Positions 1 to 64,000 of a stretch of 64,000 nt of DNA are shown piece after piece. Under the pieces are notes generated by a model, which searched no databases, was not told the DNA's origin, and worked only from the letters and a program-made list of their open reading frames with translations. The position numbers were made by a program, and so were the translations under genes. Source of the DNA: Motilimonas eburnea (GTDB lineage: Bacteria > Pseudomonadota > Gammaproteobacteria > Enterobacterales > CBDFNC01); NCBI RefSeq assembly GCF_021295345.1, contig NZ_JAIMJB010000009.1, forward strand, positions 62,001 to 126,000. The letters are read 5' to 3'. The stretch's first letter is position 1, and each line of letters begins with the position of its first letter.

Positions 1-1
1 G

Positions 2-901
2 GTTTGGTTTCCGACTTTAGATAATGCCCCCAAAATATGGATTGGTGAAAATCTGGCTTTTGTGGGCACCGAAGTGGTTGAAAATGCATCTCTAGATGTG
101 GAGCAATCTCCACTCGTTTTGTTATCTCATGGCTATGGTGGTAATTGGCGTAACTTGAACTGGCTTGCTACTGCGCTAGCCCAGCAAGGCATGATAGTCG
201 CGGCCGTGGATCATCCTGGGACAACCAGCCTTGATAGATCGCCCTTATCCGCATCAAAATGGTGGCTTCGCGCCGCAGATATTTCGGCCTTACTTGATCT
301 ACTGCTCGCCGACGAAAAATGGAGAATAGCTATAAATCCAAAGGATATTTCTGTAATAGGTCACTCATTAGGTGGCTGGACGGCAATGTTATTGGTCGGC
401 GCGAAGTTTGATCGAGATACATTTCAAGTCCAATGCAAGCACTACGCCAATCCTCGCACCTGTGGCTTAGCAACAGAGCTCGGCTTAGATAAGCGCCAAC
501 CCAATGAGCCTGCTGATGTTGTATTGCTGGATAAACGAATCAAAAAAGCCATTACTTTGGATTTAGGGTTAGCAAGAAGCCTATCGATTCAAAGCCTTAA
601 TCAAGTTACCACGCCTACCTTAATTCTAGCAGCAGGGGTGGATATCGGCGATCTACCACAAGCCTTTGAGTCTGGGTACTTAGCTGAGCATATTGCGCTA
701 GCGCAACGCCGCTACAAGGTTTATGAGCAAGCGGCCCATTTTAGCTTTATACAACTGTGTAAGCCCCAAGCTGGTCAGATTTTGGAACAAGAGCAAGTAG
801 GTGATGGCATCATCTGTGTTGATGCTAAAGGTGCACACCGAGAACAGCTACATACTCGATTTTTTAAGGACATAACCGACTTCCTTAAACAGACGCTTTA
901 G
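2..901 (+). CDS. Alpha/beta hydrolase, 5' end cut by window edge
   Basis: The reading frame is open to the first bases of the window, so the N-terminus is missing; a GTG at 62 is in frame but is probably internal. The visible part has an alpha/beta-hydrolase layout: an oxyanion-type L-S-H-G-Y-G-G stretch near 121-141, the nucleophile elbow G-H-S-L-G-G at about 359-376 (G-x-S-x-G), and a candidate catalytic His in Q-A-A-H-F-S near 728-745. It resembles the dienelactone hydrolase / PAF-acetylhydrolase-like predicted hydrolases. The substrate is unknown. It converges on the AraC-type gene and overlaps that gene's restored 3' end by about 17 bp. I am confident of the fold and not of the substrate. 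Confidence 0.82.
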   Translation, partial: VWFPTLDNAPKIWIGENLAFVGTEVVENASLDVEQSPLVLLSHGYGGNWRNLNWLATALAQQGMIVAAVDHPGTTSLDRSPLSASKWWLRAADISALLDLLLADEKWRIAINPKDISVIGHSLGGWTAMLLVGAKFDRDTFQVQCKHYANPRTCGLATELGLDKRQPNEPADVVLLDKRIKKAITLDLGLARSLSIQSLNQVTTPTLILAAGVDIGDLPQAFESGYLAEHIALAQRRYKVYEQAAHFSFIQLCKPQAGQILEQEQVGDGIICVDAKGAHREQLHTRFFKDITDFLKQTL

Positions 902-1918
902 CTGACTGTTGCCGGTAAGCACTAGGAGTGGTAGAAGTGATCCGGCTAAACTCGCGGTTAAAATTAGATTTAGTGTAAAAGCCGGACTGGAGAAAATATC
1001 GGTAATACTCAGTTTTGTGCTACTGAGTAAATGCTGCGCATGCTTAATTCGATACTCGTTGATCACTTTGGATACATTGCGTTGATAGACTTGGTTCACT
1101 GCCATTGAAAGTTGTCGGCTGGGCAGTGAAAGTTTTCGAGCTAATCGTTCTAAGGTTAAATCTGGATCCAGATAGCTCTGATTATGGGCTAATAAATGGC
1201 ATAATTGCTCAATTATCTCATTGGCTTGCTCTATTTCTAAATTGTTCGAGCCAACGCCAGTCTCTTCTAATGATATAGGCTCATTGATTGTGGTCAAGGA
1301 GCCTACCATGACGACAGCGATGGCGAGTAGGGGGAGCAGGATCAAATAACTGATGGATAAAATAGATGTCGTGTTGATGCCGTTAAAAAAGGCAAAATCC
1401 AGCGATAAGGCGGCATCTATGAGAGCAGAAAACAGCAACATACCGCCCGCGATATACCTTAGATGTTTAACACTGGCGACATCAATAAGACGCACCCGCT
1501 GTGGCTCTAGCCGAGCCGAAACGATGAGCTTGATACCATAAAAGACCAAGAGGCTTACTAGCATTACATCAATCGGGGCTGCCCACCAAGGGTAGATGAG
1601 GGAACAAAATAAAATGATGCAGGGAGCTGCTGCGTGTTTAAGGGAAAATGCGTTAGCATTTTGGGTTAATTCAAAGCAATACCAAGCGATCACCGGCAAG
1701 GTCGCCGCGAGCACGGGTTGAATAAATCGAATCAGCTGAATATCGAAGCTCCAGCGAAGTCCCACCACAAATGTGGTCGCACTGCACAAGAACAAAAAGC
1801 TGACAATGCGTTTTACACCGGCTCCTTGTTTAACCCAGACCAGGCAGGCAAGGAGGAGAAAAAGCAGAGCAGCGATAAAAGGAAGCGGAACACTTAACAT
1901 CGAGTTAGTGATTCCCAT
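885..1918 (-). pseudogene. Membrane-anchored AraC-family regulator, frameshifted near its C-terminus
   Basis: The N-terminal 210 residues are hydrophobic, with about six or seven predicted membrane segments, followed by an AraC/XylS DNA-binding domain (first HTH around L-T-L-E-R-L-A-R-K-L). Uninterrupted reading ends in a nonsense hydrophobic tail with a stop at 848. At about 989-991 the frame breaks. Moving to the next frame restores a textbook second HTH (Q-S-G-F-Y-T-K-S-N-F-N-R-E-F then T-P-S-A-Y-R) with a stop at 885-887. One base appears to be missing in a codon that would give I-F-L-Q-S-G-F. Its start overlaps the end of the ABC exporter gene by 14 bp, so the two were probably co-transcribed. 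It could be a true recent inactivation or a sequencing error. Confidence 0.8.
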
Positions 1919-3692
1919 ACAAGCTTTGATATAAACCGGGCTGATTAACTAAGGCGGCATGTTGGCCGGTTTGACTTATCTTGCCGTCTTCAAATACAAA
2001 AATGCGGTCGGCTTGTTTTACCGACGATAACCGGTGAGCCACAATAATAGTGGTGCGGTCCTTTAAAAAATCCGTCAAGGCTAAGTGCAAATTAGCTTCG
2101 GTTTGGGTGTCTAAGGCAGACGTCGCTTCATCCATGATTACCAGTTTAGGATCTGATAACACCATTCGGGCAATGGCGATGCGCTGTTTTTGTCCGCCAG
2201 ATAATTTAACCCCGCGCTGACCCACTTGTGTGTCTAATTGCTCATCTAATGCGCGCACAAAGTCGTCCAATTGGGCAATTTTTAGGGCCTGCCAGATACG
2301 ATCGTCTGTGACTTCTTCACCTAGAGTGAGGTTGTTACGTATATTGTCGTTAAATAAGCATGGGCTTTGTAACACGGTGGCTGTGTGGCTGCGGATAAGC
2401 TCAAAACCACATTGATTCACATTAACGCCATTAAATAAGATTTCCCCGTGGTTGAGCGGATATAAACCGAGTAATAATTGAACCAAGGTAGACTTACCGC
2501 CACCGCTGGCTCCAACAAAGGCGACTTTTTCACCGGGTTGAATATCCAGGGAAATACCGCGAATCACCTCTACTTCTTCGTTATATGAAAAGTGTAAGTC
2601 ACGTAGGCTTAAGGCGAGCTCTGACGTTTGGGTGAAAGGCGATTGCTGAGCGGGCAGGTCGGGCTCAACGGATAAGGCGAGTACCGAATTTAAGCGCTTT
2701 AATGATGCCGATGCAGCAAAATAGGAGTATTGCATATTCAGTAGCTCTTGCACCGGTCCCATCATAAACCACAGATACCCGAACACAGCAAATATCTCGC
2801 CCACGGTTAAATCAGTGAATAGCACCATGATCATGGCAACGGCGCGAAATACCTCAAACCCAATCAAGAAGATCAAAAAGCTGGCTCGACCAGCGGCTTC
2901 GCTGCGCCACGAGTAATCGATGGCGCTGTTACGCAGCCCTTTAGCGCGATCAATGATGCGATTAATGTAATGGCGCTCTTTGTTAGCCGCGCGGATTTCA
3001 TATATGCCATCTAAGGTTTCAACGACCGCTTGTTGAAACAACTCAAAGGCACTATTTTCGTTGCGTTTAAGGTGCTTGACCTTACTACCCAGCTTGGTCG
3101 AGAAAAAAATCACCACTGGGTTTAGCAGCAGAATAAACAAGCCTAATTGCCAGTTAAGCCAAAGCAAGATCGCGGCCGTACCTAACACCGCAAGCAAGCT
3201 TACCAAAAAACGGCTCAAGGTATCGCCAATAAACTTATCTAGGGTTTCAACATCGGTCACAAAATGCGAGCTTAAGCTGCCCGAGCCCAGGTTTTCGTAT
3301 TCACGAATAGCGATAAGACGCATTTGTTTAACCAGTACCTGGCGGATTAAAAAAGTGATGTGTTTGGCAATAATGGTAAATTGACGAGACTGTAATACCG
3401 TTAGGGCCACGCTCAAGGTACGCAAAAAAACGGTAAATAACAGCACACAAACAATATAGCCAACAGGGCCTTGCCATTGCGCTGGTAAGATTTGATCCAT
3501 TACCTCAATAGCCGTGCCTGGTGTGTTTAGCAGCACTTCATCAACCATCAAGGGCATTAACAGTGGCACCGGAACCGACGCCAAGGTGGCGAGAATAGCG
3601 ACCACATTGGCAATGATAATTTCTTTTTTATAGGCTTTGGCGGCGTTAAAAATACTCTGCCATGAAAATTGCGAAGAAGCGTTTAAAACCAT
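1905..3692 (-). CDS. ABC transporter, fused permease/ATPase (exporter half-transporter)
   Basis: The 595-residue protein has the type I ABC exporter architecture. Six predicted membrane helices (about residues 25-310) precede a nucleotide-binding domain with Walker A G-A-S-G-G-G-K-S-T (about 394-402), signature L-S-G-G-Q-K-Q-R (about 495), Walker B L-V-I-M-D-E-A-T-S-A-L-D and H-loop V-A-H-R-L-S. It would work as a dimer in the inner membrane, exporting a lipid, drug or peptide; the sequence does not say which. There is no N-terminal C39 peptidase domain. It is the promoter-proximal gene of a two-gene unit with the AraC-type regulator, which may be an autoregulated efflux arrangement (inference). 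Confidence 0.93.
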   Translation of the reverse strand: MVLNASSQFSWQSIFNAAKAYKKEIIIANVVAILATLASVPVPLLMPLMVDEVLLNTPGTAIEVMDQILPAQWQGPVGYIVCVLLFTVFLRTLSVALTVLQSRQFTIIAKHITFLIRQVLVKQMRLIAIREYENLGSGSLSSHFVTDVETLDKFIGDTLSRFLVSLLAVLGTAAILLWLNWQLGLFILLLNPVVIFFSTKLGSKVKHLKRNENSAFELFQQAVVETLDGIYEIRAANKERHYINRIIDRAKGLRNSAIDYSWRSEAAGRASFLIFLIGFEVFRAVAMIMVLFTDLTVGEIFAVFGYLWFMMGPVQELLNMQYSYFAASASLKRLNSVLALSVEPDLPAQQSPFTQTSELALSLRDLHFSYNEEVEVIRGISLDIQPGEKVAFVGASGGGKSTLVQLLLGLYPLNHGEILFNGVNVNQCGFELIRSHTATVLQSPCLFNDNIRNNLTLGEEVTDDRIWQALKIAQLDDFVRALDEQLDTQVGQRGVKLSGGQKQRIAIARMVLSDPKLVIMDEATSALDTQTEANLHLALTDFLKDRTTIIVAHRLSSVKQADRIFVFEDGKISQTGQHAALVNQPGLYQSLYGNH

Positions 3693-4117
3693 GGATAACT
3701 ACTAGTTAACAAAAGCGCGTATTTTAGCGCTTGACCCATAGGGTGCAACCGGAAACTTCAAAGGACTTGAACTGGCTTGATATTTGAGGCGTATTAACCA
3801 ATAAATGAGCTGATACAAACCGTCATTAGTGCCGTCTACGCTAATACCGCTGAACAGGCTTTTTCAGGTGGGGGGGCAATAAAGGGGAATGGGTGTCTTA
3901 AAGATGCCAAAAGTTGCCTAAAATTGAGGCAACCAGAACAAAATCAGTCATACAAGTCTAATTATTGTTCGATTTACGCAGCGGGATCGGGTAGGGTTAG
4001 CGAACTTTCGCGCAAGCATGGTCGAATGAGAATAATTTTGTTAGCATTCGGTTAAACTGGCTAGGCAGAAGAATAGCCAACAGCTAATATCCAAACGTAG
4101 TGAGATTTAGGTTTTAC
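3693..4117. other. Divergent intergenic region between the ABC exporter and proQ
   Basis: About 425 bp with no convincing gene. It must hold the promoters for the leftward exporter unit and for rightward proQ. One perfect 7-bp inverted repeat (GTTGCCT, 7-base spacer, AGGCAAC) lies at 3913-3933, and a run of seven G lies near 3870-3876. I could not assign -35/-10 elements securely. Confidence 0.5.
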
Positions 4118-4744
4118 ATGGAAAACTCTGAAAAATTGACAAACAACAAGCAAATTATCGCTTACCTAGTAGAAATGTTCCCTCTTTGTTTTATCGCCGA
4201 AGGTGAAGCAAAGCCCCTTAAAATTGGTATTTTCCAAGACTTAGCAGAACGTTTAGGCGATGATGAAAAAGTCAGTAAAACCCAATTACGCTCAGCACTA
4301 CGTCAATACACCTCAAGCTGGCGTTACCTACATGGCATCAAACCCGGCGCTAAACGTGTAGACCTAGACGGTGTTGAAGGTGAAGAGCTACAAGCTGAAC
4401 ACATTGAACATGCGCAAAAAGCGTTAAAAGAAAGCAAGGCTAAAGTATTTGCTGAGCGTAAAGCTGCCGCTAAAGATAAGCCAGCTAAAGGCCCTAAAGC
4501 CGCTGCTAACAAAGCAAAACCGGCCCGCACCAGCAAGCCAAAAGCAAAAGCTGAAAAGCCAGCAGAAAAAGTAAACTACGTTCCTGCAGAGATTGATCAA
4601 CTAAAAGTGGCTCAAGAAGTCAAAGTGATAGTCGGAAAAGCACCAGTGCCTGCTACTATTGTAGATATCAACAAAGATGAGGTGCAGGTTCAATTAATGT
4701 CGGGTATGACATTGAAAGTAAAAGCACAACACCTGATTCTTTAA
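4118..4744 (+). CDS. proQ: RNA chaperone ProQ
   Basis: 208 residues. The N-terminal FinO/ProQ RNA-binding domain is closely like E. coli ProQ ([10 protein letters not shown], then [10 protein letters not shown] and Y-T-S-S-W-R-Y-L). It is followed by a lysine/alanine-rich linker (about 110-150) and a small C-terminal Tudor-like domain ending [11 protein letters not shown]. ProQ binds structured sRNAs and 3' UTRs. A GTG at 4100 would add six residues, but the ATG at 4118 matches the family start M-E-N. prc follows 15 bp downstream, the same order as in E. coli. Confidence 0.96.
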
Positions 4745-4759
4745 TTCAAGGATGCCTTT

Positions 4760-6760
4760 ATGAAGAAAGTTTTTCGTTTAACGCTTCTTACCACTAGCTT
4801 ATGTGTGGCAAGCTTAGGTTTTGCCGTTCAACCCGCCATTAAGGTTGAAGACCTACCTAAACTGGAACAAGAGCCACAACACGCCACCGTAAGTAAGCGG
4901 GTAACTCAGCTGTTTAGTCGCAACCACTACAAGCCGATGTTACTTGACGATGCACTTTCTTCAGAAGTGTTTGATCTATACGTTAAGCAGTTAGATTATA
5001 ACCGCAATATCTTTATCGAATCGGATATCACTCAGTTTGAAAAATACCGATTACAGCTCGATGAAGATCTCAGCAAAGGCCGTCTTGCGCCCTTATATGA
5101 CATGTTTGCCCTTAATCTTCAGCGCCGTTACGAGCGTTTTCAGTATGCACTGACCTTGCTCGACGAAGAAATCACGTTTGATACACCGGACGAATATACC
5201 TTTGATCGCAGTGAAGCGCCGTGGGCAAAAAATACCGCAGAGCTGAATGAAATCTGGCGTCAAAAAGTAAAATATGATGCGCTGAACCTTAAGTTAGCAG
5301 GCAAAAAGTGGCCAGAAATTAAAAAAGTGCTCACCAAACGATACGATTATGCCATTAAGCGCTTAACGCAATCGCAAAGTGAAGACGTGTTTCAAACCAT
5401 CATGAACGCCTATGCGCGTACCATTGAGCCTCACACGAGCTATTTATCCCCCCGTAATGCCGACCGTTTTAACATGGAAATGAACCTATCCCTAGAGGGC
5501 ATAGGTGCCGTGTTACAAGGTGAAGACGATTACACGGTTGTGCGCAGTTTAGTGCCGGGCGGCCCAGCGGATAAAACCAAAAACCTTGCCGCTGACGACA
5601 AAATTGTCGGTGTAGCACAAGGCGATGAAAAAATGGTGGATGTCATCGGTTGGCGTTTAGACGATGTGGTTGATCTGATCAAAGGCCCCAAAGGCACCAC
5701 CGTTCGTTTAGAAGTACTGCCCGCTAAAGCAGGCAGCGATGCGGGCACTAAAATTGTTCACATAGTGCGTGAGAAAGTTCACTTAGAAGATCGCGCCGCC
5801 AAATCTGAAGTCATTGAGATTGATGGTAACAAAATTGGCGTAATCGATATACCGAGTTTTTACGTCAATCTAAGCCAAGATGTTGATAAAGAAATCACCA
5901 AGTTAAAACAAGACAAGGTCAAGGGCATCATTATCGACCTACGTGGCAATGGTGGTGGAGCATTGACGGAAGCAAGCCTACTTACGGGTTTGTTTATCAA
6001 GTCTGGCCCTGTGGTTCAGGTGCGTAATAATCGCAATCGCATCGAAGTCAATGGCGACGAAGATGGAAAAATTAGCTACGACGGCCCTTTGACGGTACTT
6101 GTTGACCGCTACAGCGCCTCTGCCTCTGAAATCTTTGCGGCAGCACTGCAAGATTATGGCCGCGCCTTGATCTTAGGTGAAAACACCTTTGGTAAAGGCA
6201 CGGTACAGCAGCATCGCAAGTTGTCTCGCATTTACGACTTCTATGAAAAACCCATGGGTAACGTGCAGTACACCATCGCTAAGTTTTACCGTATCGACGG
6301 CGGCAGCACTCAAAATAAAGGGGTAGTGCCTGATATCTTGTTCCCGACGCCCATCGAAGCCAGTGAAACGGGCGAAAGCGTGGAAGAAAATGCACTGCCT
6401 TGGGATCAAATCAAGCCAGCCAATTATAACCGCTTAGGTGATTTTAGCTCGTTAGTGGCCAAGTTGGATGAGGCGCACAAACAAAGAATGCAGGCATCGC
6501 CAGAATTTGCTTACATCTATCAAGACATAGAAACATACAAAAAAGAAAAAGATCGTAAAACCATTAGTTTGGTCGAATCTGAGCGCATTCGTCTACGCGA
6601 AGAGAAAGAAGCATTAGAGCTAAAGCGCACCAACGAACGCTTACAACGTTTAGGTAAAAATCCGATAACCAAGCTCGATGAGTTACCTGACGACTTTGAA
6701 GAGCCAGATGTTTACCTCGAAGAGGCGGCAGCCGTGACCTTAGATCTCGCTAAGTCATAG
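4760..6760 (+). CDS. prc: Tail-specific periplasmic protease Prc (Tsp)
   Basis: 666 residues, with a Sec signal peptide (cleavage near A-V-Q). The N-terminal domain is followed by a PDZ domain (about 238-325) and an S41 peptidase domain. The catalytic region shows S-A-S-A-S-E at residues 452-457 and the general-base lysine in G-K-G-T-V-Q (Lys479), both as in E. coli Prc. A charged C-terminal extension (DUF3340-like) completes the protein at the usual length. It degrades periplasmic proteins with exposed nonpolar C-termini and trims envelope proteins. It sits directly behind proQ and is probably co-transcribed; a terminator follows 34 bp later. Confidence 0.96.
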   Translation: MKKVFRLTLLTTSLCVASLGFAVQPAIKVEDLPKLEQEPQHATVSKRVTQLFSRNHYKPMLLDDALSSEVFDLYVKQLDYNRNIFIESDITQFEKYRLQLDEDLSKGRLAPLYDMFALNLQRRYERFQYALTLLDEEITFDTPDEYTFDRSEAPWAKNTAELNEIWRQKVKYDALNLKLAGKKWPEIKKVLTKRYDYAIKRLTQSQSEDVFQTIMNAYARTIEPHTSYLSPRNADRFNMEMNLSLEGIGAVLQGEDDYTVVRSLVPGGPADKTKNLAADDKIVGVAQGDEKMVDVIGWRLDDVVDLIKGPKGTTVRLEVLPAKAGSDAGTKIVHIVREKVHLEDRAAKSEVIEIDGNKIGVIDIPSFYVNLSQDVDKEITKLKQDKVKGIIIDLRGNGGGALTEASLLTGLFIKSGPVVQVRNNRNRIEVNGDEDGKISYDGPLTVLVDRYSASASEIFAAALQDYGRALILGENTFGKGTVQQHRKLSRIYDFYEKPMGNVQYTIAKFYRIDGGSTQNKGVVPDILFPTPIEASETGESVEENALPWDQIKPANYNRLGDFSSLVAKLDEAHKQRMQASPEFAYIYQDIETYKKEKDRKTISLVESERIRLREEKEALELKRTNERLQRLGKNPITKLDELPDDFEEPDVYLEEAAAVTLDLAKS

Positions 6761-6794
6761 CCTCAAGTCATAACCTCATCAATGCCATCATACT

Positions 6795-6820
6795 AAGCCC
6801 AGTTTTCACTGGGCTTTTCT
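6795..6820 (+). terminator. Rho-independent terminator after prc
   Basis: A perfect AAGCCCAG/CTGGGCTT stem with a 6-base loop, running into TTTCTTT, 34 bp after the prc stop. Confidence 0.9.
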
Positions 6821-7371
6821 TTGCCTCACGCTTCCCAACCGCTATCGCTCTGTTATGACAAGCTAAGTTCAATAGGGCGATGGATACGCCTCACTGCCAC
6901 CAAAAAGAGACAAGGTGTTATGGGTTAAATCAGCAAAAACACAGTGATAGCTACTGCAATATTTAATTCATGCATGATTTCTAAGTGTTGTTAACTGAAT
7001 TAACAATATTTCACAAATAAGCAATGTAAAATATATCTCATTTTTAAACATTTCGAGCTGTGAGCATAATTGCATGAAAGTGCGAGGCAATCAGTCAAAA
7101 ATCAACCAATGCAATATATTGTAAAGAAATTCGAATTCAGTGATAAACACTGCTTTTTCGATTAAGTAGTGAATTAAATAAAGATAAAGTTCGGCTTAGT
7201 AGAGCCATAATTGTAGCTGGTAAGAATAAATAGTCATATTGGATGACTATTTAGTCGCATTTATCGGCTGTGGCCAGCATAATTACCTAAAAATATGCAT
7301 TATTATGATCTCTATCTGTTGTCAGACGTTTGTTTTTTATGATTATATTGCGCTGGCAAACACAACTATAC
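6821..7371. other. Long AT-rich intergenic region upstream of the NSS symporter
   Basis: About 550 bp without a supportable gene. The strongest open frame (7239-7427) has no Shine-Dalgarno sequence and an unremarkable composition. The middle part (about 6950-7160) is very AT-rich and would suit a promoter region. It leads into the structured leader at 7372-7473. Confidence 0.5.
6988..7006. promoter_or_regulatory. Perfect 7-bp dyad, possible operator
   Basis: TTGTTAA-CTGAA-TTAACAA is perfectly symmetric and lies in AT-rich DNA about 500 bp upstream of the symporter start. It looks like a dimeric-repressor operator, but I cannot name the regulator. Confidence 0.3.
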
Positions 7372-7473
7372 CCATACTCAGACGATATAACCCTGCAACG
7401 TTAAGCCGACATCGACAAGGACTTTAGTCGAAGACGAGCAAGAGGTATGCATGGAGTTAATTGCTGAGTATGG
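7372..7473 (+). promoter_or_regulatory. Structured 5' leader of the NSS symporter (closing helix of about 100 nt)
   Basis: CCATACTCAG at 7372-7381 is exactly complementary to CTGAGTATGG at 7464-7473, enclosing 82 nt just 31 nt before the symporter ATG. Inside lies a smaller stem around TCGAC/GTCGA (near 7412-7430). A long closing helix around a compact, partly self-complementary core is what a riboswitch or other cis-acting RNA would look like. I do not recognise it as any class I know. Confidence 0.4.
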
Positions 7474-7504
7474 AACAAAAACAAAACAATAAGAGTTATT
7501 AATA

Positions 7505-8908
7505 ATGAGTACAAACACAAGTGTCACAGGAAGGTGGTCCAGCCGCTTTGCCTATATATTGGCAGCAACAGGGGCAGCGGTTGGCTTAGGAAACATTTGG
7601 AAGTTCCCTTACATCATGGGTGAAAACGGCGGCGGTGCATTCGTTATCGTTTATCTGTTATGTATTTTGTTTATCGGTATCCCAGTCATGATGGCGGAAA
7701 CCTTCATCGGTAAACGCGGGCGTTCAACGCCAGCCAATGCCGCGGCGAAGGTGTCCCAAGAATCAGGCCATAGCACCCATTGGTCTTTACTGGGCACGTC
7801 TGGCGTATTAGCAGGCTTTTTGATCCTAAGTTTCTACGTGGTGATCGCAGGCTGGGCATTGGCTTATGTATTCTATGCGGGTACGGGCGAATTCTCGACC
7901 ATGGCTGCGGCGGCGGTTGAAGGCACGACAGGGCATGCTGATGCGGTCGGCGCACTCTTCGGCGGATTGTTATCTGACCCGTTCAAATTGATCCTATGTA
8001 CCACAGTCATGGTAGTTGCCACGGTCTTAGTACTAGGTAAAGGCTTAAACAAAGGGTTAGAAGCGGCAGTGACGTCGTTAATGCCAGCACTGTTTATTTT
8101 ACTGGCTATTATCATGGTTTACTCAGCCATCGAAGGTCACTTTGGTGAAGCGGCTGCATTTATGTTTGCTCCCGATTTCAGCAAACTCACTGTGCACAGC
8201 GTATTAGAAGCACTGGGCCATGCGTTTTTCACTTTAAGCTTATCATCTGGCATCATGATGATTTACGGTGCTTACCTACCTGAAGGCGTGTCAATTGCAC
8301 GCACCTCTATCTGGATTGCGATCTGTGACACTGTGGTTGCATTAATGGCAGGCCTTGCTATTTACCCCATCGTTTTTGCAAACGGCATGGAGCCAAGTGC
8401 AGGTCCAGGTCTGTTATTCCAAACCCTGCCAATCGCCTTTGGTAAGATGCCGATGGGTGACTTATTCGGTACCGTGTTCTTCGTGATGATCGTTTTTGCT
8501 GCCTTTACCTCAGCCATTGCCTTACTTGAATCCGCTACGGCGTACTTGGTAGAGCGTAAAGGATTGAACCGTTGGCCGGCGGCTATCGTTTCTGGCGTGG
8601 GCATTTGGCTATTAAGCCTGGGTTCTATTTACTCATTTACCGGTGCAGAATGGACTAAAATGTCATTCTTTGGCCACGGTGAGAACTTCTTTGACGTATT
8701 AGACTACATTACCTCTAAGCTCATGTTGCCATTGGCAGGTCTGTTCACGGCTATATTTGTGGGCTGGCGAGTCAAGCGTCACATTGTTGAACAAGAGATT
8801 CAATTGAACGGCGGTGCGTTTACAGCATTCTTCTTCTGCTTAAAATACGTTGCTCCTGTGGCGATCACCATCGTTTTCGCTCAGTTAGTTGGCATAATTA
8901 ACCTCTAA
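7505..8908 (+). CDS. Sodium-dependent transporter of the NSS (LeuT/SNF) family
   Basis: 467 residues with about 11-12 membrane helices. The N-terminal signature G-A-A-V-G-L-G-N-I-W-K-F-P-Y is that of neurotransmitter:sodium symporters such as LeuT and TnaT. Members couple Na+ entry to uptake of amino acids or related amines at the inner membrane; the ligand cannot be told from sequence alone. The gene stands alone, with a long structured leader upstream and a terminator just after, so it is a single-gene unit probably controlled in its 5' UTR. Confidence 0.94.
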   Translation: MSTNTSVTGRWSSRFAYILAATGAAVGLGNIWKFPYIMGENGGGAFVIVYLLCILFIGIPVMMAETFIGKRGRSTPANAAAKVSQESGHSTHWSLLGTSGVLAGFLILSFYVVIAGWALAYVFYAGTGEFSTMAAAAVEGTTGHADAVGALFGGLLSDPFKLILCTTVMVVATVLVLGKGLNKGLEAAVTSLMPALFILLAIIMVYSAIEGHFGEAAAFMFAPDFSKLTVHSVLEALGHAFFTLSLSSGIMMIYGAYLPEGVSIARTSIWIAICDTVVALMAGLAIYPIVFANGMEPSAGPGLLFQTLPIAFGKMPMGDLFGTVFFVMIVFAAFTSAIALLESATAYLVERKGLNRWPAAIVSGVGIWLLSLGSIYSFTGAEWTKMSFFGHGENFFDVLDYITSKLMLPLAGLFTAIFVGWRVKRHIVEQEIQLNGGAFTAFFFCLKYVAPVAITIVFAQLVGIINL

Positions 8909-8935
8909 CAAAACGCGATCTGTATAACACTAATA

Positions 8936-8958
8936 GGGCCATTTGTTGGCCCTTTTTT
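8936..8958 (+). terminator. Rho-independent terminator after the NSS symporter
   Basis: The GGGCCA/TGGCCC stem has a 5-base loop and is followed by six T, 27 bp after the symporter stop codon. Confidence 0.9.
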
Positions 8959-9035
8959 ATTTGCTAGTAATTATCATTGACCCATGTCTAAATATTTGTC
9001 AGCCTTATCGAACTTTTCAATTGATAGGCATGATT

Positions 9036-11648
9036 ATGGAACAGCAACCACAGGCTAAGCATCTAAAAGATTATCAATCTCCCGAATACACCATCACCCA
9101 CATTGATCTTGATTTTCAGCTGCAAGACCAGGCCACCATAGTCACGGCGACATCCCATTTTGTACGTCAAGCCGACACCGATCAGGTCTTTCTCAACGGT
9201 GAGCACCTTAAACTATTGAATGTAGCCATCAACGGTGAAGCCTTTAGCAATTATGAGCAAACCGATACAGGGTTAACTCTCAAGCAAGTTCCGGCTGAAT
9301 TTGATTTAACCATCACCACCCAAATCGACCCACAAGCCAACCTGTCGGGTGAAGGCTTATATAAGTCAGGTGACGCGCTTTGTACCCAGTGTGAAGCAGA
9401 AGGGTTTAGGCGTATTACCTATTACCTAGACCGCCCAGACGTACTGGCTAAATTCACCACTAAAATTACCGCTGATAAAAGCCAATATCCGTTTTTACTT
9501 TCAAATGGTAACAAGATTGCCGAAGGTGAGCTTGACGGCAATCAGCACTTTGTTCAGTGGCAAGACCCGTTTCCTAAGCCGTGTTATTTGTTTGCTCTCG
9601 TCGCGGGTGATTTTGATCTATTACAAGATCACTACCAAACCGTGTCTGGCCGCAATGTGACGCTAGAAATCTTCGTTGATAAAGGCAACTTAGATCGCGC
9701 TGAATACGCCATGGGCGCATTGAAACGTTCAATGGAATGGGACGAGCAGCGCTTTGGCCTTGAGTATGATCTCGACATCTACATGATAGTGGCGGTTGAC
9801 TTCTTCAACATGGGCGCGATGGAAAACAAAGGCCTAAACGTGTTTAACTCTAAATACGTCCTTGCCAACAGCCAAACTGCCACCGATGCCGATTACGACG
9901 GTGTAGAAGCGGTGATCGGTCATGAATATTTCCACAACTGGACGGGTAACCGCATTACTTGTCGTGATTGGTTCCAATTAAGCTTGAAAGAAGGCTTAAC
10001 CGTATTCCGTGACCAAGAATTTAGCAGTGACTTAGGCAGCCGCGTGGTTAACCGCATTAACAATGTGAAAATCATCCGCAACCATCAGTTTGCCGAAGAC
10101 GCTGGTCCGATGTCTCATCCAATCCGCCCTGAAAGCGTGATTGAAATGAACAACTTCTACACCGTGACCGTGTATAACAAGGGTTCAGAAGTCATTCGCA
10201 TGATCCATACGCTGCTGGGTGAAGAAAAATTCCAAGCGGGTATGAAGCTATACGTTGAGCGCTTTGACGGTCAAGCCGTGACTTGTGAAGACTTTGTAAA
10301 GGCGATGGAAGATGCTTCTGGCGTTGACTTAGGGCAATTCCGTCTTTGGTACAGCCAATCGGGAACGCCGATTGTTGATGTGACCGACGAATACGACGGC
10401 GCGGCGCAAGTTTACCGCTTGCACCTGAAGCAGCGCACTGAGCCTACGGCAGATCAAGACGCTAAACAGCCGCAACATATTCCAGTGGATCTTGAGCTGG
10501 TTTCACAAACAGGTGAAAACCTCTTGATTGATGGCCAAGTCAGTCAAGTACTTAACTTTACTCAAGCCGAGCAAACCTTTGAGTTTAACGGTATCAGCAG
10601 CCAGCCCGTGCCAGCGCTATTTAGAGATTTCTCGGCGCCGGTTAAATACAGCTATGACTACAGCGATGAACAACTCGCACTGTTACTTAAAACCGCCAGC
10701 AATGCCTTTGCGCGCTGGGATGCATCGCAAAACCTGTTCAACAAATACCTAGTCAGTAATGTAGCGCGCGTCCAACAAGGTGAAGCTGTTGAGGTCCCAA
10801 CCTTTGTGGTGGATGCGTATCGTAGCTTGTTATTGGCCGAGCAGCCTGATCTGGCATTAATTGCCGAGGTACTGGCGTTCCCATCACAAAGCTCACTATG
10901 GCAACTATTTGATAAGGTGGACGTTGACGCCATCGCTGATGCCCGTAACGGCATGATCAATTTATTGGCCAATGCGCTGAGCGACGAGCTGTTATGCTTG
11001 TATCTAGCTAACCGTAGCCAAGCTGACTATGAGCTAAGCCAAACCGCAGTGGAAAAACGTAAATTAGCGGGCATTTGTTTAGCCTTATATGCCAAAGTGT
11101 CACCTGAGCATGCCAGCGAGTTAACGCAACAGCATTACCAGCAAAGCGACAACATGACGGATACCTTCAGCGCCCTAAACGCCGCCAATATTGGCCAGCT
11201 GGCTTGTCGTGATGTCCTGATGGCCGACTTTGATGGCAAATGGCGCCACGATGGCTTGGTGATGGACAAGTGGTTTGCCCTAGCGGCAACCAGCCCAGCT
11301 AAAGACTGTTTAAATCAAGTGAAGCAATTGCTTGATCACCCAAGCTTTAGCATTAAAAACCCTAACCGTACACGCTCCCTCATTGGCGCTTTTGTGTCAG
11401 CGAATACCTCGCTGTTCCATGCTAAAGATGGCTCAGGTTATGCCTTCTTAGGGGATATGCTGCTCAAGCTGAACAAGATCAACCCACAAGTGGCGTCGCG
11501 CTTGATCACGCCATTGATCCAATTTAAACAGCTAGATCAAGGCCGCCAAGACTTGATGGTTGCACAACTTAACCGTTTATTGGCCGAGCCAGAATTAGCT
11601 AAGGATCTCTACGAGAAAGTGACTCGTGGTTTAGAGCAACTAAAATAA
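9036..11648 (+). CDS. pepN: Aminopeptidase N (M1 family)
   Basis: 870 residues. The exopeptidase motif G-A-M-E-N and the zinc site H-E-Y-F-H (His296, His300) with the downstream glutamate in L-K-E-G-L-T-V fall one residue from the E. coli PepN numbering, so the protein is full length and should be active. It removes N-terminal residues from peptides in the cytoplasm. An in-frame TTG at 8943 lies inside the preceding terminator, and an ATG at 9030 sits too close to the Shine-Dalgarno. The ATG at 9036, 7 bp after GATAGG, matches the family N-terminus M-E-Q-Q-P. Confidence 0.96.
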   Translation: MEQQPQAKHLKDYQSPEYTITHIDLDFQLQDQATIVTATSHFVRQADTDQVFLNGEHLKLLNVAINGEAFSNYEQTDTGLTLKQVPAEFDLTITTQIDPQANLSGEGLYKSGDALCTQCEAEGFRRITYYLDRPDVLAKFTTKITADKSQYPFLLSNGNKIAEGELDGNQHFVQWQDPFPKPCYLFALVAGDFDLLQDHYQTVSGRNVTLEIFVDKGNLDRAEYAMGALKRSMEWDEQRFGLEYDLDIYMIVAVDFFNMGAMENKGLNVFNSKYVLANSQTATDADYDGVEAVIGHEYFHNWTGNRITCRDWFQLSLKEGLTVFRDQEFSSDLGSRVVNRINNVKIIRNHQFAEDAGPMSHPIRPESVIEMNNFYTVTVYNKGSEVIRMIHTLLGEEKFQAGMKLYVERFDGQAVTCEDFVKAMEDASGVDLGQFRLWYSQSGTPIVDVTDEYDGAAQVYRLHLKQRTEPTADQDAKQPQHIPVDLELVSQTGENLLIDGQVSQVLNFTQAEQTFEFNGISSQPVPALFRDFSAPVKYSYDYSDEQLALLLKTASNAFARWDASQNLFNKYLVSNVARVQQGEAVEVPTFVVDAYRSLLLAEQPDLALIAEVLAFPSQSSLWQLFDKVDVDAIADARNGMINLLANALSDELLCLYLANRSQADYELSQTAVEKRKLAGICLALYAKVSPEHASELTQQHYQQSDNMTDTFSALNAANIGQLACRDVLMADFDGKWRHDGLVMDKWFALAATSPAKDCLNQVKQLLDHPSFSIKNPNRTRSLIGAFVSANTSLFHAKDGSGYAFLGDMLLKLNKINPQVASRLITPLIQFKQLDQGRQDLMVAQLNRLLAEPELAKDLYEKVTRGLEQLK

Positions 11649-11657
11649 ACAACATGT

Positions 11658-11682
11658 GCGCGCGGGCAATGGGCTCGCGCGC
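11658..11682 (+). terminator. GC-rich hairpin after pepN
   Basis: A 7-bp GCGCGCG/CGCGCGC stem extended by further pairs lies 10 bp after the pepN stop. No T-run follows, so it may be an attenuating or 3'-stabilising hairpin rather than an intrinsic terminator. Confidence 0.4.
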
Positions 11683-11698
11683 CTTAACAGGCTGCGCC

Positions 11699-11920
11699 AT
11701 GCAAACCTATTATTTTTCCATGTTTATCAGTTATCAAGACTTTGAGTTACTGTATCGCGGTGCGGTGCGTAACGTGCAAGTCACCGACGATAATGGCAAA
11801 ACCATCCGTTTGCCCGCCGTCAAATTCATTCCTTGGCTCAGCCGAATTGGCATTCGCGGCCGCTTTAAACTCACCTTAGGCGACGATAACAAGTTTATTT
11901 CCCTAGAAAAAATCTCCTGA
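11699..11920 (+). CDS. DUF2835 family small protein
   Basis: 73 residues from the ATG at 11699. The start M-Q-T-Y-Y-F-S-M-F-I-S-Y and the centre L-P-A-V-K-F-I-P-W-L plus G-I-R-G-R-F match the pattern of DUF2835 proteins, small cytosolic proteins of unknown function found beside pepN or glutamate dehydrogenase in marine gammaproteobacteria. The open frame extends back to 11654, but that part encodes the GC hairpin and is not family-like. It may be co-transcribed with pepN by read-through. Confidence 0.85.
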   Translation: MQTYYFSMFISYQDFELLYRGAVRNVQVTDDNGKTIRLPAVKFIPWLSRIGIRGRFKLTLGDDNKFISLEKIS

Positions 11921-12045
11921 CATCAAATACCACTGCTTTTTTTCGCTTTTACGCTTAATCTCACTATATTTGTTCTCTCATTACGATAAGTTTGGCTATT
12001 CTATGGTAATAAGTTCCTGACTCTATTTGTATCTCGAGGTTTATT

Positions 12046-15000
12046 ATGGCGAAATCTGACTCCCCCAGCTCGGTCATACTGCAAAATGTGTTAGCCCTCA
12101 TCAAAACAAAATTGAACAACGACAAAGTAGCGTTAGCACAAGAGTTTGTGCTGTATTTGTATCAGCAAATTTCTGAGCAGGATCTTGCCCAGCGTAACGA
12201 CAGCGACATGTATGGGGCAGGGATCGGACTATGGAACTCCCTTAATCAAAGAAATAGCCATGAGCCTTACATCAAGGTGTATAACCCCTCACTGGATAAG
12301 CATGGCTGGCAATCTACCCACAGTGTCATTGAAATCATTGTTGATGATATGCCCTTCTTGGTGGATTCGGTGCAAATGACACTACAACGCCTGAACATAG
12401 GCTCCCACTTAGTATTACATCAGCCCATGGGGCTAGGGCGAGACAAGCAAGGCAAAGTCAGCCAAATCAGCATCAAAACCGACGATCTGGTGACAGGTAA
12501 ATTAAGCAACGAAACGGTATTTTTAATTGAAATCGACCGACAAGCCGACGAGGCCAATTTAAAACAATTACAAGATGAGCTCAGCAAAGTCTTAAAAGAC
12601 GTTGATCTCGTGGTCAGCGACTGGCGGCCATTAAAAGCAAAACTAGAGTCGGTTATCAAGCAAATTGAACAGTCAAAATACCGAGGTGAAGAGGCGCATA
12701 AAGAGCAAGTTGTTGCCTTTTTAACTTGGCTGGCTAACCATAATTTAACCTTAATGGGATACCGTGAGTATCAGATTGAGCCGGTCGCGGGGGATCACAA
12801 GATAAATCCCGTGATGGACACCAGCCTTGGGTTAATGCGAAAAGGGCAAGGGCAAGAATTAAGCTTATTATCACAGCTGCCCAAAGAAGCCCAAGCAGAA
12901 GCCGCCAGCCAAGAGCTGTTGATCTTAACCAAAACCAATGTAAAAAGCAGTGTTCATCGACCCGCCTACATCGACCATATCGGCATTAAACAATTTAACA
13001 AACAAGGTCGAGTGATTGGCGAACATCGTTTTATCGGCCTTTACGCCTCATCCTTATATAACAGTAGCGCAACCCAGATCCCCATGGTGCGACAAAAAGT
13101 TGAGCGGATCATGGACGGCTCGGGTTTATTAAAAGGCTCCCATGCTTATAAAGCCTTGGTGAATGTACTTGAAACCTTCCCCCGTGATGAACTATTACAA
13201 GCCAAAGAAGCCGAGCTATTGCAAATTGGCACTGGGGTGCTGCAAATGCAAGAGCGCGACATGACCCGTTTGTTTGTGCGCAAAGATGCATTTGGCCGCT
13301 ACATCTCTTGTATCGTGTTTGTGACCAAAGAGCGCTTTAACACCGCATTGCGGGTCAAAACCCAACAAATATTGGCGCGTTATTTCAAAACACAGCACCA
13401 AGTGGAATTTAACACTTACTTTACCGAAGGGGTGTTGGCCCGCACCCATTATTTAGTCAGGGTGGATGATATTGAGATGACAGTGGACGTCAAAGAAATC
13501 GAGAATAACCTGATAGAGGCGGCGCGCTCGTGGGACGATAAAGTGCAGGCAGCCTTGTTTACCCACTTTGGCGAAGCCAAAGGCAATGCGCTGGCCAAGC
13601 GCTACGTTACTGGCTTTCCGCGTGCATACAAAGCCGATATGCTCGCCGGTAGCGCCCTGGCTGATATTCAAGCACTAGAAGCATTAAACGACTGCCATAC
13701 CTTAGGCATGCAATTCTATCGGGCGCAAGAAGAGCAATCTGACTCGCAAAATGTCAAACTCAAACTGTTCCATAAAAACCAGCCCATTCATTTATCCGAT
13801 GTATTACCCATGCTAGAAAACATGGGATTGCGGGTGATTGGTGAGACTCCCTATGCGGTAAAAATAAGCGATGGGTCGGTAGGGTGGATCTTAGATTTTT
13901 CCATGACCTATACCGGCAGTGTGAATTTTAAAATCGAGCAGCGTCAACACGACTTTCAACAAGCGTTTGCCAACGTTTGGTCCGGCGAATTAGAAGACGA
14001 CGGTTTTAACCGCTTGGTGCTTGGCGCCGAGTTAACGGGTCACGAAACCGTCATTTTGCGTGCCTATGCCAAATACATGCGCCAAACCGGCACCACCTTT
14101 AGCCAAAGCTATATTGAAGCGGCCCTCAACCGGTATCCGAATTTAGCCCGATTGTTGGTAGAAATATTTGATGCCAGATTTAACCCACACAAAGATAAAG
14201 GGCGTCAGCAAAGTAAGCTCAAAGACGCCATTTTGGCGCAGTTAGACGAGGTCGCTAATTTAGATGATGACAGGATCATCCGCCATTTCTTAGAGATGAT
14301 CTTAGCCACCATCCGGACCAATTATTATCAGGTAAATAGTCAGGGGGTAGCCAAGTCCTATCTATCCCTTAAAATCAAACCAAACAAAATCAGCGATATG
14401 CCAAGGCCACGCCCGGCATTCGAAATCTTTGTTTATGCGCCTGACGTAGAAGGGGTGCACTTGCGCGGCGGTAAAGTGGCGCGCGGCGGCTTACGCTGGT
14501 CTGATCGCCGAGAAGATTTTCGTACCGAGGTGCTTGGCTTAGTTAAAGCACAACAGGTAAAAAATACCGTGATCGTGCCAGTGGGCGCTAAAGGTGGTTT
14601 TGTTTGTAAAAAGCAGCCTGAAGGGGACCGCGCAGCGATTTTTGCTGAAGGGCAACGTTGTTATCGTATCTTTATTCGTGCCTTGCTCGACATTACCGAC
14701 AACATAGTTAATGGTGAGATAGTGCCTCCTTTGAATGTGGTGCGCCACGATGAAGACGACCCCTACCTTGTGGTGGCCGCCGACAAAGGCACCGCCACCT
14801 TCTCGGATATCGCCAATGAGATCAGCGCCGAATATAATTTTTGGTTAGGCGACGCCTTTGCTTCTGGCGGTAGCCAAGGCTACGACCACAAAAAAATGGG
14901 CATTACCGCCAAAGGTGCGTGGGAGTCGGTTAAACGCCACTTCAAAGAAATGGGGATAGATTGTCAAACCACCGATTTTACTTGTGTTGGTATCGGTGAC

Positions 15001-16899
15001 ATGGCGGGGGATGTGTTTGGTAATGGCATGCTGTTATCGAAACATATTCGCTTACAAGCCGCTTTTAACCACATGCACATTTTTATTGATCCCTCCCCCG
15101 ATGCCGCCAGTACTTGGCAAGAGCGCAAGCGCTTGTTTGATTTACCCGGATCAAGTTGGGCCGACTACAACAGTGAATTGATTTCAAAAGGCGGTGGCAT
15201 CTTTTTGCGCAGTGCCAAATCCATTACCCTAACCCCAGAAATCAAAGCCATGATTGGCTCTAAACGTAAAACCATGGCGCCCAATGAGTTGATCCGAGAG
15301 CTGCTGCAAATGCAGGTTGACCTATTATGGAACGGCGGGATCGGCACCTATATCAAGTCGAAACAAGAAACCGATGCTCAGGTTGGGGATCGCGCCAATG
15401 ATGCGGTGCGTGTGAACGGCCATGAGGTGAACGCTAAAATAGTGGGAGAGGGCGGTAATTTGGGCTGTACCCAGCTTGGCCGGATTGAATTTGCGGCGAG
15501 CGGTGGGCGCATCGACACCGACTTTATTGATAACGTCGGCGGCGTGGATTGCTCTGACAATGAAGTGAACATTAAGATCTTACTTAATGGCTTGGTTAAC
15601 GATGGTGAATTGACCATCAAACAGCGTAATAAACTGTTAGTGGATATGACCAGTAATGTCAGTGACATAGTGCTCACCAATGCGTATCGTCAGGCGCAAT
15701 CCATTTCGGTTACGCAAAACTTGGGGGCCGAAAGCTTAAAAGAGCAAATCCGCTTTATCCATGGGTTAGAGAAAGAAAAGCGCCTTGATCGCGCGCTGGA
15801 ATACCTGCCCAGTGACGACGAACTATCGGAGCGTTTAGCCCAAAATCAAGGGTTAACACGGCCGGAGCTTTGTGTGTTATTGGCCTATGGCAAAATGGTG
15901 CTTAAACAAACCCTTAACTGTCCCGAGATCACCGACGATGGCTATTTAGCGCAAAGTCTGGTTAACTCGTTCCCTCGTGTATTGCAGCAAAAATACGCCG
16001 CGCAAATGGCTAAGCACCCCCTACGTGGCGAGATCATTGCTACCCAAATTGCGAACCAGATCGTCAATGATATGGGGCTGAATTTTGTAGCACGCTTGAG
16101 CGATGAAACCGGTGCAACGGATGGCGAAATTGCCAAATGCTATGTGATGGCGCGTGAAGTGTTTGATCTTGATAGCATCTGGCGACAAGTTGAAGCCCTA
16201 GATAATCAGGTGTCGGCGCAAACGCAATTAGCCATTATGAGTCAAACCCGACGCACCATTCGCCGTGCCACACGCTGGTTTTTACGCTTGCGGAATCGTA
16301 GCTGGACCATTAGCGAAAATATTGAGTTCTACAAGCCTGCTTACCAGCAGCTGCACGAAAACTTACTTAATATTTTAGTGCCAGAAGAAGTGAAGGTGAT
16401 CGAGCAGCAAAGCCAAGCCTTGGTTGAACAAGGCCTGCCCGAGGCACTGGCAAGCACCATTTGTCAACAAGACTTGCTATTCTCGGCGCTGGACTTGGCT
16501 CAGATATCAGAGCAGCAACAGCGCACCATCATGATTTGCGCCGAAATTTACTTTAACTTGGGTTCCAAATTGGAGCTGCATTGGTTCCTAGATCAAATCA
16601 ACGGCCTCGCGGTGGATAACCACTGGCAGGCATTGGCCCGCGCATCATTTCGAGAAGAACTTGATTGGCAACAAAGATCACTGGCATCTGGCGTATTATC
16701 TGCCTGTCATGAAACAGATTTCTGCGGTAATATACTCGACACTTGGTTGCAACGCCACGAAGGGCTGTTGGCACGCTGGCATCATATGCTGGCAGACTTT
16801 AAAACCAGCTCGACTCATGAATTTGCCAAGTTCTCCGTTGCGTTGCGAGAATTAAACCTACTAAACCTAAACTGCCTTGCCAATACCGAACAAGAATAG
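12046..16899 (+). CDS. gdhB: Large NAD-specific glutamate dehydrogenase (about 180 kDa type)
   Basis: 1617 residues, the usual size of the very large bacterial NAD-GDH. A long N-terminal regulatory part with ACT-like segments precedes the catalytic domain. In the catalytic domain I see the substrate-binding L-R-G-G-K-V-A-R-G-G-L-R-W-S-D and the P-V-G-A-K-G-G-F lysine motif (about residues 845-855), then a Rossmann-type region (A-K-I-V-G-E-G-G-N-L-G) and a C-terminal helical domain. It oxidises glutamate to 2-oxoglutarate and ammonia with NAD+, mainly for amino-acid catabolism. A Shine-Dalgarno-like CGAGG lies upstream of the ATG, and a hairpin terminator follows. It is transcribed alone. Confidence 0.95.
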   Translation: MAKSDSPSSVILQNVLALIKTKLNNDKVALAQEFVLYLYQQISEQDLAQRNDSDMYGAGIGLWNSLNQRNSHEPYIKVYNPSLDKHGWQSTHSVIEIIVDDMPFLVDSVQMTLQRLNIGSHLVLHQPMGLGRDKQGKVSQISIKTDDLVTGKLSNETVFLIEIDRQADEANLKQLQDELSKVLKDVDLVVSDWRPLKAKLESVIKQIEQSKYRGEEAHKEQVVAFLTWLANHNLTLMGYREYQIEPVAGDHKINPVMDTSLGLMRKGQGQELSLLSQLPKEAQAEAASQELLILTKTNVKSSVHRPAYIDHIGIKQFNKQGRVIGEHRFIGLYASSLYNSSATQIPMVRQKVERIMDGSGLLKGSHAYKALVNVLETFPRDELLQAKEAELLQIGTGVLQMQERDMTRLFVRKDAFGRYISCIVFVTKERFNTALRVKTQQILARYFKTQHQVEFNTYFTEGVLARTHYLVRVDDIEMTVDVKEIENNLIEAARSWDDKVQAALFTHFGEAKGNALAKRYVTGFPRAYKADMLAGSALADIQALEALNDCHTLGMQFYRAQEEQSDSQNVKLKLFHKNQPIHLSDVLPMLENMGLRVIGETPYAVKISDGSVGWILDFSMTYTGSVNFKIEQRQHDFQQAFANVWSGELEDDGFNRLVLGAELTGHETVILRAYAKYMRQTGTTFSQSYIEAALNRYPNLARLLVEIFDARFNPHKDKGRQQSKLKDAILAQLDEVANLDDDRIIRHFLEMILATIRTNYYQVNSQGVAKSYLSLKIKPNKISDMPRPRPAFEIFVYAPDVEGVHLRGGKVARGGLRWSDRREDFRTEVLGLVKAQQVKNTVIVPVGAKGGFVCKKQPEGDRAAIFAEGQRCYRIFIRALLDITDNIVNGEIVPPLNVVRHDEDDPYLVVAADKGTATFSDIANEISAEYNFWLGDAFASGGSQGYDHKKMGITAKGAWESVKRHFKEMGIDCQTTDFTCVGIGDMAGDVFGNGMLLSKHIRLQAAFNHMHIFIDPSPDAASTWQERKRLFDLPGSSWADYNSELISKGGGIFLRSAKSITLTPEIKAMIGSKRKTMAPNELIRELLQMQVDLLWNGGIGTYIKSKQETDAQVGDRANDAVRVNGHEVNAKIVGEGGNLGCTQLGRIEFAASGGRIDTDFIDNVGGVDCSDNEVNIKILLNGLVNDGELTIKQRNKLLVDMTSNVSDIVLTNAYRQAQSISVTQNLGAESLKEQIRFIHGLEKEKRLDRALEYLPSDDELSERLAQNQGLTRPELCVLLAYGKMVLKQTLNCPEITDDGYLAQSLVNSFPRVLQQKYAAQMAKHPLRGEIIATQIANQIVNDMGLNFVARLSDETGATDGEIAKCYVMAREVFDLDSIWRQVEALDNQVSAQTQLAIMSQTRRTIRRATRWFLRLRNRSWTISENIEFYKPAYQQLHENLLNILVPEEVKVIEQQSQALVEQGLPEALASTICQQDLLFSALDLAQISEQQQRTIMICAEIYFNLGSKLELHWFLDQINGLAVDNHWQALARASFREELDWQQRSLASGVLSACHETDFCGNILDTWLQRHEGLLARWHHMLADFKTSSTHEFAKFSVALRELNLLNLNCLANTEQE

Positions 16900-16934
16900 T
16901 GAAAGGTAACGGCAGGTCGCCAAGCAGCTTATAC

Positions 16935-16959
16935 ATAAAGGGGCGAATAGCCCCTTTAT
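16935..16959 (+). terminator. Hairpin terminator after glutamate dehydrogenase
   Basis: A perfect 10-bp stem (ATAAAGGGGC / GCCCCTTTAT) with a 5-base loop lies 35 bp after the stop. The A/T ends make it potentially bidirectional; the trailing T-run is short. Confidence 0.75.
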
Positions 16960-17046
16960 TGTGCTTGGTCTAAACGAATGCCCCGTGGCGTTGAAAGTGC
17001 CTATACTTAAACGCCGCGAATGTTTAATAAGAAAATTGAGGTCAAC

Positions 17047-18057
17047 ATGTTATACCGTCTTGCTAGAGAAGCGTTTTTTAAATTGGATGCGGAAAAAGCG
17101 CATGATCTTGCGATTAATAACTTCAAAAGAACGCAAAACACACCATTAGAAATGGTTTATCGTCAAAACCTAAGAAAGCGTCCGGTTGAAGTCATGGGTA
17201 TTACCTTTGACAACCCAGTCGGTCTAGCCGCGGGTTTAGATAAAAACGGTGAATGTATTGATGCCTTTGCCGCCATGGGCTTTGGTTTTGTTGAGGTGGG
17301 CACGGTCACTCCAAGAGCACAAGACGGTAATCCAAAGCCGAGATTATTTAGAATTATTGAAGCCGAAGGCATTATCAACCGCATGGGGTTTAATAACCGC
17401 GGTGTTGATTATTTAATTGAAAATGTAAAAGCAACCAAATACCAAGGTGTGATTGGGATTAATATTGGTAAAAACTTTGATACCCCAGTTGAAAAAGGTA
17501 AAGATGATTACCTTATTTGTATGGATAAAGTGTACCAACATGCGTCTTATATTGCGGTTAATATTTCATCACCTAACACGCCGGGATTAAGAACACTGCA
17601 ATACGGTGAAGCGTTAGATGATCTATTAAAAGATCTAAAAGATCGCCAAGCTGAATTAGCACAAAAGCATAATAAATATGTTCCGCTTACGGTTAAAATT
17701 GCGCCTGATTTAACGGTAGAAGAAATTGTCCAAATTTCAGATTCGTTTGTGCGCCATAACATAGATGGGGTGATCGCAACTAACACCACCTTAGCTCGTG
17801 ATATGGTGAAAGGCATGCCACACGCAGGTGAAGCCGGAGGTTTGAGCGGTCGCCCAGTGCAAACCAAGAGCACCGAGGTTATCCGCATGCTGAATAAAGA
17901 AATAAATGGCGCGATGCCAATTATTGGTGTGGGCGGCATCGATTCAGTTGTATCGGCTAAAGAAAAAATGCAAGCGGGGGCAAAATTAATTCAGGTCTAT
18001 TCTGGATTTATTTACCATGGCCCAGGCTTAATTAAGAACATTGTCGAAAATTACTAA
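17047..18057 (+). CDS. pyrD: Dihydroorotate dehydrogenase (quinone), class 2
   Basis: 336 residues. The N-terminal helical membrane-association segment (L-D-A-E-K-A-H) of class 2 enzymes is followed by an FMN-binding TIM barrel with [10 protein letters not shown], the catalytic-loop [11 protein letters not shown] and G-V-G-G-I. It oxidises dihydroorotate to orotate and passes electrons to quinone, the fourth step of pyrimidine synthesis. An ATG at 17020 is in frame, but the ATG at 17047 has a TGAGG Shine-Dalgarno 5 bp upstream and the family start M-L-Y-R. zapC follows, the same neighbour as in E. coli. Confidence 0.96.
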
Positions 18058-18143
18058 TTCTTTTTGCGGATTTTAAACTCAACACTTGATTTATTATGAC
18101 ATTTATTTTATAGCTATAGGCGTTTAATAAATTTGAGTGGATT

Positions 18144-18689
18144 ATGATTTTAAAACCTGACGACAATTGGCTTTGGAAAATTGATAATAAAAGCTCCCAA
18201 CTGACTTTAGAGTTGGGAGACGATTTGGTTTTCCAGCCTTATCTCAACCGCAAAAAAATGGTGCCGTTTTATCAAACCGAGCAACCCTTTAGTGTTGATG
18301 ATGCGGCGATTTACTACCAATTGTTAGATCAGCTGAGTCCTCAGGATCTGGCCAGTGCGGTAAAAGTATATTGGATCTTAAACGCCATCACCGCCATTCG
18401 TTTTCACAAACCCATGATGCCACAAAGCTGGTTTTTTAAAACCCAGCCTCAGTTCTATCAAGCCTCCCAGGGAGAGCTGATAAGCTTAACTTGTAATGCA
18501 GGCCACAGCGCTCGCTATTTGGTATTAGAATCCAACTCGCAAATAACCCTGTGTATGCTGGTAGAGCCGCAGCACATTTTCAGTCAGCACAAAACACTGC
18601 AACAATTTGACGTGATCAAAGTGATGAACGACAGGGTGGCTTGTTTACACGCTAGCGATGCCGACCTTGAAGATCGTGCCAGCGCCTAA
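18144..18689 (+). CDS. zapC: Cell division protein ZapC
   Basis: 181 residues, co-linear with the 180-residue E. coli ZapC: K-P-D-D-N-W at the start, V-D-D-A-A-I-Y-Y, K-P-M-M-P-Q-S-W, L-V-L-E-S and I-K-V-M-N-D-R near the end. ZapC is a cytosolic FtsZ-associated protein that promotes protofilament bundling at the division site. It follows pyrD as in Enterobacteria. The start ATG has GAGTGG just upstream. Confidence 0.92.
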   Translation: MILKPDDNWLWKIDNKSSQLTLELGDDLVFQPYLNRKKMVPFYQTEQPFSVDDAAIYYQLLDQLSPQDLASAVKVYWILNAITAIRFHKPMMPQSWFFKTQPQFYQASQGELISLTCNAGHSARYLVLESNSQITLCMLVEPQHIFSQHKTLQQFDVIKVMNDRVACLHASDADLEDRASA

Positions 18690-18786
18690 TACTTTGTTTG
18701 AAGCATGCTGAATTCCACTTCGCCTAAATCGCTATTTGTAGCCATAATAGAAGCAATGGCAACTCAAATTAGATCAAACATCCCGA

Positions 18787-19968
18787 ATGCTGATAGAAAA
18801 AACACTGGCTGAGCTGGAAATAGGTCACTACATAGTGGACATATTACAACAGCAAAGAAATATTCAACTTAGTCACCCTTGTTATGTCGAGTCGGCGCAA
18901 ACCATCGCGGTTTTGCATAATAAGGGGATACAAAGCGTGATGATCGACACCAGCCGCACCCGCAGTGTTGATCAAAGCGATGAATCAACCCCTAACAATA
19001 GCGCACCACAGCAAATTGAAGCTGGCTTTATTAAACGAATGGGCAAGGCCAGTCGTATTTTTAAAGAGTCGAAGCAATTACAGAAAAAGATCTTTGAAGA
19101 TGCGCAAAGTGGTCGTGAATTAGACTTGGCGCCCGTTATTGAAGCCACCAACGCGGTGATAGACGAAATATTTAATAACTCAGACGCCTTAGCCAGTGTT
19201 ATTAATATTCGCAAAAAAGATCTGTATTTATTAGAGCATTCGGTTGCGGTCTCGGTATTGATCTCTATTTTTGCCAAATATTTAAAACTAGAGCGTGACG
19301 TGATCCATCAACTGGCTATTGGCGCATTTTTGCACGATGTGGGTAAGATCATGGTGCCCGATGCCATTTTAAACAAACCGGGTAAATTGACGGATAATGA
19401 ATTCACCATCATGAAAACCCATGTTAATCACTCTATCCATGTGATTGAAAACACGCCAAGCATCACTAAATTAAGCTTAGAGGTCGCCGCACTGCATCAT
19501 GAGAAGCTCGATGGCACAGGCTATCCCTATCGGGTCAAGGGTGAAAAAATTTCTCAATATGGCCGCATGATCGCCATTTGTGACATCTTCGATGCCTTAA
19601 CCGCGAATCGCGTCTACAAAGACGGGTACGCCCATATTAAGGCGTTTAATATTTTGCGTCACATGGCCAATGACGGCCACCTTGATAGCCAATTAGTGGA
19701 TCAGTTTATAAAGTGCATGGGGGTGTACCCTGTGGGCACCTTAGTCGAGTTGCACTCCAATCAGCTTGCCATTGTAGAAAGCAGTAACCCAGCCGATCCC
19801 ATCAACCCAAAAGTACGCCCCTTTTATAGTGTTGAACAGCACATGTATCGTCCAAGCACGGCGGTTGATCTAAGCGATGGCGAAGACTACATCATTAAAG
19901 GCGTGCGCCCCGATGATTTTGAGCTGGACATGGAGCAAGTGATCGAATACCTCATCAAACAAGGTTAA
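18787..19968 (+). CDS. HD-GYP domain protein, probable c-di-GMP phosphodiesterase
   Basis: 393 residues. A DUF3391-like N-terminal domain (about 1-130) precedes an HD-GYP domain. The metal-binding F-L-H-D-V-G-K lies at about 181-187 and the complete H-H-E-K-L-D-G-T-G-Y-P motif at 237-247, so catalysis should be intact. No receiver domain or membrane segment is present, so it is probably a cytosolic phosphodiesterase controlled by its N-terminal domain. It lies 3 kb from nfrB, whose product carries a c-di-GMP-binding-type domain; a regulatory link is inference. No clear Shine-Dalgarno sequence is visible. Confidence 0.9.
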   Translation: MLIEKTLAELEIGHYIVDILQQQRNIQLSHPCYVESAQTIAVLHNKGIQSVMIDTSRTRSVDQSDESTPNNSAPQQIEAGFIKRMGKASRIFKESKQLQKKIFEDAQSGRELDLAPVIEATNAVIDEIFNNSDALASVINIRKKDLYLLEHSVAVSVLISIFAKYLKLERDVIHQLAIGAFLHDVGKIMVPDAILNKPGKLTDNEFTIMKTHVNHSIHVIENTPSITKLSLEVAALHHEKLDGTGYPYRVKGEKISQYGRMIAICDIFDALTANRVYKDGYAHIKAFNILRHMANDGHLDSQLVDQFIKCMGVYPVGTLVELHSNQLAIVESSNPADPINPKVRPFYSVEQHMYRPSTAVDLSDGEDYIIKGVRPDDFELDMEQVIEYLIKQG

Positions 19969-19974
19969 CCCGTT

Positions 19975-20043
19975 CCCGAGCTAGCTCGCCTCCCACAGAG
20001 GAGGGCTATATTTACCCGTGGGAGCGGTTTTTAAACCGCGAAT
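19975..20043. repeat. Pair of opposed REP-like palindromes
   Basis: An inverted copy (CGAGCTAGCTCGCCTCCCAC) at about 19975-19996 faces a forward copy beginning GTGGGAGCGG and ending AAACCGCGAA at 20018-20043. The pair lies between the convergent HD-GYP and helicase genes. It has the same GTGGGAG head and GCGAA tail as the other copies in this window. Confidence 0.75.
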
Positions 20044-20046
20044 AAA

Positions 20047-22761
20047 CTAGCCCAGTGCGGCCTCGGTATAATCACAAAATGGGTAATGAGAGCAGCCCAT
20101 AAACGCACCGTATTTGCCTTGTTTACTTTGTAAGGTGCCACTTTTACAACGGGGGCAAGTTTCAACATGGGTTAGCTGCTGATCCAGGCCAACCTCAAAT
20201 TCATCCAGCTCAACATCATACTCCCCCTCTAATAACTCAAGCACAAACGGGCTAGGGCGCTGCATATTGGTAACAAGGTACACCCGTTGCTTAGCCCGGG
20301 TTAGGGCAACATAAAACAAGCGACGCTCTTCGCTATGGCGAAAGCGCTCTGCTGGCGGCAACAAGGCATCCAATAAAAACGGTGTGGCTTTTTGGGCCGG
20401 AAAACCATGGCCACCTTGCTCTAAACCTAACACCACCACAAAATCAGCTTCTTTGCCTTTACTGGCATGCACGCTCATCGCACTAATCGATAAGCCAGGG
20501 TAAGCTTGATTTAACCGGCTAAGCTGCTCGTGCGATGGCAGTAAATGATGATACCGGGCCAGCAGTAATACCTTATTTTGGCTCGGTTGCGTGGCAATGC
20601 GTGGCTCTATTTGGGCTAATACCGAGTTAAGGGCATGTGGCGTGCTGGTACGTAAAATCGATACGGCAGGGGCATCAACCTGTTGGTGGGTGTTAAGGGA
20701 CTTACTCAGCTGGGCCGGGTTTTGGCACACAAATTGGCTACTCACATCGGCAATGCTGTTATTAAAGCGAAACGTTTTATCAAGGGCCAACACCGCAGAC
20801 TCGCCTTTGCCCGCGCCGAAATAGGTATCAAAATCCGTGGTTAAATTGACATCCGAGCCCGCAAAGCGATAAATGGCTTGCCAATCATCGCCGACACAAA
20901 ATAGCGTATTATCTGGGTGTCGATCCCGCAAGGCGCGTATTAATCGCGCTCTAGGCTCGGAAATATCCTGAAACTCATCCACTAAAATATGCCGCCAGGG
21001 TGATTGAAAACGCCCATCCATCACATAATTAATGGCGCGACCTATCATGTCATCAAAATCAATTTCATTGCGGCTGGCTAAATAACCTTGATAAGCCATC
21101 AGTAAGGGTTGCAGTAAATTCACCGCGGCGCGCATTTGCTCAGCATTCACCAAGGCCCCCAAGCGAACATTTAGGGATTGCTGATCAAGCCAGCAGGCTT
21201 TATAAGCCCCCACCATTTGGCACAGTAGCGCGCCGAGCTCGCCAATCATGCCTTTTGCCTGACAATGTTCAAAAATTTGCGCGTCAGAGAGCGGGCGCAT
21301 CAGCACACCAAGGGAGGTTAACTGCGCCGCCAAATTATCAAAAAAGGTGTCTTTTTCCAGATCGCACACATAATGCTCAATCAGCTTAAAGGTTTGCTGG
21401 CTGATCTGCTGCTTACGCGCCATGTAGGCCTGTTCATCTAAATAGCGGGGCACTTGGTTATGCTTGTCGAGCAACCAAGTGATCAAGGTGATCTGATATT
21501 CCGGTAAAAAAATCCGTGCCGGCTCGGCTAATACATGCTCGCCGTTGCTGCTAGGAGGCAGATACTCATACACTATCCCTTGCCTAAACAGCCAATTAGC
21601 AATACATAAATCGCTATGATGTAGCATCATTTCGCCATTTAAACTGGCCACCCCGTGTTGATGCATGTAATTGAGGTAATCGCCGCCATCATCAAAATCA
21701 AAGGGGGTAAGACAAGGCGCACCATGCTGCAGCAAAAACGCCAACACTTGCTGCTGGTAGTCTGCCTGCGTCATTAATTGTTCAAACTGGTGCATGAGCC
21801 AAGCCAGCTTAGCGTCATTGTCTTCAACAAACGGGGTTAAATTAGGCGCTTGGCCTTCCACCTCGGTGATGATATGCAAACCCAGCGCATGAAACGTGGT
21901 GCTTTTAATGGTTTCATCGGGCAAACAAAAAGCCAAACGTTGGTCCATTTCTTGCGCCGCTTGGCGACCAAATGCCAACAACAATATTTGCTGCGCACGG
22001 GCCTGACCACTGGCTAATAAAAATCCCGCGCGGCCAACCATGGTGCTGGTTTTGCCTGTACCGGCACCGGCCAACACCAAGTTGCTGCGCTCATTGATCA
22101 CACAGGCCTTTTGCTGCAGGGGCGTTAACGGGTTAGATTCAACGGTATTAAAATAATGACGGTGCAAAATCATTTGTTGATCTATGTACTTTTGCTGATG
22201 CTGTTCTATCTCAGCTTCAGACCAACGCGCGATGACTTGTAATAAGGTAAGGGCACTGGCAACGGACTTTCCCTGCTGTGCGAGTAGTGTTGCACTGCTG
22301 TGAAGGGGGTGGGCATGGCCCGATGGGGCGGCCGTTTCGTCGTTAACCATAAGTAACGGCGCTAATACCCCTTGTGCTCGCTGGATCAAGGCTAACATGG
22401 TGCTTTTGCGTACATAACCTTGCTTTAATGCGCTGTGGCATTCCTGTGCAGCGGCCAACACTTGCGCAGAATGAAATCGTGCCCAATGTTGCATTGCTTG
22501 GGGCAACAAGCGCTGCAGAGGGCGTTTGGCCAGCCAAGGCACGTAATGGATTTCGTTATCTAGTGGAACGCACAAGGTATCAAACAAGGTGCCTTGCTCC
22601 ACACTTAAGGGGGCAACAATATCTTGCCAGCGATACAGCTGCTTTTGAACGGTCAAGCCTTCGGGGCAGAACACCAGCTTAGTTAGCTTACTGCCGAAAA
22701 ATCCACCAAACCAATGGCTATCAAAATGAACAGTAGAGGGTGAAGTTGGCAAGTCGTTCAA
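20047..22761 (-). CDS. helD: DNA helicase IV-like UvrD/Rep superfamily helicase with C-terminal zinc finger
   Basis: 904 residues against 684 in E. coli HelD. The N-terminal HelD-type domain is followed by the SF1A helicase core: A-G-A-G-T-G-K-T (about 229), L-L-A-F-G-R-Q-A-A, H-I-L-V-D-E-F-Q-D-I-S (about 585), G-D-D-W-Q-A-I-Y-R-F, S-V-H-A-S-K-G-K-E-A-D and L-F-Y-V-A-L-T-R-A-K. The insertion between motifs Ia and II is larger than in HelD. The last 40 residues form a topoisomerase-type C4 zinc finger (C-P-R-C then C-S-H-Y-P-F-C) that E. coli HelD lacks. The start is the TTG at 22761; no ATG nearby keeps the N-terminal domain. Confidence 0.9.
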   Translation of the reverse strand: MNDLPTSPSTVHFDSHWFGGFFGSKLTKLVFCPEGLTVQKQLYRWQDIVAPLSVEQGTLFDTLCVPLDNEIHYVPWLAKRPLQRLLPQAMQHWARFHSAQVLAAAQECHSALKQGYVRKSTMLALIQRAQGVLAPLLMVNDETAAPSGHAHPLHSSATLLAQQGKSVASALTLLQVIARWSEAEIEQHQQKYIDQQMILHRHYFNTVESNPLTPLQQKACVINERSNLVLAGAGTGKTSTMVGRAGFLLASGQARAQQILLLAFGRQAAQEMDQRLAFCLPDETIKSTTFHALGLHIITEVEGQAPNLTPFVEDNDAKLAWLMHQFEQLMTQADYQQQVLAFLLQHGAPCLTPFDFDDGGDYLNYMHQHGVASLNGEMMLHHSDLCIANWLFRQGIVYEYLPPSSNGEHVLAEPARIFLPEYQITLITWLLDKHNQVPRYLDEQAYMARKQQISQQTFKLIEHYVCDLEKDTFFDNLAAQLTSLGVLMRPLSDAQIFEHCQAKGMIGELGALLCQMVGAYKACWLDQQSLNVRLGALVNAEQMRAAVNLLQPLLMAYQGYLASRNEIDFDDMIGRAINYVMDGRFQSPWRHILVDEFQDISEPRARLIRALRDRHPDNTLFCVGDDWQAIYRFAGSDVNLTTDFDTYFGAGKGESAVLALDKTFRFNNSIADVSSQFVCQNPAQLSKSLNTHQQVDAPAVSILRTSTPHALNSVLAQIEPRIATQPSQNKVLLLARYHHLLPSHEQLSRLNQAYPGLSISAMSVHASKGKEADFVVVLGLEQGGHGFPAQKATPFLLDALLPPAERFRHSEERRLFYVALTRAKQRVYLVTNMQRPSPFVLELLEGEYDVELDEFEVGLDQQLTHVETCPRCKSGTLQSKQGKYGAFMGCSHYPFCDYTEAALG

Positions 22762-22980
22762 AAGTCATATCCAAGTAAGGTAATACATGCAAGTAGCCCA
22801 ATTCTGGCTACGCCTCCGAAAACTGATGTTCTATGTTACTGATATGGCCTAGTGAAGTCTCGAATATTTTTATTTAGTCTGGCTTTTTTTGTTTCGAATC
22901 AGCGCTATTCCACCAGTCAATGCACAGCTTAATAGGGGATTTCCGCTATATGGGTTCACGGCAATGAGATCTATCATTTA

Positions 22981-23002
22981 AAACGTGATCTTAATCATGT
23001 TT
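22981..23002. promoter_or_regulatory. CRP-like palindrome just upstream of nfrB
   Basis: Two half-sites, AAACGTGAT and ATCATGTTT, flank CTTA with one mismatch in symmetry. This resembles the CRP consensus with GTGAT/ATCAC cores. It ends 20 bp before the nfrB ATG, so it may overlap the transcription start. Confidence 0.4.
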
Positions 23003-23021
23003 TTCAGAGTGAGGAGCGGTG

Positions 23022-25202
23022 ATGAGTTGGGTTGATGTACTAGCAAGCTATTTATTTGTCTTAAAGTATCTCGTTTATGGATTAGCGATTATTTTAGTTA
23101 TCAGTGGACTTGATGACTTATTTATTGATTTGGCTTATTGGTTTCGCCGTCTTTACCGCGCTCTGTTTGTTTACAGTAAACACCCTCGTCACGAATACCG
23201 AGATCTCCATCTAGCCGATGAAAAGCCGTTTGCCATCATGGTGCCAGCCTGGCAAGAGCATGGTGTGGTGGGACCGATGGCTGAATTAGCCGCTAAAACG
23301 TTAGATTATGAAAACTATCATATTTTTGTGGGAACTTACCCCAACGATGAAAAAACACAAGCCGATGTCGATGCGGTTTGCGCGCGTTTTCCCAATGTAC
23401 ATAAAGTCGTTTGTGCCAAGCCCGGGCCAACCAGTAAGGCCGATTGTTTAAACAACATCATAGGTGCCATCACCTTATTTGAACAGCAAGCTAAATTCGA
23501 ATTTAGTGGCTTTATCTTACATGACGCAGAAGATGTTATCAGCGCGATGGAATTAAGACTGTTTAACCACCTAGTGGACAGGAAAGACTTGATCCAGTTG
23601 CCTGTTTACCCATTTGCACGAAAACTAACGGATTTTACCAGTGGCCATTATCTGGATGAGTTTGCCGAGCTACATGGCAAAGATGTTCCTGTGCGTGAAG
23701 CGTTAGTGGGGCAAGTGCCCAGCGCGGGCGTGGGTACCTGTTTTAGCCGCCGTGCAATCAACATCTTATTAGAGGAAGGCCAAGGTATTGCCTTTGATGT
23801 GCAAAGTTTGACTGAAGATTACGACATCGGGATCCGGCTGCGACAGCATGGACTGGAGGAGATCTTTGTTCGCTATCCCGTGGTTACCAGCGAACACCAA
23901 AATAAACATAAGTTATGGACCGGCAAAAGCCTAACCCAGAGTAGCGTTGTGTGCATACGCGAATACTTCCCTGACACATTTCATACCGCGGTTAGACAAA
24001 AATCACGTTGGATCATTGGCATCGTGTTCCAAGGGTTCAAAAACCATGCGTGGAGCAGCGACTGGCGACTTAATTACTTTTTATGGCGTGATCGCAAGGG
24101 CGGCATTACCAATTTAGTGGGATTTCTCGCCGTGTTGATATTTTCACAGCTAGGCCTGTTGTGGCTGGTGCAGCATCTGGTTAACGACAGTTACAACTTT
24201 TTATCTATCTATGGTGATGAAAAATGGTTAGCAGTGTTACTCACCATCAATGCGGGCTTACTGATCAATCGCATGTTGCAGCGGTTTATCTTTGTCACCA
24301 GCTATTACGGTTGGGTACAAGGCTTGGTTTCACTGCCGCGTATGGTGTGGGGCAATATTATTAACTTTTTTGCCAATGTCCGCGCTCTGCGTCAAGTATT
24401 AGCCATGGGGGATGCAAGACGGGTTGCATGGGACAAAACCTCTCATGATTTTCCTCATATAGGAGAGCAAACCTCACGTCAAAGGTTGGGTGAAATATTA
24501 GTTCAACAACACGTATTAACCGCGTCACAGATAGAGCTAGCATTGCAAAATAAACCGGCGAGTCAAAAATTAGGCCGTTATTTATTTAGCCAATCACAAA
24601 TAACCCCAATGCAGTTAGCTACCGCCCTAGCGGCGCAGGCACATGTTCCGGTTGAACGATTTGATTTATTTGCTATTGCCCCGAGCTGCTGGCAAATACT
24701 CAACAAGCAACTGGCTTATCGATATCAAGTGGTTGTTATCGAAAATGAAAAAGATGAACTGCTGCTGGCCAGTGAAAGCTATTTATCGCCGGTGACCTTA
24801 GCGGCCATATCCAGAAAGCTAGGTAAAAAAACTCGCTATGTGATTGCCCTGCCAGGCACAGTCACGCAAGCGCTAGAATATGGTTATAGCATGAATGCTA
24901 CCGAGCAAGAGCAGCTAAAACAACAATATGCGCTACGCAGTCGCGATTTATTGGATGAGGAAATCGCGCAGCAGTATTCCGTGATTGAAATTGTCGCGGA
25001 GCAGCAACACCTGAGCAATAGCATTGTTAACCAATTGCTGATTGGCTTTGAAAAAACGGATATTTCATTGGCACAATACTTTGTCGATAAAGAAGTCATT
25101 GATTGGACCACATTAGGTCAACTGAACATGACATTTAGTGAAACAAACGCGCTTAGCTATAACCATCCAACGCTTGAGGCAACACGTTATGCGCACAGTT
25201 AA
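23022..25202 (+). CDS. nfrB: NfrB-type inner-membrane glycosyltransferase with C-terminal MshEN-like domain
   Basis: 726 residues. An N-terminal membrane helix is followed by a family 2 glycosyltransferase domain (V-P-A-W-Q-E-H, H-D-A-E-D near residue 168, Q-K-S-R-W for acceptor binding), then membrane helices (about 365-450) and a C-terminal T2SSE_N/MshEN-like domain starting R-L-G-E-I-L-V-Q-Q (about 490), a type that binds c-di-GMP. This is the architecture of E. coli NfrB, which with NfrA forms the phage N4 receptor and takes part in a c-di-GMP-controlled exopolysaccharide pathway. GAGGAG lies 5 bp before the ATG. Its end overlaps nfrA by 14 bp. Confidence 0.9.
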   Translation: MSWVDVLASYLFVLKYLVYGLAIILVISGLDDLFIDLAYWFRRLYRALFVYSKHPRHEYRDLHLADEKPFAIMVPAWQEHGVVGPMAELAAKTLDYENYHIFVGTYPNDEKTQADVDAVCARFPNVHKVVCAKPGPTSKADCLNNIIGAITLFEQQAKFEFSGFILHDAEDVISAMELRLFNHLVDRKDLIQLPVYPFARKLTDFTSGHYLDEFAELHGKDVPVREALVGQVPSAGVGTCFSRRAINILLEEGQGIAFDVQSLTEDYDIGIRLRQHGLEEIFVRYPVVTSEHQNKHKLWTGKSLTQSSVVCIREYFPDTFHTAVRQKSRWIIGIVFQGFKNHAWSSDWRLNYFLWRDRKGGITNLVGFLAVLIFSQLGLLWLVQHLVNDSYNFLSIYGDEKWLAVLLTINAGLLINRMLQRFIFVTSYYGWVQGLVSLPRMVWGNIINFFANVRALRQVLAMGDARRVAWDKTSHDFPHIGEQTSRQRLGEILVQQHVLTASQIELALQNKPASQKLGRYLFSQSQITPMQLATALAAQAHVPVERFDLFAIAPSCWQILNKQLAYRYQVVVIENEKDELLLASESYLSPVTLAAISRKLGKKTRYVIALPGTVTQALEYGYSMNATEQEQLKQQYALRSRDLLDEEIAQQYSVIEIVAEQQHLSNSIVNQLLIGFEKTDISLAQYFVDKEVIDWTTLGQLNMTFSETNALSYNHPTLEATRYAHS

Positions 25203-28200
25203 TCTCCTTTTTGCCTTGCTGATATCGGGCAGCGTTTTGGCCAAAACCGATTTTCCAGCCGGAGATGGGCTGTCTGAATTTACCCAATTTCGACTCTATC
25301 CTTTTGTGGATAAAGCATACCAATACATGCACAAAGGCCAATATGGTGAAGCGGTAAAGGAATGGCAACACGCCTTAGCTATATCACCAAACAATTTGGT
25401 GATTGAAAAAGAATTGTTTAAATCCTACTTGGCATTAGGCCAAGATGCGTCGGCAATTCAATTGTTAGCGGATTTCGACAAACGAACCATCACCACTCAA
25501 GCCCAGCTTTTGCTGTTGAGTGATATTTACATATTGGGATTACAAGCCAAGCTCTCGCCATTACAAGACAAAACCAATGACTTGCTAAATCACCCTTTGT
25601 GGCAGCCTCAAACAGCGGCCAGCGAGGCAAAACTTAACCAATTGTTATTGACTAGCGTTAACTTAAGCAAACAGGGCGCCCATTACGAACGCGCCATGAG
25701 CCAACTACAACGCCGTCTGAAAATAGATAAAGAGCCGTTTAATCTGCATCGAGAATACGGCTATTTACTGCTGAAAGTCGGCCGTAATGAGGCGTTAGAA
25801 GCGCTACTAGCGAGCCAACCATTTGGCCAAAGCAAGGCGGCATTTGCCCTTGCTGGTGAGTTAATTCAGGTTTATATCAACTCAGGTAATACCGCGGGCG
25901 CATTAAAATGGTTAGCCATGCGTGATAGCAGTCCAGTTGGCCAATTAACGCAACAAGAGCGCCAGCAGTGGCTAACCTTATTGCTGGAAGCGGGGCAAAA
26001 AGAACAGGCAAAGCGCTTGTTAGAACAATTACCGGCTGATTTTCACAACCAAACCCTACTCGCTCAATTAAATTCGGAAACAGGGGATATCCCACATACC
26101 CGAGATGCGATCTTTAAGGCATTGGCGCAAATTGAAAATGCCAAGCAAGAGCAAGAACTGCTTGATCTTGCAGCAGTACAAATCGCAAAACATCATGTTG
26201 GTTTAACTGATTTCGTTAATTATCCGGTTCGGTTCAAACAAAACACCAAGCAATGGCGAACCTTAGCACTTAACTTGGCGCAAGAAATGCGTCATTGGCC
26301 AAGCATCATTACCTTGCTAGAAGGCAAACAATCAACAGGCTCCTTGACGCAATCGGAGCAAGGTTTGCTTATGAGTGCTTATCAGCACCAAGGGATGGCT
26401 AAAAAAGCGCTTAACCTGATGCAGGCGCTATACAATAAAGACGCTAACTACCTTGATCAGTATAGTTATTTTCTGATGCAACAAGGCAACGTGCCATTAG
26501 CCCGGCGAGAACTGATCAAGCATTATCCGTATACATCATGGCCAGTAAAAAACCAGCAAGATTTAAAGGCAAGACTGCTGCTTACACTTAAGGCTCTGTC
26601 GCAAACAGAGCAGAGCCAAAAGGCGCTTATGCAATTACAAAAGCAAGCCATTAGCGATGCGGATAAACGGGTTATTGCACAGCAGTGGTTGGCCATAGGG
26701 CAATGTGAACAAGCGTGGCAGCTATCCCAACAATTAACGAAACCGCTAGCGCAATCAGACCTGATTAACTTGGCGTATTGTTTCCAAGCTAAGGATGCAG
26801 ACAAAGCATACCAAGTGTTTAAATTAAGTGAGCAACAGGGTTACAACACTCAAGTACAACTTGCGCTGGCTTACCATGAAGCAAAGCAAGGCCAGCATGA
26901 ATTGGCTTATCGTCGTTGGTTACAACTCAGTAAGCAACCGGATTTAGCGACCAAACACTTGTTGGCCATGGCGAGTACAGCAATGGCCTTATCCCATTGG
27001 TCACAAGCCCAGCAGTGGTTGACTCAATATCAGCAAAAAAATGGCGAACAAAATGCCGAATATTGGCAACAAAGCGCCCAATTAGCCAAGGCCTTACAGC
27101 AAGATGAGCAAGCCTTAAACAGCTTACAGCAAGTTTATCTGCTGCAACCCAGCGCCGACGTGCTGAGCCAAATAGCGCAATTACAACCGCCAGAGCAAGC
27201 CGCTGCAAGTTTAGATAAGGCCCTGCTACTGGAGCCAAACAACAGCCACCTGCAAGCACAGCGGGGTTATCTGGCCCAGCAATTAAAACAAGAGGATGCC
27301 AGTAAATACTTCGAGCAGGCCCTATTAGGCATGCCTGCGCATTATCCGTGGTATGAAGAATTGGCTTACCTCTATGTCAATCAAAATGAACCCGAACTGG
27401 CTCGCGAGCGATTAGCGGTCGCCGTTGAACATAAAGACGAATACATCACCACAGCAACAATAGATGGGATTTCAGCGCAGCAGCACAAATTCAATTTGAC
27501 GCGGTTTAATGAACAATTAAATCGCGATTACAGTGTAAGGCTAGACTATTGGCAAGGTGAAAATAGTATCCCCGTTGACTTAGGGCTTGGTGCTGTGGAC
27601 CTAACCGAACCGTTCGCCCATTATTGGAGCGCCGAAATCGAAGCCAAACCTCATCTCTTACACCTAGGACATCCGCGATTGAGTGCTTATGCGCGCCTCA
27701 TCGGGCAACAGCAAACCGAGCAAAGATTTGACTCGTTAAGTGGCGTTACCCTCACAGGAATTGGCTTGAAATATCAACCAATGAAAACCCAATCATGGTA
27801 CTTATACTTTGAACCCCAGTATAACTTTGAACAGCAACAGGCTGATCTGTTACTGCGCACCACGGCATCTATGTTAAATCAGGGTAAATATTCGGGTGAT
27901 TGGCATGTTGATGGCAAGGGTTGGACCGAGCAGGAGTTGTATTTTGATGCTTCATACAGTGTAGAGCGCGATGAATATAGCTTGCTTTCAAAATACAAAA
28001 TAGGGCAGCATATTAAATTAAAACAAAGTGTTAGTTATGCTGCATCTGTTATGCCTTATACTGGCGTGATAGCATCAACCAGTACCTATGGAAATGATGC
28101 GCGGGCATTCGCCGGTGTTTCCCTTAACCTCTGGCGAGAGGGCAGTGAACGTTATGCGTATCGTCAAAAACACAGTTTCGCCATTGAGTTTCATCATTCA

Positions 28201-28260
28201 GTCGATACCTATTTAGCCGATGATAATGGCATCACATTTAAGGTGAATTTAGCATGGTAA
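25189..28260 (+). CDS. nfrA: NfrA-like outer-membrane protein (N4 adsorption protein A type) with TPR repeats
   Basis: 1023 residues from the ATG at 25189, which has TTGAGG 9 bp upstream and opens a clear signal peptide (cleavage near V-L-A-K). The body is an array of alpha-helical TPR-like repeats (about 45-760; for example Y-G-E-A-V-K-E-W-Q-H-A-L). The C-terminal 250 residues are rich in aromatic, beta-strand-like segments and fit the NfrA C-terminal domain, probably an outer-membrane pore for the glycan. E. coli NfrA is about 990 residues. The gene lies between nfrB and a DUF4434 gene with overlaps on both sides, so synthesis is coupled. Confidence 0.88.
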   Translation: MRTVNLLFALLISGSVLAKTDFPAGDGLSEFTQFRLYPFVDKAYQYMHKGQYGEAVKEWQHALAISPNNLVIEKELFKSYLALGQDASAIQLLADFDKRTITTQAQLLLLSDIYILGLQAKLSPLQDKTNDLLNHPLWQPQTAASEAKLNQLLLTSVNLSKQGAHYERAMSQLQRRLKIDKEPFNLHREYGYLLLKVGRNEALEALLASQPFGQSKAAFALAGELIQVYINSGNTAGALKWLAMRDSSPVGQLTQQERQQWLTLLLEAGQKEQAKRLLEQLPADFHNQTLLAQLNSETGDIPHTRDAIFKALAQIENAKQEQELLDLAAVQIAKHHVGLTDFVNYPVRFKQNTKQWRTLALNLAQEMRHWPSIITLLEGKQSTGSLTQSEQGLLMSAYQHQGMAKKALNLMQALYNKDANYLDQYSYFLMQQGNVPLARRELIKHYPYTSWPVKNQQDLKARLLLTLKALSQTEQSQKALMQLQKQAISDADKRVIAQQWLAIGQCEQAWQLSQQLTKPLAQSDLINLAYCFQAKDADKAYQVFKLSEQQGYNTQVQLALAYHEAKQGQHELAYRRWLQLSKQPDLATKHLLAMASTAMALSHWSQAQQWLTQYQQKNGEQNAEYWQQSAQLAKALQQDEQALNSLQQVYLLQPSADVLSQIAQLQPPEQAAASLDKALLLEPNNSHLQAQRGYLAQQLKQEDASKYFEQALLGMPAHYPWYEELAYLYVNQNEPELARERLAVAVEHKDEYITTATIDGISAQQHKFNLTRFNEQLNRDYSVRLDYWQGENSIPVDLGLGAVDLTEPFAHYWSAEIEAKPHLLHLGHPRLSAYARLIGQQQTEQRFDSLSGVTLTGIGLKYQPMKTQSWYLYFEPQYNFEQQQADLLLRTTASMLNQGKYSGDWHVDGKGWTEQELYFDASYSVERDEYSLLSKYKIGQHIKLKQSVSYAASVMPYTGVIASTSTYGNDARAFAGVSLNLWREGSERYAYRQKHSFAIEFHHSVDTYLADDNGITFKVNLAW

Positions 28261-29228
28261 AAAACACACTGAGACATTGCTTGCTACTGGTTAGCTTAGG
28301 TTTGCTGGCCTGCGCGGCACACGCGCGCTCACCGCAACTTCCTTGGCAGCCGTTGCCGGATAATGCATGGGTAGTTTATCAGCCACAAACCAGAGACATG
28401 GCATTATCAGAAATAAAATGGCACCACATCTTTAAACAGTTACAGCAGCAAGGTGCAAAAGGGATCGTTTTTCAATGGAGCGCCTTTGGCACCGCGCATT
28501 TTAATCAAGGGTTACCAGAGACGCCCAACCTCAGTGGGGTTAACCTTGAGCGTTTATTTGAATTGGCAGCGCAGCGCGGCTTAAAAGTGAAAATTGGCCT
28601 ATACAGTGATCCGGCTTTCTTTAAGCAGATCAAGCAGTCACCCGAAACATTGGATGACTATTTAGCACAGTTACAACGCCATTCACTGCAACAAGCCATG
28701 CGCTGGCAATCAGTTTGGCAACACTCAGCCTTTGCTGGTTGGTATATCCCAGAAGAAATTGACGATTATCATTGGCAAAGCCCACTGCAGCAGGAAATAC
28801 TAATTAAGCATTTGCAGGAGTTTATAGGGAAATTAAAACAGTTGACGCCAGAGCAAGATACCTATCTGTCTGTGTACATAGGGGGCCATCAAGAGCCAAC
28901 GAAAACCTCGGCCTTCTTTAAACGAATTGCTGAACAAACCGAGGTTAATCTGTGGTTGCAAGACGGCATGGGCACCCAAGCCTTGTCGCAAGTACAGCGC
29001 CAGAGCTACTTTAACGCCTTACTGTCTTGTAAAAAGCCGAGCAATACCGGATTGATTTACGAGGTATTTCGCCAGCAATCTGGCCCTGATGAAACCTTTA
29101 CCGCGACTTATGTCGAGCCACAACAATGGCAACAGCAACTAAAGCAAGAGCAAATCTACTGCCCAACGCAGAACATCGTCTTCTCGCTGCGCTATTTGCC
29201 CTTGGCCAAAGGTTACCTACAACTCTAA
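28254..29228 (+). CDS. Periplasmic DUF4434 protein, YbcH-like third gene of the nfr operon
   Basis: 324 residues. The N-terminus is a signal peptide; L-L-A-C could be a weak lipobox, but cleavage by signal peptidase I after A-H-A is as likely. The rest looks like a TIM-barrel glycosidase-like fold of the DUF4434 type (G-I-V-F-Q-W-S-A-F, G-W-Y-I-P-E-E-I-D with an acidic pair, and S-V-Y-I-G-G-H). The start codon overlaps the nfrA stop as ATGGTAA. The equivalent third gene in E. coli is ybcH. A role in trimming or processing the exported glycan is inference from fold and position. Confidence 0.8.
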   Translation: MVKNTLRHCLLLVSLGLLACAAHARSPQLPWQPLPDNAWVVYQPQTRDMALSEIKWHHIFKQLQQQGAKGIVFQWSAFGTAHFNQGLPETPNLSGVNLERLFELAAQRGLKVKIGLYSDPAFFKQIKQSPETLDDYLAQLQRHSLQQAMRWQSVWQHSAFAGWYIPEEIDDYHWQSPLQQEILIKHLQEFIGKLKQLTPEQDTYLSVYIGGHQEPTKTSAFFKRIAEQTEVNLWLQDGMGTQALSQVQRQSYFNALLSCKKPSNTGLIYEVFRQQSGPDETFTATYVEPQQWQQQLKQEQIYCPTQNIVFSLRYLPLAKGYLQL

Positions 29229-29234
29229 AAGAAA

Positions 29235-29936
29235 CTAAGCGTGGGGTGGTAAATCGAACACAATCGCTTCTACCGCCTCATCACAACTTGCAAACACAAG
29301 CTGTTCAATGCGCTGCACCGCGCCACCGTCGCCGGGCTTAAGTTCAATATCATTTAACTTGAGCTTGCCCTTAATTAACTGCACATAAGCGATACGCTGT
29401 TTGCCCAAAATCATTTCGGCTGTTTCATTGGGTTGCAGTAATAAATGCAGTAGGCGCGCATCCTGCTTAATCTTCAAGGTGCCATCTCGGCCATCGGGGG
29501 TGATCACCTCATGCAAACCATTACGCATGCCAAACGCCTTTTGCTGATATCCCGGCTTACCGCCAAATTGGTTCGGCTCAATCCAAATTTGTAATAAGGT
29601 AAGCTCTTGATCTTGGCGCGCGTTAAACTCGCTGTGGCGAATACCACTGCCCGCCGACATCAACTGAAATTCACCCGCTGGCAATTCAGTGACATTACCG
29701 ACACTGTCTTTATGGGCAATCACGCCCGAGGTGACATAGGTAATGATCTCCATATCGCGATGACCATGGGTATCAAAGCCCGCCCCCGGCGCAATGATGT
29801 CATCATTAATCACCCTCAGCGCCGACACCCCCATAAAACGCGGATCATAATAATTAGCAAAGGAAAAAGAATAATGGGTATTAAGCCAACCATAATGGCC
29901 ACGGCCGCGCTCTTCGGCTTTTCTCACGGTGATCAT
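29235..29936 (-). CDS. Pirin-family protein (YhhW-like quercetin dioxygenase type)
   Basis: 233 residues, bicupin fold. The metal ligands are at the positions known for E. coli YhhW: His57 and His59 in T-H-G-H-R, His101 and Glu103 in H-S-E-F. The ATG at 29936 (GGAG 7 bp upstream, protein start M-I-T-V-R-K-A) is preferred over an in-frame ATG at 29963. Such proteins can show quercetinase activity; the natural substrate is uncertain. It converges on the nfr operon with only 6 bp between stops. Confidence 0.93.
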   Translation of the reverse strand: MITVRKAEERGRGHYGWLNTHYSFSFANYYDPRFMGVSALRVINDDIIAPGAGFDTHGHRDMEIITYVTSGVIAHKDSVGNVTELPAGEFQLMSAGSGIRHSEFNARQDQELTLLQIWIEPNQFGGKPGYQQKAFGMRNGLHEVITPDGRDGTLKIKQDARLLHLLLQPNETAEMILGKQRIAYVQLIKGKLKLNDIELKPGDGGAVQRIEQLVFASCDEAVEAIVFDLPPHA

Positions 29937-30291
29937 AAACAACTCCATCGCCCCAAAGGGCATGCAAATAAAGTGATGGGCCTAATATAGCGAGTAATTA
30001 AACGAATGAATAACGCCAAATATCTAATGTATTGTTCTAAAAAATAGAATCATCATCCCGCTCCAACTCCCCTGTTGGCGCCACTGCTTGTGGGAGGCGA
30101 GCTCGCTCGGCGAAAAACATCCTTAGAGTTGATTAGGCCCGGCTTTAGGGTGGCATTATTCAGGCTTAGTTCTTTAAATAAATGGTGATTAGAACTAGCT
30201 AGAGTCATGTCTCGTTATAGACTGATTCGCATAGAACATAGATGTAAGATAATGCAAAATAACGACTTTCAGTGCACAGATAAGCCACGCC
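29937..30291. other. Intergenic region at the left edge of the accessory island
   Basis: About 355 bp without a gene. It holds one REP-like palindrome (30089-30115) and presumably promoters for the leftward pirin gene and the rightward methyltransferase. TTCGCA (about 30225) followed by TAAGAT (about 30247) is a possible promoter for the latter. Base composition shifts to more A/T from here to about 35.8 kb. Confidence 0.5.
30089..30115 (+). repeat. REP-like palindrome, left side of the island
   Basis: The copy reads TGTGGGAGGCGAGCTCGCTC then GGCGAA and contains the self-complementary GAGCTC core. It is the near-inverse of the copy at 35857-35882 (about four mismatches), so the two bracket the island in opposite orientation. 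Confidence 0.75.
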
Positions 30292-30882
30292 ATGAAGACG
30301 ACTAACCAATATTACAATGACAATGCACAGAGCTTTTTCACTACAACTGTGAATGTAGATGTTCAGAAACTTTACGACCGTTTTCTTCCTCGAGTCGATA
30401 ATCACGGAAAAATATTGGATGCAGGGTGTGGTTCCGGAAGAGATAGTAAAAACTTTATTAGTTTGGGCTACAAAGTCGTGGCATTTGATGCCAGTGAATC
30501 TCTTGTTGCAATGGCATCAGAATACATTGGACAACAGGTCATCCAAGCAACATTTAGTACTTTTAAATCAGCACCAGCCGACTTCGATGCTATTTGGGCA
30601 TGCGCCTCACTACTTCACGTTGCTAAAAGAGACCTTAAGAAAACATTTTTGCATCTTAGTGACCATCTCAAAACAAATGGCATTTTCTATTGCTCATTTA
30701 AATACGGTAATACTGAGCAAGTGCGTAATGGTCGCTTCTTTGTTGATATGAATGAACAAAATCTTAAAGATACTCTCTTATCTACTCAACTTGAAATTGA
30801 AGAAACTTGGATAAGCTCGGATGCAAGGCCTGGACGAGAAGCCGAGCAATGGTTAAATGCCATCTTGGTCAAAAAAGATTAA
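30292..30882 (+). CDS. Class I SAM-dependent methyltransferase
   Basis: 196 residues. Motif I reads I-L-D-A-G-C-G-S-G-R-D (about 37-47), followed by V-V-A-F-D-A-S acidic loop and D-A-I-W-A-C-A-S-L-L-H (motif IV region), typical of small Rossmann methyltransferases of the TehB/UbiE-like group. No DNA-methylase target-recognition domain or N/D-P-P-Y motif is visible, so DNA is not an obvious substrate. It lacks a clear Shine-Dalgarno. It ends 13 bp before the giant helicase gene and is almost certainly in its operon. Its substrate is unknown. Confidence 0.85.
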   Translation: MKTTNQYYNDNAQSFFTTTVNVDVQKLYDRFLPRVDNHGKILDAGCGSGRDSKNFISLGYKVVAFDASESLVAMASEYIGQQVIQATFSTFKSAPADFDAIWACASLLHVAKRDLKKTFLHLSDHLKTNGIFYCSFKYGNTEQVRNGRFFVDMNEQNLKDTLLSTQLEIEETWISSDARPGREAEQWLNAILVKKD

Positions 30883-30895
30883 GGAAAAGACACGG

Positions 30896-33787
30896 ATGCC
30901 AACACAATCGCTGACCATTCGAGATAACTTGCTGACCACGGGTGGTGACGACCCTCTGTTACCGCAACTGGTTCATGCCATCAATCATGCAACCGAAATA
31001 GAGATAGCAGTTTCTTTTATTCAGCCGTCAGGGCTTGATCTATTATTGCCAAGTATTCATGAGGCCATTGAACGAAAAGCAAATCACAATCAGCCACTCA
31101 AGCTCAGAATATTAACGTCTGACTATCTTCATATTACTCACCCTATCGCGCTGCGCTCTTTGGTCGAGCTAGAAGGTGATGAGGTGATTGTGAAAATTTT
31201 TGAAGCAAACAATCACAGTTTTCATCTCAAGTCATACATTTTTGTGCGCACTGATGAGACTCATTCTTTCTTCAATGGAACCGCTTTTGTTGGCTCGAAC
31301 AACATCAGTAAATCTGCCCTTACTGACGCCCATGAATGGAGCCTTCGATTAGATTACCGCCAGTCTGATGAGCCTTCGCAAGCGAAACAGTTCAACCATA
31401 TTCGTGAACAGTTTAACAAGCTATTTCATCATCCATTGGCAATAGCACTGACTGATGAGTGGATTGAAGACTATATCAAAAGAAGAACACCACCCAAGCT
31501 CTCAGCGGTGGGAGACGCTTCGCTGTTAGATGATGATGATTACACGCCAAATTCAGCACAAATAGAAGCACTACAAGCGCTTGATGACACACGCGATAAA
31601 GGTAACGTGCGTGGATTGGTTGTGATGGGGACGGGCATGGGGAAAACTTGGCTGTCCGCTTTTGATGCCAAGCAAATTCAAGCTAAACGTGTCCTATTTG
31701 TTGCCCACAGAGAAGAAATATTAAATCAAGCATTGAATACGTTTGCCAAGCTATGGCCAGAAAAATCAGCAGGGCTTTATCATGGTAAGCGAAAAGAAAA
31801 ACAAAAAAAGATGTTGTTTGCATCAGTACAGAGCTTGGGAAAAGAAGAGCATCTCAAGCACTTCGCTGCCGACTACTTTGACTACATCGTTGTGGATGAG
31901 TTTCACCATGCAAGCGCAAAAACATACCTCAATATTCTTAATCACTTTGAGCCAAAGTTTCTACTCGGGCTAACGGCGACGCCTGAGCGTACCGACCAAG
32001 CCAACATTCTCTCACTTTGCCACGATAACTTGGTATTCGAGCGCAACCTAGTACATGGTATTGATGGTGGCATTTTGGTGCCATTTCACTATTACGGTAT
32101 TTGGGATGATTCAGTTGATTATCAAGCGATCCCTTGGCGCAATGGCAAGTTTGACCCTGCGGCGCTAGATGCTCAATTTGCTACCAAACAAAGAGCAAAG
32201 CATATTTTTAAGCATTGGGAAGCGAAGCAACAATCTCGTACGCTTGCTTTCTGCATTTCCCAAAAGCACGCTGATTTTATGGCAGTGCAATTTAACATGG
32301 CATATGCCGAACAAGGTTATAAAGCGCTGTCTGTTCACAGCCATTCATCCGTTCGGCGTAATGAAGCATTAACTATGCTCGACAAAGGTGAAATACAAGT
32401 TCTGTTCTCGGTAGATTTATTTAACGAGGGGACGGACTTACCATCGATCGATACTGTGCTCATGTTGCGTCCAACAGAATCAAATATTATCTTTATTCAG
32501 CAGTTGGGCCGAGGGCTGCGTCGACACATCAACAAGACACACTTAGTTGTTTTAGACTTCATCGGTAATCACCGTTCATTCTTGAATAAGCAGGAAGTGC
32601 TTGGCATAACTACATCAAGTGATCTATCAAAATACGATGGCATTAAAGCTACAAATCCCAAGTTAGGCAATGGGTGTTTCGTCAATCTCGAGCCACAAAT
32701 CGTCGATTTTTGGCAAGCGCTTGTTAAACAATTACGACACACTGCTAAGGAAGAGTTTGAAAATCTGACTAATCATCTTGGGCACAGACCAAGAGCGGTG
32801 GAGTTTTATCGTGCAGGTTATGATTTCAATAAGGTCAACAAACAACATGGCAGTTGGCTAGAGCTAGTCGCCACAATGAGTAATGATGGAAACTTGCAAC
32901 GAATTGTCGAAGACCACAAATCGTTTTTATTAAATGCGGTTCAGAAAATGAGCATGACCAAATGTTTCAAAGCCATTCTGCTTGAAGCCTACCTCGAACT
33001 TGATGGTTTCAATGTTCCGCCGACGATGGAAATGCTTTCAGCTAAGAGTTGGCAGGTTTTATCGAGATACCCTCGGTTAAAAGAGTCGGATCTCCCGCCA
33101 AAAATTCGACAATTAGACGCTAACTCACCAGCTTGGTTAAAGTACTGGCTAATTAATCCAATTAACGCTTTGGTTGGTGGAAATACAAAGCAAAAAAATG
33201 CTTGGTTTAATGATGCGGCTGGAAAATTGACGGCTAACTTCACTGTTTCCTCTTCGCTTTTACCAGACTTTAATCACTTTGTTAAAGAGTTGGTTGATTT
33301 ACAGCTAGCAAAATATGCAGATAGAGAGCAAAAACAAGCCGAACCTGTGACAACGGTAAAGGCTGCTAACGATGGCATCATGCTGCCTTATTATCCAAAC
33401 TTAAAAATCGCCTGCGGTCATTTTAAGACTGGTACAAGTGATGATGTAGAAATGATGCCTGTAGAAATAAGTAACCTAAGTCAAGATAAACACTTTTTAG
33501 CAAGAGCTTCTGGTCATTCAATGAACGGTGGAAAGTCACCAATATTTGACGGTGACTTGCTATTACTTGAATTTGTGACACCGACATCCGCGGGATCAAT
33601 CACAGGAAAAACGATAGCGTTAGAAATACAAGATGACGTTGGTGACAGTCAGTACCTGCTTCGTGTTGTGCAAAAAGATAATCAGGGTCACTACTACCTA
33701 AAAGCTAACAATCCTGATTATGAGTTGATGCCAGCAAATGAATCGATGAGAACTTTTGCGAGATTGGTGAAAGTTTTACGCGAGTAA
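30896..33787 (+). CDS. PLD nuclease-SF2 helicase-DUF3427 protein with C-terminal UmuD/LexA-like S24 domain
   Basis: 963 residues. A phospholipase D-like nuclease domain (about 1-190; H-L-K near 110, then G-S-N-N-I-S) is followed by a DEAD/DEAH superfamily 2 helicase: M-G-T-G-M-G-K-T (about 240-248), V-V-D-E-F-H-H (about 331), G-L-T-A-T-P-E-R (about 360) and Q-Q-L-G-R-G-L-R-R (about 535). A DUF3427-type region comes next. Residues about 830-963 resemble UmuD/LexA: a Cys840-Gly841 pair where UmuD is cut, the nucleophile Ser875 in G-H-S-M-N-G-G, and D-G-D-L-L-L-L-E. Arg923 stands where the catalytic lysine is expected. AAGGA lies 10 bp upstream of the ATG at 30896. A role in defence or repair is inference. 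Confidence 0.88.
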   Translation: MPTQSLTIRDNLLTTGGDDPLLPQLVHAINHATEIEIAVSFIQPSGLDLLLPSIHEAIERKANHNQPLKLRILTSDYLHITHPIALRSLVELEGDEVIVKIFEANNHSFHLKSYIFVRTDETHSFFNGTAFVGSNNISKSALTDAHEWSLRLDYRQSDEPSQAKQFNHIREQFNKLFHHPLAIALTDEWIEDYIKRRTPPKLSAVGDASLLDDDDYTPNSAQIEALQALDDTRDKGNVRGLVVMGTGMGKTWLSAFDAKQIQAKRVLFVAHREEILNQALNTFAKLWPEKSAGLYHGKRKEKQKKMLFASVQSLGKEEHLKHFAADYFDYIVVDEFHHASAKTYLNILNHFEPKFLLGLTATPERTDQANILSLCHDNLVFERNLVHGIDGGILVPFHYYGIWDDSVDYQAIPWRNGKFDPAALDAQFATKQRAKHIFKHWEAKQQSRTLAFCISQKHADFMAVQFNMAYAEQGYKALSVHSHSSVRRNEALTMLDKGEIQVLFSVDLFNEGTDLPSIDTVLMLRPTESNIIFIQQLGRGLRRHINKTHLVVLDFIGNHRSFLNKQEVLGITTSSDLSKYDGIKATNPKLGNGCFVNLEPQIVDFWQALVKQLRHTAKEEFENLTNHLGHRPRAVEFYRAGYDFNKVNKQHGSWLELVATMSNDGNLQRIVEDHKSFLLNAVQKMSMTKCFKAILLEAYLELDGFNVPPTMEMLSAKSWQVLSRYPRLKESDLPPKIRQLDANSPAWLKYWLINPINALVGGNTKQKNAWFNDAAGKLTANFTVSSSLLPDFNHFVKELVDLQLAKYADREQKQAEPVTTVKAANDGIMLPYYPNLKIACGHFKTGTSDDVEMMPVEISNLSQDKHFLARASGHSMNGGKSPIFDGDLLLLEFVTPTSAGSITGKTIALEIQDDVGDSQYLLRVVQKDNQGHYYLKANNPDYELMPANESMRTFARLVKVLRE

Positions 33788-33899
33788 AAAACTAAAAGAC
33801 AATAATATCAATCACTAAAGAATTGCGTGCCTTTTTGAGCATTAGATCACTGCGATCTTGCCTCCAAACGGATCTTTTGCGCGATGAAGACTCAAGATG

Positions 33900-34526
33900 T
33901 CAGGCCAACCGATTATGCTTTTTTCTCAAGTTTTGAATATGTAGCTTATCTGTCGCTTCATTGGGTGGCATACGATAAAAACTAAGGCGTCCTAAGCAAA
34001 ACTGCACTCGATTAAGGCTGATCGTCATTTCCTGACGAGAGCTAAGATATTTGGATATTTCATCCGCATAAATAACTCCGGCAGGCATGGGCGTTTTAAA
34101 TTTGGCATCGCCAGAGAAGACAACGAGTGAATGTATATCTTGAGCAGGTAAAAAATCAAAAAGTGCAGATATAGCTTTGATATGTGCATAATTTTGTCTT
34201 ATTGGATTCTGAAAGCGAGTTTTTCTTCGATACAAAACCTGCGTCCACCTTGCTGACAGTGGGTCGCCAAATATCCAGCCACTATAATCTTTAGTTTCGA
34301 TGACATAAATGCCGTATTGTGAAATCAATAGGTGGTCAATTTGCGTTGTTGAGCCATCATTGCAGGGTAAGGTTATGTTGTTAAGAAGTATTTCTTTTTG
34401 TGGATCGAGCTGCGCTTGGATTAATTCAGCGACCTTCCTTTCTCCTGCATTGGTTCGATAAAGTCGACTGCGTTTACCGAGTATGTAAGCGCAAATAATG
34501 GCAAGTAAAGTGATGATGACGGACAT
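33900..34526 (-). CDS. NERD-domain protein with N-terminal membrane anchor
   Basis: 208 residues. An N-terminal hydrophobic helix (about 2-15) precedes a NERD (nuclease-related) domain: G-E-R-K-V-A-E-L, Q-I-D-H-L-L-I-S, Y-V-I-E-T-K-D-Y-S-G-W-I and F-Q-N-P-I-R-Q-N. The Asp and the E-x-K pair are those expected of a PD-(D/E)xK-like nuclease site. AAGGGG lies 9 bp upstream of the ATG. It follows the larger NERD gene by 25 bp and converges on the helicase gene across a 112-bp gap in which I see no clear terminator. The biological role is unknown. Confidence 0.87.
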   Translation of the reverse strand: MSVIITLLAIICAYILGKRSRLYRTNAGERKVAELIQAQLDPQKEILLNNITLPCNDGSTTQIDHLLISQYGIYVIETKDYSGWIFGDPLSARWTQVLYRRKTRFQNPIRQNYAHIKAISALFDFLPAQDIHSLVVFSGDAKFKTPMPAGVIYADEISKYLSSRQEMTISLNRVQFCLGRLSFYRMPPNEATDKLHIQNLRKKHNRLA

Positions 34527-34551
34527 ATATTAAACCCCTTTAGATGAGCGA

Positions 34552-35691
34552 CTACGAACTTGCCACTTCACTAGTCTTAGCCTGTTCATACACGAGCATA
34601 CTCGTTTCGCACTCTCCGCAGTTAAGGGTATAGCTAGCACGTTTTTTTGTTATTTTTGGTCTTTTATTGCCACACGTTGGGCAAGGAATGCGCATACTGG
34701 TGTTGGTTTCACAACTTGCACAGATAACGTAATAGCCGTGTTTACCATAGGCTGCAGTGAGCTGTGTATGGCCGCTACATTTTTTGCATTTGATTAAGGG
34801 GCTTTGGCTAGGGGATTGGGTGGAGGTAACATCATTCTCGTTTACTGTGGTATGAAATGACGAGGCCAAATCGTTCTTGCTCTGCACCGCCTTTTCAGTC
34901 TCACATTGTGCAGGCGATACTGATTCAGATTTTTCTGATCTAGCAAGGTCTACATTGTAGTTTTCAGGCGTTTGATCGGATAAAGCTAACAGGGAATTGC
35001 TGGCGAGCTTGTCTGTATCACCTTCGGTCTTTTCTTCAACTTGGCTGTTGCCTTGATGCTGCTCGAGTAGGAACGTTTCAATGGATTGTATTTCATCTTC
35101 ATTGAATGCGGGCCGCGTCGTGAATGCTTTTCGCAATATGCTAGGTATATCCATCATCTCGATAACTTTGTCGGCAATAAACTCACTTTTGACGACCATT
35201 TTACTGATATCGCTTGGCATATCGTCGCGTTCAATGATGGCATTACTTGAAATGGCGCATAGGTTATCCCAGCTACGCTTGCCAAAGTTTTGTGGCACTT
35301 TGCCCATTATTATTTTTGGCAGGATTTCTTCTCTGTGTTTAAACAGCATCGCGCGAAGCAATTGTTGCTGTAATTCAACTTGTTTGATTGGGGAGCGCAT
35401 GCCACTCCAGTTGCCTTGATAACTGCGCTGCCATTCACCAAGTTGATTTACTTTGACATGGCCTGTGATGCTTTTCGATTCGATTAATATAAAACCGTAG
35501 GAGTAGAGGATTAAATGGTCAATTTGAGCCGTTTCACCGTCATGGACAAATTTTAAGTCATTAAATACTCGAATATCTGGCTTGTCGGCAAACGCACGTT
35601 TAAGAAAAAATGCGACGTCTTGCTCTTGGCGGATGCCCGCTTGAAGCTTGGAATTAGCGGCAGATTTATTGTCGATATCTTTACAAATCAA
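34552..35691 (-). CDS. NERD-domain protein with C-terminal zinc ribbons
   Basis: About 379 residues from a TTG at 35691 that has GAGG 7 bp upstream. In-frame ATGs at 35817 and 35799 lack a Shine-Dalgarno and add a low-complexity stretch. The NERD domain (about 15-190) shows Q-I-D-H-L-I-L-Y and L-I-E-S-K-S-I, the acidic and lysine residues of a PD-(D/E)xK-like site. A polar, probably disordered linker follows. The C-terminus carries two or more C-x-x-C ribbons (C-K-K-C, C-A-S-C, C-P-T-C, C-G-E-C), likely zinc-binding and nucleic-acid-facing. It is the first gene of a leftward two-gene operon. Function unknown. Confidence 0.82.
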   Translation of the reverse strand: MICKDIDNKSAANSKLQAGIRQEQDVAFFLKRAFADKPDIRVFNDLKFVHDGETAQIDHLILYSYGFILIESKSITGHVKVNQLGEWQRSYQGNWSGMRSPIKQVELQQQLLRAMLFKHREEILPKIIMGKVPQNFGKRSWDNLCAISSNAIIERDDMPSDISKMVVKSEFIADKVIEMMDIPSILRKAFTTRPAFNEDEIQSIETFLLEQHQGNSQVEEKTEGDTDKLASNSLLALSDQTPENYNVDLARSEKSESVSPAQCETEKAVQSKNDLASSFHTTVNENDVTSTQSPSQSPLIKCKKCSGHTQLTAAYGKHGYYVICASCETNTSMRIPCPTCGNKRPKITKKRASYTLNCGECETSMLVYEQAKTSEVASS

Positions 35692-35856
35692 AACGCACCT
35701 CAGTAGTGGGTTAAATAATTTGATTTTATTATGACATTTATGTTTTTTGAAAGGATTGAATCGATAGATGTGAGTTGAGGCTCCTTTTAAGGGAGCCATT
35801 ACTGTTCTGTAGTACATAAATTATTAATGCATCTGTATGGGGCTGTGAAGTGTATG

Positions 35857-35882
35857 TTCGCTGAGCGAGCTCACCTCCCACC
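35857..35882 (-). repeat. REP-like palindrome, right side of the island
   Basis: The inverted copy TTCGCTGAGCGAGCTCACCT then CCCACC mirrors the copy at 30089-30115. It lies between the larger NERD gene and the sugar dehydrogenase gene. Confidence 0.72.
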
Positions 35883-35905
35883 GTATTCTTATGGGGGGGT
35901 TGTAC

Positions 35906-37012
35906 TTAGCGGATCAGGCGGTAGATTTTGCCGTTGTCGGTGGCAAATAGGATGTCGCCGGCTGGGGTGATTTCAAGATCGCGGATGCGCTCGTTGAGGT
36001 TTTCAAGTAGGCGTTGTTCGTCGATGGCTTGGTTTTGCTCGTTTAAGGTGATGACGTTGAGGTGCATGAGCTTTAATGCGCCGGCGATGAGTTTGCCATT
36101 GAGCTCGGGGAATTTGTCACCGCGATAAAGCACTAGGCTGCCGGGGGCGATGGAGGGCACATAAACTTTAACCGGCGATTCGATGCCGGGTTTTTCTTTG
36201 GCTTCGCCCACATCAAAAGGGCCCCAGTATTCTTGGCCGTGTGAGGTGATGGGCCAGCCGTAGTTGGCGCCGGCTTGGATCAAGTTGATTTCGTCGCCGC
36301 CGCGGGGGCCGTGCTCGATGGACCAAAGCTGTTTGGTTTGGCTGTCGTACCAGATGCCTTGCGGGTTGCGATGGCCATAGCTGTAGATTTCATCGCGTAC
36401 CTTGGGGTTATTGATAAAGGGATTGGTTTTGGGAATGCTGCCGTCGGGATTGAGGCGCAATATGCTGCCCGCGTGGGTTTGGGTGTTTTGGCCGTTTTCA
36501 CGCTCGCCGCGATCGCCTAGGGTGAAATACACACTGCTTTGGTCAAAGGTGATGCGCGAGCCAAAGTGGCGGGTGGTGTTTGAGCGTGAGTCGGTGACAA
36601 GCAAATCTTGCCATTGGCTAAATTTACCGTCTTGATAGCGAGCCATGGCCAGTGTGGTGGCACTTTGGCCTTGTTGGTTTTTGCTGTAGGTAAAGTAATA
36701 CGTGCCCTTAGTAAAAGGCGATTTGGCGATGTCGAGTAAGCCGCCTTGGCCTTTGGCAACCACGTTTATTTCGGCCAGTGGCGTTTGTTTACCTGTGGTG
36801 AGATCGAGGCGTTTAATGATGCCTTCACGCTCGGTAACCAGTAAGGTTTGCTCATCAACATAGGCGATTGCCCAAGGTAGGGTGAAACCACTGGCGATTT
36901 TTTCCGCTTGCCATGCAAAAGCAGAAGGGATGACAAAGCCAGTGAAGATAAGGGTGGTGAGTTTAAGGTGTGATCCTTTTGCCTTGGGTTGGTTGAAAAG
37001 GTGAGCAAACAT
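35906..37012 (-). CDS. PQQ-dependent sugar dehydrogenase (aldose sugar dehydrogenase, YliI type)
   Basis: 368 residues. A signal peptide (cleavage near A-F-A) is followed by a six-bladed beta-propeller of the glucose/sorbosone dehydrogenase family: V-T-E-R-E-G, G-G-L-L-D-I-A, G-D-R-G-E-R, Y-G-H-R-N-P-Q-G and E-H-G-P-R-G-G-D-E-I-N. It should act in the periplasm, oxidising soluble aldoses with PQQ. The open frame runs back to 37159 through a short tandem repeat, but the ATG at 37012 has AAGGAG 6 bp upstream and opens the signal peptide. No PQQ synthesis genes are in view. Confidence 0.93.
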   Translation of the reverse strand: MFAHLFNQPKAKGSHLKLTTLIFTGFVIPSAFAWQAEKIASGFTLPWAIAYVDEQTLLVTEREGIIKRLDLTTGKQTPLAEINVVAKGQGGLLDIAKSPFTKGTYYFTYSKNQQGQSATTLAMARYQDGKFSQWQDLLVTDSRSNTTRHFGSRITFDQSSVYFTLGDRGERENGQNTQTHAGSILRLNPDGSIPKTNPFINNPKVRDEIYSYGHRNPQGIWYDSQTKQLWSIEHGPRGGDEINLIQAGANYGWPITSHGQEYWGPFDVGEAKEKPGIESPVKVYVPSIAPGSLVLYRGDKFPELNGKLIAGALKLMHLNVITLNEQNQAIDEQRLLENLNERIRDLEITPAGDILFATDNGKIYRLIR

Positions 37013-37112
37013 GTTGGCTCCTTTTGTTTGGTTGTGGTTTTTAACATAACAGATATTGGTGAAGTTTGGATTCTTTGTGTTTGTTTCACTGCAGAACAAA
37101 ATCGCTGCATGA

Positions 37113-37163
37113 CTGCAGCTCCCACAGGTCTGCAGCTCCCACAGGTCTGCAGTTCCCACAAGA
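37113..37163. repeat. Three 17-bp tandem repeats
   Basis: CTGCAGCTCCCACAGGT occurs exactly at 37113-37129 and 37130-37146, with a third copy carrying a few changes at 37147-37163 and a decayed fourth (ATGCAGCTCTCA) after it. The CTCCCACA part recalls the REP head, so these may be degenerated REP half-sites. Confidence 0.8.
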
Positions 37164-37181
37164 ATGCAGCTCTCATTAAGG

Positions 37182-37961
37182 TTAGGTAATGGTGACGCCG
37201 TGAGCGATGATGGGCAGTTGGTCTAGTTGCCAGTTGTTTTGTGCCATTAAATCCAGCAGGCATTGGGTGCGATAGCGGCTGGTGCGCAGTAGTGGGCGTT
37301 TGTGGTTGGCTAGCCAATGATGGCGGGTTTGGGTGTATTGCGTGATCCAAAGTTGTTCGCTGCCTTGATGCTTGGGGGTGGTGGCGGCAAAACGCTTGCG
37401 TAAAAACGCCATGATATGGCCCGAATGTATGTAGGAATCGTAGATCACCAACCAACTTAGGCCGTGCACAAAGCCTTCTCGTTGGGCCCAATTGAAGGCG
37501 GGTTGCCAATAGTGCTGTTCAAATAGGGTGTCTTGGCATTGCGCCATGATGGGGTCGGTTTGGCCTGCTTGGATCAGCCAATGTTTAAAGGCATGGTCTT
37601 GATGAAGTGGGCGTTGGGTTAACTGGCTTAAATAGGGGGCAAGTTGCTGGCTGTATTGGCCGCGGCGTTGGCAATAAAGGGTGATGAGGGTTTTTAAGTG
37701 GCCTTGCTCGGTGACTTGGCTGCGGCCGTAGCTAATTTGGCGGCTGCCGTGGCGGCCGTCTGCTTGCACGGTTAAGGCGTGGTATTGGCCATCACGGCTG
37801 CCTGTTTCAAAGGCGTTAACAATTTGCCAAATGCGTCGTTTTAACTCGGGTGTGATGGGCCTGGGTTGGCTAATTGTGTGGCTTGTGGTGTCGGAGTTTG
37901 GCTTGGCCTGTTCTGCTAGGGTGAGTTGAGGTTGTAGGCCTCGGGCATAATGTAAGCTCAT
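37182..37961 (-). CDS. Chitosanase-like (GH46-type) glycoside hydrolase domain protein
   Basis: 259 residues. The segment R-I-W-Q-I-V-N-A-F-E-T-G-S (about 44-56) with a downstream A-D-G-R and I-S-Y-G-R-S-Q-V-T, then V-I-Y-D-S-Y-I-H-S-G, follows the layout of family 46 chitosanases and related lysozyme-fold enzymes. The Glu of F-E-T-G and the Asp of A-D-G-R are the likely catalytic pair. There is no signal peptide, which is unusual for a secreted polysaccharide hydrolase. The start codon overlaps the stop of the DUF900 gene (ATGA), with GAGG 7 bp upstream. The target might be chitosan or peptidoglycan. Confidence 0.75.
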   Translation of the reverse strand: MSLHYARGLQPQLTLAEQAKPNSDTTSHTISQPRPITPELKRRIWQIVNAFETGSRDGQYHALTVQADGRHGSRQISYGRSQVTEQGHLKTLITLYCQRRGQYSQQLAPYLSQLTQRPLHQDHAFKHWLIQAGQTDPIMAQCQDTLFEQHYWQPAFNWAQREGFVHGLSWLVIYDSYIHSGHIMAFLRKRFAATTPKHQGSEQLWITQYTQTRHHWLANHKRPLLRTSRYRTQCLLDLMAQNNWQLDQLPIIAHGVTIT

Positions 37962-38953
37962 GCTGTCACCTCGCCAACGGCGGCAGTGATCAGGTGTTGG
38001 TGTTGAGGGTCGGCTTGCACTCTTCCTGTTACTAGGGTGTTAAGGAGGTGCGCAAATACCGCGCCACTGGTTTGTTGCTCTAGGTTGATAAAGTAACTGT
38101 GGCCTTTGGGGTGGTCATATTGGGTGTTGATGTCGTCACAATCTATGCTAAATACGTTGTTGGCCACGGCGTCTCGGTGTTCGGGCCCGCTGTGGCCGAG
38201 GCGGCGTGAGGCAATGCCGTTCACTAGGTTTGAAACCTTGCTGGCACGCAGGGCTAAATCGTCACTGGCGTAATAAACACTGACGTTTCTGGCGGCTTGG
38301 CTGAGTAAGCGGCCCGGTTGATCAACCTCTAGGGTTTGATTGTTAAGATCCGCCGCCATTAAAAAGAGATGACGAAACAGTAAGGGGACGCCGCTGGGTA
38401 AATAATCATGCTGCCATTTAAACAGGGTTTCTCGCAATACGCGGTTACCCATGGAATGGGCCAGTACGTTGAGGCGCTTTAAACAGGGGGCTTGATGCTG
38501 CTGATTTTGTTGTTGCCATGCCAGCAGTTTTTGCAATGCGCGTGCAAAGGCGATGCCGCTGGCGTCGGCGGATTTTTGGTCGTCCCAGTAGTCCTTAACT
38601 ATGCCCAGATCGTTATCGCACGGCCAAACAATGGGGATCACTTGCACTAGGTTTGGCTGGTGTTGATCAAAGTAGCTTTGTAGCTGGGCCACGCGCGGAA
38701 AGATATCAGGCTCGGGTTGATTGCTAAAACCATGGACATAAAACAGCAGTTGCTGATAGGCGCTATGTTTAAGCTGCTCCATAAAGGCGACGGAGCCGAG
38801 CTCTTGGTATTGATCTGGTTTGTCTCGTTGACAATAAAAAACTTCACAACTGGGCGCGTTACAGCGGGGATCAAATTGAAATGCGCGCGGAAACACAGGG
38901 CGGTGCTGGCGCTCGGATGAGCAGACGGGCTGAATATTAGTAATAAAAAGCAT
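37958..38953 (-). CDS. DUF900-type alpha/beta hydrolase
   Basis: 331 residues. Y-V-H-G-F-S-N and the nucleophile elbow A-H-S-M-G-N-R-V-L (about 169-177) identify a DUF900-like serine hydrolase; H-P-K-G-H-S-Y-F near the C-terminus may provide the catalytic His. No signal peptide or membrane helix is seen. It is the first gene of a translationally coupled pair with the chitosanase-like gene (4-bp overlap) and is divergent from the chitin-binding-like genes. GAGG lies 7 bp before the ATG. The substrate is unknown; lipase or esterase activity is plausible. Confidence 0.82.
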   Translation of the reverse strand: MLFITNIQPVCSSERQHRPVFPRAFQFDPRCNAPSCEVFYCQRDKPDQYQELGSVAFMEQLKHSAYQQLLFYVHGFSNQPEPDIFPRVAQLQSYFDQHQPNLVQVIPIVWPCDNDLGIVKDYWDDQKSADASGIAFARALQKLLAWQQQNQQHQAPCLKRLNVLAHSMGNRVLRETLFKWQHDYLPSGVPLLFRHLFLMAADLNNQTLEVDQPGRLLSQAARNVSVYYASDDLALRASKVSNLVNGIASRRLGHSGPEHRDAVANNVFSIDCDDINTQYDHPKGHSYFINLEQQTSGAVFAHLLNTLVTGRVQADPQHQHLITAAVGEVTA

Positions 38954-39125
38954 AATTAGGCCTCGATTAAATCATTAACCATAGGCAAGAATACAGGCTG
39001 CTGATGTTGTTTTTATCAATAGCGTGTGAGTGGCCGCTAAAATCCCCAATAAAACTAGGGGTAAATCGCAGTTTTACATTTACGGGCTTGGGTCGTTACG
39101 CATTAGCGCGCTATGTTGTTATGAC

Positions 39126-39150
39126 AGCTGACAAGGTGTTGACTGTATTT
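39126..39150 (+). promoter_or_regulatory. Upstream element shared by the two chitin-binding-like genes (copy 1)
   Basis: AGCTGACAAGGTGTTGACTG lies about 30-55 bp upstream of the first gene and recurs with two changes before the second gene. TTGACT inside it is a good -35 hexamer. Confidence 0.45.
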
Positions 39151-39179
39151 TTATTTACAACTTTGTTTAAGGATGAACA

Positions 39180-40064
39180 ATGAAACTGATCTTTCCATTA
39201 GGCTTGGTGGCGCTGCTGGGTGCTGGCCAAGTGAATGCGACATGTATGCTGATCCCCGAGGGGCCCATTGGACAGGCCGCTTACTTGACTGCCGAAGTGG
39301 CTAAACCCAATGTAGCCGCTCCCGAGTGGCAACCCGAGCAAATCTACCAAAAAGGCGATGTAGTGCGTTTTGCTGAAGAGCTTTACCAAGCTCGCTGGTG
39401 GACACAATTTGAATCGCCAGGGCCAGCATGGGCAAGTTGGGAGCGGATCAAGCATGATAACGAAGCTTGGCAGCAAGAGCAGGTTTACGAGCAAGGCGAC
39501 AAGGTGTTGTTTGAAGGACAGTTATATCAAGCCCAATATTGGAATCAGGGCAATTCACCCGCGGTGAGTGGCGCTTGGGCGTTAGATCCTCAAGGTGAAA
39601 AAATGCTTGCCAGTGAGTTTTGGTTGTCGGGTTATAGTTGTGCTCGTCCACCGTCTGATTTTGGTGGCAATTACTGGGAAGAAAGTGGCCAGCGTTCGTT
39701 ATGGCTTAAAGAGCAGATCACCGATGAAGTTTTATACGATTACGTGATCATTGAGCATGATGAAGACGTGAGTTTGGTGCCGTTTGAGGCGAATGTGGAA
39801 GGGGTGGCGTGTAGCGGTCAACAAGCGTGTAATGCATTGCTAGACGGTCAACCTAAGGCGGTGGTTTACCTGACGGGTTACAGTTATACCTATCATCGTA
39901 GCCATGGCACGTTAGAGCCGACATTGGAGCCGACACGTCCACCCCATGTGGTCGACCAAGCACAGGCTGTTGCAGACGAGAGCGCACCCGCCACAAGAAG
40001 TAATGACCAAGTGCTGGTGAAGTACTGTAATCAGGATCACGTTTGTCGCACCATTGATTTCTAG
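39180..40064 (+). CDS. Secreted protein with two CBM5/12 (chitin-binding type 3)-like repeats, paralogue 1
   Basis: 294 residues with a signal peptide (cleavage V-N-A/T-C). Two repeats (about 40-85 and 91-135) follow the CBM5/12 pattern W-x-x-x-x-x-Y-x-x-G-D-x-V, L-Y-Q-A-R-W-W, then W-A-S-W. The remaining C-terminal domain is shared only with the neighbouring paralogue here and ends C-N-Q-D-H-V-C-R. It has several cysteines and a proline/threonine-rich linker. AAGGA precedes the ATG. No catalytic domain is recognisable, so I read it as a chitin- or glycan-binding exoprotein. It has its own terminator. Confidence 0.82.
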   Translation: MKLIFPLGLVALLGAGQVNATCMLIPEGPIGQAAYLTAEVAKPNVAAPEWQPEQIYQKGDVVRFAEELYQARWWTQFESPGPAWASWERIKHDNEAWQQEQVYEQGDKVLFEGQLYQAQYWNQGNSPAVSGAWALDPQGEKMLASEFWLSGYSCARPPSDFGGNYWEESGQRSLWLKEQITDEVLYDYVIIEHDEDVSLVPFEANVEGVACSGQQACNALLDGQPKAVVYLTGYSYTYHRSHGTLEPTLEPTRPPHVVDQAQAVADESAPATRSNDQVLVKYCNQDHVCRTIDF

Positions 40065-40087
40065 TTGTATTCACTGGGTATTCAAAT

Positions 40088-40123
40088 TAGCGTTTTCTCA
40101 ATTCGAGAAAGCGCTATTTTTTT
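40088..40123 (+). terminator. Rho-independent terminator between the two chitin-binding-like genes
   Basis: A 12-bp stem (TAGCGTTTTCTC / GAGAAAGCGCTA, one G-T pair) with a 5-base loop runs into eight T, 24 bp after the first gene. Confidence 0.9.
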
Positions 40124-40208
40124 GGCCTTTTTCTCAGTTTTATGAATTGTTGTTATCTTGATTTTTACTTTACCTATAATGGATATGCCTGTTTGTAGGC
40201 ATTGATTT

Positions 40209-40236
40209 AGCTGACATGGTGTTGGCTGTAAATTTT
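40209..40236 (+). promoter_or_regulatory. Upstream element shared by the two chitin-binding-like genes (copy 2)
   Basis: AGCTGACATGGTGTTGGCTG matches copy 1 at 18 of 20 positions and lies about 20-40 bp before the second gene. Retention in both copies suggests a promoter or a regulator site carried along in the duplication. Confidence 0.45.
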
Positions 40237-40248
40237 AAGGATGAATGT

Positions 40249-41169
40249 ATGAAAACCGCTTTATCTTTGGGCGCGGTTGCCCTGATTTTAGCCGGGTCGG
40301 CTAATGCAACCTGTGGCCCGATTATGGTGTCACCTGCACCCACTAATCCAAACATCGTTGTGGATCGCCCTTATGTTGATGTGTTTGCGCCTGCTTGGGA
40401 AGCTGACAGGGTTTATCAGAAAGGCGAAATTGTTCTTCATACCGATGGTGTGTATCAAGCGCGTTGGTGGACACAAAATGAAGAGCCAGGGCCGACTTGG
40501 GCAAGTTGGGAGAAACTAAAACGTGACTATGACCAGTGGAGCTATGACGACGTATATTATCAAGACGATCTGGTTTTATACCAAGGTAAAGCGTATCAAG
40601 CGCAATACTGGACTCAAGGTCATATCCCAGCCAATGGCACGCCATGGTTAGAAACCGAGGCCAGTAAACAATTGCGAGCGGCCAATTTTATTCAAGAAAG
40701 TTATGACTGTGGCGCGCCGCCGCAAATCAATCCCGATGGCAGTTATTACTACACTCGTCATTATGTGCGCAGTATTAGTTTAGCCACGGAAGTGACCGAC
40801 GAGGTGATCTTTGATACGGTGCGTTTCTCAAACAATTTCACTGGACGCGTAGAGATGATCACCGCCGTGATTGATGGCCAAACCTGTCATGGTCAAGCCG
40901 CTTGTAATGCGTTGCTTAACGGTGAAGAAAAACAAGTGAGCTACTATTCTTTGGCCACTAAATCTTGGTCTAAAACCTATGGCAGTGTGATGCCGACACC
41001 GACACCTCAGCCAACGTATGAACCTACGCCAAGTTATGTGCCAAGGATCGAAACAGGTGAGCTTGGTGAGCGTACAGTTGAGCCGCCTACCTATGAGCCA
41101 ACGCCGCCACCAGAAATGATTTTAGTGTGTAACAATCAAGATATGTGTCGTGAGGTGAAAATCAACTAG
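40249..41169 (+). CDS. Secreted protein with two CBM5/12-like repeats, paralogue 2
   Basis: 306 residues from the ATG at 40249 (AAGGA 7 bp upstream; signal peptide cleaved near A-N-A/T-C). An in-frame ATG at 40216 lies inside the shared promoter element. The layout repeats paralogue 1: two chitin-binding-like repeats with Y-Q-A-R-W-W and Y-Q-A-Q-Y-W, an unknown domain with C-H-G-Q-A-A-C-N-A-L-L (C-S-G-Q-Q-A-C-N-A-L-L in paralogue 1), a threonine/proline-rich linker that is longer here, and the tail C-N-N-Q-D-M-C-R. The tandem duplication has diverged substantially but keeps every cysteine motif. Confidence 0.82.
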   Translation: MKTALSLGAVALILAGSANATCGPIMVSPAPTNPNIVVDRPYVDVFAPAWEADRVYQKGEIVLHTDGVYQARWWTQNEEPGPTWASWEKLKRDYDQWSYDDVYYQDDLVLYQGKAYQAQYWTQGHIPANGTPWLETEASKQLRAANFIQESYDCGAPPQINPDGSYYYTRHYVRSISLATEVTDEVIFDTVRFSNNFTGRVEMITAVIDGQTCHGQAACNALLNGEEKQVSYYSLATKSWSKTYGSVMPTPTPQPTYEPTPSYVPRIETGELGERTVEPPTYEPTPPPEMILVCNNQDMCREVKIN

Positions 41170-41180
41170 GTTGCTTAACC

Positions 41181-41537
41181 CTGTGGGAGGCGAGCTTGCT
41201 CGGCGAAAGTGCACTTGCTGTTAGGTGCTTCCCTGAGCGAGCTCAGGTCCCACAGGTGATCTTTTCAACGAATGTTATATATCGCTGGCGCTCTCATTTC
41301 TGTGGGAGGCGAGCTTGGTCGGCGAAAGTGCACTTGCTGTTAGGTGCTTCCCTGAGCGAGCTCAGGTCCCACAGGTGATCTTTTCAACGAATGTTATATA
41401 TCGCTGGCGCGCTCATTTCTGTGGGAGGCGAGCTGGCTCGGCGAAATTGCGCTTGCTGTTAGGTACTTCCCTGAGCGAGTTCAGGTCCCACAGGTGATCT
41501 TTTTAAATGGATGCAATATATCCCTTGCGCGCTCATC
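41181..41537. repeat. Three tandem 119-bp units built from opposed REP palindromes (BIME-like array)
   Basis: Units begin at 41181, 41300 and 41419, an exact 119-bp period. Each has a forward REP (CTGTGGGAGGCGAGCT...CGGCGAA), a 20-odd-bp spacer with TTGCTGTTAGGT, an inverted REP (CCTGAGCGAGCTCAGGTCCC then ACAG), and a tail with ATATATCGCTGGCGC. Units 1 and 2 are almost identical; unit 3 has drifted. Apparent short open frames here (41196-41378, 41315-41497) are products of the repeat. Confidence 0.92.
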
Positions 41538-41639
41538 CTAGAACAAACCCAGCGGGTAAAGGCGTTAAAATTTGTACTCCTCGTGTATATCTGCTAAATA
41601 TCATTCCCATCGATAATACTGAAATATAATAGGTTTTTC

Positions 41640-42323
41640 ATGAAGGTGCTGGTAGTTGAAGACGAACAGGCCATAGCTGATAACATCGTTTATTCCCTTA
41701 AACTTGAGGGCTTTGCGGTGCAGCACTGCATGCTAGGCAATGACGCCTTATCCTTGTTAAAGCAGCAACCTTTTGACCTGATGATTTTAGATGTTGGCTT
41801 ACCTGATATTAATGGTTTTGAAGTGTGCAAATTGGTGCGCCAATTTAGCGAGCTGCCTATCATTTTTTTAACCGCGCGCGATCACGAAATTGATCGCGTT
41901 GTTGGCCTAGAGATTGGTGGCGATGATTACGTGACTAAGCCTTTTAGTCCGCGCGAGCTGGTGGCAAGAGTGAAAGTAATTTTAAAGCGCGTTAGGCCAA
42001 CACAGCCCGCGTCAGGCGAGGTCAATCAAGCTGCCATTCTGCTATGCGATGATGTCAAAAAACAGTGGCTTTATTACGGCCAGCCCCTTGATTTAACGCG
42101 TTATGAATATGGCTTATTGGCCACTTTATTTAGTCAGCCGGAGCGGGTATTTAGCCGCGATCAATTAATGGCTGAGGTTTGGCCCGATGCGTGTGGCAGT
42201 TTTGATCGCGCCGTTGATACCCATATTAAAGGGTTAAGAGCCAAGCTGAAAAAAGTCGCTGAACATGATCTTATTAAGACCCATCGTGGATTAGGTTATA
42301 GCCTAGTACTGCCTTGCTCGTAA
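41640..42323 (+). CDS. creB: Response regulator CreB
   Basis: 227 residues. The receiver domain has the phospho-acceptor Asp51 in M-I-L-D-V-G-L-P-D, Asp8 of the acidic pocket and the switch residues T and K (L-T-A-R; V-T-K-P-F). An OmpR/PhoB winged helix (about 130-225) follows. The neighbouring sensor kinase and creD identify it as CreB rather than another OmpR-type regulator. CreBC responds to metabolic state and, in Aeromonas (BlrAB), to beta-lactam stress. The creC start lies 15 bp downstream. Confidence 0.9.
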   Translation: MKVLVVEDEQAIADNIVYSLKLEGFAVQHCMLGNDALSLLKQQPFDLMILDVGLPDINGFEVCKLVRQFSELPIIFLTARDHEIDRVVGLEIGGDDYVTKPFSPRELVARVKVILKRVRPTQPASGEVNQAAILLCDDVKKQWLYYGQPLDLTRYEYGLLATLFSQPERVFSRDQLMAEVWPDACGSFDRAVDTHIKGLRAKLKKVAEHDLIKTHRGLGYSLVLPCS

Positions 42324-42337
42324 GCGGAACGTTAATC

Positions 42338-43789
42338 ATGAAGTTGCCCAAAATTAGTTTTCGCTTACGTTTGTTTTTGTTTTTCTTCTTGCTAATTGGT
42401 GTTGGCTTGTCGCTGCAATTAAACGTGCTGCTCAGCGAGTTAAAGCCCGGATTACGCCAAGCTACCGAAGAAAGCATGGTGGATGCGGCCAATTTACTGG
42501 CAGAAATAGCCACGCCTGAATTTGTGCGTGGTGAGCTAATAAACGGCGAATTTGATCGTGCTTTTAACGCATTTAAGCAACGTGAGCTCAATGCGAAAAT
42601 TTGGACCAAAGCTAAAACCGAAAGCTTGCTTCGGGTCTACATTACCGATAGTCAGGGCGTGGTGGTCTATCACAGTGAAGGGCGAGATATTGGCAAAAGT
42701 TATTACCGCTGGAACGATGTCCATCGCACCTTACATGGTCAATACGGTGCGCGCAGCACCGAAGCGGTGAAAGGGGATCCGTTAACTTCTGAGATGTATG
42801 TGGCGGCGCCTATTATGGTGGGCGAACAAGTAATAGGCGTGCTGACCTTAGTCAAACCTAATCTCTCATTACAGCCTTTTTTAGAGGTCTCGCGGGATAA
42901 AGTAGAGCGCTTTGGCATGGTGTTAATCTTACTGGCGGTGATATTGGGCTTAGCCGTCAGTTATTGGTTAACGGGCTCCATCAGAAAGTTACGCGACTAT
43001 GCCGTGTCGGTAAGCCAAGGCACAGAAGCGGCCTCTGTACCGCAGTTTTCCGACATTGAACTTGAGCACTTAGCACAAGCCATGGCGCACATGCGGGTGC
43101 AGTTAGAAGGTAAAAATTACGTTGAGCAATATATTCACAGTTTAACCCATGAAATGAAAAGCCCTGTTGCTGCCATCAAAGGGGCGGCCGAGTTGTTAGA
43201 GCAGGGATTACCTGTGGCTGATCAGGCGCATTTTATCGCCAATATTAAAAATGAAAGTGTGCGTATCGAAACCTTGATTAACCAGCTATTGGCTTTAGCT
43301 GCGCTGGAAAACCAGCAGGGGCTACAAAACATTGTACAAGTGGACTTACGCCAACTAGCGCAAGTTGTGGTTGAGCGCTTAGATCTCGCCCTCAAGGAAA
43401 AGCAACTCACAGTGAACATTGAAGGCGTTGGGAGCGTTCAAGGGGATGGCTTTCTGCTAGGTCAAGGGATTGAAAACCTAGTGACCAATGCCATTGATTT
43501 TAGCCCGATTGGGACTGAGATAGGCATGATTCTCAACGCTGATAAAGAGCGCGTTATCATTGACGTGACCGACCAAGGCCCGGGCTTACCTGATTACGCA
43601 CTGCCACGAGTGTTTGAACGTTTTTATTCTTTACCGCGTCCTGATACGGGGAAAAAGAGCTCGGGCTTGGGCTTAAGCTTTGTTCAGCAAATCTGTTATT
43701 TACATCAAGCGCAATGCCGTTTGCAAAATGGTGAACAAGGCGCCATCGCGCAGCTGATCTTGCCGTTAACTCAGCCCAAAAAATCATGA
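42338..43789 (+). CDS. creC: Sensor histidine kinase CreC
   Basis: 483 residues from the ATG at 42338; an earlier start would overlap creB. Two membrane helices (about 8-28 and 190-212) bound a periplasmic sensor domain. A HAMP-like linker is followed by the H-box S-L-T-H-E-M-K-S-P-V-A-A-I-K-G, the N-box, and G-box motifs D-Q-G-P-G-L-P and G-L-G-L-S-F. CreC phosphorylates CreB. Gene order creB-creC-creD supports the assignment. Confidence 0.9.
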   Translation: MKLPKISFRLRLFLFFFLLIGVGLSLQLNVLLSELKPGLRQATEESMVDAANLLAEIATPEFVRGELINGEFDRAFNAFKQRELNAKIWTKAKTESLLRVYITDSQGVVVYHSEGRDIGKSYYRWNDVHRTLHGQYGARSTEAVKGDPLTSEMYVAAPIMVGEQVIGVLTLVKPNLSLQPFLEVSRDKVERFGMVLILLAVILGLAVSYWLTGSIRKLRDYAVSVSQGTEAASVPQFSDIELEHLAQAMAHMRVQLEGKNYVEQYIHSLTHEMKSPVAAIKGAAELLEQGLPVADQAHFIANIKNESVRIETLINQLLALAALENQQGLQNIVQVDLRQLAQVVVERLDLALKEKQLTVNIEGVGSVQGDGFLLGQGIENLVTNAIDFSPIGTEIGMILNADKERVIIDVTDQGPGLPDYALPRVFERFYSLPRPDTGKKSSGLGLSFVQQICYLHQAQCRLQNGEQGAIAQLILPLTQPKKS

Positions 43790-43801
43790 TAGGGTTGCGC
43801 A

Positions 43802-43840
43802 TTTACACATAAAACACATCAAAGCCACATCGTTTACACA
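43802..43840 (+). promoter_or_regulatory. Direct repeat TTTACACA upstream of creD, candidate CreB site
   Basis: TTTACACA occurs at 43802-43809 and again at 43833-43840, 31 bp apart (about three helical turns), 45-80 bp before the creD start. The known cre tag is TTCAC-N6-TTCAC; these repeats only resemble its half-site, so the link to CreB is tentative. Confidence 0.3.
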
Positions 43841-43884
43841 AATCCCTTGGTTACGCTTTTGCTAAATCAAAAGGGAGAGCCAAT

Positions 43885-45309
43885 ATGAAATCGATGTTAG
43901 GAAAAAAAATAGTTTTCTTAGTCATTAGCGGGTTACTTGCCGCTTTTGCACTAACTGTTATCGAAGACCTGATTCAAGAGCGTTTGTACTATCAAGATGA
44001 AGCCAAGCGCAGTGTCGCCCATGCATGGAGTGGTCAGCAGCAGGTCTTTGGGCCTATCTTGGTAGTGCCGCACCATTACCGAGAAGTGAAATCAGTTTGG
44101 GACAGTAAACTTGAAAAATACACAGATCGCACGGTCGAACACCGCAGTGTGTTGTACATCATCCCAGATCAGCTTAAATTAAATTCACAGATGATCACCC
44201 AACAACGTGCGCGAGGGATCTTCTCGTTTCCTGTCTTTACCAGTGAAATGACCTTAGCAGGCGAGTTTGATTTAACCGAGTACAACCGCCTCAAAAACAT
44301 GCCCAATGTGTTTAAGATTGAAACGCCGTATTTGGCCGTGACCTTATCCGATATGCGCGGCATTAATAATAAGCCGGTGTTGAACTGGCAAGCAGGTCAG
44401 CACAGTTTTGCTGCTGGCAGCAATTTAAACTTTAGTCCACAAGGCATCCACGCACCGATAAAGAGCTTAATGGGAACCCGTGCTGAGTTTGCTTTTGAGC
44501 TTAACCTGCGTGGCATGGACACCCTGTGGTTTACGCCCATTGCCAAAGACACTAAGGTCGATTTAGCCGCGACTTGGCCGCACCCTAATTTTGTTGGCCA
44601 GTTTTTACCCGCAGAGCGTGAAATCAATCAAGAGCAGTTTCAAGCTAAATGGCAAGTGTCGGAATTTAGCAGCAATATTACGCAGCATGTAGCGCAGTGC
44701 CAAACAGGGGATTGTTCAAGCTTAATGAACAACCGGTTTGGCGTGAGCTTAAACACGCCGGTGGATATATATCGTCAATCGATTCGCAGTGCGAAATACG
44801 GTTTGCTGTTTGTGGGCTTAACATTTATTAGCTTCTTTATGTTTGAAGTACTTAAGCGTTTGCAAATTCACCCTGTGCAATACACCTTAGTGGCGCTAGC
44901 ATTATCAGTGTTTTATTTACTGTTAATTGCATTGTCTGAGCACCTTGGCTTTTTAATGGCCTATGGCTTAGCCACCAGCGCTTGTGTGTTATTGCTGACC
45001 TTCTATGTGGCCTCTATACTTGGCAACATCAAATGGGGGCTAGGATTTGGCGGCTTTATTTCCTTGTTGTACGTGCTTTTATATGTGATTTTAAGCTCGG
45101 AAGACCATGCGTTATTACTGGGCGCAGGCCTCGTATTTAGCGCTCTTGTGTTAGTGATGGCTGCCACGCGTAATTTAGATTGGTATCAAGTGAGCCATTG
45201 GGCCAGTGAAAAAGCCAAAGCGCAGCTATACCGCAACAAAGACGAAAGTGAATGGGATGAAGCCTTGTTAGACGAGCCCGAAGCCCCAACAAATACGGCA
45301 AATAACTAG
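43885..45309 (+). CDS. creD: Inner-membrane protein CreD
   Basis: 474 residues against 450 in E. coli. One N-terminal membrane helix, a large periplasmic domain beginning W-S-G-Q-Q-Q-V-F-G-P-I-L-V-V-P, and five or six C-terminal membrane helices give the CreD layout. CreD is the main CreB-activated gene and affects envelope behaviour such as colicin or beta-lactam response. AGGGAGAG lies just upstream of the ATG. The acidic tail (D-E-S-E-W-D-E-A) is cytosolic. Confidence 0.92.
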   Translation: MKSMLGKKIVFLVISGLLAAFALTVIEDLIQERLYYQDEAKRSVAHAWSGQQQVFGPILVVPHHYREVKSVWDSKLEKYTDRTVEHRSVLYIIPDQLKLNSQMITQQRARGIFSFPVFTSEMTLAGEFDLTEYNRLKNMPNVFKIETPYLAVTLSDMRGINNKPVLNWQAGQHSFAAGSNLNFSPQGIHAPIKSLMGTRAEFAFELNLRGMDTLWFTPIAKDTKVDLAATWPHPNFVGQFLPAEREINQEQFQAKWQVSEFSSNITQHVAQCQTGDCSSLMNNRFGVSLNTPVDIYRQSIRSAKYGLLFVGLTFISFFMFEVLKRLQIHPVQYTLVALALSVFYLLLIALSEHLGFLMAYGLATSACVLLLTFYVASILGNIKWGLGFGGFISLLYVLLYVILSSEDHALLLGAGLVFSALVLVMAATRNLDWYQVSHWASEKAKAQLYRNKDESEWDEALLDEPEAPTNTANN

Positions 45310-45315
45310 CCTTTG

Positions 45316-45340
45316 TTCGCGATTTGAAATCGCCCTACAG
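45316..45340 (-). repeat. REP-like palindrome, second flavour
   Basis: TTCGCGATTTGAAATCGCCC then TACAG is the inverse of the GTAGGAGCGATTT...CGCGAA form seen at 55800. It lies between convergent genes. Confidence 0.65.
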
Positions 45341-45362
45341 TGGAATAAAGGCGAATTCCACT
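45339..45362. terminator. Hairpin between convergent creD and the solute-binding protein gene
   Basis: A perfect 8-bp stem (AGTGGAAT / ATTCCACT) with an 8-base loop overlaps the last bases of the leftward gene. There is no strong T-run on either strand, so its terminator role is uncertain. Confidence 0.4.
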
Positions 45363-46152
45363 AATGTAAGATATCACGTTGGAGTAAATGGTCGGGGGTA
45401 TGTTTACCCGGTGCAAGTTGCCACTTTTGGTAAATGGCATCAAAACCTTGATTGGCATACATGTTGAGAATGGCTTGATTAAAGCGCCGCACTAATTGTG
45501 GATCGACATGGGCTTTTGCAAATCCAACGTGATAGTCAACTTGACTACTGGTGCCTATGTATTCAACACCCTCGATATTAAATGTGGTGATCAGGTATTG
45601 GCCCACGTGTCGGTTGACGAAATAAAGGTCGTAGCGATCCCTTATTAGCTTTTCTAAGCCTTGTTCATTCGCATTGGGCATCACTTCAATTTCAATGGGG
45701 TATAGGCCGTGTACGTGCATCGATGTTTGCAGTTTTTCTAAGGCCACTTGGGTGTTAGAAGGCCCAAATACGCCCACTTTGAGGCCCGTTAAATCGGCTA
45801 TATTGCGAAAGGTTTTGTTATTGCTTGTTTTACTATAAAAGCCATATTCCGTTTGTAGCAGGGGGACCGAAAACCACAAGGTTTCAGCTCGGGTTGCATT
45901 CCAACCTAACGGGATATTGCCATGGACAATCCCGGCGGCCATGTAGTTTTTTGCGCGTCGATTAGGGAAGTACTGAAACTCACAGCTTAATTTGGCTTGT
46001 TTACATACTTCGCTAACTAATTCGACCATGATGCCTTGAGCCTGTCCGCCATGTTGAAAGCTAAAAGGGGGAAAATTATGGTAGGAGACGCTGAGATTGG
46101 CACTGTTTACGTGCCAAGAGAGCAACCAAAGAAAAAGGAATATACGTGCCAT
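45361..46152 (-). CDS. Periplasmic solute-binding protein, family 3 (amino-acid type)
   Basis: 263 residues with a signal peptide (cleavage near V-N-S-A). The fold pattern is SBP_bac_3: Y-H-N-F-P-P-F-S-F near the N-terminus, G-I-M-V-E-L, and L-T-G-L-K-V-G-V-F-G at the start of lobe 2. No transporter permease or ATPase genes are adjacent, so it may be a stand-alone sensor or binding protein. The ATG at 46152 has GAGG 7 bp upstream; a GTG two codons earlier is too close to it. The chemoreceptor gene just upstream on the same strand suggests, without proof, a binding-protein/receptor pair. Confidence 0.85.
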   Translation of the reverse strand: MARIFLFLWLLSWHVNSANLSVSYHNFPPFSFQHGGQAQGIMVELVSEVCKQAKLSCEFQYFPNRRAKNYMAAGIVHGNIPLGWNATRAETLWFSVPLLQTEYGFYSKTSNNKTFRNIADLTGLKVGVFGPSNTQVALEKLQTSMHVHGLYPIEIEVMPNANEQGLEKLIRDRYDLYFVNRHVGQYLITTFNIEGVEYIGTSSQVDYHVGFAKAHVDPQLVRRFNQAILNMYANQGFDAIYQKWQLAPGKHTPDHLLQRDILH

Positions 46153-46210
46153 AACCACACCTCACTGAGTTTCACTTCAGTATAGCTGGGTTAATCATGA
46201 GTGAGGGTAC

Positions 46211-46241
46211 CCTGCCAAATCAACTTGGCTGACTTGGCAGG
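46211..46241. terminator. Hairpin between the chemoreceptor and solute-binding protein genes
   Basis: CCTGCCAA and TTGGCAGG form a perfect 8-bp stem with a 15-base loop, just after the chemoreceptor stop. No T-run follows on the coding strand. Confidence 0.4.
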
Positions 46242-46247
46242 TCGGGC

Positions 46248-47963
46248 TCAGATCTGGTAGCGATTAATTTCTTGTTGCAACTGTTCAGCCAGTTCAGCCA
46301 ATTGCAAACTCGCCGCGCTGCCTTGCTCTGCGCCGGTCGCGGTTTGATTTGAAATATCGCTGATGGTGGTGATGTTGCGATTGATTTCCTCGGTTACGGA
46401 GCTTTGTTCTTCCGCTGCAGTGGCAATTTGGGTATTCATGGCACTGATTTGATCCACATTGTGGCTAATTTCGGCCAAGGCTTCACCGGCTTTTTTCGCT
46501 TCGCTGGCTGTGGACACAGCGTGCTCGGCGCCGGTGACTAAACGCTGGCTTGATTCGCGGCTGCCTTGTTGTAAACGAGATATGGTGTCTTGTATTTCCT
46601 TAGTGGAACTTTGGGTGCGACTGGCGAGGGTTCGCACTTCATCGGCGACCACAGCAAAGCCGCGGCCTTGTTCACCAGCGCGGGCCGCTTCGATGGCTGC
46701 ATTTAGCGCTAATAAATTGGTTTGTTCGGAAATGCCTTGGATCACGTCAACAACACTGCCAATTTCTTCGGCGTGCTTGGCTAAGGTTTGCATGGCGTCA
46801 ACGGATTGCTGCATTTCACGGCTCAGGTTTTCTATCATTTCGATGCTGGTATTGACGATGCCCAAGCCATGATTGGCAGATTGATCGGCTTGTTCTGACG
46901 CACTGGCGGCGGATTGAGCACTTTGAGCCACATCGTGTACGGTGGCGGTAAATTGATGGATCGCGGTGGCAATCAGCTGAGTTTGCATTTGCTGATCCAA
47001 TACATTTTGCTTGGTTTGTAGCGACACGGCGGAGTTTTCTTCGGCCGATTGAGCCAGTAAGTTAGTTGATTGATTAACCGTGGTCACCAAGCGGTGAAAG
47101 CTATTGACTATGCTATTGACGTAGTCTGCTATGTGGGCGAATTCATCATTACCTTCTAAGGTCAAACGCTGAGTGAGATCGCCCTTGGCAATATCATTGA
47201 CGGTACTTTCAAGTTGATTTGATGCTGATTGGAGCCGTTTGATGATTATGTAGGAAATACTGGCGATCAAGGCGGCACTGATGAGTACGGTCACTAAAAC
47301 CAAGCGTAGAAACTGTTCGCTATTTTGCTTAGCGACTTGATGGTTGGCGCGAGCCTCATCGACTTGGATCTGCAAAAAGTTTTGCGCATGCTCGCTCACT
47401 TGGCTAAACAAGGGGTTGATTTGGTTAAGTAAAATGAGGTTAGCTTGATTAAAGTCACCTTGCTGCATTGCCTTAACCGCAGGCGTGAACCCTTTATCTG
47501 AAATCAGATCCAGTTTGGCTGCTAACTCGTGAATTTGCGATTGCTCTTGTGCGTTAAGGGATGAGGCCAGGATTTCGTTGTCGATAATATGGTGTAACGC
47601 TTTTAAATCACTGTTAATTTTGTCGATGTGTAACCCAGTGGCATGATTATGTAATTGGGCATAGTCCGAGTTGGGCGCATGTTGAAACGCCAGTAACAGT
47701 TGGCTGCGTGCGTCCCCCAATAAATGCAGAATTTTTCCCGACCGAATCGTATGCTGCATGCCTTGGCTGTAAAGCTCTTCAAAGCCTTGCGTGGCTAGCT
47801 GTAAGCCACTGACCCCTTGATAGGCAATAAATATCAGTGCGACTAAGGTGACGGTGATACTGGCTTTTAATTTAAAACTAATGGTTTGGATTTTGGCTTT
47901 GAGTGGACTCATTGAGACCTTAGTGACATGGGGCTGGCTTGGGTGTTCACTGGCAATGATCAT
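46248..47963 (-). CDS. Methyl-accepting chemotaxis protein
   Basis: 571 residues. A first membrane helix (about 35-55), a four-helix periplasmic sensor region of about 150 residues, a second helix (about 222-244) and a HAMP domain precede the signalling domain. The hairpin tip reads [19 protein letters not shown] (19 residues, canonical), followed by [11 protein letters not shown]. There is no C-terminal receptor-modification pentapeptide. The ATG at 47963 has GGAG 7 bp upstream. An FNR-like box lies 85-98 bp upstream of the start. Confidence 0.94.
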
Positions 47964-48047
47964 AGGGGATCTCCATGGGATTTATTGATTAATTTTAGGT
48001 GGGCTGGGGCCGCGCTACGGTTGGGTTTACTTTTATTTGCTGCTAGC

Positions 48048-48061
48048 TTGATATAAATCAA
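48048..48061. promoter_or_regulatory. FNR-type box between the chemoreceptor and alpha-2-macroglobulin genes
   Basis: TTGATATAAATCAA is an exact match to the FNR/EtrA consensus TTGAT-N4-ATCAA. It lies about 91 bp (to centre) upstream of the leftward chemoreceptor start and about 144 bp upstream of the rightward macroglobulin start, so it could serve either gene. Confidence 0.6.
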
Positions 48062-48198
48062 GTGCAGAGGTTTACATTACAAATAAACCACTCAAACCGA
48101 TAAAGATAAAATCAATATAACCCTTTTATCGTGTGGTTATGTTCTCTATGCTTATTACTTGCTCATTGCTCGTCCGTAAGATGAATTAAGGTGGAAAT

Positions 48199-51100
48199 AT
48201 GGCCAGTTGCGTCAAGGTGTTGCTGTTTTGTTTGTTAACTTGCATTAGTTTTATCACCCAAGCGGTGAAACTCGATTATGTGGGCGCATATAGCCATCTG
48301 GGTAAGCCGGCTATTATTGTTGAATTTGACGCTAATGGTCAGGTCGAACCCGACCAACTTGCCCTTTATCGGGTTGGTGATACGTCGCCAATAGCTGTGA
48401 CGTGGTTTTATAACAGTACTCACAGCGCCCTGATCACCACAGATGTTCAGGTCGGCCAGCGCTATGAAGTGAAAACCGTGAGTGGCGATCAGGCGTTTAG
48501 TCAGCAGGTGGATATTGCTGAGCTTCAGCCCAGTGTTAAATTATTGGGTAATGGGCCTTTTGTACTTGCCTCGGGCAGCCGTACCTTACCTGTTGCAACG
48601 GTGAACTTAGACAAGGTGACCGTTGAGATCTTAGCCGTTAAGCAAAGCGCCGATTTACTGAGTCAGTTTTATTATCCCGAGCAAGTTTCCACCTGGCGAA
48701 TGGAGCAGCTGGGCAAATACCTCACGCCCGTGACCACCTTGCAGTTTGACTTAAACTCAGGTGAGCCTAACCAAACGCAACAAGCGAATTTACGCATTCC
48801 AGATGAAATCAAGCCCGGCTGGTATGTAATGGCAATCAAAGGGGCGGGGCAATTTTCCAGTGAACACGTTACCTTAGCTCAGCTACTTCTGACCGACATA
48901 GGTTTACAGGCCAAGGTATATGTGAATCATTTAAGCCTAGATGCGATGGATCTGACTACCCAGAAGGGGCTTTCTCGGGGCGACGTGATCTTATTGCGCA
49001 AAGGCGGTAAGCAACAAAAATTAGGCCCGTTAACAGACGGCAGTGCGCAGTTTGATGTGTCGGTGCAAGGCGGCGATGTGCTGCTGGTTGAGTCTAATCG
49101 GGGCATAGGCTACTTGCCTTTGCGTGAAGTGCCATTGGATCTGTCTGATTTTGAGGTCACCGGGCGCGATTATCGTGCGGTTGAGGTATTTAGTTACTCC
49201 AACCGAGATTTGTTTAAGCCGGGTGAAACCGTGCCGCTGAATATGCTGCTGCGAGATGCTGACGGCGAGGCCATTGCTCAGCAGCAGCTTTACTTAGAGC
49301 TGGTCAAACCCGATGGCAAAGTGGTGACCAGTACCTTAGTTAATGAACAAGCGGTCGGCTTTTTTAGCCATGACTTTATGATCCCTTCGAGTGCACCTTT
49401 AGGGCGCTGGTCTGTGGTGATAAAATCCAACAAGGCCGCACATTATTCCCTTGGCCAGTTTTCGTTCTTAGTCAGTGAGTTTGTGCCTGAGCGGATGGAT
49501 CTTAAGGTCGATTTAGGCCAAGGCAGTACAACCACCCCCTTGTTTATTGCTCAGCAAAGTCTGCCCGTCACCACCCATGGCCATTATCTATTTGGTGCAC
49601 CCGCGGCGGGTAATGAGTTAAAACTGGATGTTCGCTATCAAAGCGTCAATTACCTCACAGGCCCTTACCAAGATTTCTTTGTGGGTGAGGCATTTCGCGT
49701 TGACCCTTATCAGGGTGCACCGGAGCTGCCTAAGGTGAAACTTGATAACGAGGGTAAAGCACAATTTGATTTACCTGTGTTGCCTTCAACGCAATTAAAG
49801 TCGCCGGTGAAGGCCCTTATCAATCTTGAGCTATTAGAAACAGGTGGGGCGTCAATATCACGTAAACGCCAAGCCTTATTATGGCAAGACAAGCCGCTAC
49901 CCGGAGTGGCAAGTAGCGCCAGCACGGTTTCGGCTTACAGTGAGGTGGAGTTTACCTTGGCGAATATCAGCGCTGATGGTCAAGGGTTACTGGCGGGTGA
50001 GCTCACTTATAAACTTGAGCGCAATCGGGGTGGCTATTATTGGACCTACAGCGAAAGCTATGGTTGGGACTTGCTGCGTGATAACGAGTGGCGGCCGGTG
50101 ACCATGGATAAACTAAGCTTAGTCGAAGGGGCGAGTAGTCAGGTTGGTTTTAAGGTGGAATGGGGCGATTATCGGCTTCGTGTGGTGAACGCAAAAGGCG
50201 TGACCACCTTATATCCCTTTTATGCGGGCTGGCGTGATGGCGCCGAGCAGTTACCTGCTAAACCCGACCATTTATCCCTGATCTTAGATAAGCCTGCTTA
50301 TCAAAACGGCGATGAAATCAAGGTGAAGGTAAGCAGTGAAGTGGATGGCGAATTGGTGTTAGCCCTTGAAGCGGGCAAGGTGGTTAGCCAGCAAAGGCTG
50401 ATCATCTCAGGTGGTGAAGGCCAAGCTAAGGTGAAGATCCCAGCCGAGCTTAAACGTCATGATATTTACCTGACGGCCACGCAAGTGATCACCGAACAAG
50501 CCATGCCAAGAAGGCTGTTTAGTATTATGCCGGTTAAGCTTGAACGCCAGCATCGCCGCGCCCAAGTAACAATAAACGCCCCCGACAAGTTACAGCCCTT
50601 AAGCCAAGCGGTGTTTAATGTTTCGGCCCCCGAATTAGCCGGCAAAGCGGGTTGGGTGACCTTGTCGTTAATGGACTTAGGCATCACCCAATTATCTCGT
50701 TATCAAGTGCCACAAATTCATGATTGGTTTTTTGCTCAGCGCCGCTATGGCGGTGACGTGATTGACTTGTATTCGCGCCAATACCTGCAGCGTCCCGACT
50801 CCTTTGCCGTTCATCGCTATGGCGGGGACATGGCGGCGAATGCGCATCTGGGCGATCTAGTCGAGGCTAAAACCATTACCATTATGAGTGAACTTGTGAC
50901 GTTGGATGAGCAAGGAAATGGCCAGATCACGGTATCGTTACCTGACTACAACGGCGCCGCTCAGGTGGTGGCCACGGTATTTGGCCAACGCTTATTTGGC
51001 CAAGCGCAACAAGACGTTATCATCAAAGCGCCGGTGGTTGCAGAGCTAACGGTGCCACACTTTATTGCACCGGGGGATCGCACCCAAGTTTTGATGGAAG

Positions 51101-52878
51101 TGTTTAACCAATCGGGTGAGCCACTCTCCATTAACGCCGAGTTGTTGGCAAGTGAAGGGGTAAGTTTAATCGGTGAAACCCAGTTAGCTGTTGAGCTAGC
51201 CGATGGTGAGCGCCGCCATTTACCGGTTCAAGTCCAAGTAGAACAAGGCCACGGCTTTGCACAATTTAAGTTAAACCTAGCGAGTCAGGTTTATAATCAA
51301 ACGCGCAGTTGGCAGGTACCGGTGCGCGCACCCGAGCCCATCTTAACCCATCAGTTAAGTAAAACCTTAGGGCCCGGCGAGTCATTATGGTTAAGCGAAA
51401 AGCGGGCTTGGCCTGGGATGTTGCCCTTGGCCGAGCAAGCAGGGTGGTTGAGTTTTGGCCATGGGCCGGCGTTAAACATCGGTCAGTACGCGCAAAATCT
51501 ATTTGCCTACCCTTATGGCTGCGCCGAACAAACCACGAGTCGCGCCATGCCATGGCTACTTGACGACGCCAGCTTAACGCCGTTTAAAACGCCCTTATTA
51601 GAAAAACGGTCACAGCAGCAAATTTTGGCCCAAGCGGTGCATCGTTTATCTGGCATGCAAAAAGCCGATGGCAGTTTTGCCATGTGGAGTAAACACGGCG
51701 ACAGCCAAGCTTGGCTGAGTGCGTATGTAACGGACTTTTTGTATCAGGCTAATGAGGCAGATAGCGCGGTGGTGCCACAAGATGTGTTGGCCAAAAGCGG
51801 TTCGCATTTGCGCCGTTTATTAAACAGCACGGGGCCCGCTGCGTTTTACAGTGCTTGGCTACTGGCGCGTAATGGCCAAATCGCGGTATCGGATTTGTGG
51901 CGTTTAGAGCAGCAGCCCATTAACTCCCCGTTAGATGCAGGACACTTAGGCGCAGCCTTTTTACTGGCAGGGGATGAAGCCAAGGGGCAGCAATACTTGC
52001 TTGCGGCTAATACCACAAACCGAACTGAACGCGATTGGCGTCAATTTGATTATGGCTCCCTAGTGCGCGACCGCGCGCAAGTGGTCGCGATCATGGGGCA
52101 AATCGCGGATCGTATTACCCTAAATTCAGCCCTGCTTAAATTACGTAATCAATTGGCAGAAAAGGTGATCGAGCAAGCCCATCGTCAGCGTTATCTCAGC
52201 ACCCAAGAAAAGCAGGCTTTAATCGCCGCGGGCATTAGCTTGAAACAAGGTGATACTCGTCCTGTTTCGCTGCAATTAGATGGTAAACCTGTCACCGCCA
52301 AGGGGCAGGGCGGCTCTGCCATTTGGCCTGAGTTAGTGATCGAAAACAGCGGCACCGAGGCGGTGTATCTGATGGCGTCGGCCCGCGGTAGCGCAGACCC
52401 AACCCAACCATTAGAGTCAACCATCAAGGCCAAGCAACTTGACCGAGCGGTATATACCAGTGACGGTCAAGGACTGGCAGTGGATGAGCAAGGCGAAGCT
52501 AAGGTGAAGGTGGGTGATAAGCTGATTGTTGTGCTCAAGATCAACTTGGATGAATACCTGACCAGTGGTTTGTGGGTAGAGCACATTCCAACGGGGTTTG
52601 TGCTTGAAGATCCGCAGTTTACTAACAGTGATGCGTTGATAAGCTCCATTTTAGCTGAGCATGATAATGCCAAAGCCATTAACCTTGAATATCGCCAAGA
52701 CCGCTTTGTGCTGGCGTTACCTAAGCTTAATGCAGGTCAAACCCTGACCTTTGCCTACGTACTACGCGCCCAAAGTACTGGTCAAGGACGCATGCCCGCC
52801 AGCTTTGTCGAAGACATGTATCAGCCGGCGCGGTTTATATATCAGCCTAGTGCCCTTAAATCTGTGTTAATTGAGTAG
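48199..52878 (+). CDS. Bacterial alpha-2-macroglobulin (YfhM type) with thioester
   Basis: 1559 residues. An N-terminal export signal is followed by MG-type beta domains (Y-R-A-V-E-V-F-S-Y-S-N-R-D-L-F-K-P-G-E-T-V-P), the family N-S-F-L-Y-type bait region, and the thioester motif Y-G-C-A-E-Q with Cys1108 and Gln1111 in the TED domain. Bacterial forms trap attacking proteases in the periplasm and act beside PbpC in cell-wall repair. The lipobox found in E. coli YfhM is not clear here: L-L-T-C is atypical, so anchoring is uncertain. AAGGTGGA precedes the ATG. pbpC follows 9 bp later. Confidence 0.94.
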   Translation: MASCVKVLLFCLLTCISFITQAVKLDYVGAYSHLGKPAIIVEFDANGQVEPDQLALYRVGDTSPIAVTWFYNSTHSALITTDVQVGQRYEVKTVSGDQAFSQQVDIAELQPSVKLLGNGPFVLASGSRTLPVATVNLDKVTVEILAVKQSADLLSQFYYPEQVSTWRMEQLGKYLTPVTTLQFDLNSGEPNQTQQANLRIPDEIKPGWYVMAIKGAGQFSSEHVTLAQLLLTDIGLQAKVYVNHLSLDAMDLTTQKGLSRGDVILLRKGGKQQKLGPLTDGSAQFDVSVQGGDVLLVESNRGIGYLPLREVPLDLSDFEVTGRDYRAVEVFSYSNRDLFKPGETVPLNMLLRDADGEAIAQQQLYLELVKPDGKVVTSTLVNEQAVGFFSHDFMIPSSAPLGRWSVVIKSNKAAHYSLGQFSFLVSEFVPERMDLKVDLGQGSTTTPLFIAQQSLPVTTHGHYLFGAPAAGNELKLDVRYQSVNYLTGPYQDFFVGEAFRVDPYQGAPELPKVKLDNEGKAQFDLPVLPSTQLKSPVKALINLELLETGGASISRKRQALLWQDKPLPGVASSASTVSAYSEVEFTLANISADGQGLLAGELTYKLERNRGGYYWTYSESYGWDLLRDNEWRPVTMDKLSLVEGASSQVGFKVEWGDYRLRVVNAKGVTTLYPFYAGWRDGAEQLPAKPDHLSLILDKPAYQNGDEIKVKVSSEVDGELVLALEAGKVVSQQRLIISGGEGQAKVKIPAELKRHDIYLTATQVITEQAMPRRLFSIMPVKLERQHRRAQVTINAPDKLQPLSQAVFNVSAPELAGKAGWVTLSLMDLGITQLSRYQVPQIHDWFFAQRRYGGDVIDLYSRQYLQRPDSFAVHRYGGDMAANAHLGDLVEAKTITIMSELVTLDEQGNGQITVSLPDYNGAAQVVATVFGQRLFGQAQQDVIIKAPVVAELTVPHFIAPGDRTQVLMEVFNQSGEPLSINAELLASEGVSLIGETQLAVELADGERRHLPVQVQVEQGHGFAQFKLNLASQVYNQTRSWQVPVRAPEPILTHQLSKTLGPGESLWLSEKRAWPGMLPLAEQAGWLSFGHGPALNIGQYAQNLFAYPYGCAEQTTSRAMPWLLDDASLTPFKTPLLEKRSQQQILAQAVHRLSGMQKADGSFAMWSKHGDSQAWLSAYVTDFLYQANEADSAVVPQDVLAKSGSHLRRLLNSTGPAAFYSAWLLARNGQIAVSDLWRLEQQPINSPLDAGHLGAAFLLAGDEAKGQQYLLAANTTNRTERDWRQFDYGSLVRDRAQVVAIMGQIADRITLNSALLKLRNQLAEKVIEQAHRQRYLSTQEKQALIAAGISLKQGDTRPVSLQLDGKPVTAKGQGGSAIWPELVIENSGTEAVYLMASARGSADPTQPLESTIKAKQLDRAVYTSDGQGLAVDEQGEAKVKVGDKLIVVLKINLDEYLTSGLWVEHIPTGFVLEDPQFTNSDALISSILAEHDNAKAINLEYRQDRFVLALPKLNAGQTLTFAYVLRAQSTGQGRMPASFVEDMYQPARFIYQPSALKSVLIE

Positions 52879-52887
52879 GAGGCTTGA

Positions 52888-55089
52888 TTGCAAAGGGCGG
52901 TTAGCAAAAGGGGGATCAAGGTTAAACTGGCTTGGCTAGGGGGAATATCTTTGGCTACCGGTGCGGCCTTGATGGCCTTATTTGCCCTTTGTCATTGGTT
53001 AATGCCCTTTGATTTTGCCGCTAAGGGGCAAGTGTCGACCACTGTGTATACTGAGCAGGGGCAAATATTGCGTCAGTTTACCAATCAAGCCGGTGTGTAT
53101 CGTATTGCCACCCAAGTTGATCAGGTCAGTCCGTTTTATACTCAAGCCTTGTTGGCGTATGAAGATAGGTACTTCTATCAGCATGTCGGTGTGAACCCTG
53201 TGTCATTAGTACGGGCTTTGTTTCAGCACGCTTATTATGGGCGGGTTATTTCAGGTGGCTCGACCATCACCATGCAGGTGGCGCGGATGTTTTACCCTCA
53301 TCAACGTACTTACTTGGGTAAAATCAGCCAGATATTTCGCGCGCTGCAGCTGGAATGGATGCTAGATAAAGGGCAAATCTTAAATTTATATCTCACCCAC
53401 ACCCCGATGGGGGGCAATATTGAAGGTGTGCAAGCTGCCAGCTTGCGATATTTTGGTAAGATGGCAAAAGATTTAAGCCACACCGAATCCGCGCTGCTGG
53501 TGGTGATCCCGCAGCGACCCAGTTTGCATCGGCCAGATAGGCACCCGCAGTTAGCCCTTAACGCGCGCAACAAGGTGTTAGACCGATTGTTGAATTTTGG
53601 CGTGATCACCCCTTATCAGCATGATGTGATGGCCAATGAAGCCTTGTCCGCTAAGCGGCGTCCCTTGCCCCAGCTTACCCCATTGCTTGCCCGTGAGTTA
53701 CAGAAAAAGCAGATAGATAGCTCGATAAATCAGGGGCGCATTACCACCACCATAAATCAGACTTTACAGGCTGATGTTAATGCGGTTGTCGAGCAGCGGT
53801 TAAGCCGTTTATCGCCTTTGCTTTCTATTGGTATTTTGGTGATGGAAAATGCGTCAGGCCACGTGCTGGCTTATAAAGGCTCTGCCGATTTTAATGATGC
53901 TCAGCGCGCAGGGCATGTGGATATGACCAAAGCGGTGCGCTCACCCGGCTCTACCTTAAAACCCTTCATTTATGGCATGGCGCTGGATTTAGGCTTAGTG
54001 CATTCGGCGAGTTTGTTAACCGATACGCCGCGCGCGTTTGGTGACTATCGACCCGCTAACTTTAGCCAAGGTTTTATCGGTGCCATGCGCTTAGATCAAG
54101 CGCTGCAAACATCTAAAAACGTACCTGCAGTGCAAGTGATGGCGGCCATTACGCCCGCGTATTTTGCGGATAAACTTAAGCAGCAGGGAATTTCCTTGCG
54201 AGTTGCTGAGCCTAATTTAGCCATTGCCCTGGGTGGTAATGGTTCAACATTGCGTGAGTTAGTGACCTTGTATTCCGCTTTGGCACGACAAGGCAAAGTG
54301 GCTCCACCTGTGTTCACCATGGCAAACGAACAAGGCTTGACTGATGACAACACTCATCGGGCTGCGCCAATATTATCGCCTGCAGCCGCTTGGATCATTG
54401 CCGATACCTTGGCCAAGATCCCGCCGCCAGATCGCGCTAAACCTGCATGGGGTAGAAAAATTAGCTGGAAAACCGGCACCAGCTATGGTTATCGTGATGC
54501 TTGGGCCGTGGGGGTAAGCCATGATTACACCGTGGGCATTTGGATTGGTCGCCCCGATGGCGCGCCCTTTGTTGGCCAAACCGGCGCCAATCAAGCCGGC
54601 CCCCTGTTATTTGATACCTTTGATTTACTGCCCGCCGATAAAGGGCGTTTAACTAAGCCAAGTGACGTGGTGGCCAAAGACATTTGCTGGCCCTCGGGTT
54701 TAAGTCGCAATTTGGTGGCCGAAAAAGATTGTCTCACCCGTCAACGCGCCTGGACCATTAAGGGATTAACCCCCGTGACCTTAGCCGAGCCGGGGCGTAA
54801 GCGCAGCCTACACCAATGGCCACTCAGTGTGGAAACTTTAACCAAACCCATGCACGCGTCAAGCCAAAAGCGGGTGAAAATTAGTTTTCCAACCAATAAC
54901 TTGACCATCTTTAGCTACCCAAAGCAAAAGCTAAAATTGGTGAGTAATCAAGCTCAGGCGAATTGGTATGTTAACGATCAATTTATAACTGGACAGCAAT
55001 TGGAGTTAGCGCCGTTAAAATCAGGTAAGCACCGCATCACGGCGTGTGTAGAATTAGCCTGTGATGCGGTCGATATTTTGGTTTACTAG
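52888..55089 (+). CDS. pbpC: Penicillin-binding protein 1C
   Basis: 733 residues. A single N-terminal membrane helix is followed by a GT51 glycosyltransferase domain (E-D-R-Y-F with Glu92, then G-G-S-T-I-T-M-Q) and a transpeptidase domain with Ser355-x-x-Lys358 in S-P-G-S-T-L-K-P and K-T-G-T-S at 528-532. A C-terminal BiPBP_C domain completes it. It makes and crosslinks peptidoglycan at the inner membrane. The start is the TTG at 52888, 5 bp after a strong AGGAGG; no ATG keeps the anchor. It forms an operon with the macroglobulin gene, as in many Proteobacteria. Confidence 0.94.
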   Translation: MQRAVSKRGIKVKLAWLGGISLATGAALMALFALCHWLMPFDFAAKGQVSTTVYTEQGQILRQFTNQAGVYRIATQVDQVSPFYTQALLAYEDRYFYQHVGVNPVSLVRALFQHAYYGRVISGGSTITMQVARMFYPHQRTYLGKISQIFRALQLEWMLDKGQILNLYLTHTPMGGNIEGVQAASLRYFGKMAKDLSHTESALLVVIPQRPSLHRPDRHPQLALNARNKVLDRLLNFGVITPYQHDVMANEALSAKRRPLPQLTPLLARELQKKQIDSSINQGRITTTINQTLQADVNAVVEQRLSRLSPLLSIGILVMENASGHVLAYKGSADFNDAQRAGHVDMTKAVRSPGSTLKPFIYGMALDLGLVHSASLLTDTPRAFGDYRPANFSQGFIGAMRLDQALQTSKNVPAVQVMAAITPAYFADKLKQQGISLRVAEPNLAIALGGNGSTLRELVTLYSALARQGKVAPPVFTMANEQGLTDDNTHRAAPILSPAAAWIIADTLAKIPPPDRAKPAWGRKISWKTGTSYGYRDAWAVGVSHDYTVGIWIGRPDGAPFVGQTGANQAGPLLFDTFDLLPADKGRLTKPSDVVAKDICWPSGLSRNLVAEKDCLTRQRAWTIKGLTPVTLAEPGRKRSLHQWPLSVETLTKPMHASSQKRVKISFPTNNLTIFSYPKQKLKLVSNQAQANWYVNDQFITGQQLELAPLKSGKHRITACVELACDAVDILVY

Positions 55090-55144
55090 CGCAAATAGTA
55101 CGCTGGATGGATAGGAAATATGGCTGTAATAGCTAAGGATATGT

Positions 55145-55789
55145 ATGGAAAATAACAAGATCTTTCTAACAATAAACAGAATAAACTCATTACTTTTTTT
55201 GGTTTTATTGATCGCTTCATTAATCGGGGCTGTTTTCGTATTTCAGGAGATCACGACAAGCACCAGAAAAAATGCTGTAGAAATCACGACCCCAGATAAA
55301 GAAACAAAAGAAGTTATTGAACTTTCAGATGTTGAAACGATACGAGATAAAGGAATCCAATATATTCGTGTTTATTCCAAGCGTGATGGTGTATTAATGT
55401 CTGGGGGATACTCCAAAACATTGATAAATCTTCTTTTCTTAAGTAAAAAAGGGGAAGAGCCTAAGTGGCTACTTCCCGATAATGATTCAAATATTCTTGT
55501 GCATCGTGTTCTCAAAACTTATGACGAGCAAACAAATAAATCGACTTCCGATTACATATATTTGGAAATAAATTCGCAGTCAGAAGGAAGCCGTGCCTGT
55601 ATCAGCTCCATCGATGGGGAATCTCTGCATTGTCTTGATAAGGATTTAAACAAAATCATCCAGTATGAGTATTTTTCTGATGAAGGCACGATTGGTTTGT
55701 TGGTGCAAGTATCAAATGAGATCCGTTATAAAGTGTTTGATCTTGAATCAAAAAAACTGGAATCGGATAAGTTTGTAATTAAGCTTTAA
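55145..55789 (+). CDS. Hypothetical single-pass membrane protein
   Basis: 214 residues, not recognised. A hydrophobic helix (about 15-37) follows a short cytosolic N-terminus; the rest is polar, with alternating strand-like segments and two cysteines about 10 residues apart, probably periplasmic. AAGGA lies before the ATG. Base composition is clearly richer in A/T than in pbpC and cinA on either side, which suggests later acquisition. A REP pair follows directly. It starts 55 bp after pbpC and might be read through from it. Confidence 0.65.
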   Translation: MENNKIFLTINRINSLLFLVLLIASLIGAVFVFQEITTSTRKNAVEITTPDKETKEVIELSDVETIRDKGIQYIRVYSKRDGVLMSGGYSKTLINLLFLSKKGEEPKWLLPDNDSNILVHRVLKTYDEQTNKSTSDYIYLEINSQSEGSRACISSIDGESLHCLDKDLNKIIQYEYFSDEGTIGLLVQVSNEIRYKVFDLESKKLESDKFVIKL

Positions 55790-55799
55790 CAAGGTACTC

Positions 55800-55875
55800 G
55801 GTAGGAGCGATTTTTAAATCGCGAAAGGTATAAACCATAACACCTTGATTCGCTGTATAAATACAGCTCCTACCT
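55800..55875. repeat. Pair of opposed REP-like palindromes, second flavour
   Basis: A forward copy (GGTAGGAGCGATTTTTAAAT then CGCGAAAGG) at 55800-55828 faces an inverted, diverged copy (ATTCGCTGTATAAATACAGC then TCCTACC) at about 55849-55875. They lie between the convergent orphan gene and cinA. Confidence 0.75.
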
Positions 55876-55916
55876 GCACTCAAAATCGCTGTTAAATACA
55901 GAAATACCCAAAAGCG

Positions 55917-57188
55917 TTATTTTTGCCATGGCTTGGCAAAATCATATTGGCCAATCACATTAAGGCCAGTTAAATGCCGACGCAGCATATCAAGGGCAAT
56001 GGTGGCGGCAATTTTTCGGGTTATGGTGCGACTTTTAGCGGGTAACAGCAACATTTGGCTAAAGACTTGTGTGGGGGTGGCTAAAGCAAAGGCGACCGTG
56101 CCAACGGGCTTGTCGGGTGTCCCCCCTGTTGGCCCAGCAATGCCGGTAACAGAAAGGGCGTAGTCACTTTGAGCACTTTGTCTTGCGCCTTGTGCCATTT
56201 CGACGGCGGTTGCTTCGCTGACCGCACCATACTGAGTTAATGTTGTTTCATGCACGCCCACTAAATCTTGTTTGGCTTGGTTGGAATAAGTCACCATGGC
56301 GCGATCTAAATAGGCCGAGCTACCTGAAATGGCAACTAAGCTTGCTGCTATCATGCCGCCGGTGCAAGATTCCGCAAGGGCGAGGGTGGCACCGTGCTTT
56401 AGCATCAATGTTTGGATATAGCTTGCCAAGCAGTCCCCTTGCTGGTGGTTAAATAAGGCATATTCACCTAAGGCTTGTTCAATGGCGCTGGCTGAATCTG
56501 CGATAGTTTGGCTGTTGGCACCAATTAACTTAACTTCGATCTCGGGGGCCGCAGTGCGATAGCCAAGGTGAATATCGGGTGCGATGGGCACGTCCTTAAT
56601 CAGCTGATGAATACCAGATTCACCTAAACCAAAAGTGGTGATTTTGTGCTGGCTTAGGGGGTTATCCAGCTGGTATTGGGCCGCAATCTCTGGCCAGATC
56701 AGCTCACTAAACATGTGTTTGAATTCGTGTGGTACGCCAGGGGTGAAATAAAAGGTTGCCTGATTTATCTGAACACTAAAACCACAAGCCGTGCCTTTGG
56801 GGTTATCAATGACTTGTGCGCCTTGGGGTAATAGGGCTTGCTTGCGATTGGCGGGGGCCATGGTGCGCCCTTGTTGATGAAACTTGTTCTCCATGGTTTT
56901 AAGCCAAGATTCATTGAGCTCAAGTGGCACACCTTGTGCCTTGGCCGCGGCTTCACTGGATAAATCATCACTGGTGGGGCCAAGACCGCCATTGACCAGC
57001 ACGATGTCACTGCGCTGCGCGGCTTCTTGAAATAACGGTACGAGTGCGTCCAGTTGGTCGGCAACCGTATGTAAGCGCTGGGGTTGCACACCTTGGCTAA
57101 ATAATTGCTGGCAAAGCCAATTGGCATTGGTATCAAGTATTTGCCCGGTTATTATTTCGTCGCCCGTACTGATTATTTCGATTTTCAT
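55917..57188 (-). CDS. cinA: CinA family protein (nicotinamide-nucleotide amidase / ADP-ribose pyrophosphatase type)
   Basis: 423 residues. The N-terminal MoCF-like domain (M-K-I-E-I-I-S-T-G-D-E-I; G-G-L-G-P-T-S-D-D) is joined to a C-terminal CinA/PncC domain with A-E-S-C-T-G-G and G-I-A-G-P-T-G-G. The C-domain deamidates nicotinamide mononucleotide in NAD salvage; the N-domain is linked to ADP-ribose hydrolysis. The ATG at 57188, 5 bp after AAGGA, matches the family start; the frame extends back to 57257 without a plausible start. It is divergent from mepA. Confidence 0.94.
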   Translation of the reverse strand: MKIEIISTGDEIITGQILDTNANWLCQQLFSQGVQPQRLHTVADQLDALVPLFQEAAQRSDIVLVNGGLGPTSDDLSSEAAAKAQGVPLELNESWLKTMENKFHQQGRTMAPANRKQALLPQGAQVIDNPKGTACGFSVQINQATFYFTPGVPHEFKHMFSELIWPEIAAQYQLDNPLSQHKITTFGLGESGIHQLIKDVPIAPDIHLGYRTAAPEIEVKLIGANSQTIADSASAIEQALGEYALFNHQQGDCLASYIQTLMLKHGATLALAESCTGGMIAASLVAISGSSAYLDRAMVTYSNQAKQDLVGVHETTLTQYGAVSEATAVEMAQGARQSAQSDYALSVTGIAGPTGGTPDKPVGTVAFALATPTQVFSQMLLLPAKSRTITRKIAATIALDMLRRHLTGLNVIGQYDFAKPWQK

Positions 57189-57330
57189 GGTAGTCCTTAT
57201 CGCACCTTGCTGGCTGTTTTGCTTAGGCAGATTGATAAATTTCAGGTTTAAGATCAAGTATTAATACAGAAATATAAAATTGATTGCTAAAATTAAGCTG
57301 AATTCGCTTTTAAATAGGTTAAGGACAATG

Positions 57331-58218
57331 ATGAGAGTATTTGCTGCAGTATTAACCTGTGCCATGTTCAGTGGCAGTGCAATCGCTGCGAACCCTTGGG
57401 AAAAATTCGATGAGCCCACCAGTGGCCCGGCCAGCTCGATTGGCAGCTATGCTAATGGTTGTTTAGTGGGTGGTGAGGCCTTGCCATTAGAAGGGGACGG
57501 CTATCAGGTGATACGCACATCCCGTGAACGGTATTATGCGCACCCTTTGATGATCGATTATTTAGTTGAACTGGCTAAAGAAAACAAACGTTTGGGTAAT
57601 GGTGACTTATTGATTGGTGACATGTCGATGCCGCGAGGCGGGCGCTTTACTTCAGGTCATTCGAGCCATCAAACGGGCCTGGACGCAGATATTTGGTTGC
57701 GCATTGGTGATAAACAATACAGTCGAAAAGCCAGAGAGAACCTCAGCCCTTATAATGTGGTGGATATGCAAAACTACAAGATAAAGGCGCAAAAATGGAC
57801 CAATGAGCATGCACAAATGGTGCAACTGGCCGCAACAGATAAACGCGTGGCGCGCATCTTTGTCCATCCTGTGATCAAAGAAACCTTGTGTAAAGCAGAC
57901 TGGCCAGAAGGTCGCGATTGGCTGCGTAAGGTGCGACCTTGGTTTGGTCACAACTATCATATGCATGTCAGACTGCATTGTCCCAAGGGGGATGAATCCT
58001 GTACCCCGCAAGCCGCCCCGCCTGCAGGTGATGGGTGTGGTAAGGAGTTGTACTCATGGTGGCCAAAACCGAAATCCGAGCAAGAAAAGAAAAAAGAGCA
58101 AGAGCAGTTGTTGCTGGCTAAAAGCACCACTAAAAAGCCTGCTAAGCCGGTCTATAAAGATCAGCTAAAACTTAAACCCCTGCGTTGCCAAGATCTAGTA
58201 ACAGGTACATTGCAGTAA
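57331..58218 (+). CDS. mepA: Penicillin-insensitive murein endopeptidase MepA
   Basis: 295 residues with a signal peptide (cleavage near A-I-A-A). The M74 metal site is present: G-H-S-S-H-Q-T-G-L-D-A-D (about 109-120) and H-N-Y-H-M-H-V (about 207-213). Paired cysteines are kept, as in the E. coli enzyme. It cuts D-Ala-meso-DAP crosslinks in periplasmic peptidoglycan. Of two adjacent ATGs (57328, 57331) the second has the better spacing from AAGGA. The lysine-rich C-terminal tail is longer than usual. Confidence 0.94.
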   Translation: MRVFAAVLTCAMFSGSAIAANPWEKFDEPTSGPASSIGSYANGCLVGGEALPLEGDGYQVIRTSRERYYAHPLMIDYLVELAKENKRLGNGDLLIGDMSMPRGGRFTSGHSSHQTGLDADIWLRIGDKQYSRKARENLSPYNVVDMQNYKIKAQKWTNEHAQMVQLAATDKRVARIFVHPVIKETLCKADWPEGRDWLRKVRPWFGHNYHMHVRLHCPKGDESCTPQAAPPAGDGCGKELYSWWPKPKSEQEKKKEQEQLLLAKSTTKKPAKPVYKDQLKLKPLRCQDLVTGTLQ

Positions 58219-58271
58219 GTTTGAGCGGTTAGGGTTAATTGTGACGGAGTTGCAGTTAACCCTATGCTCGT

Positions 58272-58352
58272 CTAGAAATAAAACATCAAGTAAACCGCAG
58301 CCGCTGTTAATAACCCCACACTGATAAAAAATTGCGTTTGTAATTTGACCAT
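58272..58352 (-). CDS. Small hydrophobic membrane peptide, 26 residues
   Basis: On the minus strand an ATG at 58352, preceded by AAGGAAGAG at an ideal distance, opens a 26-codon frame. It has a polar start (M-V-K-L-Q-T-Q) and one membrane helix (F-F-I-S-V-G-L-L-T-A-A-A-V-Y-L-M). A -10-like TATGAT sits about 75 bp upstream. The strong ribosome site with a one-helix product fits the small membrane proteins that stabilise larger complexes (CydX/CydH-like, CcoQ-like), but I do not recognise the family. It converges on mepA. Confidence 0.55.
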   Translation of the reverse strand: MVKLQTQFFISVGLLTAAAVYLMFYF

Positions 58353-58714
58353 GACACTCTTCCTTGTGACTCAGTTAACCAATCATAAGAACAAACTCGC
58401 TGTTGAAAAATTAATCTAGATCATACCCTCGGGTTGTTTTTTGAACTTAATGAAAATTTTGGGGGACAGATCGTTTCACGCAATAACATATTCCTTGCCG
58501 ATGTTGTTATTGAATCGCCAAGGGAACCCTTCTTCGACCCATATCAAGGGCGGACGGCATCAAGTTACGTTAAAATCTTCAATAGCGCATTTTGAGTCAG
58601 AACTTAACTTATTGTAAATAATAGGCTTACTGCATTCATTTTGATGCTTAATGATTCCCTTAGACTTGACTGACTCGTGATCAAACAGTCTTGTGATTAA
58701 ATTTAGGAATGAAC
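58353..58714. other. Intergenic region upstream of the MoxR/DUF58 operon
   Basis: About 360 bp with no convincing gene. A 55-codon frame (58450-58617) starts weakly and has no recognisable product. TTGACT at 58666-58671 could be the -35 of the operon promoter. The stretch GGGGGACAGATC near 58461 resembles the borders of some mobile elements, but no matching second end is visible. Confidence 0.4.
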
Positions 58715-59581
58715 ATGTTCAATCGCTCATCATGCTTTTATCTGGCTAGTGCTTTATTGGTGGCTATTTTGTTTGTCAGTTTAGATAGCATCGCATTGCA
58801 AACTCAAGTGCCCGAGTATTACAAAAACGCCATCAATTTGATGTTAAGTAGTCCGATGGGGGTCCCCATTATTGTGGTAATGGCATTCGCTATGGCTGGG
58901 ATCGTTTTTATGCTGTTCAATGCCCAGTATATGCGCCATATCGTGTTGATTTACGTGATTGGCTTGGCGTTATTTTATGGTTTTGTCAGTTTGGTTGACC
59001 ATCTCGCTAGCGCGCCAGTTGAGCCCCAAGAAGTGACCTCGAACGAAGCGGTGGTTGAGCAACAACGGCCCAGAAGGCCAGTAGAAGATGAAGCGGTGCG
59101 TGGCTGGTTGAAGCAAACGCTGATTCAAGAAGCGGAAAAAGAAGATACGCGTTTAACCCTTAGCTCGGGGGTTATCTTAGTCCTTATGGCTGTCATCATC
59201 TTGTTGATCCTAGCGCCTAGATGGCAGCAAAGGCGTCAGGCTAGCGACAGCTTAGCTGAGACACCACCACCATTAGCCAACCTCGCCAAACAGCAAGCCA
59301 AGCAAATGCAGGCCAGCTCAAGTAGCGCCAAAGCACAAATCATTAATTGTTATCAGCAGTTACTGAGTTTATTAGCGCAAGAATACAAGTTAGTACGCCA
59401 TCCGGCGCAAACTGCACAGGAATTTTATGTGCAGCTTAAACAGGCGCAGTTACCGGCTGAGCCTTTGTATCAACTGACGTTAATATTTGAAAAGGCCTGC
59501 TATAGCCAAGTTGATTTTGTGAGTGAGGAAGTGGCTAAGGCGATCACCTATTTAGACGAAATATCACAGGCCAAATCTTGA
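58715..59581 (+). CDS. DUF4129-type membrane protein, first gene of the MoxR operon
   Basis: 288 residues. Three N-terminal membrane helices (within about 1-90), a loop with a P-R-R-P segment, a fourth helix (about 150-172) and a cytosolic C-terminal domain with the DUF4129 pattern (I-I-N-C-Y-Q-Q-L-L, then Q-T-A-Q-E-F-Y and L-T-L-I-F-E-K-A-C-Y-S). DUF4129 proteins accompany MoxR ATPases and DUF58 proteins in membrane-envelope operons of unknown detail. The second ATG (58715) has AGGA 6 bp upstream. The stop TGA overlaps the next ATG by one base. Confidence 0.8.
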   Translation: MFNRSSCFYLASALLVAILFVSLDSIALQTQVPEYYKNAINLMLSSPMGVPIIVVMAFAMAGIVFMLFNAQYMRHIVLIYVIGLALFYGFVSLVDHLASAPVEPQEVTSNEAVVEQQRPRRPVEDEAVRGWLKQTLIQEAEKEDTRLTLSSGVILVLMAVIILLILAPRWQQRRQASDSLAETPPPLANLAKQQAKQMQASSSSAKAQIINCYQQLLSLLAQEYKLVRHPAQTAQEFYVQLKQAQLPAEPLYQLTLIFEKACYSQVDFVSEEVAKAITYLDEISQAKS

Positions 59582-60144
59582 TGAAAGCAACCTTTAATAC
59601 CGTCAGAAAATTAATCCTATTTGTGTTAGTGAGTGCGCTGATTTGTATGGTGCTGGTTACATTCAAACCAGCATGGTTGGTGGATGGGTTAACTTGGTTA
59701 CTGTCCATCCCACGGGTGTTTATTTGGGCAGGGTTAATTCTATTGCTCTTCTTTATTGCCCTGCAACGAATTAAGCGGGCTGATCTTAGGATGCCGGTGC
59801 TGTTGGTGAATCATCAAGTTGAGCAAGAAAAGGATGTACACCTATTACAGCAGTTAAGTGAACTATTTGTCGCAGGGAATGAGCAGCGTTTACATGGTCA
59901 TGTTAAGCATTTATACCTCAAACAGTATTGCCAGCAGCATCAGCTCAATAGCCGAGATGGGTTAAAGCAACTAATGACAGATCAAAGCATTAGCCTTGAA
60001 TTAAAGCAGGCCATGTCGTTTAAGGTAACCCCTAATTGGCGACAAACCTTAAGTTTTGGCCACTGGCCAATTTCAGGGCGGGCCTATTTACCCCATGCCA
60101 TGGCCATTTTGGCTGCCTTAAAGCAAAGTGCAGATTTAACCTAA
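59581..60144 (+). CDS. Uncharacterised membrane protein of the MoxR operon
   Basis: 187 residues. Two N-terminal hydrophobic helices (about 10-30 and 45-65) are followed by a soluble, mostly helical cytosolic domain with no motif I recognise. Its ATG shares a base with the stop of the DUF4129 gene, so translation is coupled. moxR starts 10 bp after it. Confidence 0.78.
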   Translation: MKATFNTVRKLILFVLVSALICMVLVTFKPAWLVDGLTWLLSIPRVFIWAGLILLLFFIALQRIKRADLRMPVLLVNHQVEQEKDVHLLQQLSELFVAGNEQRLHGHVKHLYLKQYCQQHQLNSRDGLKQLMTDQSISLELKQAMSFKVTPNWRQTLSFGHWPISGRAYLPHAMAILAALKQSADLT

Positions 60145-60154
60145 GGAGTAGTTT

Positions 60155-61135
60155 ATGAATTCAACCCCATTGAACGCAGCCCAGATCCCGTCAATATGCG
60201 CCGCGGTGTTAGCCGAAGTGGAACAAGCCATCATAGGTAAGCGACCTGTGTTAGAGCAAGTGTTAGCGGCATTGCTGGCCCAAGGCCATGTATTACTGGA
60301 AGACAACCCTGGCGTGGCGAAAACACAAATTGCGAAAAGCTTTGCTCGGGTACTTGGCCTTGATTTTAAGCGCATTCAATTTACCCCAGATTTATTGCCT
60401 GGCGATATCCTGGGCGGGTTTATATTTGATCGTCAGTCAAATCAGTTTCAGTTGAAAAAAGGCCCTCTATTTACCTCGGTGTTGTTGGCAGATGAAATCA
60501 ACCGTGCATCCCCGAAGGCACAATCGGCATTACTTGAAGCGATGGAAGAAAAGCAAGTCACCTTAGACGGGGAAACCTTACCCTTGCCGCAACCGTTTTT
60601 TGTGATGGCAACGCAAAACCCCATTGAATACGAATCCACGTTTCCCTTACCTGAAGCTCAGCTCGATCGGTTTTTGCTTAAATTATCGGTGGGCTATCCA
60701 ACAGAGCAGCAAGAGATTGCCATTTTGCAGGCAAGACAATCACGTCAATCAGCGCAGCCGCAATTAAAGGTGATCACGGATCAAGCCCAGTTAGTGGCGA
60801 TGCAACAAGCCATTGAACAAGTGACGGTGAGTGAGGCGCTGCAATCATATATCGTACAAATAGTGCGTGCGACCCGTAGCATGAATAATGTGGTGGTCGG
60901 GGCGAGCCCACGAGCCAGCCTAGCCTTATTAGCCATCAGCCGGGCTTGGGCTGCGATGCAAGGACGAGATTACGTGTTGCCCGACGATATTAAAGCCGTT
61001 GCCGTGCCTTGTTTGGCACACAGGTTGAGTCTATCGCCTGAGTTGTGGGGGCAAGATCAAGCGGGCGAGAAAATCATCGCACAAATATTAACGACCATAG
61101 CGGTGCCGATGGAGTCAGGTCATGGCGCAGACTAA
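60155..61135 (+). CDS. MoxR-family AAA+ ATPase
   Basis: 326 residues. Walker A lies in L-L-E-D-N-P-G-V-A-K-T (about 48-58), Walker B in L-L-A-D-E-I-N-R-A-S-P-K-A-Q, sensor 1 in M-A-T-Q-N-P-I-E, and the arginine finger follows L-P-E-A-Q-L-D-R-F. The C-terminal lid has G-A-S-P-R-A-S-L-A-L. MoxR ATPases act as chaperones for assembly of membrane or metallo-protein complexes, usually with DUF58/VWA partners. AAGGAG lies 6 bp before the ATG. The end overlaps the DUF58 gene by 14 bp. Confidence 0.93.
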   Translation: MNSTPLNAAQIPSICAAVLAEVEQAIIGKRPVLEQVLAALLAQGHVLLEDNPGVAKTQIAKSFARVLGLDFKRIQFTPDLLPGDILGGFIFDRQSNQFQLKKGPLFTSVLLADEINRASPKAQSALLEAMEEKQVTLDGETLPLPQPFFVMATQNPIEYESTFPLPEAQLDRFLLKLSVGYPTEQQEIAILQARQSRQSAQPQLKVITDQAQLVAMQQAIEQVTVSEALQSYIVQIVRATRSMNNVVVGASPRASLALLAISRAWAAMQGRDYVLPDDIKAVAVPCLAHRLSLSPELWGQDQAGEKIIAQILTTIAVPMESGHGAD

Positions 61136-62402
61136 ATCACTGCAGCTGACTTTCATTATGTTTTTGCTTCTTGGTTTGTTACTTACAAATGCAACCTTAG
61201 TGGCAATGAGTTTGTTCCCCCTCAGCTTTTTGCTTGTGGCAACGATGACTCAGCCTGCTTTGAAGCTTAAGCTGCGACGTGAGGTGACGAAAAATAACCA
61301 TTACATTGTGTTGGATTATCACATTAGCAGTGAGCATGGCAACATCAGTCATCTTTACCTAAAGGAAAAGATGCCCGCCAGTTTAAAGGCGAAGGCGGCA
61401 GATGTTGAGTTGGTTGCACCATTAAAGCAGGGCGAGCCCTTGGTTTATCGCCATGAAATCCCTCTCAGTCGTGGCCAGTTTGACTTTAATCAGATAGAAG
61501 TGTCAGCTGCGGATTATATTGGCCAAGTTTACCAACGTGAAAATGTGTTACAACCTGCTAGCATTGCTCAAGTTCCCGCTGCGCAAGGGATGGGAAACAT
61601 CCCGCTCAATTCACGTAAAACCTTTGGTTTTAATGGCGTGGTTGCGGCGGGTAAAGCGGGCACAGGCGAGGCTTTCTTTGGCTTAGGCCAATATCAAGAT
61701 CATATGCCCAGCAAGGCCATTAACTGGCGAGCCAGCGCAAAGCATGAAAGTTTGCTTCTGGCTAATGAATTTGAACAAGACAGCAATATGAATGTTGGCT
61801 TGATTTTAGATGCGCGCCAGTTAGGTGCTATGGGGTCAAATGCGAGCAGCTCAGTCTTGGCTAGTGGGTTAGATTTGACCTTAACCTTAGGCTTAAGTAT
61901 GGCAAAAAGCCTATTGCGCAGCGGGCATCGACTGGGGTTGCTGACGTTGGGACAGCAACTAGACTACGTATATCCTCAGTGTGGGCGCAGACAATTGCGT
62001 AAAATTGAGCAAGCCTTAACTAAGGTTGAACCTTCTAAAGCTGGCGGGCTTAACTTGTGGGCATTAGAGAATAAACCGGGGCTGTTTTTTCCCAACAAGG
62101 CCAATCTCGTGATGATTAGTCAGTTGCAGCACGGCGATTTACATTTACTGCAAGGATTGAAACGGGCTGGCTATTACTTGACGGTGATAGTGCCCGATCC
62201 TTCTGGGCTCGTCGCAGGTGAGCATCAACAGCAGGTTAAGGACTTGTATCATCTGCACCGAGAGAGCTTGCTACAAGAGTTTAAGCAGCTATTTAAGCAA
62301 CATGGGATCACCCTGATCACTTGGCCCATGGAGCAAGAGTTAAGTCAGTTCTATCATCAGGCCTTAGTGCCGGCATTGCGCTTACAAAGGAGAAGAGGAT
62401 GA
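61122..62402 (+). CDS. DUF58-domain protein
   Basis: 426 residues. One or two N-terminal membrane helices (about 8-45) precede a beta-rich region and the DUF58 core (F-F-G-L-G-Q-Y-Q-D-H, then A-I-N-W-R-A-S-A-K). The core leads into a VWA-like segment in which D-A-R-Q-L and S-S-S-V-L replace a clean D-x-S-x-S MIDAS. DUF58 proteins are the standard partners of MoxR. It overlaps moxR at its start and the next gene at its stop (ATGA). Confidence 0.88.
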   Translation: MAQTKSLQLTFIMFLLLGLLLTNATLVAMSLFPLSFLLVATMTQPALKLKLRREVTKNNHYIVLDYHISSEHGNISHLYLKEKMPASLKAKAADVELVAPLKQGEPLVYRHEIPLSRGQFDFNQIEVSAADYIGQVYQRENVLQPASIAQVPAAQGMGNIPLNSRKTFGFNGVVAAGKAGTGEAFFGLGQYQDHMPSKAINWRASAKHESLLLANEFEQDSNMNVGLILDARQLGAMGSNASSSVLASGLDLTLTLGLSMAKSLLRSGHRLGLLTLGQQLDYVYPQCGRRQLRKIEQALTKVEPSKAGGLNLWALENKPGLFFPNKANLVMISQLQHGDLHLLQGLKRAGYYLTVIVPDPSGLVAGEHQQQVKDLYHLHRESLLQEFKQLFKQHGITLITWPMEQELSQFYHQALVPALRLQRRRG

Positions 62403-62878
62403 TCTTGGCTTTGATCTTACAATTATTACCTGTACTTGGCCTAGTGGGGCTGTATTACCCCAACGGTATCATGGCCATGGTTATCTTGGTGCTGTTTCCG
62501 TTTTACCACATGGATAAAAATGTCTCGGCGGTGATCTTTTATGCCACGGCGTTAGCGCTGGGGGTGATTGCGATGACCAGTGACGATTTTTACCCTGTGA
62601 TGAGCTTATTTGCTATTGCTATGGTTGGCTGGCAGCTTAATCAGCAGCGTATTTCACAAGATACCATGGCGTCAATGGTCACTAAAGCCAAGCGTCTATC
62701 AATGTTAAGCCTAGCCACGCTTGTCTTTATCATCGGTCTCTACCATATCAAGTTTTCATTACCCATTGGATGGGCGATGGTTTTGCTTGTGCTGACGTTA
62801 GGTTTGTTTATGGCTGGATTATCAATCACGACGAAGCGAGCACGGATACGCTCTGAAGAAGGTAAAAGGATAAATTAA
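62399..62878 (+). CDS. Small multi-pass membrane protein, last gene of the MoxR operon
   Basis: 159 residues from the ATG at 62399, preceded by AGGAGAAGAGG and overlapping the DUF58 stop as ATGA. About five membrane helices (roughly 2-20, 25-42, 46-62, 66-80 and two after 100) leave little soluble part, and the tail is basic. I do not recognise a family. In comparable operons this position is often taken by a transglutaminase-fused membrane protein; the transglutaminase part is absent here. Confidence 0.78.
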   Translation: MILALILQLLPVLGLVGLYYPNGIMAMVILVLFPFYHMDKNVSAVIFYATALALGVIAMTSDDFYPVMSLFAIAMVGWQLNQQRISQDTMASMVTKAKRLSMLSLATLVFIIGLYHIKFSLPIGWAMVLLVLTLGLFMAGLSITTKRARIRSEEGKRIN

Positions 62879-63019
62879 TAGGGTCTATATAGATTCCACC
62901 GGCGTTTTGTTTTCTGCTGTGAGCTATCTATCTGTTTTTTATGGTTTGTTGATGCAGTATTGACTAAGCAGCGAAATGTTCCAAAGAAAGTCAAGTATGG
63001 TCACAAACTAGGGGTGGAT

Positions 63020-64000
63020 ATGAATCATTTTGGGCGAAATGCTCTGCTGGGTGTTGTTAGTTTGGTGTTGTTGGGGTGTGGCGGCGGCAGTGGCGGCTCG
63101 GCAGAGCAACCAACGGGCCCAACTGTTATCAGTTGTGATGTCGACCTGCCAAATTATCAGCCTCAGCCTGGCCAACCTGAAATTCGATTGCTGGGGGACA
63201 AAGTGACGGTGCTGAATGTGGGTGACCAGTATGTTGAGCCTGGGGTGATTGCGATGGACCCCGAAGATGGCGATATTTCAGGGCAAGTGCTGATGTTAGG
63301 CAGCGATAAAATTGATATGAGCCGCGTGGGAGACTATTTCTTACGCTATCAAGTGAAAGACAGTGACGGCACCCCATCCTTAGCTGAATACAGGATAGTT
63401 CGCGTGGTAGATGGAGAGCAAGTTAGTCGCTACAGTCCGAGGCTCTTTAGTGAAATGGATGCGATTTGGGAATTTTACGAGCAGCTACCCGTGGATTTTG
63501 GTCAAGACCCGAATAAGCAATATCCACTGCTGATTAGCAATCATGGCTGGATGCATTCAAAGACCTTTGATGCAGGGAATAACTTACAGGCAATGAACGA
63601 GACCAATGTAGTGAAAATGTTCAAGTCGCTGCAATGGGACAATACCTTGCCCTTCATCGTGCTGGCGCCCCAGCGTTGCCAAAGTGAACTCGGTGATCAT
63701 GTGACCGCGCGACTCAATAGTTTTGTAGAATGGGCCATGCGAAACTATCCCGTTGATGCATCGAGGGTCTATATGACAGGGCTAAGTAATGGCGGTTTTA
63801 TGACTTGGGATTACGCACAAAAATACGGTGATAAACTGGCCGGTGCAGCGCCCATAGTGATGGGGTATTGGCACGATATCTGTCCGGTAAAACAAGTTCC
63901 TATTTGGGCGTTTACAGCGGAAAATGATACCAGCATCCCTGCGTCACACGTGATCAATGCCGTTGAGACCTTGCGCCAATGTCCAGATCTTGGTGTTGAA
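63020..64000 (+). CDS. Lipoprotein with DUF5011 Ig-like domain and PHB-depolymerase/feruloyl-esterase-like domain, 3' end cut by window edge
   Basis: The frame is open from the ATG at 63020 to the end (327 codons visible). A lipoprotein signal with L-V-L-L-G-C gives Cys20 as the lipid anchor, followed by a Gly/Ser linker. Residues about 50-135 match the DUF5011 Ig-like pattern (Y-V-E-P-G-V-I-A, D-P-E-D-G-D-I-S, V-G-D-Y-F-L-R-Y). The rest is an alpha/beta hydrolase of the PHB depolymerase/feruloyl esterase group with nucleophile motif G-L-S-N-G-G (about 253-258). It probably acts at the cell surface on a polyester or ester-linked polysaccharide. The catalytic His would lie beyond the window. 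Confidence 0.85.
   Translation, partial: MNHFGRNALLGVVSLVLLGCGGGSGGSAEQPTGPTVISCDVDLPNYQPQPGQPEIRLLGDKVTVLNVGDQYVEPGVIAMDPEDGDISGQVLMLGSDKIDMSRVGDYFLRYQVKDSDGTPSLAEYRIVRVVDGEQVSRYSPRLFSEMDAIWEFYEQLPVDFGQDPNKQYPLLISNHGWMHSKTFDAGNNLQAMNETNVVKMFKSLQWDNTLPFIVLAPQRCQSELGDHVTARLNSFVEWAMRNYPVDASRVYMTGLSNGGFMTWDYAQKYGDKLAGAAPIVMGYWHDICPVKQVPIWAFTAENDTSIPASHVINAVETLRQCPDLGVE

What the first reader, a model, noticed from the sequence alone, without database searches (positions are those of the whole stretch)
30292..35691. Candidate undescribed defence or DNA-damage island: methyltransferase, PLD-helicase-DUF3427-S24 protein and two NERD nuclease-like proteins
Four nucleic-acid-facing proteins occupy 5.4 kb of AT-richer DNA inserted between ordinary genes. 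Two convergent operons end tail to tail. One carries a methyltransferase plus a nuclease-helicase with a self-cleavage-type sensor domain; the other carries two PD-(D/E)xK-like NERD proteins, one membrane-anchored and one with zinc ribbons. The combination does not match a named system I know and has the parts for sensing, processing and cutting nucleic acid.
Basis: partly seen in the sequence, partly recalled or inferred. Interest (0 to 1): 0.8.

Follow-up and report, generated by a model that had tools for sequence, protein, structure and literature searches.

The report
Methyltransferase-paired nuclease-helicase in defence hotspot
A bacterial immune island carries a DNA-cutting motor enzyme paired with a small methyltransferase, and related bacteria pair the same kind of methyltransferase with several unrelated DNA-cutting enzymes, which points to a shared but unexplained helper in bacterial immunity.

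Summary
The four genes are real but form two separable units, not one system. Unit A (30292-33787 +): a 196-aa class I SAM methyltransferase and, 13 bp on, a SauUSI-type PLD nuclease/SF2 translocase with an S24 (LexA/UmuD-like) domain where SauUSI has its SRA reader; the claimed DUF3427 is not detected. Unit B (35691-33900 -): a NERD2-NERD1 nuclease pair. Two sibling species carry Dnd (plus the NERD pair) or CRISPR-Cas I-F at the same site: a defence hotspot. This methyltransferase family adjoins or is fused to 33 of 37 helicases of this clade (35 with two divergent methyltransferases) and 0 of 27 others. In 394 genomes, 48 of 54 family members adjoin a nuclease or helicase (31 PLD-helicase, 13 HNH, 4 other SF2), and partners swapped repeatedly, once in place between two plasmids. 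S24 keeps the Cys-Gly site and Ser, but Arg replaces the catalytic Lys in 32 of 32, predicting no self-cleavage. NERD genes recur near PLD-helicases (11 of 43 strong NERD genes within ~1.1 kb; 0.06 expected). Best reading: a type IV-like restriction nuclease with a methyltransferase helper that is not a classical protective DNA methyltransferase. All functions are inferred.

The parts
30292..30882 (+). Class I SAM-dependent methyltransferase, 196 aa; partner of the helicase; no DNA-methyltransferase (N/D/S)PP(Y/F/W) or PC(Q/N) motif found
   Evidence: PF13649 4.8e-14; family alignment; motif scan; next to or fused to clade-III helicases
30896..33787 (+). SauUSI-type PLD nuclease / SF2 translocase with C-terminal S24 domain, 963 aa (alternative start 30857, 976 aa)
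   Evidence: PLDc_2, ResIII, Helicase_C, Peptidase_S24; SauUSI 7clg 3e-85; Foldseek top hit 7clg 1.3e-39
31223..31303 (+). PLD catalytic stretch H110-x-K112 ... S134-x-N136
   Evidence: invariant in 29 of 29 aligned sequences, window included
31541..32524 (+). SF2 ATPase core (ResIII to Helicase_C)
   Evidence: Pfam ranges
33404..33757 (+). S24 (LexA/UmuD-like) domain: Cys840-Gly841 cleavage-type site (33413-33418), Ser875 (33518-33520), Arg923 in place of the catalytic Lys (33662-33664)
   Evidence: PF00717 1.3e-10; alignment with own-genome LexA and UmuD; Arg in 32 of 32 (31, L201)
33900..34526 (-). NERD1: N-terminal membrane segment (read from sequence) + NERD nuclease domain, 208 aa
   Evidence: PF08378 2.2e-33; QIDH...ETK; counterpart at the same site in G001 (65%)
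34552..35691 (-). NERD2: NERD nuclease domain + Cys-rich C-terminus, 379 aa (longer ORF to 35817); upstream gene of the NERD2-NERD1 pair
   Evidence: PF08378 3.1e-18; QIDH...ESK; counterpart in G001 (54%)
29235..29963 (-). Left flank of the hotspot: pirin
   Evidence: PF02678; conserved flank in G001 and G003
35906..37159 (-). Right flank of the hotspot: glucose/sorbosone dehydrogenase
   Evidence: PF07995; conserved flank in G001 and G003

Best explanation
A restriction-type anti-phage / anti-mobile-DNA island made of two units in a chromosomal defence hotspot. Unit A: the PLD-helicase binds foreign DNA, its SF2 motor translocates with ATP, and the PLD nuclease dimer cuts, as shown for SauUSI (inferred here from homology and intact active sites). 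The place of SauUSI's SRA reader is taken by a LexA/UmuD-like domain predicted not to cleave; I infer that this domain, possibly docking to RecA filaments or to a partner, licenses the motor. The small methyltransferase works with the nuclease as a shared helper: the same family is paired with PLD-helicases, other S24-helicases and HNH nucleases, so it most likely methylates something common to these reactions (the nuclease itself, a nucleic-acid end, or a nucleotide) rather than a sequence-specific protective site. Unit B: a NERD2-NERD1 nuclease pair, an add-on that accompanies different defence systems (here unit A, in a sibling species Dnd). Shown: gene content, pairing, fusions, partner swaps, hotspot. 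Inferred: every biochemical step.
For: Hotspot: pirin...GSDH encloses DndB, C, D, F, G, H and the NERD pair in G001, and Cas1f/Cas8f/Cas5f/Cas7f/Cas6f in G003. SauUSI kinship. Pairing: methyltransferase adjacent or fused in 35 of 37 clade-III rows (33 by the family search, two divergent ones by Pfam) against 0 of 27 others in the family search, two changes on the tree; three fusions of methyltransferase, PLD-helicase, S24 and DUF3427: L056, L090, L201. Control: among 55 immediate neighbours of the 29 rows without it, Pfam's listed families (25 of 71 shown) include one methyltransferase, a C-5 DNA methylase by L105. Shared helper: 48 of 54 family members adjoin a nuclease or helicase; partner label changes at least 7 (PLD) and 6 (HNH) times on well-supported branches; in-place swap between two Pseudoalteromonas plasmids. 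S24 subfamily: 23 of 23 domains over 90 bits lie in methyltransferase-paired loci. Sporadic presence: PLD-helicases of any type in 18 of 369 class genomes at E<=1e-60; 82% identity to V. mytili against 63% to a genus-mate. NERD: 11 of 43 within ~1.1 kb of a PLD-helicase against 0.063 expected.
Against: No function was measured. The predicted model has pLDDT 75 and TM to SauUSI of only 0.32/0.36, so the domain arrangement is not confirmed. Three relatives (L006, L088, L093) lack S24, so it is not essential. Six of 54 methyltransferases stand alone, four of them one genus paralogue; five of nine plasmid neighbourhoods opened show no nuclease directly beside it. Two clade-III helicases (L009, L010) show no methyltransferase. 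The hotspot argument rests on three genomes; G002's site was not resolved.
Confidence: 0.66

Rival explanations
1. A classical restriction-modification pair: the methyltransferase methylates host DNA at the nuclease's target and protects it.
For: Strict pairing, fusion and partner swapping with nucleases are what a modification enzyme would show.
Against: 196 aa, no target-recognition domain found by Pfam and no DNA-methyltransferase motif of the kinds scanned; best NCBIfam and PDB matches are small-molecule-type or uncharacterised methyltransferases. In G002 the methyltransferase gene is split by an IS256-like ORF (named by eye) while the helicase stays open, which should be lethal if it were the only protection (unless the helicase is silent). 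Unrelated nucleases are served by closely similar methyltransferases.
Confidence: 0.12
2. The methyltransferase acts on nucleotides or on a small molecule: SauUSI-type enzymes carry a nucleotide-handling helper (NUDIX on the SauUSI side, HIT fused to a homologue from another class, methyltransferase here) that acts on phage-made modified nucleotides or on cleavage products.
For: NUDIX genes directly upstream of the SauUSI-side helicases L099 and L101 and an NTP pyrophosphohydrolase beside the S. aureus SauUSI-like gene; HIT-PLD-helicase-DUF3427 fusion in L202; small-molecule-type methyltransferase matches.
Against: Three NUDIX cases and one HIT case only, and only 2 of the 55 neighbours scanned are NUDIX; no substrate evidence; the methyltransferase is also paired with HNH nucleases.
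Confidence: 0.2
3. A DNA-damage (SOS-linked) repair module: a RadD-like helicase-nuclease switched by S24 cleavage.
For: S24 domain with UmuD-like Cys-Gly site and Ser; RadD is the best structural match of the motor by VIA-align, Z 28.0.
Against: Sporadic, hotspot-borne distribution; best sequence and Foldseek match is SauUSI; Arg replaces the catalytic Lys in 32 of 32, and LexA K156R is described as uncleavable (PMC5760743, one passage read); relatives without S24 exist.
Confidence: 0.08
4. One four-gene defence system, with NERDs as obligate co-effectors.
For: NERD genes lie within ~1.2 kb in 12 of 64 PLD-helicase rows (window included), six of them at 44-148 bp on the same strand; 10 changes on the tree.
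Against: 52 of 64 rows have no NERD that near (some loci are cut by contig ends); the NERD pair stands with Dnd and without helicase in G001; V. mytili shows none; no second fetched locus with all four genes.
Confidence: 0.08

Closest known systems
SauUSI (type IV, 5mC/5hmC-dependent, PLD nuclease - SF2 ATPase - coupler - SRA; PDB 7clg)
   Same: PLD nuclease with HxK...SxN, SF2 motor and part of the coupler align (window 25-653); best Foldseek match; PADLOC mREase_IV
   Different: C-terminal SRA/DUF3427 reader not detected, S24 domain instead; methyltransferase partner in this clade, whereas the one SauUSI-like S. aureus record seen has an NTP pyrophosphohydrolase beside it
LexA / UmuD S24 self-cleaving domains
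   Same: (A/C)-Gly cleavage-type site and Ser in register with the own-genome LexA and UmuD
   Different: Catalytic Lys replaced by Arg in 32 of 32; fused to a nuclease-helicase
DNA phosphorothioation-associated putative methyltransferase (TIGR04096) and dnd loci
   Same: A SAM methyltransferase of unknown role beside restriction genes; in L168 the window's methyltransferase family and an HNH gene sit next to TIGR04096 and DndB genes, and in L179 next to a DndB gene
   Different: Different, much larger protein (~680 aa); no dnd gene among the window's four
MADS (mad2 methyltransferase, NERD-containing MAD6)
   Same: Domain-level hits of the methyltransferase to mad2 and of NERD1 to MAD6
   Different: No other MADS component seen; partial matches, MAD6 at 34 bits against a cut-off of 460

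Membership tests
SauUSI-type type IV restriction enzyme | N-terminal PLD nuclease with HxK/SxN active site | tested here: met
   (29 of 29 aligned sequences)
SauUSI-type type IV restriction enzyme | SF2 helicase-like ATPase fused behind the PLD domain | tested here: met
SauUSI-type type IV restriction enzyme | C-terminal SRA-type / DUF3427 target-recognition domain | tested here: not met
   no DUF3427 hit at E<=0.01 in the window protein; present in relatives L056, L060, L090, L201
SauUSI-type type IV restriction enzyme | Cleaves 5mC/5hmC DNA with ATP | not testable with these tools
   needs biochemistry
Type II restriction-modification system | Cognate DNA methyltransferase with target recognition and catalytic motif IV | tested here: not met
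   motif scan of a 196-aa protein; family matches are not DNA methyltransferases except perhaps the domain-level mad2 hit
S24 self-cleaving peptidase (LexA/UmuD type) | Ser-Lys dyad and (A/C)-Gly cleavage site | tested here: not met
   site and Ser present, Lys replaced by Arg in 32 of 32
NERD nuclease-like proteins | NERD domain with PD-(D/E)xK-type D...ExK | tested here: met
Defence island / hotspot | Same flanks hold different defence systems in close relatives | tested here: met
   (3 genomes compared, the window's included; the fourth not resolved)

The most novel reading that the evidence does not exclude
A general immune helper: one dedicated SAM-methyltransferase family serves several mechanistically unrelated restriction nucleases (PLD-helicase, S24-helicase, HNH) as an interchangeable, sometimes fused partner, together with a LexA-like domain frozen by a Lys-to-Arg change that has become a sensor or docking module. 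This would define a modular class of methyltransferase-licensed nucleases distinct from restriction-modification.
Probability: 0.45. Interest if true: 0.8.

Novelty: new variant of a known kind. Interest (0 to 1): 0.62.

Why it matters
SauUSI is described as active as a single polypeptide (passage of PMC3874153). In this clade of SauUSI-like enzymes nearly every member has a methyltransferase beside it, and that methyltransferase changes partners among unrelated nucleases. This asks directly what is being methylated and why a nuclease needs it, which simple cloning can test. The S24 domain with an invariant Arg at the Lys position is a ready test of whether LexA-like domains can act as sensors without cleavage.

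Tried and rejected
DUF3427 in the window protein: not found. E. coli genomes: no megablast match. Phages: no tblastn match for the S24 domain; helicase and methyltransferase were not sought there. Solved structures: no match for the S24 piece alone. A simple empty site: not found, because the sibling sites are filled with other systems. HNH partners as phosphorothioate readers in general: of five HNH partners scanned against NCBIfam (L166, L168, L170, L174, L179) only L166 shows a PT-restriction match; the HNH model (pLDDT 72) gave no hit at E<=0.001, so this stays open. Four-gene unity: rejected. Ten paper searches were made; those aimed at such a pairing listed nothing whose title, abstract or opened passages describe it; most listed papers were not opened, and the library lacks most subscription papers.

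Mended on checking: a regular expression miscounted the Arg column (it caught the 'DYLLLE' stretch); corrected, with L201 read by eye. The first methyltransferase tree held L188 labelled HNH without proof; Pfam shows only a methyltransferase there. Rebuilt without it, and again without the long branches L163, L211 and L060, the forced changes are 7 (PLD) and 6 (HNH) both times (5 and 5 before). The PLD pattern missed 23 of 65 rows, all outside clade III; their spacing was not examined.

Full report
OBSERVATION. The four ORFs exist as described. Pfam gives a class I methyltransferase, PLDc_2 + ResIII + Helicase_C + Peptidase_S24, and two NERD proteins. DUF3427 was not found at E<=0.01. The region has 0.419 G+C against 0.469 in the rest of the window. 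PADLOC's type IV restriction models match the helicase strongly (6.3e-91 and 1.6e-85), and the SauUSI structure 7clg matches residues 25-653 at 3e-85. A model of the 963-aa protein (pLDDT 75.3) has SauUSI as top Foldseek hit (1.3e-39), but TM is only 0.32/0.36 with rmsd 26, so single domains match while their arrangement is unsure. By VIA-align the motor matches RadD best (Z 28.0, 336 residues, rmsd 4.9; 7clg_B Z 21.4, 579 residues, rmsd 22.9).

A DEFENCE HOTSPOT. The flanks, pirin and glucose/sorbosone dehydrogenase, lie on one contig in genus-mates G001 and G003, some 25-27 kb apart. In G001 the space holds proteins whose best PADLOC models are DndB, DndC, DndF, DndG, DndH, PbeC with DndD next, and SspA with DndA next, a DndE-like ORF (by eye), and then counterparts of both NERDs (65% and 54%), without the helicase. 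In G003 it holds Cas1f, Cas8f, Cas5f, Cas7f and Cas6f and a methyltransferase-HNH fusion, without NERDs or helicase. So the three resolved sites of the genus, the window's included, carry different immune loci. The fourth genome, G002, carries a 63% helicase elsewhere; its own flank site was not resolved.

TWO UNITS, NOT ONE. The methyltransferase-helicase pair moves without NERDs: V. mytili has it at 82% helicase identity beside other genes. The NERD pair stands without the helicase in G001. Yet NERD genes are strongly drawn to PLD-helicases. Of 43 NERD genes above 40 bits in 55 genomes chosen because they hold a PLD-helicase (the window's genome not among them), 11 lie within about 1.1 kb of one; random placement predicts 0.063 (a rough model with rounded genome sizes). 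Within the fetched windows (up to 20 kb) my own NERD profile found 12 NERD genes besides the window's, and 11 of them lie that close, the twelfth at 5.9 kb, which argues against mere sharing of defence islands. On the helicase tree 12 of 64 rows (window included) have a NERD within 1.2 kb, needing 10 changes, so the association arose or was lost many times.

THE METHYLTRANSFERASE. The core tree of 65 rows has three groups: the SauUSI side (7 rows), a ~1050-aa gammaproteobacterial clade (21), and the window's clade III (37). Rows with a missing N-terminus or broken core (such as L008, L050, L061, L072) were left out. This methyltransferase family lies within 100 bp or is fused in 33 of 37 clade-III rows; two more (L057 convergent, L059 upstream) have divergent methyltransferases recognised by Pfam, which makes 35. 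Among the 27 labelled other rows the family search found 0; two changes on the tree (the SauUSI plasmid row carried no label). Because the other rows had not been given the same Pfam look, I scanned 55 immediate neighbours of the 29 rows without it: in the 25 families shown of 71 there is one methyltransferase, a C-5 DNA methylase beside L105; a single weaker one could be hidden below the list. One of the 33 (L055, in G002) is split by an IS256-like ORF. Fusions exist in L056, L090 and L201. Searching 394 genomes of the order with the methyltransferase gave 54 genes at E<=1e-33, the two pieces in G002 counted once; weaker matches were left out. By coordinates and fetched contexts, 31 adjoin or are fused to a PLD-helicase (one only to its N-terminal piece at a contig end, L182), 13 an HNH protein, 4 another SF2 helicase (one a remnant), and 6 stand alone, of which four are one genus paralogue and one (L185) lies beside Cas3 and Cse1 genes. 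HNH identity was tested by Pfam for 5 of the 13 and by homology to these for the other 8. On methyltransferase trees of 62 and 59 rows, well-supported branches force at least seven changes of the PLD label and six of the HNH label. In two Pseudoalteromonas plasmids (L007, L206) the ABC-F gene upstream (88% DNA identity), the methyltransferase (78%) and short stretches of DNA downstream are shared, while the gene between is a PLD-helicase in one and an HNH nuclease in the other. I opened nine plasmid neighbourhoods out of the 30 listed, that of L206 among them: four have an annotated HNH gene directly beside the methyltransferase, the other five do not, although one of these has a phosphorothioation-associated methyltransferase gene nearby. 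The protein has no DNA-methyltransferase motif of the kinds scanned; its best solved relative is the uncharacterised 3e23 (1.4e-36).

THE S24 DOMAIN. Aligned with LexA and UmuD of the same genome, the domain keeps the Gly-preceded-by-Cys cleavage-type site and the Ser, but Arg stands where the catalytic Lys should be, in 32 of 32 domains of this subfamily examined (30 of the set, plus L172 and L201; broken copies such as L092 and L167 not counted). A paper that I read in one passage calls LexA K156R uncleavable (PMC5760743). More distant SauUSI-side proteins L099 and L101 have S24 after DUF3427 and keep the Lys. In 365 genomes of the order the subfamily gave 26 matches; the 23 above 90 bits lie in loci where a nuclease gene is paired with the methyltransferase, and three weak ones are short fragments. 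L167 and L172 carry the same S24 on a different helicase, also paired with the methyltransferase. Relatives L006, L088 and L093 end before S24, so it is dispensable in some.

MECHANISM. From SauUSI (abstract and passages of PMC7913695): target recognition activates the ATPase, the enzyme translocates, and the authors propose that DNA is shredded by the PLD nucleases. The window enzyme keeps the nuclease and motor residues, so I infer the same engine; the sensor is unknown. The methyltransferase is most simply a helper whose substrate is common to several nucleases. On the SauUSI side the neighbour can be a NUDIX hydrolase (L099, L101; L149), which keeps a nucleotide substrate in play. It is unlikely to be the sole guard of host DNA: G002 has a broken methyltransferase and an open helicase, though silence of that helicase is not excluded. 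Toxicity, phage specificity and substrate are untested.

LITERATURE. SauUSI and DUF3427: passages of PMC7913695, PMC3874153, PMC7159879 and PMC12707154. NERD in BREX and TALON: passages of PMC12839542 and PMC12458937. The searches named under Tried and rejected listed no account of this pairing in the held library, which lacks most subscription papers.

VERDICT. A real, well-placed defence island; a new variant of a SauUSI-type nuclease; and a partner-swapping methyltransferase that I consider the most interesting part.

Noticed in passing
L055:11525-12754 (G002): An IS256-like transposase ORF (named by eye) splits the methyltransferase while the adjacent helicase stays open: a natural methyltransferase knockout.
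   Followed up: partly
L099:3797-7186 and L101:7017-10466: PLD-helicase-DUF3427-S24 proteins whose S24 keeps Ser and Lys and an Ala-Gly site: possibly truly self-cleaving restriction enzymes; a NUDIX gene lies directly upstream of each.
   Followed up: partly
L202:8367-11945 (G929): HIT hydrolase domain fused in front of a PLD-helicase-DUF3427 protein, where relatives have the methyltransferase.
   Followed up: no
L149:2517-2909: An NTP pyrophosphohydrolase gene lies beside the SauUSI-like gene on a Staphylococcus aureus plasmid record.
   Followed up: no
L105:8452-12539: A C-5 cytosine DNA methylase gene is convergent with, and overlaps by 4 bp, a ~1050-aa-clade PLD-helicase gene.
   Followed up: no
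L082:7480-14140 and L083:7406-14033: Methyltransferase, S24-type helicase and a second PLD-helicase in tandem; DUF3427 confirmed in the L082 copy.
   Followed up: no
L164:6365-7030 (own genome), L183, L186, L187: A stand-alone paralogue of the methyltransferase, present in all four genus genomes, with no nuclease seen beside it.
   Followed up: no
L163:3172-4902 (G003): A methyltransferase-HNH fusion (576 aa) at the same hotspot as the window's island.
   Followed up: partly
L208:5001-10582: Methyltransferase and HNH genes directly before cas1f and a cas3-type gene on an Acinetobacter lwoffii plasmid.
   Followed up: no
L007:9377-18211: The methyltransferase-helicase pair lies just before genes annotated as an ABC-three-component system on a Pseudoalteromonas plasmid.
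   Followed up: no
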